DNA of 37,623 nucleotides, taken from the IMG/VR virus record IMGVR_UViG_3300022871_000047, positions 1-37,623 of that record; one strand, written 5' to 3'. The number at the start of each line of letters is the position of its first letter. Position 1 is the first letter of the stretch. Below, in pieces: positions 1-37,623 of the stretch. The notes beneath the pieces are model-generated. The model did no database searches and was not told where the DNA came from. It saw nothing but the letters and a program-made list of their open reading frames with translations. Position numbers and translations under genes: made by a program. The stretch is from a virus.

Positions 1-1481
1 TCCTCAAATTTATCAGTTAAAGCATTATAACCTATATTATCACTTGTTTTATCAATAACTTTCTTACCAGCATTCTTTGCAATCTGTTTAGGTATAGCCA
101 AGCAAGCCTCTTTTAAGTATTTAGTTTTAGCGTCTTTAGATAATCTCCAATAAGTTTGTCCTCCACCTACACATATACCTTCTTCAATACCTGACTTAAC
201 AGCAAGTACAGCGTCTTCAATCCTTAATATTTTCTCTTGACGTTCAATCTCAGTATATCCTCCTGCCTTAATAATGCCTACTCCGCTCATTAATATATCT
301 AATCTATCTTGTAATTTAGTCTTTTTATTAATTCCTTTAGTCTGGTCTATTTCTCCTTTAATCATCTCAATCCTTTTCGCTAGCTTATCTTTACTTGCCT
401 TACCTCCTAATATAGTAGTGTTATCTTTTTCAACTATAATTCTTTTAGCATTACCTAGTATCTGGTCTGGATTGTCTATATCTTTGAGTGCAAACCCTAA
501 CTCTTTATTAACACATACGCCCCCAGTGGCTATAGCTATGTCTTTGAGTATCTGAGACTGTTCATCTCCTACAAATGGAGCTTGTACTACCGCACAATGA
601 AAACCTACTGTTTTTTTACCTTTATCTTGTGTTGCCCTATTTAAAGCCCAGTTATTATGGTCTGCTAAGAATTGTAATACCCTCTCGTTGTTATGTATAT
701 CATTAGCTATTATTAATAGTTTTAAATCCCAGCTTACCTTACCCTCGCCAGCTATACCCTCCATTACTTTAGTTAAAAATGGAGTAAGGTCATCTAAAGT
801 CTTTAAAGTGTCATCTACACATAAGACTTTAACCTCTTCTAGGTCTACAGTCATCTTACGAGAATTATTAACAAATCCTTGTAAATCTCTATATCCTTGT
901 TTAAAGTAAATACCTTTAACAGTTTTAGTTTCAATCTTATTCCTTGAGGTCTTTTCTGTGATTATTGAAGCGTGCCAGCCAACTTTATTAAATATTTCTT
1001 TAACAGCCTCTCCTATCTCTTCATCGTTGTTCCCTGCTATAGTAGCTATGTTCTTTATATCTTCAATAGTTTTGACCTCTTTTGAGTATCCTTTTAGCTT
1101 ATTGAGTAGATGGATTAAATCACCCTTTAAGAGGTTTTTAACGTCAACTGAGTTCTTACCAGCCTCTATGTCTTTTAAACCTAATTCAACTAGTTTCTGA
1201 GCTAATATAGCTGTTGTGGTAGTACCATCACCTGCTTCATCATTAGTTTTCTTACAGATAGCCTTTAAGAGTTCTACACCTGCGTTGATAGTAGGGTTAT
1301 CGTGTTGTATGTTCTGAGCTATATAATGCCCATCATTTAAACTACGTGGATAAGTATTTAATTGTTGTACAATTACATTCTTGCCTTTAGGGCATAATGT
1401 TTCCTTTACTATGTCGGCTACTAAATCAATACCTTCCTTTAGTTTTAATCTAGCTTCTTTGCCTTGTTTAATTTTTTTCAT
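1..1481 (-). CDS. groEL: GroEL-like chaperonin (Cpn60), 3' end cut by window
   Basis: The frame stays open from an ATG at 1481 to the window edge, giving 493 residues. About 50 C-terminal residues should be missing compared with the usual ~540. Family landmarks are in order: ETLCPKG (27-33), NDG (49-51), Asp61, the ATP-binding DGTTTT (85-90), VQAPFVGDE in the apical domain (299-307), RIEDA with the catalytic Asp (Asp423), GGG (439-441) and GYNA (484-487). Group I chaperonins fold proteins inside an ATP-driven double ring, normally with a GroES lid. No GroES gene is visible here. TLGPKG has become TLCPKG and ITKDG has become SLNDG, so the protein is divergent. It follows the terminase genes, suggesting late expression and folding of virion proteins (inference). 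Identification as Cpn60 is secure. Confidence 0.95.
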   Translation of the reverse strand, partial: MKKIKQGKEARLKLKEGIDLVADIVKETLCPKGKNVIVQQLNTYPRSLNDGHYIAQNIQHDNPTINAGVELLKAICKKTNDEAGDGTTTTAILAQKLVELGLKDIEAGKNSVDVKNLLKGDLIHLLNKLKGYSKEVKTIEDIKNIATIAGNNDEEIGEAVKEIFNKVGWHASIITEKTSRNKIETKTVKGIYFKQGYRDLQGFVNNSRKMTVDLEEVKVLCVDDTLKTLDDLTPFLTKVMEGIAGEGKVSWDLKLLIIANDIHNNERVLQFLADHNNWALNRATQDKGKKTVGFHCAVVQAPFVGDEQSQILKDIAIATGGVCVNKELGFALKDIDNPDQILGNAKRIIVEKDNTTILGGKASKDKLAKRIEMIKGEIDQTKGINKKTKLQDRLDILMSGVGIIKAGGYTEIERQEKILRIEDAVLAVKSGIEEGICVGGGQTYWRLSKDAKTKYLKEACLAIPKQIAKNAGKKVIDKTSDNIGYNALTDKFE

Positions 1482-1490
1482 AGTTCCCAG

Positions 1491-1643
1491 TTAATAGCCT
1501 GTTAAACTGTTAGGATTAAGAGGCTTATATATCTTATTAATTAGTTTACATATCTCGCATTCCTCATCTGGCTCTATGTCTTGGTGTTCTAAACATTTAC
1601 CTGTACTTATATAATATCTTTCTTTTTTAGTTTCTTGTTTCAT
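1491..1643 (-). CDS. small Cys/His-containing protein with SLTGY tail
   Basis: This 50-residue ORF reads from an ATG at 1643, preceded by AAGGA ten bases upstream. A GTG at 1685 would add 14 residues but overlaps the upstream gene. Cys, His and a CxxC-like pair (GKCLEHQ, EECEIC) could bind a metal. The last six residues, NSLTGY, are identical to the end of the large terminase although the codons differ. It lies between the zinc-type protein upstream and GroEL, ten bases before the GroEL start. Function unknown. Confidence 0.6.
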   Translation of the reverse strand: MKQETKKERYYISTGKCLEHQDIEPDEECEICKLINKIYKPLNPNSLTGY

Positions 1644-1675
1644 TGTATTGTAATCCTTGTATTGTTTTGAATATA

Positions 1676-1888
1676 TTAAATCCACTCTATTTTTCTTATA
1701 AATATCTTATTACATTTAGGACATTGTCCTCCCCTTATTGCAAACCCATTACCATCTGTTTTAATCTTTATACCATGCCACCTTGTTTCTAATTTATTCT
1801 TATCTTTTTTAAATACATACCTAGAAAATAACCCTAAAGACTCTCCACAACATGTTTCACTTGCTAAATTTGTTATACATATATCCAT
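1676..1888 (-). CDS. small putative zinc-binding protein
   Basis: A 70-residue protein whose start follows the large-terminase stop directly. It has a C-terminal CPKC knuckle (QCPKCNKIF) and an N-terminal CC pair, which together could form a four-cysteine zinc site. No family is recognised. Its position between terL and groEL suggests co-transcription with the packaging genes. Confidence 0.65.
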   Translation of the reverse strand: MDICITNLASETCCGESLGLFSRYVFKKDKNKLETRWHGIKIKTDGNGFAIRGGQCPKCNKIFIRKIEWI

Positions 1889-1889
1889 A

Positions 1890-3329
1890 TTAATACCCAG
1901 TTAATGAATTAGATATTGGTTTATATTTATTACGTTTCCTTTCCCTTGGTACTTGCAATATAGTAGCAATTACATAACTTAAAGCGTCTATAGCGTGCTT
2001 TGGTTGTTTACCCCAACGTGGTCTTTGCTCTATGCCCATCTCTGTCTTAATCTCTTCCCATCTTAGGTTCTCTATTTCCTTTAATAAGAAGTTATAAGAA
2101 TCAGCCTTAGCATCTAAATCCTTTAAACTGTTAGCTATAAATATTTTAGGCTTTCCTGTTAGTTCTTGCACTCTGCCCCTCTCTTCCATAAGTCTAGCCC
2201 TATATTCATCCCAATTTTCCCTGCTTGTGCCACTCTCTTTTTTTACTCCCTCTACACTAAAACCTGCATTACATAATTGTTTAATATCACTAGCTTGAGC
2301 ACTATCACCTATACGTCTTATTCTACCTAGTCCTTGCTCTTTTAACTTGAGTATCTGTTGTATGTCTGGGTTAGTTAAATTACGTCTATAAAAACCATCA
2401 AATATCCAAAAGTTAAACTCTCTATCTACTCTTATATATAGTCCTGCTGTAGGGTCTGTAAAACCAAAGTCTAAGCCTAGAAATGTCTCTCCCTCTGGTA
2501 ATTCTTTAATATCAACTAAATGAGTATCTCTATTAAACCAATTACATACTAAACCTGTCATCTTAACAAACTCACCATCTCGTCTAACTCTTAAAGCTGT
2601 CTCAGACAAACCTCTACTCATAACTGCTATTTGCTCACTTAATAAATAAGGATTATGCTTCCATCCTGCATTACTAACATATAAGTCTGGATTATCTGTA
2701 TTAAGATATAAATCATTATATACCCAAGTCATACCTAATACTGGCGTCATGGTTAATATAACTCTCATTATAACTCCTGCTTTCTGTCTAACAAAACATT
2801 CTTCCCATATATCCTTTGGCGGCTCTTCATCAAACCATATTAAATGTTTACCAGCTCCTTGAAATTTACCTCTACCTTGCTCATAACTTTTAAAAGTTAT
2901 TCTACTCTTACCATCTATTTCTATTTCTTTTAGAATACCTTTTCTAAGCCATATTCTATCTGTTATTCTATTATCAGGAATATAACTTAATAACTTCTCT
3001 TGAGTAGTGTCTTTCTGTTCATCATAACTAGGGCAAGCACTCCATATCTCTGCTGGGGTCTTTATTATTGGATGCTCTCCTAAAACTATCTTTGATACTG
3101 TCTGAGCTCCCCATTCTGTCTTACCTACTCTATTACCCCAAAATAAAGCTATTATACTCTTATTTAATTTCTCTAAAGCGTTAGTAGCTTCCTTTTGTTT
3201 ATCGTGTTGTTTAATATACTTTAATGGGTTATTACTCCTTCTGTTCTCCTTCTCCTCTAGTGCTCTCATCAATTTCATCTTTTCGTTGGGTGTCTTTAAA
3301 CTTATTGTACTTGTTTTTGATATACTCAT
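1890..3329 (-). CDS. terL: terminase large subunit (ATPase + nuclease)
   Basis: This 479-residue protein is the motor and nuclease that cuts concatemeric DNA and drives it into proheads. ATPase domain: Walker A GNRVGKT (65-71), Walker B LIWFDEE (163-169) and coupling motif LTMTP (192-196). RNase H-like nuclease domain: Asp287 in GLDFGFTD, Asp342 in IGDSA and Asp448 in KHAIDAL. All expected acidic residues are present and the length is usual for the family. The start overlaps the small terminase by 98 bases. The protein ends in NSLTGY, as does the small gene at 1491-1643. Confidence 0.97.
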   Translation of the reverse strand: MSISKTSTISLKTPNEKMKLMRALEEKENRRSNNPLKYIKQHDKQKEATNALEKLNKSIIALFWGNRVGKTEWGAQTVSKIVLGEHPIIKTPAEIWSACPSYDEQKDTTQEKLLSYIPDNRITDRIWLRKGILKEIEIDGKSRITFKSYEQGRGKFQGAGKHLIWFDEEPPKDIWEECFVRQKAGVIMRVILTMTPVLGMTWVYNDLYLNTDNPDLYVSNAGWKHNPYLLSEQIAVMSRGLSETALRVRRDGEFVKMTGLVCNWFNRDTHLVDIKELPEGETFLGLDFGFTDPTAGLYIRVDREFNFWIFDGFYRRNLTNPDIQQILKLKEQGLGRIRRIGDSAQASDIKQLCNAGFSVEGVKKESGTSRENWDEYRARLMEERGRVQELTGKPKIFIANSLKDLDAKADSYNFLLKEIENLRWEEIKTEMGIEQRPRWGKQPKHAIDALSYVIATILQVPRERKRNKYKPISNSLTGY

Positions 3330-3609
3330 CTAATTCTTTATCTGTTAAATTTTCATAACCAGTTATTTCTAACTTTCTTTTCTCTGCTTTGCTTTTAAGA
3401 TAAACAGGCAACGCTATTTCTTTAACGCCTTGCCTATCCTTTTTATCTCTACCTTTTAAGGTAGTTATTTGTTTAAATACTTTATCAGTAGCAAGTTCTT
3501 CAATAGTCATCTTCTTAATCTTATTCTTTGCTTCCTCTACAAACTGGGCTTTAGTTTTAGTTCCTCCTCCTTTATTACCTACTGATAATTTATTGCCTTT
3601 TTGGAACAT
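3232..3609 (-). CDS. terS: terminase small subunit
   Basis: A 125-residue protein beginning MFQKGNKLSVGNKGGG, the basic N-terminus typical of small terminases, which recognise phage DNA and recruit the large subunit. I chose the ATG at 3609 over an upstream in-frame start at 3663 because the latter adds an unrelated hydrophobic stretch. The C-terminal third is highly charged and overlaps the terL start. Assignment rests on the N-terminal motif and adjacency to terL. Confidence 0.8.
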   Translation of the reverse strand: MFQKGNKLSVGNKGGGTKTKAQFVEEAKNKIKKMTIEELATDKVFKQITTLKGRDKKDRQGVKEIALPVYLKSKAEKRKLEITGYENLTDKELDEYIKNKYNKFKDTQRKDEIDESTRGEGEQKE

Positions 3610-3687
3610 TGTCTTTATTCTCTTATATTTAGTTAATATTAGCCCTAAAACAAGGGCACACAATCGTTTCTAAGCGTTTGATAGGTA

Positions 3688-4140
3688 TTATCTATCAAGT
3701 AATTTATAATTTTTCACTATTTTTCTACAATGTCTTATAAAATCATTCACAGACATACCTCTTTTCGCCATATTACATATTGAGCAACAAGACACAACAT
3801 TGCTATTAGTATAACCTAAATCATTATTCATTCTATCAATTCCTCTTTTATTTGTTAATTCTCCACAATAAATACATTTACCATTATAATTTTTTTTAAA
3901 TTCTTGATAATCTAATTCAAAATTTATACCTCTTTGTTTAGCTCCAGTTTTATATTTTCTATATTTATACTTTATTGTATCTTTTTCTTTATAATATCTT
4001 TTTTTACTATATTCTAATTCCTTCTTTTTACCACAAATTTTACATCTATTCATAACTCCCATCTTGTGATATTTATTTGTTGATTTATAAAAATTATCTA
4101 AAGTTTTTTTAATACCACAAGTATTACATTTTTTTTTCAT
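3688..4140 (-). CDS. HNH endonuclease, zinc-finger type, next to terS
   Basis: This 150-residue protein has an N-terminal double zinc knuckle (CNTCGIKK, CKICGKKK). The C-terminal HNH core reads CIYCG ... GIDRMNNDLGY ... CCSICNMAK, the usual pattern of free-standing phage homing endonucleases. These nick DNA and spread their own genes. It lies 79 bases upstream of terS, a common site for HNH genes, some of which also assist terminase. Unlike the three other cassette HNH genes, it has no clear promoter of its own. Confidence 0.85.
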   Translation of the reverse strand: MKKKCNTCGIKKTLDNFYKSTNKYHKMGVMNRCKICGKKKELEYSKKRYYKEKDTIKYKYRKYKTGAKQRGINFELDYQEFKKNYNGKCIYCGELTNKRGIDRMNNDLGYTNSNVVSCCSICNMAKRGMSVNDFIRHCRKIVKNYKLLDR

Positions 4141-4152
4141 ACCACTTATCTT

Positions 4153-4335
4153 TTATAATCTTCTTAAAGCATTGCCTACTGTTCTATTTACTTTTTGCAT
4201 AGCTATTTCTTTTTTACAATACTCCCCAAACTCTTTAAAACTTTTAAAAGTCATAGGTTTTCTCTTATCCTTATATACTATTTTAATCTTTCCTTTATAT
4301 GTTTTAGATAACATATTATTAACATAAATAGCCAT
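4153..4335 (-). CDS. small basic protein, unknown
   Basis: A 60-residue, strongly basic protein (many Lys/Arg, predicted pI high) with no recognised motif. Charge suggests nucleic-acid binding, but nothing in the sequence proves it. It ends 12 bases before the HNH gene and is the first gene after the convergent terminator at 4626-4655, so it should need its own promoter. I could not find a convincing one. Confidence 0.55.
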   Translation of the reverse strand: MAIYVNNMLSKTYKGKIKIVYKDKRKPMTFKSFKEFGEYCKKEIAMQKVNRTVGNALRRL

Positions 4336-4501
4336 ATCTTTGACTTTATTCTACAATATGGTTCTATCTATGCGTTATGTTGTTGATAACTTTTTTAATA
4401 TATTTCTCTTTTAAAAGATTATTCTTGTTTAAAATACTATTTAGCTAATCTTAGCTTATTAATTAAGGGACTTATGCCCTTTAAAAATGCTATAAATATG
4501 C

Positions 4502-4507
4502 TATAAT
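4502..4507 (+). promoter_or_regulatory. candidate plus-strand extended -10 promoter
   Basis: ATGCTATAAT on the plus strand gives a consensus -10 with an upstream TG (extended -10), the same form as the minus-strand promoters here. The -35 is poor (CTTTAA, near 4479-4484). An inverted repeat AAGGG-7 nt-CCCTT at 4465-4482 overlaps the -35 region and could be an operator. Confidence 0.4.
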
Positions 4508-4533
4508 GTATATATAACTATTAAAATAAATAT

Positions 4534-4623
4534 ATGAACAAATATTCTCTTGGTTGGCAAGCTTGCCGACATATAAAATGGTATAGAATATGGCTATTAG
4601 GTGGTATTTCATATCAATTATAA
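4534..4623 (+). CDS. plus-strand microprotein, 29 aa
   Basis: ATG to TAA encodes 29 residues, aromatic and basic in the first half (GWQACRHIKWYRIW) and hydrophobic after (LLGGISY). The reading frame sits about 27 bases after an extended -10 element and ends three bases before a terminator hairpin, so promoter, ORF and terminator form a compact unit on the opposite strand. No Shine-Dalgarno is visible. It could be a membrane-active peptide, or the unit may simply be an RNA. Confidence 0.35.
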   Translation: MNKYSLGWQACRHIKWYRIWLLGGISYQL

Positions 4624-4788
4624 ACAAAAAAACAGGGTTTAATACTCTGTTTTTTGTTTTAAAAGGGCAAATAATAGCCGAACCGCCGCTTACAACAAAA
4701 ACCTACAAGATACGGAAACCTCGCAAATCTTAGATAAGCAGTAGGTTTAGCTATTACCTGCTCCTTTATTTAGTTTTAATCTATCCTA
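4620..4788 (-). ncRNA. structured small RNA 1 (P1 RNA)
   Basis: The promoter at 4795-4822 and terminator at 4626-4655 delimit a ~165-nt minus-strand transcript with no ORF. Stems seen (plus coordinates): 4673-4678 with 4750-4755 (AATAGC/GCTATT), 4699-4706 with 4741-4748 (AAACCTAC/GTAGGTTT), and 4686-4692 with about 4735-4741 (CCGCTTA/TAAGCAG, one G-U). The last interleaves with the second, so a pseudoknot or switch is possible. I recognise no known RNA family. Confidence 0.6.
4626..4655. terminator. bidirectional rho-independent terminator
   Basis: The arms AAAAAACAG and CTGTTTTTT form a 9-bp stem with a run of T after it on either strand. On the minus strand it ends small RNA 1; on the plus strand it ends the 29-aa microgene. 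The two units converge here. Confidence 0.75.
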
Positions 4789-4794
4789 ATACTA

Positions 4795-4822
4795 ATTATA
4801 GCATACTGACTGAGAATGTCAA
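4795..4822 (-). promoter_or_regulatory. sigma70-type promoter P1
   Basis: On the minus strand: TTGACA, 16-bp spacer, TATAAT, with TG just before the -10. Nearly identical to P2 and P3. It drives small RNA 1, with transcription expected to begin near 4788. Confidence 0.85.
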
Positions 4823-4934
4823 GCTTTATCTCTTATTTTCCTATAAAGCCATAAAGGAAATAAAAGCAGCTATTAAATATATAGTTAACTCTATTATATC
4901 CCCTATTGTATCTCTAGGGTCTTTCATATTTCTT

Positions 4935-5117
4935 TTATATTATTTCTTCTTCTCTAAAGAATTCTAAATATAGAAAATCTTCTCCCATAGTATAGCCTGT
5001 TCCGTCTTTTTTAAATCCCACTCCGTATATATGGCTACCATAATAATCATCTATAAACGCTGCTCTTTGCATTTTTCCTGTTCTAGGATTTTTTGTTTTC
5101 TTTATAAAACTACTCAA
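4935..5117 (-). CDS. small protein, unknown
   Basis: A 60-residue protein, basic at the N-terminus (KKTKNPRTGKMQR) and acidic/aromatic at the C-terminus (DFLYLEFFREEE). Its start overlaps the upstream HNH stop by four bases, so translation may be coupled. About 110 bases separate its stop from the P1 promoter. No family recognised. Confidence 0.6.
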   Translation of the reverse strand: MSSFIKKTKNPRTGKMQRAAFIDDYYGSHIYGVGFKKDGTGYTMGEDFLYLEFFREEEII

Positions 5118-5512
5118 ATATTTCGATTTGATACTGACATTAATTCCTTAAAAACTGGAATTAACCGTTTCTCTTCAGCCCGTTTTCTTGGATGATGGGC
5201 TTGGCATAACGTAATACCATTATTAATTGAATAACGTAATTCAGAATATTTTCTCCAAGAGAAAATATGATGAGCTATTATTTTTCCATTACAGTCTGAA
5301 TTATTTATTTTACATTTAAAATTATCTCGTTCCCAAACTGATTTTCTCCAATAAAAGTATGCCGATGTTCTTCTTTCTCCTTGTTTATTTATTCTAGATA
5401 ATTTACTTCTATCTTTTATCCATCTATAATTATTTTTACCAGTTCTTGATTCGTAATTTTGACCAGCTTTTACCTTTTTTCTAAATTTTTCTGTTTTCCA
5501 TAACTCCTTCAT
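5114..5512 (-). CDS. HNH endonuclease
   Basis: A 132-residue protein with a classic HNH core: RDNFKCKI ... IIAHHIFSW ... NNGITLCQAHH. The paired His act with a metal to cut DNA. The basic N-terminal segment contains a SRTGKNNYRW-like stretch, similar to DNA-binding segments in phage HNH proteins. It lacks the promoter/leader seen for the HNH genes at 12.1, 14.6 and 17.2 kb. A host-defence or packaging role cannot be excluded. Confidence 0.85.
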   Translation of the reverse strand: MKELWKTEKFRKKVKAGQNYESRTGKNNYRWIKDRSKLSRINKQGERRTSAYFYWRKSVWERDNFKCKINNSDCNGKIIAHHIFSWRKYSELRYSINNGITLCQAHHPRKRAEEKRLIPVFKELMSVSNRNI

Positions 5513-5540
5513 TATTTTTTTACGTCTTTAAATGGCATAG

Positions 5541-5714
5541 CTATTTATTACCCAATCTTTTAACAACTTTCCCATATTTCGCTTTAACGGAATTTGCTGT
5601 AGATTGACTTTTAAAAGAACCCAAAATCTGCCCTTTTTTACCAGAAGAGGTTATTCTTTGTCTAATTGCGTAATATTTACCTGTTGAAAGGTTGTGTATC
5701 TTTTTTTGAGCCAT
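5541..5714 (-). CDS. small basic protein, unknown
   Basis: 57 residues from an ATG at 5714. Strongly basic and rich in Ser, Lys and Gly; the stretch STGKYYAIRQRITSSGKKG suggests a small beta-sheet nucleic-acid binder, but no motif is diagnostic. It sits between a tiny gene and the HNH gene. Confidence 0.5.
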   Translation of the reverse strand: MAQKKIHNLSTGKYYAIRQRITSSGKKGQILGSFKSQSTANSVKAKYGKVVKRLGNK

Positions 5715-5738
5715 TTTATTATTTTATTTATATTTCTA

Positions 5739-5912
5739 TTATAATAAGATTTTAATCTTTTTTATTAAATTATTATAAAAAGCATATTTAGCTTGTTCTT
5801 CCTTATTAGATTTTCTAAATCCTCGTCTTAAATCTATAACTCCTTTTTGTGCTTCAACTAATACTACCAAAAATGCAACTTCTTTACGATTAAACTTTAT
5901 TTCTTTATTCAT
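5739..5912 (-). CDS. small protein, copy 1 of a duplicated gene
   Basis: 57 residues starting MNKEIKFNRKEVAFLVVLVE. The first 24 residues, plus the leader in front, are repeated exactly in the gene at 7557-7658. The N-terminal helix is hydrophobic and the C-terminus is Lys-rich. This copy is the longer one. Function unknown. Confidence 0.55.
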   Translation of the reverse strand: MNKEIKFNRKEVAFLVVLVEAQKGVIDLRRGFRKSNKEEQAKYAFYNNLIKKIKILL

Positions 5913-5934
5913 ATTTCTTTTATATTAATAAATC
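5840..5934 (-). repeat. 95-bp direct repeat, copy 1
   Basis: Identical to 7586-7680. It covers the leader TATTAATATAAAAGAAAT, the start codon and the first 24 codons of a small gene. It is a recent duplication within the tiny-gene array. Confidence 0.9.
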
Positions 5935-6119
5935 CATTTCTTAATATATCCATTATCTTTTAGTTCTTTCAACGTAGTTTCCTTTGGTAATATCTCAATA
6001 GATATAACTAATTCATTATTTTTATATAAATAAAATAAACCAGTAGAAATATTTAATAATATATTTCCATTCTTTAACGTGTTTCCTTTGTCGTCTTTAT
6101 AAGTTTTAAATAATGTCAT
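5925..6119 (-). CDS. small protein, unknown
   Basis: 64 residues with alternating hydrophobic residues (GNILLNISTGLFYLYKNNEL), suggesting a small beta-sheet fold. The leader is TATTAATATAAAAGAAAT, shared with other genes in this array, with no Shine-Dalgarno. Function unknown. Confidence 0.55.
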   Translation of the reverse strand: MTLFKTYKDDKGNTLKNGNILLNISTGLFYLYKNNELVISIEILPKETTLKELKDNGYIKKWIY

Positions 6120-6140
6120 ATTTCTTTTATATTAATAAAT

Positions 6141-6278
6141 CTATTTCCTTATATCTAAATGTCTTGTTTGCAATAATCCACTTTCTTCTACAATAGCCAT
6201 TACTCGTTTATAACCTTGCTTTACAGGCTTATTAACAAATTTTCTTTTATGCTCACTTATAATTTTTATAATATCCAT
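6141..6278 (-). CDS. small basic protein, unknown
   Basis: 45 residues, basic, with the stretch KRKFVNKPVKQGYKRVMAIV. It starts directly after the shared linker of copy 1 of the 63-bp repeat. Function unknown. Confidence 0.5.
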   Translation of the reverse strand: MDIIKIISEHKRKFVNKPVKQGYKRVMAIVEESGLLQTRHLDIRK

Positions 6279-6336
6279 ATATTTAATTTAATAATAAATC
6301 TAATTATTTTTTATTGAGATGCTCCAGCATTATCTA
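6274..6336 (-). repeat. 63-bp direct repeat, copy 1
   Basis: Identical to 6636-6698. It holds the last codons of one tiny gene (DNAGASQ-stop), the AT-rich linker and the next start codon. This suggests that tiny genes were exchanged by recombination at shared linkers. Confidence 0.9.
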
Positions 6337-6448
6337 AATGTATATCTTCGATTTCTTCTTCTAATCTTATTATTTCTACTATTAATTTTTCTTTGGAGAA
6401 TTTATCCAATTCCTTTATTCTTTTTATTTGTTCTTCTTCTATATTCAT
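6311..6448 (-). CDS. small acidic coiled-coil protein
   Basis: 45 residues, almost all charged and helical (EEEQIKRIKELDKFSKEK, then IIRLEEEIEDIH), with heptad-like hydrophobic spacing. The C-terminal DNAGASQ lies in the 63-bp repeat. Probably a short oligomerising helix; no family recognised. Confidence 0.55.
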   Translation of the reverse strand: MNIEEEQIKRIKELDKFSKEKLIVEIIRLEEEIEDIHLDNAGASQ

Positions 6449-6472
6449 ATATCTAATTTAATAATAAATCTA

Positions 6473-6640
6473 TTAAGCATCTACTTTTTTATCAAGAGCA
6501 TCTATAAACTCACTAAAACCACATCTACTACAAATCTTTTTCATTCCTGTAGGTTCAATATCCATCCCAGAGCTTGGAATAAATTTTAAGCTTGTATCTC
6601 CTCCACATTTTCTGCAAGGAGTATTTTCTATTTTGTCCAT
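6473..6640 (-). CDS. small zinc-ribbon protein
   Basis: 55 residues with two CxxC knuckles, PCRKCGG (9-13) and ICSRCGF (37-41), spaced as in a zinc ribbon. Such proteins usually bind nucleic acid or a polymerase partner. Its start lies in copy 2 of the 63-bp repeat. Confidence 0.65.
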   Translation of the reverse strand: MDKIENTPCRKCGGDTSLKFIPSSGMDIEPTGMKKICSRCGFSEFIDALDKKVDA

Positions 6641-6698
6641 ATATTTAATTTAATAATAAATCTAATTATTTTTTATTGAGATGCTCCAGCATTATCTA
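6636..6698 (-). repeat. 63-bp direct repeat, copy 2
   Basis: Exact copy of 6274-6336. Here the DNAGASQ codons are no longer translated: the upstream gene reads into TAG at the repeat edge, leaving them as a fossil. Confidence 0.9.
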
Positions 6699-6875
6699 TT
6701 CTCTTTCTTTTTTCTTTCCAATCATTTCTTTAACCATTTCTTCTATCTTTTGGTTATAGAATTGTTTAATTTCTTTAGGAGTGGTTGTGTCTTTTACAAA
6801 CCATCTATCCTCAAATTTACCATTACTTCTATTAACACGAGTAAATTTTTTATCAAATTCTTTATTTATATCCAT
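6696..6875 (-). CDS. small basic helical protein
   Basis: 59 residues, very Lys/Glu-rich with a basic tail (IGKKKERE). The stop codon is the first triplet of the 63-bp repeat, suggesting the gene end was replaced when the repeat arrived. Function unknown. Confidence 0.55.
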   Translation of the reverse strand: MDINKEFDKKFTRVNRSNGKFEDRWFVKDTTTPKEIKQFYNQKIEEMVKEMIGKKKERE

Positions 6876-6890
6876 ATTATTTAGGGTTTA

Positions 6891-7547
6891 TCATATTAAA
6901 TTTAAAGCCTCAGCACTTTTACGACTTATTGTTTTAGTTTTCCCTTCTACGGTTATTTCTACTTCATCAGACTTTTCATCTTCTAATTTTGGATTACAAG
7001 CTAGCAATTCATAATCCTCATTCATTTCTATATGTTCTATTTTTTCTTCTTTCTTTTTATAGTGATAAAAACAACCTCCTATAAGTTTTAATTTGCCAGA
7101 AACCCACGCATTGCCAGAAACCCACGCATTGCCATAAACCCTCGCATTGCCAGAAACCTCCGCATTGCCATAAACCCTCGCATTGTCATAAACCCTCGCA
7201 TCGCCATAAACCTCCGCATTGTCATAAACCCACGCATCGCCATAAACCCACGCATCGCCATAAACCCTCGCATCGCCATAAACCCTCGCATCGCCAGAAA
7301 CCTCCGCATCGCCATAAACCCACGCATCGCCATAAACCCACGCATCGCCATAAACCTCCGCATCGCCATAAACCCTCGCATCGCCAGAAACCCACGCATT
7401 ATTTTCTTGTGATAAGTTTTCTTCTTTTTCTATCCAACCTCCTTTTTCTCCTTTTTTAACATCGTTAAAATCTTTTAAAGCCTCTATCTGATATAAAGTT
7501 ATTCCAAAATATTCCTTTGTTTTTTTTGTAAGTTTAAATTTGTTCAT
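6891..7547 (-). CDS. YdcK-like hexapeptide-repeat (left-handed beta-helix) protein
   Basis: 218 residues. The N-terminus (LTKKTKEYFGITLYQIEAL, GGWIEKEENLSQ) matches the start typical of YdcK-like phage proteins. Seventeen hexapeptides follow, of form [ND]-A-[WRE]-V-[YS]-[GD], expected to wind into a left-handed beta-helix. The C-terminal 70 residues are a separate charged domain. Hexapeptide helices occur in acyltransferases, but no catalytic His is evident, so a structural or binding role is as likely. The DNA is a 306-bp minisatellite, so the repeat number may change easily. Confidence 0.85.
   Translation of the reverse strand: MNKFKLTKKTKEYFGITLYQIEALKDFNDVKKGEKGGWIEKEENLSQENNAWVSGDARVYGDAEVYGDAWVYGDAWVYGDAEVSGDARVYGDARVYGDAWVYGDAWVYDNAEVYGDARVYDNARVYGNAEVSGNARVYGNAWVSGNAWVSGKLKLIGGCFYHYKKKEEKIEHIEMNEDYELLACNPKLEDEKSDEVEITVEGKTKTISRKSAEALNLI
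7094..7399 (-). repeat. 18-bp tandem repeat (minisatellite), ~17 units
   Basis: Each 18-bp unit encodes one hexapeptide. The codons for Ala (GCG), Val (GTT) and Gly (GGC) never vary. Differences fall at three places only: Trp/Arg/Glu, Tyr/Ser and Asn/Asp. The absence of synonymous change suggests recent expansion or gene conversion. Confidence 0.9.
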
Positions 7548-7556
7548 ATTATTTAT

Positions 7557-7658
7557 TTATATATTATTTATTTTTTTCTCTATATCTCCTTTTTGTGCTT
7601 CAACTAATACTACCAAAAATGCAACTTCTTTACGATTAAACTTTATTTCTTTATTCAT
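7557..7658 (-). CDS. short copy 2 of the duplicated small gene
   Basis: 33 residues. The first 24 match the 57-residue gene at 5739-5912, then the frame diverges to DIEKKINNI and stops. It looks like a truncated duplicate whose 3' end was replaced by linker DNA; whether it is expressed is unclear. Confidence 0.45.
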   Translation of the reverse strand: MNKEIKFNRKEVAFLVVLVEAQKGDIEKKINNI

Positions 7659-7680
7659 ATTTCTTTTATATTAATAAATC
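7586..7680 (-). repeat. 95-bp direct repeat, copy 2
   Basis: Exact copy of 5840-5934, about 1.7 kb away, on the same strand. Confidence 0.9.
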
Positions 7681-7682
7681 TA

Positions 7683-7865
7683 TCAATCAATAATAATTTC
7701 TATAAATTTAGTATTCTTTTGTTGCCTCTTTTTAAAATCAATATAAATACTTATAAAAGGTAAAAACATTGAAAAAGATGATAAGCCACCAAATCTTCTA
7801 AAAAGAAAGCCTAAACCGTGCTGTAAATAATCAATTCTTATTTGTATTGTTGCTCCTTCTCCCAT
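7683..7865 (-). CDS. small hydrophobic protein, unknown
   Basis: 60 residues with a central hydrophobic stretch (GLSSFSMFLPFISIYIDF) flanked by charged ends (FKKRQQKN), so possibly membrane-associated. Leader of the TTAAATATATG type. No family recognised. Confidence 0.5.
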   Translation of the reverse strand: MGEGATIQIRIDYLQHGLGFLFRRFGGLSSFSMFLPFISIYIDFKKRQQKNTKFIEIIID

Positions 7866-7893
7866 ATATTTAATTTAATAATAAATCTATTGT

Positions 7894-8001
7894 TTAGAGT
7901 TTATCATTTAATTTAAAATCATAATCAGTTCCAGCTATATAATCATTAATAACTCTTAATGCTTCTATAGCTTTTTCTATTTTAAGTTCTTCATCAGTCA
8001 T
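7894..8001 (-). CDS. short acidic protein, unknown
   Basis: 35 residues (MTDEELKIEKAIEALRVIND then YIAGTDYDFKLNDKL), probably one helix with an acidic N-terminus. Too short to assign. Confidence 0.45.
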   Translation of the reverse strand: MTDEELKIEKAIEALRVINDYIAGTDYDFKLNDKL

Positions 8002-8018
8002 ATTATTTATTTATATAA

Positions 8019-8189
8019 TCATCTAAACCAAACTGTTTCATTATCTAATTTAGACCATAATTTAAATAAGGTTTTTACTTTTTTATTATCCATTTTATCT
8101 TTAGCAAAGTAAATACAATTAAAACCCAGCTTAACTTGAGTATTAATACATTCATATAAAACTACTTTTTCTTTATTTGTTAATTTCAT
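8019..8189 (-). CDS. small basic protein, unknown
   Basis: 56 residues, Lys-rich, with a C-terminal helix (KKVKTLFKLWSKLDN). Lies between the tiny-gene array and the recombination-like genes. No family recognised. Confidence 0.5.
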   Translation of the reverse strand: MKLTNKEKVVLYECINTQVKLGFNCIYFAKDKMDNKKVKTLFKLWSKLDNETVWFR

Positions 8190-8213
8190 TTATATAATCA
8201 TCTAATAAGCTAT

Positions 8214-8597
8214 CTAATCTTTACTATCTAAAAATTTTATTATCTCAGGCATATAAGAAGCCATTTTTTTACCTTGTCTTTCATAATAATTATTAAAATC
8301 TTCTGTTAAACCTCCGAAATTATGAACATACCATATAGCTCCGTGTATTGACTGACTTACCTTTTTCTTTTCTTGTGCCTTTATTAACTTACCCTGTGTA
8401 TTCAAAATACTAACCTCTCCTGTGCTTCTACCTTTATAAATCATATTAATCGTACCATCTTGATTATCTCTTTCGGTAATTTCGTAAATATCAATATCGG
8501 TTTCTATTTTATATCTAAAACCTTGTTCTAATTTTTGAGGTAAATTTATACCTGCAGAAGATAATTTTAATATATTTTCGTTTATTTTACGTTCCAT
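8214..8597 (-). CDS. conserved-looking protein, unknown
   Basis: 127 residues with no recognised domain. Alternating polar and hydrophobic residues (RYKIETDIDIYEITERD, EVSILNTQGKLIKAQ) suggest beta strands. It lies nine bases after the Rad52-like candidate and may act with it in recombination, a guess from position only. Confidence 0.55.
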   Translation of the reverse strand: MERKINENILKLSSAGINLPQKLEQGFRYKIETDIDIYEITERDNQDGTINMIYKGRSTGEVSILNTQGKLIKAQEKKKVSQSIHGAIWYVHNFGGLTEDFNNYYERQGKKMASYMPEIIKFLDSKD

Positions 8598-8606
8598 AAT
8601 TTTATT

Positions 8607-9065
8607 TTATTGCTCATATTGTTGATTAAGTGTTTGGCTTTCTTTTCTAGCTTCATCATAAGCAGGTTGTAATTCTTGTTTTGGTGGATATTTTGTCTTA
8701 AAAGTTTCATTAGCTTTTGGTTTAGCTACTGTTTTAACACTTTCTCCTCCTAATTCATCAGAACTACACATTCCAATATTATTATAGAACCTTAAAGCTC
8801 TAGCAATAGCCCTGGTTTCTGCCATACGATATTTATGAACAGCTACCATACGATTAACACTTTTATCGTTTGCATCTCCGTGTCCTTGAAATATACCTCT
8901 TTCTCCTTTAACTGTTGCTTTAAATCTTGGTTCTTCAGGTGTAGAAGTTTCAAGTTCTTTAGTATAAATTTCTTTTCCTTTATTCTTAAAAAACTCATCT
9001 AAAAGTCCTTCAAATTTAACAAAATTTTTACCTTGTAAGCTAATTATAAATTTCTTATCAATCAT
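8607..9065 (-). CDS. Rad52/single-strand-annealing-like candidate
   Basis: 152 residues. The central stretch GHGDANDKSVNRMVAVHKYR, then MAETRAIARALRFYNNIGMC, resembles a motif I know from phage proteins annotated as Rad52-like or related DNA-repair proteins. The match is from memory and is not a firm domain call. The C-terminal third is low-complexity (KPKANETFKTKYPPKQELQP). Annealing proteins pair single strands during phage recombination. The 140 bp of structured DNA upstream could regulate it. Confidence 0.5.
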   Translation of the reverse strand: MIDKKFIISLQGKNFVKFEGLLDEFFKNKGKEIYTKELETSTPEEPRFKATVKGERGIFQGHGDANDKSVNRMVAVHKYRMAETRAIARALRFYNNIGMCSSDELGGESVKTVAKPKANETFKTKYPPKQELQPAYDEARKESQTLNQQYEQ

Positions 9066-9092
9066 ATTATTATTTTCATTTATTAATATTTA

Positions 9093-9202
9093 TTTACTAA
9101 CGGCGGCGGTAATAGTTGTTTGGGCGGTTTTTGTCGACATTTAAGAGTAATGACTTTCAATCACTCCCCTCGCAAAGCCATTACGCCGCCTTCGTTAATA
9201 AA
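9093..9202 (-). other. GC-rich long hairpin in leader of the Rad52-like gene
   Basis: The gap between two genes contains a 10-bp stem, 9093-9102 with 9193-9202 (one G-U), continued by GGCGGCGGTAAT with ATTACGCCGCC, and an internal hairpin around GAGTGATTGA/TCATTACTC. The GC-rich stem stands out in AT-rich DNA. No T-run follows, so this is unlikely to be a terminator; a 5' UTR element or processed RNA fits better. Confidence 0.55.
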
Positions 9203-9205
9203 CAA

Positions 9206-9367
9206 TTAATTATCAAATGCACCATCATTATATTTAGACCAAGCTAAATTATCGCCTAAAAATTGCGGTCTTCCATCTTCATATTCTCCTGTATAAATTA
9301 AACCACAACTTTCAGCGTCTATTATTTCGTCTTGATGTTTTAAATATTTGTCGTAAATTTTACACAT
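9206..9367 (-). CDS. small acidic protein, unknown
   Basis: 53 residues from an ATG at 9367 to TAA. Acidic overall with a GDNLAWSKYNDGAFDN tail. The stop lies just beside the hairpin at 9093-9202. No family recognised. Confidence 0.5.
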   Translation of the reverse strand: MCKIYDKYLKHQDEIIDAESCGLIYTGEYEDGRPQFLGDNLAWSKYNDGAFDN

Positions 9368-9371
9368 ATTT

Positions 9372-9599
9372 TTATATTATTTCTTTACAATCTAAACAAT
9401 ACTCAACATCATATACTCTGTCATTCTCATCATCACATTTTTGAACAACAGTAGTATGTAAGTGTTTACAATTAAGGCTTTTAAATAAGGCTTTATCTTT
9501 TTTAAATTTCTCTTCTTTCTGTTTAGAAGTAGCCCATTGAAGCTTTTTAATAGGTAGTCCCATTTCTTGCAAGTCTTCTTTTGTTATTTCTTCTTTCAT
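9372..9599 (-). CDS. small zinc-type protein
   Basis: 75 residues with a Lys/Glu-rich helical N-terminus (WATSKQKEEKFKKDK) and a C-terminal Cys/His set: NCKHLHTT, QKCDD, YCLDCKE. These could make a zinc site. Its start lies at the edge of the structured gap 9612-9721. Confidence 0.6.
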   Translation of the reverse strand: MKEEITKEDLQEMGLPIKKLQWATSKQKEEKFKKDKALFKSLNCKHLHTTVVQKCDDENDRVYDVEYCLDCKEII

Positions 9600-9611
9600 A
9601 TTATTCGGAGT

Positions 9612-9721
9612 GGAGCAAGGTTCTTAAAATTAATTTATAACTTTGCTCCGCCTCCTTTATCCCTATATGTTTTTCGCCGCTTAAAGCTATTTCAAGGGAT
9701 AAGCCTGTAAACAGCGAAATA
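9612..9721 (-). other. structured intergenic DNA with interleaved stems
   Basis: On the minus strand this gap holds TATTTC/GAAATA (9716-9721 with 9688-9693) interleaved with TTATCCC/GGGATAA (9696-9702 with 9657-9663). A hairpin GGAGCAAG/CTTTGCTCC (9612-9619 with 9641-9649) follows. A pseudoknot or two alternative folds are possible. No promoter or ORF is evident. Confidence 0.45.
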
Positions 9722-9724
9722 TAT

Positions 9725-9841
9725 TTAAAAGTTATTATAAAACCATTTTGTATATCCTATATTAACGTAAACTATTTGTAAAAGATAACAAACAGCAAAT
9801 CCAATAATGAAGCAGTAAATTCTTTCTTCCCATTTATTCAT
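9725..9841 (-). CDS. single-pass membrane peptide
   Basis: 38 residues with a hydrophobic segment (IYCFIIGFAVCYLLQIVYV) after a short charged N-terminus (MNKWEER). Probably one transmembrane helix. Function unknown. Confidence 0.5.
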   Translation of the reverse strand: MNKWEERIYCFIIGFAVCYLLQIVYVNIGYTKWFYNNF

Positions 9842-9842
9842 A

Positions 9843-10013
9843 TTATTTTTTTTCTCTTTTAAAATAGTAAGTTATTTCACTGTTCCATCCGCCCTTTCTA
9901 AAATTTTCCCAACTACAAAAAACAACACTAACAAGCTCCCAACCTGCATCTCCTAATAATTCAAAATTAACATTATCGTCATCAGTTAAAATTTTGTATT
10001 CCCATTTTTTCAT
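9843..10013 (-). CDS. DUF4177-like small protein
   Basis: 56 residues: MKKWEYKILTDDD ... GDAGWELVSVVF ... YYFKREKK. This is the WEYK / GWELV / YFKR pattern of DUF4177 proteins, whose function is unknown. The start overlaps the HTH stop by four bases (ATGA), so translation is probably coupled. Confidence 0.75.
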   Translation of the reverse strand: MKKWEYKILTDDDNVNFELLGDAGWELVSVVFCSWENFRKGGWNSEITYYFKREKK

Positions 10014-10297
10014 AAGTCTTTTTTTATTTTAGGTTCTTTAGGTTCTATTATGGTTCTTTTATAAGTTCTAGGGTTATTCTTTTTTTCCCAAAGCTCCTTA
10101 ATATCTTCATAACCCGAAAGGTATTGCCATACGTGTAAACCTGTAGCTAATTTAATCTTAGTAGCTACCCCAAAAGTAAGGTGAGGACAATTATCTTCAA
10201 ATATCTTTCTAAGTTCTCCTTTTGAAATTCCTATTTGGCTAGCTAGTTGGTCGTCTGTTAATCCTTTTTTTCTTTTGTAAGCTTTTAACATATTCAT
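10010..10297 (-). CDS. helix-turn-helix DNA-binding protein
   Basis: 95 residues. An Xre-like helix-turn-helix fills the N-terminal half (LTDDQLASQIGISKGELRKI, residues 13-32). The C-terminus is basic (KNNPRTYKRTIIEPKEPKIK). It has its own strong promoter (P4) with a 14-base leader, so it may act as an early regulator. It does not look like a full CI-type repressor, and lysogeny genes are absent here. Confidence 0.7.
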   Translation of the reverse strand: MNMLKAYKRKKGLTDDQLASQIGISKGELRKIFEDNCPHLTFGVATKIKLATGLHVWQYLSGYEDIKELWEKKNNPRTYKRTIIEPKEPKIKKDL

Positions 10298-10317
10298 TAT
10301 TTAATAGTTATATTATA

Positions 10318-10345
10318 AGTATAGCATATACTACAGTTATGTCAA
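10318..10345 (-). promoter_or_regulatory. sigma70-type promoter P4
   Basis: On the minus strand: TTGACA, 16-bp spacer, TATACT, with TG before the -10. It drives the HTH gene; the start codon is about 14 bases downstream of the expected transcription start. Confidence 0.75.
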
Positions 10346-10365
10346 ATTAAGACTAAATTTACTAC

Positions 10366-10767
10366 TTATACACAAGGCTTATAAGGTTTTAAGAGTTCTT
10401 TATTTCTCAATAATGCTGTCCATTTTATAATTTCCATTTGTCTATCTTTCTTCTTATAAGTGTTGGCTCTTATAGTAAGAAGTTTAAATCCTTTTTCACC
10501 AAGTTGCTTAACTTTAAAAGCCCTATAAGCTTCTCGGTCATTACTCCCCCATTCTTGATGACAACCCATACAAAGACTATCGCAATTCTCGGTATCATAC
10601 CTTGTACTTTCCTTACGTCTTCCAAAGTAGTGAGAACATTGCAATCCGTTAATAGGTTCTCCATTCGTATTCTCATCTCCAAGTCTTCTACAGCGGACAC
10701 ATTCTTTATCTCTAATTCGTATATAACGGCTAAAGAGAGTATCTGCTTTATCTATTTTTATATTCAT
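10366..10767 (-). CDS. NinG/HNH-like recombination nuclease
   Basis: 133 residues: ADTLFSRYIRIRDKECVRC ... GLQCSHYFGRR ... STRYDTENCDSLCMGCHQEW. This is the CxxC...CSHYxGR...RYDxxNC...CxxCH pattern of phage NinG proteins, HNH-type nucleases of lambdoid recombination. The start overlaps the stop of the upstream methyltransferase (ATGA). Confidence 0.75.
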   Translation of the reverse strand: MNIKIDKADTLFSRYIRIRDKECVRCRRLGDENTNGEPINGLQCSHYFGRRKESTRYDTENCDSLCMGCHQEWGSNDREAYRAFKVKQLGEKGFKLLTIRANTYKKKDRQMEIIKWTALLRNKELLKPYKPCV

Positions 10768-11423
10768 AATAAAGTTTTTTGTCTAGTTTGGTCTATTATT
10801 CTTTGCATAGCTTGATTATAATATTCTTCGTCTATTTCTATTCCAGTAAGTTCAAAGTCCATATAATGACAAGCTATTGCTATGCTTCCACTTCCTAAAT
10901 GAGTGTCTAATATTTTATCTCCCTCTTTAGCATAATTTTTAAGAAGCCATTTATATAATGCTACTGGTTTTTGAGTTGGATGTATTCTAGTATTTTTAAC
11001 TCTCATTGATGGATAACTAAAACAATTTGATTTAATTTGTAAAGATTGAAAAGCAAATTCACCACTACTAAAATTATTCTCTCCCATTTGTTTATCCCAA
11101 TAAATCCAGCCATAGCCATTTACTAAATAAGAACAAAAATAGTTAGCTCCCCAAATAATCTGATTTTTACTTACCCTTTGTAATTCTTTAAAATATTCTT
11201 CCGTTGGTGGTTTATTATCCCAATTTTTTACAGTATATTGATTTTCATTTTTTCTTTTATATGTATTAGGTCTATTAGGTTTTGTTCTTACTTTTTGATT
11301 ATCCATACCAATTCCAAATGGAGGGTCTACAATCGCTAAATCATAATAGTTATCTTCTGTATCTTTCATTAAATCCATACAATCTCCTAAATGGAATGTT
11401 CCTTTATTTATTAAGTCTTTCAT
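10764..11423 (-). CDS. DNA methyltransferase A (N4/N6, DPPF)
   Basis: 219 residues. Catalytic DPPF is at 33-36 and the AdoMet-binding region (ILDTHLGSGS, 171-180) comes after it, the order of beta-class amino-methyltransferases. HPTQKP (148-153) is typical of the class. It transfers methyl groups to adenine N6 or cytosine N4, probably shielding phage DNA from host restriction. Next to a second methyltransferase; the two share the C-terminal RQK-x-LL. Confidence 0.85.
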   Translation of the reverse strand: MKDLINKGTFHLGDCMDLMKDTEDNYYDLAIVDPPFGIGMDNQKVRTKPNRPNTYKRKNENQYTVKNWDNKPPTEEYFKELQRVSKNQIIWGANYFCSYLVNGYGWIYWDKQMGENNFSSGEFAFQSLQIKSNCFSYPSMRVKNTRIHPTQKPVALYKWLLKNYAKEGDKILDTHLGSGSIAIACHYMDFELTGIEIDEEYYNQAMQRIIDQTRQKTLL

Positions 11424-11428
11424 ATAAG

Positions 11429-12085
11429 TTATAATAAAGGTTTTTGACGCAAACGTTCACGAGCGATAGAGCAATATTCTTTAGATATTTCTATTCCTAT
11501 AAAGTTTCTACCTAAATCTTGAGCTGCTTTTGTTGTAGTTCCGCTTCCATTAAAAGGGTCTAATATTATATCTGTTTCCTTTACGCTACCTCTTAAAAGA
11601 ATTTTACGCCATAAATCCATTGGTTTTGAACAACTATGGTCTATCCATTTTTCAGTTCTTTCATTAGACATTATAATATCTGGTCTTGAACCCATTTTAT
11701 TTTCTAAATATGGGTCTTTTCCGTAAGCTAGTATCGGTTGCCAACAACTAAATCCCCAAGGGTTCATTCCAGCACCAGCAGTAGAAACCCAAGCTAATAT
11801 CCACTTTGACTTAGGATATAATTGCAAATTCATTATTCCTGTTGTTATTAATGCTCTTTTACTAATTCTTAATATTTCAGGAATAGCCTTACTGACAAGT
11901 TTTTTTAAATTTTCAACACTATCCTCATAATTATCATATTCATAATTTACGCCATAAGGAAAATCTGTTAAAACTAAATCAATACTTTTGTCTTTAATAT
12001 AACGCATAGCTTCTAAGCAGTCTGCATTATATATTGTGTTTTCCTTTACACCCTCTTTTTTAATATTATCTATTGTTTTTATCAT
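11429..12085 (-). CDS. DNA methyltransferase B (N4/N6, DFPY)
   Basis: 218 residues. The catalytic motif is DFPY (41-44) and the AdoMet motif DPFNGSGTT (176-184) follows, so it is beta-class. HSCSKP (150-155) corresponds to the HxxQKP region. The N-terminus before NADCLEAM looks new: the relic at 12649-12729 has a different start leading into a similar ADCLDIM. The HNH cassette upstream overlaps its start by 20 bases. Target sequence unknown. Confidence 0.85.
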   Translation of the reverse strand: MIKTIDNIKKEGVKENTIYNADCLEAMRYIKDKSIDLVLTDFPYGVNYEYDNYEDSVENLKKLVSKAIPEILRISKRALITTGIMNLQLYPKSKWILAWVSTAGAGMNPWGFSCWQPILAYGKDPYLENKMGSRPDIIMSNERTEKWIDHSCSKPMDLWRKILLRGSVKETDIILDPFNGSGTTTKAAQDLGRNFIGIEISKEYCSIARERLRQKPLL

Positions 12086-12605
12086 AAATAACTTTACCTA
12101 TTTTTAACATCTCATTTTTATTAAAATAATTTCCTTTTATTGAATTACACCGATAACAAGCTAAGACTATATTGCTGATTATATATCCGATATTATTATC
12201 AACTCTATCAATTGTTAATCTGTTTGCCTTGTTATTTATATTATCATTTTCGTTTTTAATATCTTCAAAAGTTCTTTTACAATAAAAACATATTTTATCT
12301 TTATCAACATACCATTTAGAAAAATCTTCATTTGTTATATTAAATTCAATATTTCTTTTTTTAGCACTTGTTCTGATAACTTCTAATATTCCTGCTGGAT
12401 TGTTATATCTCCATTCTCTACGATATTTTCTGTATTTTTCCTTATTAGTTTCAAAATATAATTTTCTACTTTTTTTACACTTTTCTTTGTTATTTTCATA
12501 ATACTTTTTAGCAGATTGTCTTTTAGCTTCTTTGTACTTTGGGTCATTTTTTCTTTTATGATAATATTCTAATTGCCATTTATTACGTTGTTCTTTTGTC
12601 CACAT
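12066..12605 (-). CDS. HNH homing-type endonuclease cassette (MTase locus)
   Basis: 179 residues. A long Lys/Arg/Asn/Tyr-rich N-terminal region (KYKEAKRQSAKKYYENNK) precedes an HNH core: ICFYCKRTF ... LTIDRVDNNIGY ... LACYRCNSIKGN. It has its own promoter (12632-12660) and leader, and an upstream methyltransferase relic lies in front of it. This looks like a mobile gene that landed in a methyltransferase, leaving a short front piece and a new start for the rest. Confidence 0.85.
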   Translation of the reverse strand: MWTKEQRNKWQLEYYHKRKNDPKYKEAKRQSAKKYYENNKEKCKKSRKLYFETNKEKYRKYRREWRYNNPAGILEVIRTSAKKRNIEFNITNEDFSKWYVDKDKICFYCKRTFEDIKNENDNINNKANRLTIDRVDNNIGYIISNIVLACYRCNSIKGNYFNKNEMLKIGKVIYDKNNR

Positions 12606-12631
12606 AAATCAAGATTAATAATTATATCTTA

Positions 12632-12660
12632 ATTATATATCATAATAACTAAACTGTCAA
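12632..12660 (-). promoter_or_regulatory. HNH cassette promoter (MTase locus)
   Basis: On the minus strand: TTGACA, 17-bp spacer, TATAAT. Expected start ~12625, leader about 20 bases to the HNH ATG. The leader TAAGATATAATTATTAAT matches the leaders of the two other HNH cassettes. The -35 is also codons of the methyltransferase relic. Confidence 0.8.
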
Positions 12661-12729
12661 GCTATCTGGTATATCTTTCATTATATCCAAACAATCTGCA
12701 CAATGGACTTTATTTATTAAGTCTTTCAT
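12649..12729 (-). pseudogene. methyltransferase relic, N-terminal 26 codons
   Basis: Starts ATGA-coupled to the upstream HTH gene and reads MKDLINKVHCADCLDIMKDI then PDSLTV-stop. MKDLINK equals the start of methyltransferase A, and ADCLDIM matches ADCLEAM of methyltransferase B. The frame ends inside the HNH promoter. It is the front of a methyltransferase cut off by the HNH insertion. Confidence 0.75.
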
Positions 12730-13010
12730 AACATTTTAACTTTACCGCTATTTTTAAGTTTAAGGGCATCAGCCCTCTGTTTTGTAATATATAGAGGTTC
12801 TACGCTCTTATCGCCAATTTTGTCGCTTAAATCGCTTTTTTTACTATACACAAAGTCTTTCCCTACCCATCTTCCGTCTATATTCCAACCCTCTCTTTTA
12901 AGGTCGCAAATAATAGCACCTAATCTAGACATATAATTTTTTAAAGCCCAGTTTCTTGATACATAACCAAACTCATTAAATTGTGCTATTACTTTTTCCT
13001 TTTGAGTCAT
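12726..13010 (-). CDS. winged/HTH DNA-binding protein
   Basis: 94 residues. The N-terminal half (SRNWALKNYMSRLGAIICDL then KREGWNID) reads like the short HTH used by phage DNA-binding proteins, with a basic C-terminus (LKLKNSGKVKML). Start overlaps the stop of the next gene upstream by four bases. No specific target known. Confidence 0.6.
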   Translation of the reverse strand: MTQKEKVIAQFNEFGYVSRNWALKNYMSRLGAIICDLKREGWNIDGRWVGKDFVYSKKSDLSDKIGDKSVEPLYITKQRADALKLKNSGKVKML

Positions 13011-13165
13011 ATAAGTTTTTTTACTATTTTTTCTGCTTCTTTATAAAGTTCGTGGACTGTAAAGTCGTTAGCTATTTCTTCTTTAGTTAAACACTCTTTT
13101 TCTCTCTCTATTTCTCTAAGGATTAAGCCTAGACGGTATTTATAAAGGTTTATGTGTTTATTCAT
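13007..13165 (-). CDS. duplicated module protein, short copy
   Basis: 52 residues, Leu/Glu/Lys-rich helical (RLGLILREIEREKECLTKEE). Its first ~50 residues are nearly identical to the N-terminus of the gene at 13417-13815, and the DNA is almost identical over about 150 bp. This copy ends just past the module. Function unknown. Confidence 0.65.
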   Translation of the reverse strand: MNKHINLYKYRLGLILREIEREKECLTKEEIANDFTVHELYKEAEKIVKKLI

Positions 13166-13177
13166 AGTCCTTTATAT

Positions 13178-13417
13178 TTATTTATTATCAATCTCTTTTA
13201 TAAGAACCAACCAACTTTTGTTTTCATTATCTCCTACTACACAAAAATAATCATCAAATCCTTTAGGACAAGTCTTTGGAACATCTTGATGACACAAATA
13301 ATCTCCCCTTACGATTCCTTTATCATCTAATTTTTCAAGGGATTGCATCATCTCCTTTTTTATTTTTTTAATTTCTTTCATATATTTCGTTAGTTGTTTC
13401 GCTGACCGGCGAAACAT
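13178..13417 (-). CDS. small protein, unknown (start uncertain)
   Basis: Up to 79 residues; Cys-rich part LCHQDVPKTCPKGFDDYFCV then GDNENKSWLVLI. Two starts are possible: 13417, overlapping the upstream stop (TAATG), or 13381 (67 residues). Between them lies a perfect hairpin GTTTCGC-6-GCGAAAC at 13395-13414. If 13381 is used, the hairpin is a leader element. Confidence 0.55.
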   Translation of the reverse strand: MFRRSAKQLTKYMKEIKKIKKEMMQSLEKLDDKGIVRGDYLCHQDVPKTCPKGFDDYFCVVGDNENKSWLVLIKEIDNK

Positions 13418-13815
13418 TAAGAATATTTATTTTTTGTATTTAAAATTGCTTCATTATGTGTTTTAAAAATATCTTCCTCTAACATTTTTCCACCTTTTTC
13501 TATATAATAGCAAATATCAGTCGACTCCCTTTTATTTGTATATATACTAATACCATTTATCTTACTTTTTATGACTATATTAAAACTGCCATTATCTTCA
13601 AACCTACACTCTGTATAATAAATAATATCTCCAATATTATAAGCTGTTTTATATCTCATATCTTTTTTTACTATTTTTTCTGCTTCTTTATAAAGTTCGT
13701 GGACTGTAAAGTTGTTAGCTATTTCTTCTTTAGTTAAACACTCTTTTTCTCTCTCTATTTCTCTAAGGATTAAGCCTAGACGGTATTTATAAAGGTTTAC
13801 GTGTTTCGAGTTCAT
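13417..13815 (-). CDS. duplicated module protein, long copy
   Basis: 132 residues. Residues 1-50 copy the short gene at 13007-13165; the rest (YNIGDIIYYTECRFEDNG, then SFNIVIKSKINGISIYTNKR) resembles a small beta-rich domain. The two copies flank one gene, so this is a displaced duplication with module fusion. Function unknown. Confidence 0.6.
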   Translation of the reverse strand: MNSKHVNLYKYRLGLILREIEREKECLTKEEIANNFTVHELYKEAEKIVKKDMRYKTAYNIGDIIYYTECRFEDNGSFNIVIKSKINGISIYTNKRESTDICYYIEKGGKMLEEDIFKTHNEAILNTKNKYS

Positions 13816-13827
13816 AAGTCTTTATAT

Positions 13828-13977
13828 TTATTTATTAAGCCAAACATATAGAGTGTCTTTAAATACACATCTTCCTGTTTCTTTTCCTAACACTTTTATA
13901 AGTTCCTCTGAATTATCGCCTATATACTCATAACCAACATAACCATTTTTTAAATGTTTAAATATTATTGCTTTCAT
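13828..13977 (-). CDS. small protein, unknown
   Basis: 49 residues; strand-rich (GYVGYEYIGDNSEELIKVLG, then CVFKDTLYVWL). No family recognised. Lies between the initiator-related genes and the duplicated module gene. Confidence 0.5.
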   Translation of the reverse strand: MKAIIFKHLKNGYVGYEYIGDNSEELIKVLGKETGRCVFKDTLYVWLNK

Positions 13978-13989
13978 AGTTTATGTTTA

Positions 13990-14346
13990 TTAATTATCAT
14001 ATACAAGCTTAATTTTTCTTTCCATATGTTTTAAAATTCTTTCTGGTTTTCCTGTTCCTTGATTTTTTGGACTAGCTATATATTTTTTTATTCCTTTAAC
14101 TATGCTGTTTAAAGCCTTAATTTTTCTTTCTTTAGGAAAGCCTTTAAGAGTTTGGTCTATAGTCGTTAATGCTTTATATTGCTTTTCTTTTATTTTTTCA
14201 ATTCTAGCTATATTAGAAAAGAAAATAAATTCGCCATTAATATCTACACCTTTGGTTTCACTACCACTTAATTTATAAACTGCTTCTTTTTGCAATTCGG
14301 TTATTTCAAACCTAGCCTTGTCGTGGCATATAATTTCATATTTCAT
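13990..14346 (-). CDS. unknown protein, 118 aa
   Basis: Basic C-terminal half (RKIKALNSIVKGIKKYIASP, then KNQGTGKPERILKHMERKIK). Start overlaps the upstream stop by four bases (ATGA). It follows the initiator-related fragment, so a replication role is possible but unproved. Confidence 0.55.
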   Translation of the reverse strand: MKYEIICHDKARFEITELQKEAVYKLSGSETKGVDINGEFIFFSNIARIEKIKEKQYKALTTIDQTLKGFPKERKIKALNSIVKGIKKYIASPKNQGTGKPERILKHMERKIKLVYDN

Positions 14347-14660
14347 ATTTTTACTATATTACTTTTATTTAAGTTAGATAAATCTTCATCTATATATTTA
14401 CCAACACTTGATATTGTGTATTTAAAATTTACATTTTCTTTCAAATAATTAAGCGTTTCTATAATTCTTTGTATTGGATAATCTTTTAATTCGCTAGCAT
14501 TTCTTTTGTTTCTCTTAATAAATGCTTTTAATTGTTCTCTATTCTCAAATTTATAACCCTTTGAAATAGCAAATAAAATAGTTATCTTCGTTGTATTATC
14601 TCCTATTTCTAATAATTTTTTAAAACTATTTAGAGGATTGTATTTTTGTATATTTTCCAT
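14343..14660 (-). CDS. free-standing copy of the replication-protein C-terminal domain
   Basis: 105 residues from the ATG at 14660; an upstream in-frame start would overlap the HNH gene further. Its sequence (AFIKRNKRNASELKDYPIQR, IIETLNYLKENVNF, VGKYIDE) closely matches the C-terminus of the initiator at 15328-16062 (SFIKRNLKAAVNLKPYPIER, IIETMKWLKENADF, VGKYIDE). It lacks the N-terminal DNA-binding part. The HNH cassette lies exactly between the two copies. It could bind the same partner, perhaps as a helper or inhibitor (inference). Confidence 0.75.
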   Translation of the reverse strand: MENIQKYNPLNSFKKLLEIGDNTTKITILFAISKGYKFENREQLKAFIKRNKRNASELKDYPIQRIIETLNYLKENVNFKYTISSVGKYIDEDLSNLNKSNIVKI

Positions 14661-15297
14661 ATTTAGTTTTATTATGACATTCAACACATAAAACAATTCC
14701 ATTATCTACATTCCATAATTCTTTACATTCCATAGCTTTTTTATATGTTGTAATTTTATTTTCTTCAATTATTAAGCAAAATGGTTTTTTATGATGAACT
14801 TCAACGTTTATATTTATTTTATTTTTTTTATCCCATCCTTGTTTTTTATTACAATTATTGCAAATCCAGTTATCTCTTTTGCAAATAGACTTATGCCATT
14901 TTATATATTTTTTTGAACTTCTTATTTTATTTAATAAAGGAGTAATTCCTCCCTTCCAATTAAAGTGTTCTTTTCCTAATTTTCTACACAAATTTTTTAA
15001 TACTAACGGAGATGGTTTAATTCCTTTTCTAAATTTATTGCCTTTCATTTGTTTTTGTAAAGTAATTTTTCTGCATTCCTTTGAACAATATTTTTTATTT
15101 TGACTTTTAAATTTTTTAAATTTATTTTTTTTGCAAATAGGACATAAAACTTCAATAGTTCTATTTCTAAAAGCATTCTTATTTCCTTTCATTATTTTAC
15201 TATGTTCAGGATATTTTTTACCTTTATGAACATTAGACATCATCTCTCTATATTTCGGGTTTTTCCACAATAATTTTGTTTTTTCTCCAGTTGACAT
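14626..15297 (-). CDS. HNH endonuclease with NUMOD3-like repeats (replication locus)
   Basis: 223 residues. NUMOD3-like DNA-binding motifs occur in the N-terminal half (GKKYPEHSKIMKGNKNAF; GNKFRKGIKPSPL), with a zinc pair (LCPICKKNKF, YCSKECRK). The HNH core follows: WICNNCNKK ... VEVHHKKPF ... DNGIVLCVECHN. Promoter and leader of the cassette type precede it. Confidence 0.9.
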   Translation of the reverse strand: MSTGEKTKLLWKNPKYREMMSNVHKGKKYPEHSKIMKGNKNAFRNRTIEVLCPICKKNKFKKFKSQNKKYCSKECRKITLQKQMKGNKFRKGIKPSPLVLKNLCRKLGKEHFNWKGGITPLLNKIRSSKKYIKWHKSICKRDNWICNNCNKKQGWDKKNKININVEVHHKKPFCLIIEENKITTYKKAMECKELWNVDNGIVLCVECHNKTKYGKYTKIQSSK

Positions 15298-15324
15298 AAA
15301 TTAAAATTTAATAGTTATACTATT

Positions 15325-15353
15325 ATTCTACACTACTAAATTAATTTCGTCAA
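15325..15353 (-). promoter_or_regulatory. HNH cassette promoter (replication locus)
   Basis: On the minus strand: TTGACG, 17-bp spacer, TAGAAT. Weaker than the other two but in the same position, with a 21-base leader containing TATAACTATTAAAT as in the HNH gene at 17.2 kb. The -35 lies in the last codons of the replication gene. Confidence 0.6.
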
Positions 15354-16062
15354 TATATTTTCCAACAGTTTCTAACTTCCAATCAAAATCAGCATTTTCT
15401 TTTAACCATTTCATTGTTTCTATTATTCTTTCTATCGGATATGGTTTTAAATTTACTGCTGCTTTTAAATTTCTTTTAATAAAAGATTGTTGATGTTCTC
15501 GGCTAGTAAAATTGATTTTTTTAGCTTTAGCCCATAAACCTATTATTTGAATATGTTTTTGCTTATCTTCTAATAAATTTGATATAACACCCGTGGAGCT
15601 TGCCTCCACAATAGCTTTATTATCATTCTTTATATTCTTATCCTTCTTGTTTGTGGTTATCCGTTGGTTATCCGTTGGTTGTTCGTTGGTTATCCGTTGG
15701 TTGGTTTGCTGGTTAGTTTGCTGGTTATCGTATTGATATTTTTCCCATTTTTTTATTGTAATTAGCGAAAATTGGTTGGTTGACTTTGCGTCTATTCTGC
15801 TGGTTGATTTTAGGTAATTTATTGCAGTTCTGTATTTTTGGGGTGTTAATTTGAGTTCTAAACAAGCCTTTTCCCTGCCAGTGATAAATTGTCCTTGTTT
15901 TACGATTATGTCTTTTCCGTTAAAAGGAAATTTATTTTCTTGGTGATTAGCTTTCATTAAACACCAACACCAAACCCACCATATTATAGGATTTTTATTA
16001 ACTGAACTATATAAAGATTTTCTATATAATCTAACCCAGCCTAGTTTTTTTAAGTCGTTCAT
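15328..16062 (-). CDS. replication initiation / DnaD-like replisome organizer
   Basis: 244 residues. The N-terminal part resembles phage replisome-organiser proteins (GWVRLYRKSLYSSVNKNPII, WWVWCWCLMKA, GQFITGREKACLELKLTPQK). A low-complexity linker of NQQTNQRITNEQPTDNQRI type follows, then the helical C-terminal domain (SREHQQSFIKRNLKAAVNLK; IIETMKWLKENADF). Such proteins open the origin and recruit host replication proteins; in several phages the origin lies inside the gene, and the linker DNA here is repetitive. Start at 16062 overlaps the upstream gene by 32 bases. Confidence 0.75.
   Translation of the reverse strand: MNDLKKLGWVRLYRKSLYSSVNKNPIIWWVWCWCLMKANHQENKFPFNGKDIIVKQGQFITGREKACLELKLTPQKYRTAINYLKSTSRIDAKSTNQFSLITIKKWEKYQYDNQQTNQQTNQRITNEQPTDNQRITTNKKDKNIKNDNKAIVEASSTGVISNLLEDKQKHIQIIGLWAKAKKINFTSREHQQSFIKRNLKAAVNLKPYPIERIIETMKWLKENADFDWKLETVGKYIDEINLVV
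15655..15729 (-). repeat. iteron-like repeats in replication gene (candidate origin)
   Basis: Within the linker-coding part of the initiator gene, GTTGGTTATCC-type units (TTATCCGTTGGT, with variants TTCGTTGGT and TTGCTGGTT) repeat at roughly 12-14 bp. Some phages place the origin in the initiator gene among such repeats. This is suggestive only: the DNA repeats also reflect the repetitive protein linker. Confidence 0.45.
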
Positions 16063-16243
16063 ATAATTCCTTTAAATCAATGTCTAAATAGGCTTTTTCC
16101 TTTTTTTCGCATAAGAGTTGAATTATATATTCTATCTCCTCTAAACTTAAGTCAAAATTACCTATTCCATATATACTAAAATATTTATTTAATATTTTAG
16201 CTTTTTCTTTATAAGTCATATATTTTTTTATTAATTTTTTCAT
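16031..16243 (-). CDS. small acidic helical protein, unknown
   Basis: Up to 70 residues (an alternative start at 16219 gives 62), ending in a Glu/Leu/Lys-rich helix (EEIEYIIQLLCEKKEKAYLD, then IDLKELYERLKK). First gene after the P2 RNA terminator, so readthrough there would control it. Overlaps the initiator by 32 bases. No family recognised. Confidence 0.5.
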   Translation of the reverse strand: MKKLIKKYMTYKEKAKILNKYFSIYGIGNFDLSLEEIEYIIQLLCEKKEKAYLDIDLKELYERLKKTRLG

Positions 16244-16246
16244 AAC

Positions 16247-16397
16247 AAAAAATCATACAACGGAACTAGACTTGCTACCGCTCACGACAGCGGGGTTTAA
16301 CATTTCTGTTTTACCAGTCCAGTTCCTTTGTATGATTGTTATGTGTCGTGATTTAAGCATAATTTTATTATAAAACAGTTCTTTAAAAAGCAAACTT
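16247..16397 (-). ncRNA. structured small RNA 2 (P2 RNA)
   Basis: Promoter P2 and a terminator-like end delimit ~150 nt with no long ORF. A long stem pairs 16251-16272 with 16316-16337 (22 bp with few mismatches) and is followed by TTTTTT. In the loop, a CCGCT/AGCGG hairpin exposes TGTCGTG, complementary to CACGACA upstream of the stem (16283-16289 with 16344-16350), so a kissing interaction, pseudoknot or switch is possible. It may be an independent RNA or a regulated leader of the replication operon. Confidence 0.65.
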
Positions 16398-16403
16398 ATT
16401 AAT

Positions 16404-16431
16404 ATTATAGCATACTGAATGAGAATGTCAA
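16404..16431 (-). promoter_or_regulatory. sigma70-type promoter P2
   Basis: On the minus strand: TTGACA, 16-bp spacer, TATAAT, extended -10 TG. Differs from P1 at only two spacer positions. The -35 begins in the stop codon of the small gene at 16428-16559. Confidence 0.85.
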
Positions 16432-16559
16432 GTCTTAATTATTTTTAGCTTTTTTAATCTCTTAATTATAGGCTTCCATAATTTCTTATGAGCTTCTTTA
16501 CTACCTAACCAGCAATCTTCTTTTTTATGTTTTTTGCCACACCAGCAACAATATATCAT
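16428..16559 (-). CDS. small zinc-knuckle protein
   Basis: 43 residues beginning MIYCCWCGKKHKKEDCW, then Lys-rich (KKLWKPIIKRLKKLKIIK). The Cys/His cluster looks metal-binding and the tail basic, suggesting nucleic-acid contact. Its stop codon lies in the P2 -35 element. Confidence 0.55.
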   Translation of the reverse strand: MIYCCWCGKKHKKEDCWLGSKEAHKKLWKPIIKRLKKLKIIKT

Positions 16560-16600
16560 ATTTAATTTCCTTACAGGTTAGTTTTCTCTTTCATATAATT

Positions 16601-16756
16601 TTATTTACTAAATCCTATTGGATATTCTATTTTAAACCAACGACCACACAATTTAAAACTTCTTCTATACATAATTAAATTAGTAATAAATAATTTTTTT
16701 GTAGTCGCTCTAACACCAAATTTTATTATTAATTTTCCTATCTTTATATCTTTCAT
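16601..16756 (-). CDS. small basic protein, unknown
   Basis: 51 residues, Lys/Arg-rich (KDIKIGKLIIKFGVRATTKK). The leader AGTAAATAAAATTATATGAAAG recurs at 16592 in front of a very short frame. No family recognised. Confidence 0.45.
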   Translation of the reverse strand: MKDIKIGKLIIKFGVRATTKKLFITNLIMYRRSFKLCGRWFKIEYPIGFSK

Positions 16757-16773
16757 ATAATTTTATTTACTAA

Positions 16774-16842
16774 GCCCAGCCTACTCTATTTTTCGCTCTA
16801 TTAAAGCCACGCCTCTAGAAAGCTAATAGAAATTGGCTGGGG
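16774..16842 (-). other. nested hairpin in control region
   Basis: GCCCAGCC (16774-16781) can pair with GGCTGGGG (16835-16842), and inside it TCTATTA (16797-16803) with TAATAGA (16824-16830). It lies just downstream of the P3 RNA terminator. No T-run follows; it may be the folded leader of the next small gene. Confidence 0.5.
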
Positions 16843-16851
16843 TTAATCAAC

Positions 16852-17069
16852 AAAAAACATATTAATTCGCCCCACGATAGTGAACGGCAAAGCCCAAGCT
16901 ATCACAGGATTGCTCCTTGGAGCAAATTAATATGTCTTTAACTTTGCCGTTCATATTTTAAATTCTAATTTATAAATGGAATGGTGTGCTCACACTTATG
17001 TACCACAATTAAGTGATAAAATTTACACACCATTCCAATCCTCATGCTCAAAGTAATAACCTTTTCCTA
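16852..17069 (-). ncRNA. structured small RNA 3 (P3 RNA)
   Basis: Promoter P3 and the T-run at 16852-16857 delimit ~218 nt with no long ORF. First domain: GGAATGGTGTG/CACACCATTCC (16978-16988 with 17026-17036). Second domain, in transcript order: A GAACGGCAAAG, B ACATATTAATT, hairpin TTGCTCC-GGAGCAA, A' CTTTGCCGTTC, B' AATTAATATGT, then TTTTTT. A-A' and B-B' are each perfect 11-bp matches and interleave, giving an H-type pseudoknot or two exclusive folds. I recognise no known family. Confidence 0.7.
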
Positions 17070-17075
17070 TTATCT

Positions 17076-17103
17076 AGTATAGCATACTCACAGAGAATGT
17101 CAA
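17076..17103 (-). promoter_or_regulatory. sigma70-type promoter P3
   Basis: On the minus strand: TTGACA, 16-bp spacer, TATACT, extended -10 TG. Shares TTGACATTCTC and AGTATGCTATA with P1 and P2. It lies directly after the terminator at 17106-17132. Confidence 0.85.
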
Positions 17104-17105
17104 GG

Positions 17106-17132
17106 AAAAAGGGAGTAAAATTAATTACTCCC
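17106..17132 (-). terminator. rho-independent terminator
   Basis: GGGAGTAA and TTACTCCC form a perfect 8-bp stem (17111-17132) followed on the minus strand by TTTTT. It overlaps the stop codon of the zinc-ribbon gene and ends the operon that contains the SNase and HNH genes. Confidence 0.9.
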
Positions 17133-17269
17133 TATGTTTTTTTGAAGAATAATCTTCGTTTGCACTTAGGACATTCTACTACGAAACCATCTTTTTGTTT
17201 TTTAATGATTTCATAGCGAATGCCACAAAATTCGCATTTTCTATACACTTTTATTTTTTCTTCGTCCAC
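17132..17269 (-). CDS. zinc-ribbon protein, GTG start
   Basis: 45 residues with CEFCG and CPKCK knuckles. The GTG start at 17269 has a consensus AGGAGG seven bases upstream, within the HNH gene. The same KVYRKCE stretch appears in truncated form upstream of the HNH cassette (VYRLCES), so this is probably the rebuilt copy of the interrupted gene. Likely a nucleic-acid or polymerase-binding zinc ribbon; function unknown. Confidence 0.7.
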   Translation of the reverse strand: MDEEKIKVYRKCEFCGIRYEIIKKQKDGFVVECPKCKRRLFFKKT

Positions 17270-17774
17270 TTTTTATCCTCCTTTTTCTTAAACGATATTG
17301 TTTATCATATTCCTTTTTTTCTTCTTTATGACTTTCATTATATTTTTTATCTGCAAGCCTTTTCAAATCAGGTCTGTTTTTCCACCACTTGTTCCATCTT
17401 ATTGAACCACATTTTTTACAATAAGTTGTTGGAGAATCTTTTCCCTTACCCTTTTTTCTTATACACCAATTTTCTGAATTTACTTCTAAAAACTTCTTAC
17501 AATCAGGACATTTTTTAAACCACTTATCTCCTTTTTTTATCCAACCCTTATGGACTCTTAGATGGTCTTTGTTAGAAGAAAAAAGTTGTAAATTACATAA
17601 TCTGTTATCATCTCTTATTCTATTTTTATGATGGATAATTTCTTTACCAGATAAAAATCTTCCTAAATATTTTTCCATAACAAGCCTATGTTCAAAAACA
17701 TAACCTTGTTTGTTACAAGCTGGATGCTTTGGTTTATAAATTAAGACATAACCTTCTGTATGTTTTGCTGACAT
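17241..17774 (-). CDS. HNH endonuclease cassette (zinc-ribbon locus)
   Basis: 177 residues. HNH core near the N-terminus (EHRLVMEKYLGRFLSGKEII, HHKNRIRDDNRLCNLQLFSS), then a zinc ribbon (CPDCKKF ... YCKKCGS) and a basic C-terminal region. It carries its own promoter (17802-17829) and 21-base leader. The stop codon lies inside sequence resembling the gene it disrupts. Confidence 0.85.
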   Translation of the reverse strand: MSAKHTEGYVLIYKPKHPACNKQGYVFEHRLVMEKYLGRFLSGKEIIHHKNRIRDDNRLCNLQLFSSNKDHLRVHKGWIKKGDKWFKKCPDCKKFLEVNSENWCIRKKGKGKDSPTTYCKKCGSIRWNKWWKNRPDLKRLADKKYNESHKEEKKEYDKQYRLRKRRIKSGRRKNKSV

Positions 17775-17801
17775 AATTTTTTATTTAATAGTTATGTCTT
17801 A

Positions 17802-17829
17802 ATTATACCAAAGTAGTGTGATTTGTCAA
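17802..17829 (-). promoter_or_regulatory. HNH cassette promoter (zinc-ribbon locus)
   Basis: On the minus strand: TTGACA, 16-bp spacer, TATAAT. Leader TAAGACATAACTATTAAAT, nearly the same as in the two other HNH cassettes. The stop of the upstream relic falls in the -10. Confidence 0.85.
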
Positions 17830-17868
17830 GGTACTTTCGCATAAACGATACACTTGTTCTCGTTTCAT
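17803..17868 (-). pseudogene. relic of zinc-ribbon gene front end
   Basis: Starts TAATG-coupled to the upstream gene: MKREQVYRLCES, then the HNH promoter sequence is read as TLTNHTTLV and stops. VYRLCES corresponds to VYRKCEF in the gene at 17132-17269. It looks like the front of the gene that the HNH cassette split. Confidence 0.7.
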
Positions 17869-18122
17869 TATTGCACCTTTGTTACACCAGTTTCTATGTG
17901 CTTAATAGCAAAATTTACGCTATTCCACTTGTCGTAAGCCTTTAGTCTGGCAACGCTGAGGAGTTGTTTAATCTCCAAGAGTGTATCAAGGTTATAATCC
18001 TTAAACTCACTCATTTGAGCAATGACTATTTTTTCTGACAACGTGAGCATTTGGTGGATGGTTCTCCAAAGCTCTTCCTCTTTTTCAATTTCCTCTACGG
18101 TAATTACTTTTACATTCCCCAT
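17868..18122 (-). CDS. small acidic helical protein, unknown
   Basis: 84 residues, helical and Glu-rich (VEEIEKEEELWRTIHQML, then IVIAQMSEFKDYN). Strong AGGAGG ribosome site a few bases before the ATG, unlike most genes here. No family recognised. Confidence 0.6.
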   Translation of the reverse strand: MGNVKVITVEEIEKEEELWRTIHQMLTLSEKIVIAQMSEFKDYNLDTLLEIKQLLSVARLKAYDKWNSVNFAIKHIETGVTKVQ

Positions 18123-18130
18123 AAGCCCTC

Positions 18131-18493
18131 CTATATTTTATATAGACCGATTATCTTCCTGAGCCATACCCAGATTTCTTTTTTCCTTTTTTCACTGATT
18201 TTCATATCTATATAACCGTCTGGAGTGTTTGCAAAGGTTTGGATGTCTTTTCCTACAAAGGTGTAGAATAGTATATCCTCACCATTAATAAGAGTAAGGA
18301 TAGCAAAGACGACATCTTCATCTTTTGGATTTGCCAGAATAATCTTTGTTTTAATTGGATTAACCTGGACTATTTTCACTTTTGTCCAATTAAGATAGTC
18401 CTTTATATCAATCGCATTAGCGTAGCTCCAAATAACTAGAGCAAGGACTACCGCAACAATAGTTATGCCAACAAAAGTCCAAAAGTTTTTCAT
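18131..18493 (-). CDS. N-terminal membrane-anchored protein
   Basis: 120 residues from ATG 18493, chosen because AAAGGAGG lies five to six bases upstream; a longer start at 18541 lacks one. Residues 5-25 (WTFVGITIVAVVLALVIW) form one TM helix, followed by a soluble beta-rich domain (TKVKIVQVNPIKTKIILANP). Type II membrane or signal-anchored. Function unknown. Confidence 0.65.
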   Translation of the reverse strand: MKNFWTFVGITIVAVVLALVIWSYANAIDIKDYLNWTKVKIVQVNPIKTKIILANPKDEDVVFAILTLINGEDILFYTFVGKDIQTFANTPDGYIDMKISEKRKKEIWVWLRKIIGLYKI

Positions 18494-18494
18494 A

Positions 18495-18647
18495 TCAATC
18501 CTCCTTTTCTTTCGGCTCAAAATTTTTACAAAATCGTCCACAAAGAGTGGGATAAACTATTTCCTCATTTTTGACTTTACAAAAGAAAATCAATTCACTC
18601 CCACCAGCCACTTCCGTTAAGAAAACACACTTCGTGCAATTATTCAT
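18495..18647 (-). CDS. small Cys-rich protein
   Basis: 50 residues from ATG 18647, chosen for the AGGAGG seven bases upstream. Five cysteines (NCTKCVF ... FFCKV ... LCGRFCKNF) suggest a zinc site. No family recognised. Confidence 0.6.
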   Translation of the reverse strand: MNNCTKCVFLTEVAGGSELIFFCKVKNEEIVYPTLCGRFCKNFEPKEKED

Positions 18648-18651
18648 TTTG

Positions 18652-18864
18652 CTACCTCCTTTCAAGCCAGTGTTCTTGTCCATTCCAAAAGTAATTTACC
18701 AAAAAGTCTACAATTTCATCTGGAGATTTATTATCAAAAAGCTGATGATAGAGGTCATGAAGTTTAGTATCAACAATTGCAATGTTCCAACTTTCGTCTG
18801 TGCCACCAATTGAAGACGGAATAATATGATGCCGATTTTTGTGCTTCCTGTGTCTTTTGCCCAT
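18652..18864 (-). CDS. HNH-like small phage protein
   Basis: 70 residues from ATG 18864, chosen for AAAGGAGG eight bases upstream. Contains RHHIIPSSIGGTDESWNIA ... KLHDLYHQLF, an HNH-like His-rich pattern found in small phage proteins. Possibly a nuclease, but the cysteines of classic HNH are missing. Confidence 0.6.
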   Translation of the reverse strand: MGKRHRKHKNRHHIIPSSIGGTDESWNIAIVDTKLHDLYHQLFDNKSPDEIVDFLVNYFWNGQEHWLERR

Positions 18865-18881
18865 TAGCAAAACCTCCTTTA

Positions 18882-19208
18882 TCAATAGGTTTTATGCTTG
18901 GCATAGCCTAGCATTACAAGTTTTTCGTTTATATTTTCACCATTATAATAAATGACTGCAAGGTATCTCCCATATTTTCCTTGTTTGTCTTTAATGGTAT
19001 TTATTTGAACTGTTTTATCTAAGATTTGTTCTCTAAGCCAATCTCTTGATTTAGTGCCTTGTCTTTTTTCTTTTCCTCTCATTTCTGGGGCGTTAATACC
19101 GAATAGACGCAGTTTAATTTTAAAGTTAAGTTTAAAGCCTAAATCTACTACACCAGTAATTGTGTCTGCGTCATAGATTGAAATAACTTGGCAAGAATAG
19201 CTAAACAT
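18882..19208 (-). CDS. staphylococcal-nuclease-like (thermonuclease) protein
   Basis: 108 residues. Motifs of the SNase family: YDADTITGVVDLGF, then KLRLFGINAPE (catalytic Arg and Glu) and KYGRYLAVIYYNGEN (second Arg). It lacks a signal peptide, so it probably acts in the cytoplasm, cutting nucleic acid with Ca2+. It may degrade host DNA for nucleotides or help remodel phage DNA. Lies directly after the large internal virion protein gene, so it may be made late. Confidence 0.9.
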   Translation of the reverse strand: MFSYSCQVISIYDADTITGVVDLGFKLNFKIKLRLFGINAPEMRGKEKRQGTKSRDWLREQILDKTVQINTIKDKQGKYGRYLAVIYYNGENINEKLVMLGYAKHKTY

Positions 19209-19209
19209 A

Positions 19210-22200
19210 TTATTTAAGTAATTTTAATAATTGGTCGCTTACATCTTTAGTAATTATACGTTTATCAATTAAAGATTGATAATATTCTGCTTTTTCTTCT
19301 TTAGTTTTTAACTTATCTAATTCTTTAATAATAAATTCTGCTCGTTTACCATTTTGAACTCCTAATTTTTTAAGCATTACGTCAGTAGGGGTCAAACCAA
19401 TTTCTTCTGCTTCAAATAAATCATTAACTTTCTTAGCCATTTCTGAGTCTTCTTTAATAAGTTTATTAAATTCTTTAGCTGCTTGTTCCTTTGGTAATCT
19501 CTCTAAATCTTCTTTTTTTCTAGTAGCTTCTCTAAAATAAGTTTGAGTTCCAACTCCGAATACTGCTGGTAATTGTAATGGCAATAACTCTATATCGCCT
19601 GACTTGATTAAATCAATAGCGTCTTGAATTACCATAGGTGTAAAACGATTTTTAGTTTCTTGTTTTATATCAAAATCTTCACCTTTAAAATCTTTTCCCG
19701 ATAACCAAGTTGTTATAAAAGAAGCAATAGGAGCTTCTTTGCCTTTAAAAAAATTTGCTATAATATCTAATCTATTTAATGGACGATAACCTTCTCCTAA
19801 GAGAGTAATATTCCCAGTAGTAGAACTTATAATTTTACCACTCATTAATTGTCCCATTAATCTTATATACTGCTGAAAGCCACCCCAAATATCCATTCTA
19901 GTATCCTTAATTTTAATTTTACCAAAATTTGCACTACGAGGGTCAGCTCCAATTTCTACATCATCACCACCAGCCATTTTAGCTAATCCTAATATTGTCA
20001 TACCGCCACCAAGAAAAGCGAATAATGATTTTAATGCGTCTTTTCTAACTGTCGGATGTAGTTTAACATACTTGTCTGGTCGCATTAAATTTATTCTTGA
20101 AGTCATTAAACGAGGTGAAAAGAATGTAGTATTTAATGCTTTAGCAGCCCCAGATAATCTACCTAAATTACCTCTACCAGTAGCATTACCAATAAAATCA
20201 GAAGCACTACTTAGAAATTTTTGTTCATCTTTTATACCTACCTTTTTACCTAAATCAACAAAATAATCAAATAAATTCGCTCTTAACTTATTGGCGAATG
20301 TTGTATAAGCTCTATTTGAACCTCTTATAAATTTACCTACAAGCGGTATTTTTTCTGCATAACTAGACATAAAAGCTTCTTCCCTATCTGTAAGTTTAGC
20401 ATTTACATCTGTTAAAGGAAGCTTATATCTACGCATTTTAAGATAATTAGGGCTATCTTTTATACTTTGCAAAATACCTTTATACTGTTTTTCTGAAAAA
20501 GCCGCTTTAAACATTGAACCAAATTGTTTTGTAAATATTTTTGGGTGTCTAAAAGCTGTAAATATTCCTTGTCTAAAAGGAAATGAAAAATCAAAACTTG
20601 TCATTACTGCTCTTGGTATATTTGCTATTTCATAACCTATATTTTTTAATTTTTCAAACAAACCTTGTTTATTTTTTAATACTTTTACTAAATCTTCTCC
20701 ATAAACTTCTTTTAATAATCTAAGCTCACTCTCAGTTGGAAGTTTACCGTCAAGCATTTTTACTAATCCAGTTCTTACATTTATTTTTTCCCATTCTGTT
20801 ACATAAGGGCTATCAACTGCCATTTTAAATAATTCGTCTATATTTTCTTGGCTAAATTGTTTTTTAACACTTTCAAAATTTACTTTATTCATCTCACCTT
20901 TTAAAGCTCCTAATTCTGCATAAAAACCTTTTTCTCCTTTGCCAACTGTTTCTCTAATTTCTAATGACCTAGCAAGTTTAGCTCCTCGTTCTTTTGTAAA
21001 TATAGCTTCTTGTTGTCCTCGTAATGGTTTAGCTTCTTTTAAAGATTGAGTTAATTTTTTAACTATACCCTGGTCTGTTTCTTTAATAATTGGCTTAACT
21101 ACCCCTTTTACTCCTTTAGCTTGGTTGTAGATGTCTGTTAGTTGTTGCTTGGTAAATGGTTTTTTAGAATTATATACAGCTTCAATATGTAAATTATCTA
21201 CACCTCTAGAAAAATCTTCTGGAATAAATTCTGTCTTATCTATATAAACATCTTTTGCTTTAACTGTTTTTGCTACAACATTTTCTGGCATACTATATGT
21301 TTCAGCAAGTTCTCTTGATGTTGCAACAAAATCCCCGTCATTAATTTGTTTTTTAATTCCTTTTTTAGATACATCAATTCCACGATAAATTGTTATTTCA
21401 TCATCTTTTATATATTTTGACAATGGTGTATTTTCTGGTATGTCTGCTAATAATCTTTTTGTTGGTGTATAATCAACAAATATTCCTCGTCTACCTTCAT
21501 CAAACGATTTAATAAATTCATCTGCACTCTTATACTTCCTTGCTTCTTGGGCTAGGGGTTCTATTGGTTTTAATGCTTGAGTTTTTAAAGGAGTAGTTTG
21601 TTTAGCTATGCTTTCAAGCGACTTTAAACCTTTTAATGCTTCTGCTTCGGTTTTAATCTTTGTAAATTTAGGTGCATAAGTTTCAATTAAGTCTTCTGAT
21701 ACTTTTGCTTTTCTTAAAAGACTACTTGTTCTTGTAAAGTCTTTTGTTCTAGCAAGTTGTTTGGCTAGATTTGAACTACCACCAAAAGGAGTTAAATCAA
21801 TACCTGTAAGACCACCAACAAATAAAGGAGCAATAGCTAAAGCCATACCTTGTGAAGTGCCTTTATCAAAACCTATTTTTTGTAAAGTATCTTCACTTAT
21901 TTTTTGTACATCTTCTACTCTTTCAAAAATGCCTTTGATAGGTTCTTCTCCAAATATCATTTTTTCAAATTTAGTTTTAGGAGTAAATTGTGCTTCTATA
22001 TTTTTATCTTTAATGATTGATAAAACATCAGCGGCAGGTTGAATAAAAGTTGAAGTTAAAGCTCTTTGTGGAAATTGTAAAATTGATTTTCCAAAATCTT
22101 TTACTGTTTTTAAACCTTCAACATTACGGTTTACTATATCTTCCCCTGTTTGCTTTATTCCTCCCCAAAGATTATTAAAAACACTTTGTTCTGGTATTAA

Positions 22201-22668
22201 ACCTTTTATTTGTTGCTGTTTATGGGCTATTTTAGCTCTTGCTTCTGCTACACTAATTCTGCCATTAAGAAAATCATTAATAGCTTTTTGTTCCACTGAA
22301 ACTTTACCCTCTTGTCTGCCCTCGTCTGTTGTTTTAAGATATTGTAAATTTGTTTTGCTAGAAGTTCCACCTAAAGCTACTGATATAATATGGTCACGTT
22401 CTTGTTGCTCTCTAGTATCTAAATCAGCATAACTTCTTGGAGTTTTGAAAACTGTACTACCAGAAGCTACATATTCTCCTCCTCCTAAATGTTCTGGTAA
22501 TGTTTTTGTTCTTTGTGCTATTGCGTTATCAATAACTTTTTTCATATAAAAATTAAGCTCTTTTTTAGGTTCAATTGGTTGAATGTCAAAAAGACCACTA
22601 AACATTTTACCTGTTTGCTCTTTTTTTATTTGAGTTGTCCCGAATAAATTTTCAAACATATTATTCAT
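19210..22668 (-). CDS. large polyvalent virion protein with HNH-like and ADP-ribosyltransferase-like motifs
   Basis: 1152 residues. Residues ~90-110 hold an HNH-like motif (RDHIISVALGGTSSKTNLQ). Around 424-451, IYRGID and GDFVATS resemble the Arg and Ser-Thr-Ser parts of ADP-ribosyltransferases; LHIEAVYN near 495 could hold the Glu. The C-terminal half contains a hydrophobic segment (LFAFLGGGMTILGLAKM) and GGFQQYIRLMGQL, shared with large inner-virion proteins of other phages in my memory. The size and position after other internal proteins suggest an ejected protein acting in the host cell. The ART call is motif-based only. Confidence 0.6.
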   Translation of the reverse strand: MNNMFENLFGTTQIKKEQTGKMFSGLFDIQPIEPKKELNFYMKKVIDNAIAQRTKTLPEHLGGGEYVASGSTVFKTPRSYADLDTREQQERDHIISVALGGTSSKTNLQYLKTTDEGRQEGKVSVEQKAINDFLNGRISVAEARAKIAHKQQQIKGLIPEQSVFNNLWGGIKQTGEDIVNRNVEGLKTVKDFGKSILQFPQRALTSTFIQPAADVLSIIKDKNIEAQFTPKTKFEKMIFGEEPIKGIFERVEDVQKISEDTLQKIGFDKGTSQGMALAIAPLFVGGLTGIDLTPFGGSSNLAKQLARTKDFTRTSSLLRKAKVSEDLIETYAPKFTKIKTEAEALKGLKSLESIAKQTTPLKTQALKPIEPLAQEARKYKSADEFIKSFDEGRRGIFVDYTPTKRLLADIPENTPLSKYIKDDEITIYRGIDVSKKGIKKQINDGDFVATSRELAETYSMPENVVAKTVKAKDVYIDKTEFIPEDFSRGVDNLHIEAVYNSKKPFTKQQLTDIYNQAKGVKGVVKPIIKETDQGIVKKLTQSLKEAKPLRGQQEAIFTKERGAKLARSLEIRETVGKGEKGFYAELGALKGEMNKVNFESVKKQFSQENIDELFKMAVDSPYVTEWEKINVRTGLVKMLDGKLPTESELRLLKEVYGEDLVKVLKNKQGLFEKLKNIGYEIANIPRAVMTSFDFSFPFRQGIFTAFRHPKIFTKQFGSMFKAAFSEKQYKGILQSIKDSPNYLKMRRYKLPLTDVNAKLTDREEAFMSSYAEKIPLVGKFIRGSNRAYTTFANKLRANLFDYFVDLGKKVGIKDEQKFLSSASDFIGNATGRGNLGRLSGAAKALNTTFFSPRLMTSRINLMRPDKYVKLHPTVRKDALKSLFAFLGGGMTILGLAKMAGGDDVEIGADPRSANFGKIKIKDTRMDIWGGFQQYIRLMGQLMSGKIISSTTGNITLLGEGYRPLNRLDIIANFFKGKEAPIASFITTWLSGKDFKGEDFDIKQETKNRFTPMVIQDAIDLIKSGDIELLPLQLPAVFGVGTQTYFREATRKKEDLERLPKEQAAKEFNKLIKEDSEMAKKVNDLFEAEEIGLTPTDVMLKKLGVQNGKRAEFIIKELDKLKTKEEKAEYYQSLIDKRIITKDVSDQLLKLLK

Positions 22669-24205
22669 AGGGATTATCTATTGGAGTTGTTGGCTCACTT
22701 GTACTTTGTTTATTAGTAATATAATTAGGATTATTTGGATTTCTATATCCTTTAAATCTAGTATCAAATGTAGTAGGAGATAATCCTTTGGCTATCCAAG
22801 CATTTCTAGCTGTCAAATAATCGTCTGGAGAAATAAATCCATCTGAACCGACTACTTGTCCAAGTTGAGCATGCATTGATTCCTCTGGTGATAATTGTGT
22901 TATAGTTGGCGTTGATGTAGTTTTTTCAATAGGTTGTGCTCCTTGTTTAAAATACTTTCTATTATTTAATGGGTCAGTATAGAAATACATACTTTCATTA
23001 GCTGAGGTAATTCCATACTCTTTAACTAGAGATTGATATTCTTCCATTGAGGGGATGTATTTAAGTCCTTGACTAGCAAAGTTTTCTTCTTTATCGTTTT
23101 GTATTTCTTGTTTTTCATAATTAGATGATTTCTCAATAGCTTGCTCATAGCTGTCGCTAGGCACTATCCCAGCCCGAGGATTATTAAGAGCTAATTCGGT
23201 TACATTTTCTTTTTGAGATTGAGCAATAGCTTTATCATATTCTTGATTTTCCCAATCACCAGCTTTTTTGACTGCAGTATCATAGCTATCATTTTGATTA
23301 ATACCTGCTTGTGCGTAATTAGCCATTAATTGTTTAACGGCTTGTTTATTATTAAGCTCTATTTCTTGTTGTCTAGCTTCTTCATCTTTGCCCTCAAGGC
23401 GTTCTTCTTCACCCAATTCAAACTGTCCTACCTTCCCTAAAGCAGAAGCAAGATTATCAGTTTTTAAATTAATATTAGCTCTAGGATTTGTTAAGGTTAA
23501 CCTTTGTATTAGGTCTTGATTTTCTAAATCAGCTATTGAACCACTTATTTTTCCAATAGCGTCTTCATAGTTATCATTATAAGATATGCCTGCTTGTGGG
23601 TAGTTAGCCATTAAGGTTTGAATTTGGTTTTTATCTTCTATATTACCTACTAAATCAGAGGCTTGACTCCAACCCATATCTAGATTGATACCAGCCCCAG
23701 GATAACGAGCCGCTAAACTAGCTACCATTTCTTGTTCAGGTAGATTAGCCATTTTATCTAATGTGGTTGTAGGAATTATTCCTTGTACTATTTGTTCATA
23801 TTCTTCTCCGCTTATTTTAAGACCCATTTGTCCAAAATCCATTAATAAAGCCTGACCTCTGTTAATTTGGTCATAACGAATTTGCTCCATAGTTTGGACT
23901 GTCCGCATAACATTACGGTACATATCTGATACGCTACTAACTCTACGCTGAGTTTCAGACCCTATAATGTTTTGAGCCATACTAGGCGTAACTGTGCCTT
24001 GTCCATCTATTTTCTGTTTAAAGGTGTTAAGAACATCTGTAATAGACGGTTTTTTATCATAAGCCGCCCTTGTTGTCATATCCATCAAGTTCTTTAATGA
24101 AGTAAATTCATTCATAGCTTCACTCATAGGTGCGGCTGGTAGATTTTGAGTTGGCGTTGCAAGCGTGTTTGTTAAATCACCTGCTTGTGTTAGTTCATCT
24201 CCCAT
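22661..24205 (-). CDS. internal virion protein with PxAGI repeats
   Basis: 514 residues. Between 160 and 365 a ~35-40-residue repeat occurs five times: YPGAGINLD, YPQAGISYNDNYEDAIGKIS, NPRANINLKTDN, YAQAGINQNDSYDTAVKK, NPRAGIVPSDSYEQAIEK. Rich in Gln/Asn/Glu with no membrane segment. It overlaps the next gene by eight bases. Probably a structural internal protein; no catalytic motif seen. Confidence 0.6.
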   Translation of the reverse strand: MGDELTQAGDLTNTLATPTQNLPAAPMSEAMNEFTSLKNLMDMTTRAAYDKKPSITDVLNTFKQKIDGQGTVTPSMAQNIIGSETQRRVSSVSDMYRNVMRTVQTMEQIRYDQINRGQALLMDFGQMGLKISGEEYEQIVQGIIPTTTLDKMANLPEQEMVASLAARYPGAGINLDMGWSQASDLVGNIEDKNQIQTLMANYPQAGISYNDNYEDAIGKISGSIADLENQDLIQRLTLTNPRANINLKTDNLASALGKVGQFELGEEERLEGKDEEARQQEIELNNKQAVKQLMANYAQAGINQNDSYDTAVKKAGDWENQEYDKAIAQSQKENVTELALNNPRAGIVPSDSYEQAIEKSSNYEKQEIQNDKEENFASQGLKYIPSMEEYQSLVKEYGITSANESMYFYTDPLNNRKYFKQGAQPIEKTTSTPTITQLSPEESMHAQLGQVVGSDGFISPDDYLTARNAWIAKGLSPTTFDTRFKGYRNPNNPNYITNKQSTSEPTTPIDNPYE

Positions 24206-24209
24206 ATTT

Positions 24210-26003
24210 TTATGTATTAGTATTAAATAAATTATCTAAATTTGATGGTTGTCCGTATTGCTGAATTTGCTGTGCTAAGGATAATATTTGTTGTTGTCTT
24301 TGAGATTCCATAGTGCCACCATATTCAGGTCTTCCACCTGTTCCACCTAACGGAGCATAACCTGTACCTAGTTCATTAAATTTAGCTGTGCCTAATTGTT
24401 GTTCTGCAGACCTAGCCATAGCTTTTAATTGAGCTTCTCCTGCTTGTTTTTGAAGTTGTTGGCTTCTGTTTATATCTGCCCTAGACCTTGCTAAAGAGCT
24501 AAGTTTATTAGCGGCACTTCTTTCTGTAGATTCAACCATATCAACATTCTGTTCGTGTATATAACGTTCTAAATCACTACGTTTAGATGAGTATGTAAGC
24601 CCTGCTTCTACTACTTGACCTTCTAAATTCTCTGCCTTTTTTTCATACTCTCTACTAATTTGTCTTAAAGCTAATTGTTTATCAAGACCAATTTCTTTAG
24701 ATTGACTAGATATAGAACCTAACCTTGAACTATAATTAGCTAATTGACTTTGAATACTTAATTTTTTAATACGAAAATTATCTGATATTTCATCAGTTGC
24801 AAAGGCTATTAGAATACTTGTATAAGGGTCAACTATTTCTTGAGCCTGTTCTAAGGCTTGGAAAGCTAATTCTTGTTTTTCTTCTGTATTAGCAATTTCA
24901 ACTGAAAATAAAAGTTCTATTATTGCTTTAAGCTGGTCTGATAATCCTTGATAATCGTCTGTATTTGTAATATGGTCTGGCAAACTACTAGTAAAAGGTT
25001 CTTCAACAATGGTAGTTGTAGTATCAAGTGGGCTAGTTATGTCTGTGGGGCTAGTAGCGTCTACTGGGCTAGTAATATCAGGTTGTATACTTGCAGGAGT
25101 AATATCATTAATTGTATCAGGAATAGTGTCAGGTGTAGCACCAATAGTATCTCCGCCAACAGTTTCAATTTCTTCAGATAATCCAGTAGTTTCAATTTCG
25201 CCTGATAATCCTGGTTCTTCAATTTCTTTTGGTAATTCTTTAGATGTTTCAACTCCCATAATACCAGAACCTGCTTTTAATTCAGCGTTATAGTTTTTCA
25301 TGCTAATAGGTAAAAAACCTTTATCTGCCCATTCTTGTAGGTTAGTCCCTTTATCTACTGTATGTAATTTTTTAGTAGTTGGATTTAAAAGATATTGTTT
25401 ATTAGCATCTGTAGCGGTTATTCGCCCACCAGTTTGAGCTGTGGTAGGTTTTACCCACTTTCCGCCTATTAAAAGTTTACCAGCCGCTTTACCAACTTGT
25501 TCTTCTGCTAAAACCTGTGAACCGTCCCATACTTGATTACCAGCAGATATTGGAGTATATTGCTGTGTGGCATTATTAATATTACCAATTACTTTAGCTT
25601 CGCTAGTGCTACTTAAATTATGAGTATTAGCTAAATAATCTACATAAGGATTAGTATCTTTAAATTTAGGCATGCTAGAAGTATTTATTCCCATACTTTT
25701 CAATTTTTCATTAGCTAGAGCTATTCTTTCATTTATTGATTTAGCCGTTCTCCAAGCGTGTTGAGGATATTGTTCCATCATATTTTTTTCTTGTGGTGAT
25801 TGTGGTAAAAGTTTATCTTCGTCAGTCAAAAGGTCTAATAGATTAAATTGTTTTCTTATTCCTTCTGGAGTAATAAGAAAAAATTTATCCCAAGCTCCAC
25901 CTATATTACTACTCGCTGCTTCGTCAATAAAATACTGATTATAATCAGGAATATTAAAAACATCTGGTGCTCTACCGATATTTTTTATTGTCATTGTTGG
26001 CAT
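24210..26003 (-). CDS. internal virion protein, coiled-coil, Thr/Ser/Pro linker
   Basis: 597 residues. Residues ~255-345 form a repeated Thr/Ser/Pro/Asp/Ile linker (TSPVDATSPTDITSPLD). The C-terminal half is a long helical, Gln-rich coil (LQKQAGEAQLKAMARSAEQQ). Position before two other large proteins suggests an internal core or ejection protein like those of T7-type phages, an inference from order and composition only. Confidence 0.55.
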   Translation of the reverse strand: MPTMTIKNIGRAPDVFNIPDYNQYFIDEAASSNIGGAWDKFFLITPEGIRKQFNLLDLLTDEDKLLPQSPQEKNMMEQYPQHAWRTAKSINERIALANEKLKSMGINTSSMPKFKDTNPYVDYLANTHNLSSTSEAKVIGNINNATQQYTPISAGNQVWDGSQVLAEEQVGKAAGKLLIGGKWVKPTTAQTGGRITATDANKQYLLNPTTKKLHTVDKGTNLQEWADKGFLPISMKNYNAELKAGSGIMGVETSKELPKEIEEPGLSGEIETTGLSEEIETVGGDTIGATPDTIPDTINDITPASIQPDITSPVDATSPTDITSPLDTTTTIVEEPFTSSLPDHITNTDDYQGLSDQLKAIIELLFSVEIANTEEKQELAFQALEQAQEIVDPYTSILIAFATDEISDNFRIKKLSIQSQLANYSSRLGSISSQSKEIGLDKQLALRQISREYEKKAENLEGQVVEAGLTYSSKRSDLERYIHEQNVDMVESTERSAANKLSSLARSRADINRSQQLQKQAGEAQLKAMARSAEQQLGTAKFNELGTGYAPLGGTGGRPEYGGTMESQRQQQILSLAQQIQQYGQPSNLDNLFNTNT

Positions 26004-26007
26004 ATAG

Positions 26008-26035
26008 TTGACTTTTATTTTAATTATGTTATACT
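26008..26035 (+). promoter_or_regulatory. plus-strand promoter
   Basis: TTGACT, 16-bp spacer, TATACT, with TG before the -10 (TGTTATACT). Expected transcription start falls at the ATG of the gene at 26042, so translation may be leaderless. Confidence 0.75.
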
Positions 26036-26041
26036 TATATT

Positions 26042-26185
26042 ATGTATTATGCTTTACTGGGAATATCCCTAACAAGTCTTTATGTCATTATGACACAAGA
26101 TTTTATACTTGGAGTTTTAGGACTTCATATCTGTAGTATGTGCTTTCTTGTAGCGGTTGGTTTAGATTTATTAAAATCAACCTAA
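26042..26185 (+). CDS. plus-strand two-TM moron protein
   Basis: 47 residues with two hydrophobic segments (YYALLGISLTSLYVIM; FILGVLGLHICSMCFLVAVG) and a short polar tail. The gene runs opposite to all structural genes, has its own promoter and overlaps the next minus-strand gene by nine bases at its stop. This is the layout of a phage moron, such as a superinfection-exclusion membrane protein (inference). Confidence 0.65.
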   Translation: MYYALLGISLTSLYVIMTQDFILGVLGLHICSMCFLVAVGLDLLKST

Positions 26186-26350
26186 CTGTCTTAATAAGGC
26201 TTCTAAAATAGCTTTTAACTCCCAAGCACTAGCTACTTCTGATTTAATCAGATTAACATTCTTTTCGTCAAATTCAATAATAATTTGGCGTTTTTTTATT
26301 TTTACTTCAGGTTTTTGTTCATCTACTATTTTTTGTAAATCGTTTTTCAT
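26177..26350 (-). CDS. small protein, unknown
   Basis: 57 residues, starting at ATG 26350 just after the fibre stop; a longer frame from 26389 would overlap the fibre. Charged and helical (QKPEVKIKKRQIIIEFDEKN) with a C-terminal AWELKAILEALLRQLG. Convergent with the moron. No family recognised. Confidence 0.6.
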   Translation of the reverse strand: MKNDLQKIVDEQKPEVKIKKRQIIIEFDEKNVNLIKSEVASAWELKAILEALLRQLG

Positions 26351-26351
26351 A

Positions 26352-27458
26352 TTATGTTGGTATGCAAGGAAAGTCATAGCTAGTTCCATTGCAATTAATT
26401 GCTATTGTATGTGTTGGCGTTGGTGTTGCTGCTGCTGGTGTTTGGTCTATACGGAGGGCATCTACTTGAGCTGTTCCATCTATAAATAAATCTTTCCATT
26501 CATTAGATGATGAACCTAAATCAGAACCATTATCAGTGCTAGGAATTAAATTATCACTATTTGAAATTTCCACATCTCCAGTACCAGAATTTAATTTGAT
26601 AGTTGTACCTGATTGAATTAATAAATCGTTTTGAGAAACAATATCAATATCTTTACCTGAGGCAGATATTATTGATAATCCATCTCCAGTACTATTTATA
26701 AAACCAGTTGTATTTCCACTTGTATCTTTAAAAACTAATGTACTACTGCCATAAATATTAATAGCACCTGTACTCATTTTAACTCCTGTATTTGCACTAG
26801 CACTTGTCTGAATAGTAGCTCCTGTAATAGTGCCTGCTGTAATAGTTCCTACATCTGCTGAAATAGCACTAAGCGTTGCTACGTTTATTTCTGTAGCCGT
26901 AACTGCATTAGCCGCAATTTTGCCTGCGGTAACATTAAGAGCTTTAATTTTATTAGCTTCAACCGCATCAGTTGCAATTTTACCAGCTGTTACAGCAAGA
27001 TTATCAAGCTTAGCTGTTTCAACTGCTGCGTTAGCTAATTTGCCTGCCGTTACAGCAAGATTGTCTATTAAAGTAGTATCTACTGTATCTTCAGTTGCTA
27101 AATCACCCTGACTTGCAATATTAGCTGCTGTGTTAGCACTTGTTACATCAGCATTATTATCTGGTTTATTAGTATCGTCATCAACTACGTCTGACCAATT
27201 ATTATTACTAGCAGTAACATCAGCATTACTGGCTGGCTGAGTTCCTACATCATCAACTAAGGCACTATAATTATTAGAAGCTCCGTCTGATGGTTTATTA
27301 CCGTCATCTTCAACATCACCCCAAGTGCTTGCTATCTTTTGTGGGACTGGTGCTCTAGTTTGTAAACTCTCTAAGAGTGAATAGTCAACAAAACTAAAGA
27401 GGTCGCTTTCTCTAAGGTATCCTAATAATGTAAATTGTTCGTCAAGTTGTAATGCCAT
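26352..27458 (-). CDS. tail fibre / receptor-binding protein 2
   Basis: 368 residues. Thr/Ala/Asn-rich repeats (NADVTASNNNWSDVVDDD, LDNLAVTAGKIATDAVEANK) read like a trimeric fibre shaft. The C-terminus (TLVFKDTSGNTTGFINSTGD) is beta-rich and ends FPCIPT. No chaperone or depolymerase domain seen. Likely one of several host-contact fibres. Confidence 0.65.
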   Translation of the reverse strand: MALQLDEQFTLLGYLRESDLFSFVDYSLLESLQTRAPVPQKIASTWGDVEDDGNKPSDGASNNYSALVDDVGTQPASNADVTASNNNWSDVVDDDTNKPDNNADVTSANTAANIASQGDLATEDTVDTTLIDNLAVTAGKLANAAVETAKLDNLAVTAGKIATDAVEANKIKALNVTAGKIAANAVTATEINVATLSAISADVGTITAGTITGATIQTSASANTGVKMSTGAINIYGSSTLVFKDTSGNTTGFINSTGDGLSIISASGKDIDIVSQNDLLIQSGTTIKLNSGTGDVEISNSDNLIPSTDNGSDLGSSSNEWKDLFIDGTAQVDALRIDQTPAAATPTPTHTIAINCNGTSYDFPCIPT

Positions 27459-27468
27459 ATTTTTTTAA

Positions 27469-29130
27469 TCAGTATCCGAGAAGTCGCCAATTTGGAATTT
27501 CTATTGCTTGTAAAGATAATCTACCAGCCTTAGACCGACCTGCTATTCTAAAACGAGCATAACGAAATTTCTCAATTGGTATATTTTTAAATTCTTGTAT
27601 TTCTTTTTTAATTTCTCCTATAGATTTAAAATCTGCTTCTATATCACTATCAATTCTAGCTAAAAGTTTAGCACCTGAACTCTCGGTAGAATTAACTACT
27701 ATTCTACTAGCTATTGATTTATAAGCTCCTTTAAGAGGCTCAAATATATCTCGTGTGTCAATCTCATAAACAATAGGATAATCTGTTGTACTTGCGTAGT
27801 TATCATTTTCATCTGAGCTATCTATTTGGATTACGTTTCCGTCATCATCTCCGTAAACTAATTTAACATCATTAGTATCTATATATTTGCTAAAAACTCT
27901 AGGTTGGCTAGGATAACTAAGTATTGCCTGTTCTTGAGATTGAACTGTATATCTTAAAACTACATTAGCTACTAATTTCTTTTTAATGGTTACGTCCCCT
28001 ATTGAAACAAACAAATGTTGCCCATCACCACCAGAAGCTATATGCTGATAATTAGCTGAACTCATATTGTCAAAATAATCTTGTACAAATCTTGAAATTT
28101 TCTGAGGATAACCTCCTCTAGTAGCAAAAACACCATCAGAATTTGCGAAAAAACATACACCTTGTATTACAACTACACTCTCTTGACTAGAACATCCTAT
28201 ATCTACTATTTTATCAGCTTCCGTAGTGCTTCCGTTCCAACTATACATAGCTCTTTCAAAAAATATTAAAAGAAGTCCTCCAACTACTCCAAAGCCAGTA
28301 GCCTTTCCTTTATCTCCGTTATCAGGGTCAATAGGTGTAGTTATAGTGCCATTAAGCCAATTAAGTTTCCAAGAGCCAGTTCCTTTAACATCAGCAGAAC
28401 CAGGCGTACTATTATCGTCAGTTATAGTTTCGTTATCTGTGAAAGTACCTGCTACTCCAATAAGCTCTAAAGTACCAGCAGCACCTGCGTCAGTATCGTT
28501 TTTAATAATTCCGTTAGCTTTGCTAGTGCCTCCTGTAACTGTTTTATCTACTGTAAAATTTGAACCTTGAGCATCATAGTCTAAAAAGAAACGAGGTACT
28601 GAGCTTGAATAAAGCGTACCGTTTTCATCCATAACGTGTACTCTATCTTTAAAATTTACAACATATTTGCCTTGTGGCATATTTGCTAAATCAAATACTC
28701 CTCCTGTGCTAACCCAAGCAGTACCATTAAAACTTTTACGAGCATCAGTTCCATTAACTCTAACTATACTATCTAAAAATTGAGCAAAGCGAGTTTTTAA
28801 AGCCTTAGTATCGTCTGCAAGACTTTTAGCCCAAGTAGTTGCTTTATAAATATCATTATTAGTTCCGTCAGATACAACGGCAAGTAAAGCGTGATTAGCA
28901 GTTGAACGACTACGAAAATTAGCAAGACCTAATACTGCCTTGTTATTTACAATCTGTGCTCCTACCATAGCTGTTCCTTTTCTTAAAGTAGCTTCACCTA
29001 TATTTTCATCAAACACAAAATTAACAGCGTGAGGTACTGCTTCTGCAGGCATCTTGTAAGGGCTTAAATTCCTTAAAACACCTCTTGAGAAATCGTCTAA
29101 TATTAGTGGATTTTGTTGAATGTTAGCCAT
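27469..29130 (-). CDS. tail nozzle-like protein (T7 gp12-like candidate)
   Basis: 553 residues, beta-rich with repeated blade-like stretches (TDARKSFNGTAWVSTGG, VVNFKDRVHVMDENGTLYSS), as in nozzle proteins. It begins one base after the stop of the adaptor-like gene, matching the gp11-gp12 order of T7-like phages. No enzyme motif seen. The assignment is by composition and context. Confidence 0.65.
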   Translation of the reverse strand: MANIQQNPLILDDFSRGVLRNLSPYKMPAEAVPHAVNFVFDENIGEATLRKGTAMVGAQIVNNKAVLGLANFRSRSTANHALLAVVSDGTNNDIYKATTWAKSLADDTKALKTRFAQFLDSIVRVNGTDARKSFNGTAWVSTGGVFDLANMPQGKYVVNFKDRVHVMDENGTLYSSSVPRFFLDYDAQGSNFTVDKTVTGGTSKANGIIKNDTDAGAAGTLELIGVAGTFTDNETITDDNSTPGSADVKGTGSWKLNWLNGTITTPIDPDNGDKGKATGFGVVGGLLLIFFERAMYSWNGSTTEADKIVDIGCSSQESVVVIQGVCFFANSDGVFATRGGYPQKISRFVQDYFDNMSSANYQHIASGGDGQHLFVSIGDVTIKKKLVANVVLRYTVQSQEQAILSYPSQPRVFSKYIDTNDVKLVYGDDDGNVIQIDSSDENDNYASTTDYPIVYEIDTRDIFEPLKGAYKSIASRIVVNSTESSGAKLLARIDSDIEADFKSIGEIKKEIQEFKNIPIEKFRYARFRIAGRSKAGRLSLQAIEIPNWRLLGY

Positions 29131-30584
29131 TATAATTTCAAGGCGTTGCCATCTCTTAATCTTTTCGGGTTGTGTCCGCTTGTATCGGTTTCCCCAAATT
29201 CATAAGCATTACGGAACGTTTTAATATTTAAATTTCTATCTTTTTTAATTAAAGTAGCAAGACTATCTCTATACAATAAATAGTCTGCATCATTCAAGTC
29301 TAGTATTCCATCATTTTTTTCAATAGCCTTTATTTTCCACTTGAGCCAATACTTAATTAAATCAAATTGTATATAATCAACAGCATCTTCTAAACTATCA
29401 ACTGAGGTTATGGTCTTAAAGTAGTCTATATTGATATTGAAGTTATCCCATGTGCTATCAACTAAAGGATATATGTATATGTATCCATTATAAGCAGTCC
29501 AATATTTAGGCTCACTATTGGTTTCACCTTGAAATACCCAATCATCTGCTGATATTCCTGCCGTTGGTATAGCTCCTGTTCCTGAAGCTGGTACACCAGT
29601 CAATATGCCTGCGGTAGCACTACGAGTTATGCCAGTATAGGTTACATTTTCGCCTCCTACATTAACTGAACCATCATCATCAAAATCATAAGAATTATTA
29701 ATTTCTAAAGTAATATCTCCTAGAGAAGCGTCTGTGGTAACTTGAGTAAAGTGAACATCTGTCATTAACTGATTAAAAAAGTAATTAGGGTCAGCAAAAT
29801 TTAAGGCTGGTTCACCACCCAAACTTAAACGTTCTATAGCTTTTATAGAATATTTATCATATATATCAGTTGGCATTGAATATCTAAATACTCCTTCTGC
29901 GGTTTGACCTAATATAGCATTAAAACTTTGCGACCAACTAAGCTTGTTTTTATTCTTTCGTATATCTCTTAAACATTCATCTATTTGTTTAAGACAATAA
30001 GATGGAGTTAGGCTGTCAGTAAAGGTTTGTTTAGTTTCAATTAAGGCTTCATTAATGATATATTCACAAGTATTAAAAGCAGCATTAGCATAAGGTGCTG
30101 GAGCTGAATAGCCTGAATAAGTTGTAGCATCTGAATTTTTAAACCGAACAAAAGCATAACCAGTAGAATTAGTAGCATCACAATAAATACTCCATTTTTT
30201 AGTTTCCATTATACTGTCAGTAGATAACACTGTTTTAGTACCAGTCGCTGTGGTAGCCAGACTATATTCTATTTGATTAAAATTAACAAAATTAACTGGC
30301 TCGTTAGCATCGTGATTATTAGCTAAAGCGGCTGCTAAGGTTATTGTTGTTCCTGATGGTGCTGTACTAGCGTGCATTTTAATAAGTTCAGCATTGCCTG
30401 AACCATAACCAATTAAAGCGTAAAAATTACCTTCAGAAAAGCCTTCAATACTAAATACAGATATAGTAGTGGCGGCTGCATCTGCTGAAGCACTTAAAGT
30501 TGTTTGTGGTCGTCCTCTAATAATATAATCGTTTAAAACCATTATATTATTATTAATCACTTTTGTTGATATAATGTCTGCCAT
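29130..30584 (-). CDS. tail adaptor-like protein (T7 gp11-like candidate)
   Basis: 484 residues. A stretch PKYWTAYNGYIYIYPLVD resembles the adaptor motif of phage head-tail connection proteins, where it ends in a YP-proline turn. A Ser/Ala/Thr-rich Ig-like region comes first. Adjacent to the nozzle-like gene with one-base overlap. Confidence 0.65.
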   Translation of the reverse strand: MADIISTKVINNNIMVLNDYIIRGRPQTTLSASADAAATTISVFSIEGFSEGNFYALIGYGSGNAELIKMHASTAPSGTTITLAAALANNHDANEPVNFVNFNQIEYSLATTATGTKTVLSTDSIMETKKWSIYCDATNSTGYAFVRFKNSDATTYSGYSAPAPYANAAFNTCEYIINEALIETKQTFTDSLTPSYCLKQIDECLRDIRKNKNKLSWSQSFNAILGQTAEGVFRYSMPTDIYDKYSIKAIERLSLGGEPALNFADPNYFFNQLMTDVHFTQVTTDASLGDITLEINNSYDFDDDGSVNVGGENVTYTGITRSATAGILTGVPASGTGAIPTAGISADDWVFQGETNSEPKYWTAYNGYIYIYPLVDSTWDNFNINIDYFKTITSVDSLEDAVDYIQFDLIKYWLKWKIKAIEKNDGILDLNDADYLLYRDSLATLIKKDRNLNIKTFRNAYEFGETDTSGHNPKRLRDGNALKL

Positions 30585-30585
30585 A

Positions 30586-31701
30586 TTATTTTTTATTTAA
30601 AATTTCTAATAATTTATGTAAATTGTCTGGTTCTTTCAAGTGTTTAAGTAATTTCCAATAACTAGACTCTGTAACATCCATATTATTTCCATCAGGAGTT
30701 CCTTCAATTAAACTTCTATCTACTTCTTTATAGCCAACGTCTAAACCATTAAAAGCTAAATAACTTAGCCAAGATGGATATAATTTTTTTTTACCTTTTT
30801 GTATATGGAAGATTGCAGGACTATCTTTATGCTTTACGTTTTTACCGTCATAGTCTTCTACAAACTTATCTACTGGGTTAGGTAATTTCTTTTTGAGTTT
30901 AATGGTAAAAAGCATACCCATTCCTAGATTAAAATTCCAAGCTACCTTTTCATCAAATGGCTCATAAGTATTGTAAATTCCATCATATTTTTTATCTTCA
31001 TAACAATCATTAACTACTGCGTGATTTTTTCTTAAACCAGTATATTGATAAATCCCATTTTTAATTGAAGGTGGTCTATAATACATTGAAGTTTGAATTG
31101 GAGCATAGATTTTAACATCATTAAATTCATTAGGATAAACCCATTCATATTTAAATTCTATATATTCTAAAAGTTCTTTACCTTGAGATATAATATGTAA
31201 TGGAATATTAGCGTAATAATTATCAGTATTCCATCTCCATACATTTTCTGGCACTAGCCCAAAATGTCTAATAGCATTAGCAACTTTTGATTGAGTATTA
31301 CCTCTTATTGTAGTCCCTGAAAGTTTGGCAATATATCTATCTGAAAAATCAGCTTCACCATTCTTTACAAGTGTGAATTGTTTAAAAATATTTGCTATCT
31401 CCTTGCTCTCATCCTTATCATCTTGTAAATAAAAATTAACTAATTCTTCTAAGTCATTCATAGCAGAAAATGTAACACAAGCCATAGTTTCTCTTTGTTC
31501 TCTTTTTTGTTTTTCTGCTTTTGACCTAAACCTTTTCCAGTTCTTATCTGGTAATAGTTTGCTTTTACTTACAAATCCAAAAGAACCTTCTTTATGAATA
31601 TAATCTGTATCAGTCGGTTTTACACTTATAAAGCCATTATCAAGATTAGGCTTTTTAAAAAGTCTATCTAAAATGTAAAGTAAATAAGTTATAATTTTCA
31701 T
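30586..31701 (-). CDS. papain-like cysteine protease in the lysis region
   Basis: 371 residues from ATG 31701 (a TTG two codons upstream is less likely). Papain-like motifs: Gln69 and Cys75 in REQRETMACVTFSAMNDLEE, spaced as in papain's Gln19-Cys25 and matching CWAFSA; His227 in RKNHAVVNDCY; Asn244 in GIYNTYEP. A short hydrophobic N-terminus could anchor or export it. It directly follows holin-like genes, so it may cleave peptidoglycan cross-bridges as an endolysin, or mature the capsid. Family call is firm; role is inferred. Confidence 0.8.
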   Translation of the reverse strand: MKIITYLLYILDRLFKKPNLDNGFISVKPTDTDYIHKEGSFGFVSKSKLLPDKNWKRFRSKAEKQKREQRETMACVTFSAMNDLEELVNFYLQDDKDESKEIANIFKQFTLVKNGEADFSDRYIAKLSGTTIRGNTQSKVANAIRHFGLVPENVWRWNTDNYYANIPLHIISQGKELLEYIEFKYEWVYPNEFNDVKIYAPIQTSMYYRPPSIKNGIYQYTGLRKNHAVVNDCYEDKKYDGIYNTYEPFDEKVAWNFNLGMGMLFTIKLKKKLPNPVDKFVEDYDGKNVKHKDSPAIFHIQKGKKKLYPSWLSYLAFNGLDVGYKEVDRSLIEGTPDGNNMDVTESSYWKLLKHLKEPDNLHKLLEILNKK

Positions 31702-31793
31702 AAACAATTAAACAGCCAGACAACTAAAAATATAATTGTCGTTAAAACTGTTATTAAAAATATTATTAAACCTTGTTTTTCAAATTCACTCAT
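31698..31793 (-). CDS. one-TM lysis-region peptide, 31 aa
   Basis: Short N-terminus MSEFEKQG followed by a hydrophobic helix (LIIFLITVLTTIIFLVVWLF). Coupled by ATGA overlaps to both neighbours. Possibly an antiholin or spanin-like peptide; no family match. Confidence 0.6.
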   Translation of the reverse strand: MSEFEKQGLIIFLITVLTTIIFLVVWLFNCL

Positions 31794-31972
31794 CTTATAT
31801 AATGTAAAAAAATAGTTATAGCTACAGGTAATAAAATAAGATTGGTAACTATTAAGCCACCTACAATTCTATTTTTCCATTCTTCTAATTTACTAACACG
31901 ACCATTAGTGCGGTCTACTTTTTTTTCCACTCTAGTTAAAACTTCGTGGATAACTTCCAAGCTAATCTTCAT
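31790..31972 (-). CDS. XhlA-like protein: coiled coil plus C-terminal TM
   Basis: 60 residues: a helical, heptad-like N-terminus (VIHEVLTRVEKKVDRTNGRV) and one C-terminal TM helix (GLIVTNLILLPVAITIFLHY). This matches XhlA-type lysis accessory proteins, which assist holins. It is packed between two other TM genes. Confidence 0.75.
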   Translation of the reverse strand: MKISLEVIHEVLTRVEKKVDRTNGRVSKLEEWKNRIVGGLIVTNLILLPVAITIFLHYIR

Positions 31973-31974
31973 AC

Positions 31975-32040
31975 TTATTTAAAGCGTTCCACAAACAACT
32001 CCGTTGCATATAGAAACAACCCTATTATTATAAATCTCAT
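31975..32040 (-). CDS. 21-residue TM peptide
   Basis: MRFIIIGLFLYATELFVERF-K. Overlaps the holin-like stop by ATGA, so translation would be coupled. Tiny and membrane-spanning; it may be part of the lysis set or a translated leader. Confidence 0.45.
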   Translation of the reverse strand: MRFIIIGLFLYATELFVERFK

Positions 32041-32246
32041 CGTGTGTCGCTAAAAAACTTTTTAGCCATTACTAATAAAATGTTGACAATCGGAACAAGC
32101 CATAAATAGCCTGCTGGAATTTCAATTTGCGGTAAAATGTTTATTGCCGTCAAAACCAAAGCTGAACCGCCTGAATAAATAAAGACTTTAGAAATGCCTT
32201 TCCAATCTTCCCCTGAATTCAAATTGAATTTTTTTGAACCATTCAT
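32037..32246 (-). CDS. holin-like two-TM protein
   Basis: 69 residues: a polar N-terminus (MNGSKKFNLNSGEDWKGISK), two hydrophobic segments (VFIYSGGSALVLTAINIL; AGYLWLVPIVNILLVMAK) and a basic tail. Holins form membrane lesions that release endolysin. Context with XhlA-like and protease genes supports this. Confidence 0.7.
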   Translation of the reverse strand: MNGSKKFNLNSGEDWKGISKVFIYSGGSALVLTAINILPQIEIPAGYLWLVPIVNILLVMAKKFFSDTR

Positions 32247-32256
32247 AAATTTATAT

Positions 32257-32730
32257 TTAGTTTATTAATATTTTTAATTGCTCTTGGCATTTATAATTCT
32301 TCTGCCACCATTCATTTTTTTCAATTTCTAATTCATTCATCTTTTCCTTATCAGTCTTTTGAGCAAGTTCTAATAATCCAATTTCAGTTTTTAATTCTTC
32401 ATTAGTAGTCTTTAGTTCTTCGTTTTCTTTAAAGACTTCCTGACAAAGAAACAAAGCCTCATCTTGTTGGTATACTACTTCCATTTCAGGACAAGGTTCA
32501 GGATTTTTACATTCTTCAAAAGTAGGGCAATTAAACTCAGGGCATTCTTCTACTATTTTTTGACCATTAAAAATACCTAAATTATATCCGAGTATACCAG
32601 ATAAAGGACAGAAAAGTATTGCTAAAATTAAAGTATAAATAGTTGTTTTCAACCATTTCTTGTTATACGAAAAGAAACTGATAATTAATAATCCTGTGAC
32701 TATTGAACTTATAATAATTATTGTTTTCAT
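32257..32730 (-). CDS. two-TM protein with cysteine hinge and coiled coil
   Basis: 157 residues. TM segments at residues ~3-20 (IIIISSIVTGLLIISFF) and ~29-47 (TTIYTLILAILFCPLSGI), then a Cys/Pro/Glu hinge (ECPEFNCPTFEECKNPEPCP) and a long coiled coil (ENEELKTTNEELKTEIGLLE). Spanin-like topology for joining membranes during lysis is possible; not proved. Confidence 0.6.
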   Translation of the reverse strand: MKTIIIISSIVTGLLIISFFSYNKKWLKTTIYTLILAILFCPLSGILGYNLGIFNGQKIVEECPEFNCPTFEECKNPEPCPEMEVVYQQDEALFLCQEVFKENEELKTTNEELKTEIGLLELAQKTDKEKMNELEIEKNEWWQKNYKCQEQLKILIN

Positions 32731-32753
32731 ATTATTAATTTATTCATATATTT

Positions 32754-34574
32754 TTAATCAAACCAAATTACATCAGGGCGGTTTATTGTGGGGGTAGTTT
32801 CGGGAGGAGAAACTGAAGGAGTTTCTCCTATAATACATTTGCCTTTATCACTATCATCATCATCTTGAAAACAAATAACTATTTTATCAGAGCTTATTAA
32901 AGTTGTACTTTGAGCGTTGTCTCCATCAGCACTAATTGAACCAGTTTCAAATATCTCAACATCGCCTAATGTGAGAGATTTATCTGCCCAATCTACTGAT
33001 GAATATCTTGAAACTCCCTTATCCCCATCATTATTATTATTACCTGTAATAACAAAATGAGTAGTATCAATTTTTGTAATTGCTGTCATTAATTCTCCAT
33101 TACCTGTTATAGCATCTACGCCAGTCCCATAAGTTATTGCTCTTGTTGAAACGGTAGCTGCTCGTATAAATCCATTTGTTGATGCCCCACTTTGTGCTCC
33201 AAGAGTAACAACAAATTTATCTGTATCTAATACATCAACGTCTGGGGCATCTTTATTGTCAGTAGTTATAACATTTGGTGTTCCGTGAACTATTGTTGTC
33301 CCACTTACGGTTCCAACTGAGCATATTGCAGAAGTAACATCATTGGCATAAAAACAATGAACAAATTTATCTGTTTCAAGTTGCGCTGTACTACTCCTAC
33401 CAGTTCCATAATAATCTGTAACAGCAATATCATTCGGTGTTCCAGGGGAAACAGTAGTTCCAGATACAGTTGATGCTACACAAGTTTGAGTATTTGAATT
33501 TGTTTCATCATTATAACAAGAAATAAATTTATCAGTATCTAATTTAGCACAAGACGGTGCTTCCATATCGCCTGTTTCAATTTCAATAGCTGTTCCCCAA
33601 GTACCAATAGTAGTACCACTTACAGTTGCAACTCTTGCATAACCATCCCATAATAAGTCGCCGTCTGGATAGATTACAGCTATTTTATTAGTATCAATGG
33701 TACACGCACCAATATCAAATGACGTATACGCTGCAAACGTACTTGCAGCACCAAAATTTATTGTTCTTGTTGAAACGGTAGCTGCCCTGCATTCTCCATC
33801 ATTCAAAGTATCATCCTCCCAACATACTGCAAATTTGTCTGTATCTAATTTAATTGTTCTTGTATTTTTTGTTACACTAGCCTCAAATTCTAATGCTGTC
33901 CCATAAGTAATATCTGCATCTGCCCAAATTGGATATTCTGCGTCTTTTAAAAACTCAACTGGTATCTGTTTAACATATTTCCCTTTTTCAAAATAACTTT
34001 TAATTTTAACTCTATCTAAAGTGCTTGAACTTGTCCAAGCTCTAGCAGGTTCTAAATATGAAAAATCTCCTACTCTAACCGTATCGTTAATTTCAAACTT
34101 ATCATTTTTATTCCAACCGTCTATTATAAAATTGGTATCCATAGCAAATTCAATTTCAAGATATTCTGTCCCTTTGGGTATCTCGCCTAAATCTTTTAAA
34201 GAATTAATCGTAATTATTTTACTCCACACTCTCTCTCCTGTTTTTATTTCAAGGTCTATCCCCTTACCAAAAACTTCTTTGTATTCTTTTTCATCTTTTA
34301 AAGAACTTGCGACTGTTTTAAATTCTGTTGTATCCCATTTCATTCCAAGCGGTTTAAAAGCTATATATTTATCACCTAATTTATATTGTAAAGCCTTATC
34401 GTCTGTAATATCGTCTTTAAATTCATCTTCGTAGTTTTGAACACCAATTTTAAAAGTATTATTCTCTGGTGCAGTTATTTTTCCTACTGCCTTAACATCA
34501 CTACCAAAAGGTGGGTCAGGCAAACCACATCCAGCTATAAATAATATAAATAATAATATAATTAATTTCTTCAT
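32754..34574 (-). CDS. phage lipoprotein with propeller-like repeats
   Basis: 606 residues. Lipoprotein signal (KLIILLFILFIAGCG) with a lipobox Cys at residue 16. The C-terminal half carries several repeats of DTDKF-VVCW/ISCY followed by RAATVSGTTI-type strands, as in a beta-propeller. Exported and lipid-anchored in the host envelope is the simplest reading. It could block other phages or assist virion assembly; position next to the fibre also permits a virion role. Confidence 0.7.
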   Translation of the reverse strand: MKKLIILLFILFIAGCGLPDPPFGSDVKAVGKITAPENNTFKIGVQNYEDEFKDDITDDKALQYKLGDKYIAFKPLGMKWDTTEFKTVASSLKDEKEYKEVFGKGIDLEIKTGERVWSKIITINSLKDLGEIPKGTEYLEIEFAMDTNFIIDGWNKNDKFEINDTVRVGDFSYLEPARAWTSSSTLDRVKIKSYFEKGKYVKQIPVEFLKDAEYPIWADADITYGTALEFEASVTKNTRTIKLDTDKFAVCWEDDTLNDGECRAATVSTRTINFGAASTFAAYTSFDIGACTIDTNKIAVIYPDGDLLWDGYARVATVSGTTIGTWGTAIEIETGDMEAPSCAKLDTDKFISCYNDETNSNTQTCVASTVSGTTVSPGTPNDIAVTDYYGTGRSSTAQLETDKFVHCFYANDVTSAICSVGTVSGTTIVHGTPNVITTDNKDAPDVDVLDTDKFVVTLGAQSGASTNGFIRAATVSTRAITYGTGVDAITGNGELMTAITKIDTTHFVITGNNNNDGDKGVSRYSSVDWADKSLTLGDVEIFETGSISADGDNAQSTTLISSDKIVICFQDDDDSDKGKCIIGETPSVSPPETTPTINRPDVIWFD

Positions 34575-34577
34575 ATT

Positions 34578-37500
34578 TTATTCTCTAGTCCATTCTCCGA
34601 AAGCTGTAAAGCTAACGTAGTCTGGTGCTCCTGTTATTGTTCCAATTTTCATTTGAACTAATTCATCTGCCAATATTACTGATGTTGCTGTCATCGTTGT
34701 ATCAGTTGTTGCCGTAGTAGCACAAGTTATAGCGTCTAAATCACCCTGTGTAGCTCCTGACGGTGTTAAAACAACTGATGTAGCAGTAGTAACATAACAA
34801 GAATAGCTTGTGATAGTATATCCGTCTTTTTCAAGTGGTACAGGCAAACTACCTCCGCTAAACCATTCTGGACTTGTAGAAGCTAAAGTAAAACCAAATA
34901 TAGCTTCGTCTGTTCTAATAACATTAGCATCAGCTCCTAAAATTAGTTGGTTATCTGTTGTGTCGTGTGCTAATACGCCATCGGCTGCGACTGATGGGGC
35001 GGCTGCATTAGGTATCTCTAATATTACACTGGCAGTTCCAAAATCATAAGTTCCTGCTGAAGCTATATCACCACCAAGTCTAAGAAAATCATCATCAACA
35101 TCTATCTCTAAAGTTCCCGCCCCTGTTGTACAAGTAAGGCTATCAGCACAATTAAGAGTAGCAAATACTGGGTCGTTAGCACTATCTCCTATAAGAAGTT
35201 GTCCATCTGTTCCTACTGTAAGGGCTGTAAAAGCACTTGCTCCAGCACCAACTAATACTCCGTGGTCTGTAAAGGTTGAAGCTCCTGAACCTCCGTTGGC
35301 TACTGTTAAGTCTGTATCTAATGTCAATGCTCCAGTAAATCTTCCTGTTCCAGCCACATCTAATTTATATATGGGATTGGTCGTCCCGATGCCGACGTTG
35401 CCGTTATTTAATGTTATCCCCGTTCCAACTCCCAAACGGGTATCATAAATATCTAATCTGTCACCTGCTGAATTATATTGAAAATAAAACTGCCCACTGC
35501 TTCCAAGAATCATTGCTTTATTACTTCCCACGAGAAGATGACCAGTAAACATAGCCGAAGTATAATCTCCTCCAAATCGTAAGTTTCCCCAAGTGTCTAT
35601 ATACTGGGATGCATACCTTATCCCTCCAATATCTGAGCCATTTCCATATATTCTAAACTCTGGATGGGCTGTTCCATCGCCAACCTGTAAAAGTGAATTT
35701 GGACCCGTCGTCCCGATGCCGACGTTGCCGTTGTTTTGAATCGTCATCTGCCTTACTCTATTATCTCCATCATCATCAGCTCTACCTAAAAATAAATTAT
35801 CATCCGATGAACCAATAAATTTTATTTTTTTCTCCACTGCTGAATTTCCATCTTCCACATAAATATATGCTGAGGTTGCTCCCTTAACATGTAGTAATTC
35901 GTCTGGTTCAGTTGTCCCGATGCCGAGGTTTCCGTTATCTAGCATCGTTACTTTTGCCGTTCCTGATGAGTTTTGAGTTTGAAAACCAATTCCCGTTCCT
36001 GTTCCAGCACCTTTGACAATTAATTTGCCTAAAGGAGCCGTCGTGCCGATGCCGACGTTGCCTGTGTTATTTACCATCATTTTTGTTGTTGTACCAATTC
36101 TAAACAAGATATTTCCATCGCTATCTCCGTCGCTGTCAGCGATGACATTGGTATCGCTAATATTCGCCAAAGAGTCAAAGAGCCAAAGAGTCGAATCATC
36201 AGTATCTTTCAGACAACGAACAGAAAAGCCGTACGCCTGAACGTACGGGTAGCGGTAGACAGTGGAGTGACTAGAGGTCAGGTGGTGCGTCCAAGCATTA
36301 GCCCCAGACACGGAAGACGACCAAAAGTACGTGTGCGCGCCCGAATTGATGAAAGCGCCATTAGCATCGCGGCGGCCGGAAAGGACTGCTTCAAACCCTG
36401 AAGAACCCGATTCCTTTAAAGCGGTTCCTGCTGGGGCACAATCCCAAACATTTGAACGGTCGGCATCACAGGTACCTCCTTCGGCAGTTAAGTATTGGTC
36501 TAGAGTGTGTTGTTCTGCATCTGTAGGGATATGCCAACCTGTGGAACAAATACCTTGAGTGCCTTCTGTTTCTGTGTATTGCATCATTTCATCCCATTGG
36601 TAGAGACCTCCGTCAGTTGTACAATTGGCTTCGTCGTCACCATAACAGTATTTTTCTATTGTTCCTGTGTCTGCCATCTCATCGACTCCATCTATTCTAG
36701 TTCCAACATTAAGGTTCTCAGCCATCCAGCATTGGTTGCCTATTTTTACCACATCGTAAACATTACCATCAGTGTCTACCATGGTAGCAGGACAAATTGT
36801 TCCTACTGCTTGCCAATTAGTGTCACCATTGTCTTTAGTTTCTATCACTCCTAATCTATTACGAAGACCATAGCCTGTTTCTCCTACTATATCTCCAAAG
36901 TTTAGATAACGAGAGTTGTTGGTTAATCCACTAAATATTCCATTGCCGTATACATCTAAAGTTGAAAGTGGGGTGGTTGTGCCAATACCCAAATTTCCTT
37001 GGATTATTACTCCATTCGTCGGTGCTATATTATTGTAATCTGCACCTACACTTAAACCACCACTGACTGCTAGTGCACTGCTTGGAGTCGTCGTCCCGAT
37101 GCCGACGTTGCCGCCGCCATTGAAAATGACATCTCCCGTATTAGATATATTAAAATCATCTCTCCCATCTTTTTCATTTCGAACAAAAAATCCACTTGTC
37201 CCTGACCTTAGTGACCAGTTGTCTATATCACCAGCATTAGTATTTTCTATTGCAAGATAAGTATTGACAGTAGCAGAGCTTAAAGTTAGAAGTTGACTCG
37301 GCTCCGTCGTCCCGATGCCGACGTTGCCTGAATTATAATAAATATCACTACCAGTTGTAGTCCATTGAGAAGATATTTTGTTATTAAAAGTTATAAAGTC
37401 AGATGCAGTTAAACAACCAAAAGTAGAAGTATCAGCTGTGTCGCAGTTTAAATCACCACCCGCAACTGTTAATCCTAACCCAGCAAAATCTGTTATGGTA

Positions 37501-37622
37501 TCACTTGAAACAGAAATACCTGAAGTAAAAGTTTGTAAATCAGACCAAGTATTAGGAGTTGTAGTCCCAAAGGCTAAATCTAAAGTTCCTGATGTTGTTA
37601 TAGTCCCACCAGTAATAGGATA
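34578..37622 (-). CDS. tail fibre with NVGIGTT repeats and FISUMP/C-lectin-like domain (5' end cut by window)
   Basis: The frame is open to the window edge, so at least 1014 residues; a TTG at 36992 is internal. Seven NVGIGTT-x-P type repeats form the shaft. A FISUMP/DUF1566-like domain lies at about 36200-36800 (DGNVYDVVKIGNQCWMAENL ... YFWSSSVSGANAW ... GFSVRCLKD), expected to fold like a C-type lectin and bind ligands. A beta-rich tail closes the protein. Candidate DGR variable region at 36205-36375. Host recognition is the likely role. Confidence 0.75.
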   Translation of the reverse strand, partial: YPITGGTITTSGTLDLAFGTTTPNTWSDLQTFTSGISVSSDTITDFAGLGLTVAGGDLNCDTADTSTFGCLTASDFITFNNKISSQWTTTGSDIYYNSGNVGIGTTEPSQLLTLSSATVNTYLAIENTNAGDIDNWSLRSGTSGFFVRNEKDGRDDFNISNTGDVIFNGGGNVGIGTTTPSSALAVSGGLSVGADYNNIAPTNGVIIQGNLGIGTTTPLSTLDVYGNGIFSGLTNNSRYLNFGDIVGETGYGLRNRLGVIETKDNGDTNWQAVGTICPATMVDTDGNVYDVVKIGNQCWMAENLNVGTRIDGVDEMADTGTIEKYCYGDDEANCTTDGGLYQWDEMMQYTETEGTQGICSTGWHIPTDAEQHTLDQYLTAEGGTCDADRSNVWDCAPAGTALKESGSSGFEAVLSGRRDANGAFINSGAHTYFWSSSVSGANAWTHHLTSSHSTVYRYPYVQAYGFSVRCLKDTDDSTLWLFDSLANISDTNVIADSDGDSDGNILFRIGTTTKMMVNNTGNVGIGTTAPLGKLIVKGAGTGTGIGFQTQNSSGTAKVTMLDNGNLGIGTTEPDELLHVKGATSAYIYVEDGNSAVEKKIKFIGSSDDNLFLGRADDDGDNRVRQMTIQNNGNVGIGTTGPNSLLQVGDGTAHPEFRIYGNGSDIGGIRYASQYIDTWGNLRFGGDYTSAMFTGHLLVGSNKAMILGSSGQFYFQYNSAGDRLDIYDTRLGVGTGITLNNGNVGIGTTNPIYKLDVAGTGRFTGALTLDTDLTVANGGSGASTFTDHGVLVGAGASAFTALTVGTDGQLLIGDSANDPVFATLNCADSLTCTTGAGTLEIDVDDDFLRLGGDIASAGTYDFGTASVILEIPNAAAPSVAADGVLAHDTTDNQLILGADANVIRTDEAIFGFTLASTSPEWFSGGSLPVPLEKDGYTITSYSCYVTTATSVVLTPSGATQGDLDAITCATTATTDTTMTATSVILADELVQMKIGTITGAPDYVSFTAFGEWTRE
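35381..37328 (-). repeat. six GC-rich repeats encoding NVGIGTT turns
   Basis: Near-identical ~23-bp stretches (GGCAACGTCGGCATCGGGAC on the coding strand, with slight variants) recur at about 35381, 35707, 35911, 36041, 37089 and 37306. The seventh NLGIGTT copy (near 36980) is AT-rich and diverged. They stand out in AT-rich DNA and offer homologous sites for shuffling fibre modules. Confidence 0.85.
36205..36375 (-). other. candidate DGR variable region
   Basis: In the last third of the FISUMP domain, coding-strand adenine falls to 15% (18/120 by hand count at 36241-36360), GC rises to ~57%, and codons ending in C cluster (TTC, ATC, CAC, TAC, TCC, CGC). That is the footprint left by adenine-specific mutagenic retrohoming into a lectin-like fold. 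No reverse transcriptase or template repeat lies in the window, so this is unproved. Confidence 0.5.
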
Positions 37623-37623
37623 T

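Follow-up and report, generated by a model that had tools for sequence, protein, structure and literature searches.

The window analysed here is the whole of the IMG/VR virus record IMGVR_UViG_3300022871_000047, a linear stretch of 37,623 bp in which nearly all of the large genes lie on the minus strand. Its right-hand end is taken up by a tail-fibre-like open reading frame (ORF) with an internal FISUMP domain, and this domain ends in a putative DGR variable region (VR), which as a whole covers window positions 36204-36383 on the minus strand. The features concerned are these:

34578..37622, minus strand: tail-fibre-like ORF with many GNVGIGTT repeats and an internal FISUMP domain; 1014 aa seen, the 5' end lying past the right edge
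36499..36989, minus strand: part of the fibre upstream of the VR, with 94.7% identity to the fibre of a different phage (G002, locus L002)
36207..36749, minus strand: Fib_succ_major (FISUMP) domain, PF09603, from Pfam and a confident AlphaFold model (mean pLDDT 93)
36231..36383, minus strand: 153-nt tract of the putative DGR VR, differing from the VRs of an unrelated phage gene almost exclusively at template-A sites
36204..36230, minus strand: 3' end of the VR (GFSVRCLKD), in an IMH-like position; 8/27 mismatches to the unrelated gene at locus L126, 6 of them third-position
36169..36192, minus strand: octamer array (GACTCTTT GGCTCTTT GACTCTTT) inside the reading frame; 20/24 match to the consensus

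The fibre gene and its FISUMP domain

Pfam recognised one domain in the open 1014-aa ORF, Fib_succ_major (PF09603, E 1.9e-30, aa 292-472), which belongs to a family that serves as a DGR target in proven cassettes. A Foldseek comparison of the FISUMP model with the PDB gave mostly C-type lectins at non-significant scores (E at least 0.28), and the BFVD structure matches were two phage FISUMP proteins; a sequence search of solved structures found no relative of the domain. The fibre segment upstream of the VR differs from that of G002 by 26 changes, which fall on codon positions 1, 2 and 3 as 4, 3 and 19. This segment is inferred to be under purifying selection, its differences being mostly synonymous, and the fibre module, to judge by its close match in a different phage, is mobile between phages. 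In the VR, on the other hand, the changes between window and G002 VRs number 19, 16 and 11 at the three codon positions. Purifying selection upstream combined with first- and second-position change in the VR is the contrast expected of a DGR target.

The base composition points the same way. A sequence-only reading of the window had claimed a VR with a coding-strand adenine content of 15%, a GC content of ~57% and frequent NNC codons, and measurement bears these figures out: positions 36205-36375 have 15.8% A on the coding (minus) strand and 55.6% GC, and 33% of their codons are NNC, against 17% across the whole fibre ORF. Adenine is equally low in only 0.33% of the 171-bp windows of the record, and GC equally high in 0.27%, in a genome with 31.5% GC; third-position A falls to 2.4%. 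The coordinates 36205-36375 given in that reading do contain the low-A region, but the A-depleted patch extends back to ~36420, about 50 nt further upstream, which fits a longer VR. The sole other equally A-poor patch of the record is an 18-bp tandem repeat near 7200, where an ORF made of such repeats (6891-7547; at least 16 copies, GDARVY-type units) is open in two frames. The drop in A from the upstream domain to the VR is -0.16 in the window, and -0.06 to -0.18 in proven DGR VRs of the same family. However, some FISUMP domains without a detected template repeat (TR) show the same skew, so composition and homology to DGR targets, taken alone, are suggestive only.

A tract common to unrelated phage genes

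Stronger evidence comes from a DNA pattern built from the silent positions of the VR core, to which a template would have to conform as well, and sought in all viral contigs. Besides the window, it occurs in three viral records: G002 (IMGVR_UViG_3300025642_000028), G415 (3300022868_000141) and G416 (3300023235_001128), all occurrences being VRs. In each of the three it lies at the end of the gene for a protein of 165 aa, truncated by the contig start in G002, that is unrelated to the fibre outside its C-terminal domain. The start of G002 had been considered as the missing half of that phage's own fibre domain; this was rejected, since it is the end of the different, 165-aa gene.

Aligned with the copy in G416 (L126), the window has mismatches at 38 of 54 positions in the 5' flank, 21 of 153 in the tract, 8 of 27 in the last nine codons and 33 of 40 in the 3' flank. 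Only one third position differs in the 51 codons of the tract, whereas the templates of other DGRs give 18-28 of 49. One tract, diverged flanks and near-identical silent sites together argue that one template lineage has been copied into two genes that are unrelated and belong to different phages. The tract appears to end some nine codons short of the VR end, at the place expected for an IMH; the remaining stretch, 36204..36230, is gene-specific at silent sites and apparently outside what is copied.

Where, then, does the tract vary? AAY codons were defined from seven cellular TRs, with phage sequences excluded. Among the window, L125 and L126, 20 of the 28 first and second AAY positions vary, against 16 of 146 positions elsewhere (Fisher p 1.1e-10, a guide only, as the sites are not fully independent). 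An inferred template (GGCAACCGCAATACTAATGG...TTTTGGTCGTCTTCCGTGTCTGGGGCTAATGCTTGG...CTCTAGTAACTCCACTGTC, with A at the AAY codons) is common to the four VRs.

The 165-aa protein with its C-terminal DGR VR was seen at four loci (L126:2440-2937, L125:741-1238, L115:3-269 and L133:1-291). Where complete it has this length; it has no structural annotation and lies in a group of small ORFs that precede the terminase genes. Between L125 and L126, 6% of sites outside the tract are different, and 14% within it. By its sequence this protein is a DGR target of unknown function.

Cellular cassettes, octamer arrays and the search for an RT

FISUMP relatives were sought across one genome per species. Among the 430 found, the best two (62% and 61%) come from Ca. 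Moranbacteria. For TR detection, the C-terminal part of each domain was compared with the whole kept locus for a near-repeat with mismatches on the adenines of the second copy. Ten kept loci have such a VR/TR pair, 138-202 nt long, and a profile search found a reverse transcriptase (RT) in nine of them; in L023, 14 mismatches fall on TR adenines and none elsewhere. Target/VR, Avd, TR and RT, in that order, make L022 and L023 complete cassettes. The nearest cellular homologues of the window domain are thus complete CPR DGR cassettes. No gaps are needed to align the window VR with the cellular templates (consensus GNRNTDGSFANLSTNANFWSSTVSGSNAWNRNLNSTNATVNRNENDQANGFSVRCLKD, window GRRDANGAFINSGAHTYFWSSSVSGANAWTHHLTSSHSTVYRYPYVQAYGFSVRCLKD). 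Most templates have AAY at 14 codons; there the window residues are mostly other than Asn, and C or T is still the last base in 13 of the 14. The constant segments YFWSSS and YGFSVRCLKD picked out by the sequence-only reading are right in outline, being conserved codons of the cellular templates. In the Moranbacteria DGR of L022, the TR lies upstream of the RT, in frame and within one ORF (11032-12609). Two loci from records titled Woesearchaeota (L024 and L040) have FISUMP domains with a VR-like skew and a frame that continues past the domain; these are possibly other internal VRs.

The closest full-length viral relative of the window domain, L001 (61%), ends its protein with the domain. The order in L001 is FISUMP VR, stop codon, octamer array (GACTATTTGTCTATTTGACTATTT) and an Avd gene (4256-4597, bAvd; PF22296, E 4.7e-13; custom profile, E 6e-52). 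Neither RT nor TR was found in this 39.7-kb record, and L001 keeps the accessory protein Avd alone. Several cellular DGR targets have a similar array 3' of the VR stop codon. In the window, the array directly follows the VR and reads GACTCTTTGGCTCTTTGACTCTTT, and the TGA at the position of the L001 stop is out of frame. Scanning both strands of the window gave no other site of at least 18/24, and none of 1,020 random stretches of other loci reached 19/24. Across all loci there were 11 matches of at least 20/24, ten of which are directly 3' of a FISUMP VR, with or without Avd behind it (two of the ten, L051 and L121, are the same place). The consensus was picked after inspection, and an independent set is needed. 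A role as a promoter element of Avd was considered and is less likely, as the array follows VRs that have no Avd next to them. The VRs of the 165-aa gene have no octamer array, so it would not be needed by whatever writes those VRs. The array may nevertheless be regarded as a candidate cis element of this DGR lineage. The cis elements known to follow VRs are hairpins rich in GC (PMC3240598). No GC-rich hairpin or cruciform was found within 140 nt after the window VR, but such hairpins are also absent from several proven cassettes (e.g. L023, L061 and L106) and are thus not required in this lineage.

VRs are nearly always C-terminal (PMC8144416). The window VR does not meet this rule, being followed by ~540 aa in frame, and is unusual in its position internal to the gene. 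It seems as if a FISUMP/VR module of the C-terminal kind, 3' flank included, had been fused into a longer fibre to give the one in the window.

The RT had been predicted to lie beyond the right edge. A second locus, L005, shares 3,674 bp with the window at 100% and continues the same virus for another ~6 kb, taking in GroEL, GroES, portal and capsid and reaching the beginning of a further structural gene. (A phage GroEL-like chaperonin, window:3-1481 and L005:2194-4093, complete in L005 at 545 aa, is followed by a GroES-like gene, both between terminase and portal.) Thus ~43.7 kb of the window virus has been seen; the gap between L005 and the right edge, whose size is not known, is unseen. In the relatives L118 and L119, the matching stretch consists of a few small structural genes and the fibre start, from which it is inferred that the window fibre gene begins ~100-160 aa past the right edge, with structural genes before it. 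The unseen gap is therefore probably small. The prediction of a neighbouring RT has failed so far: none is encoded in what is seen of the virus. RVT_1 found nothing in the window or 14 related virus records, nor in L005, G001, G002, G415, G416, G031, G032 and G765, while the cellular controls were positive; a custom DGR-RT profile found its nine control loci and nothing in the window, L005 or related VR-bearing phage records. The adenine-biased near repeat expected alongside an RT is missing as well. A scan for such a repeat in the window returned only the VR and no template, the same scan found both positive controls and no TR in the related VR-bearing phage records, and BLAST of the inferred template against VR-bearing phage records gave only the VR. 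No Avd was found in the window.

The strongest single case of a VR-bearing phage without RT and TR is the record G765 (IMGVR_UViG_3300008255_000030), in which an exact 123-bp overlap of the two ends gives a 44,307-bp circle. Its VR belongs to a different template lineage and sits in a relative of the 165-aa protein; the circle has neither RT nor TR. (The record, to which L133, L134 and L135 belong, is classed as linear by IMG/VR despite the overlap.) The contig breaks at ...GGCTACCGC, at the VR start, on the base before the first AAY codon. VRs are known to break assemblies (PMC8008677). If the population is polymorphic from that base onward, the break would be a branch point in a de Bruijn assembly graph, an inference made without read data.

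What supplies the template and writes the variable region?

That positions 36204-36383 are a DGR VR is almost certain, as the sequence-only reading had proposed: the tract recurs in unrelated genes, it varies at template AAY codons, and its nearest homologues are complete CPR cassettes. Of the two conditions that were jointly to overturn that reading, the lack of an RT or template holds so far, and the lack of population variation is contradicted at the level of differences from phage to phage. A fast-evolving lectin loop, or a GC-rich domain acquired horizontally, is a scarcely credible alternative. FISUMP domains do have conserved motifs beside variable loops, and some without a TR are skewed, but neither version can explain the sharing of silent sites with an unrelated gene together with differences at AAY codons. 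Plain horizontal transfer was set aside on similar grounds, since the module is mobile and yet the tract pattern is left unexplained.

Given the observed VR homology, the A-site pattern and the tract in unrelated genes, and with no RT or TR in the records seen, the best explanation is that a phage without an RT has its VR diversified in trans, with a host DGR as the most likely agent. As a full account this is considered probable, with considerable room for doubt. Reverse transcription of a template RNA would put random bases opposite its adenines, and the resulting cDNA would take the place of the homologous tract at 36231-36383, so that ~14 codons of the lectin-like FISUMP domain change while its scaffold stays intact. 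RT and template would not be phage-borne and would be provided in trans, most likely by the host cell, from a cassette of the CPR/Patescibacteria type, to go by homology, and the same template lineage would also rewrite the second, unrelated gene in other phages. That mutagenesis continues in the window virus is inferred without read data, and that the fibre is receptor-binding and binds the host is inferred without binding data. A more specific version, in which one host template diversifies in trans at least two unrelated genes (the tail fibre and the small non-structural 165-aa protein) in several phages that carry only VRs, and in which the fibre VR works inside its gene because the downstream cis element became coding, is advanced only tentatively, the doubts being slightly the stronger.

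A host DGR is the most likely supplier because the nearest cassettes belong to cells, one template is common to several unlike phages and no viral contig has that template; the host itself is unidentified, and a co-resident mobile element remains possible. BLAST of ~1,150 sampled CPR genomes gave no match to the inferred template (best 78%), a pattern search of 384 genomes with two mismatches allowed gave none, and an exact search of viral contigs for the VR 3' end was likewise empty. The template pattern was also absent from viral and genome contigs, a weak negative, as it demanded GGC at codon 49, where the sister VRs read GGT. The scan of all genome contigs with this over-strict pattern does not, therefore, exclude a sequenced host. 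Supply in trans is weakened by the failure to find a matching cellular template, by a virus that is not closed, by the lack of a hairpin of the BPP-1 type and by the internal VR.

Several other histories could have left the same region behind. The VR may be a captured and frozen one, a diversified FISUMP/VR module taken by recombination from a DGR-bearing phage or cell and no longer rewritten. The mobility of the fibre module and the lack of RT and TR suit such a capture, and the internal position, with the array turned into coding sequence and the stop lost, might disable homing. However, the near-identity of silent sites with other phages' VRs implies that the last copying was recent compared with the flanks, and VRs without an RT are carried by more than one phage record, including a closed one, so a frozen VR is unlikely, if worth keeping in mind. 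A cis-acting phage DGR, with RT, Avd and template in the unsequenced gap, is possible insofar as the record is a fragment that is not joined to L005 at the right edge, and a phage-borne cassette with an RT does exist in this VR family (L106). It is nonetheless improbable, with only structural genes and the fibre start expected in the gap, a closed VR-bearing phage (G765) without RT and TR, and a template core that occurs in viral contigs only as VRs. Sharp tract boundaries on both sides would fit gene conversion equally well, and the diversity might then be made elsewhere, in host targets or a co-resident RT-bearing mobile element, and reach the phage only by homologous recombination of VR tracts. 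Against this, no donor tract identical to the window VR was found in the viral collections, and mutagenic retrohoming explains the boundaries in fewer steps, which leaves recombination alone with very little to recommend it.

If RT-less phages with recently rewritten VRs are real, phages can exploit, or suffer from, a host diversification machine, and the DGRs of CPR cells act on the phages of those cells, a coevolution in uncultured cells that could be tested from metagenomes. Surveys that seek an RT within a few kb of the repeat would then miss a class of targets; one survey method is indeed blind to remote targets (PMC8144416). A search of open-licence papers gave no account of a host RT acting on phage VRs, and the phage DGRs described in the literature examined all have their own RT.

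In the DGR of Bordetella phage BPP-1 (PMC3240598), as is inferred for the window, a phage receptor-binding protein, Mtd, is diversified at template adenines, the tract has a 3' boundary and a cis DNA element follows the VR. BPP-1, however, holds RT, Avd and TR in cis, its VR is C-terminal and a GC-rich hairpin stands 4 bp behind that VR; the window shows none of these. The DGRs of gut prophages and Quimbyviridae (PMC12629997, PMC8008677) have a remote VR or a second target outside the structural module, which resembles the situation described here, but their RT is in the same phage genome, whereas no RT was found in the window or the other VR-bearing phages. The FISUMP DGRs of Ca. Moranbacteria and other CPR (L022, L023, L025, L051, L059 and L061) have Avd, TR and RT beside a C-terminal VR, where the window has only a VR, inside a phage fibre gene. 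On the other hand, they share the target domain with the window (61-62% identity to L022 and L023), align gaplessly over the VR with the same AAY codon sites and a similar base skew, and in several cases have, as the window does, the octamer array after the VR.
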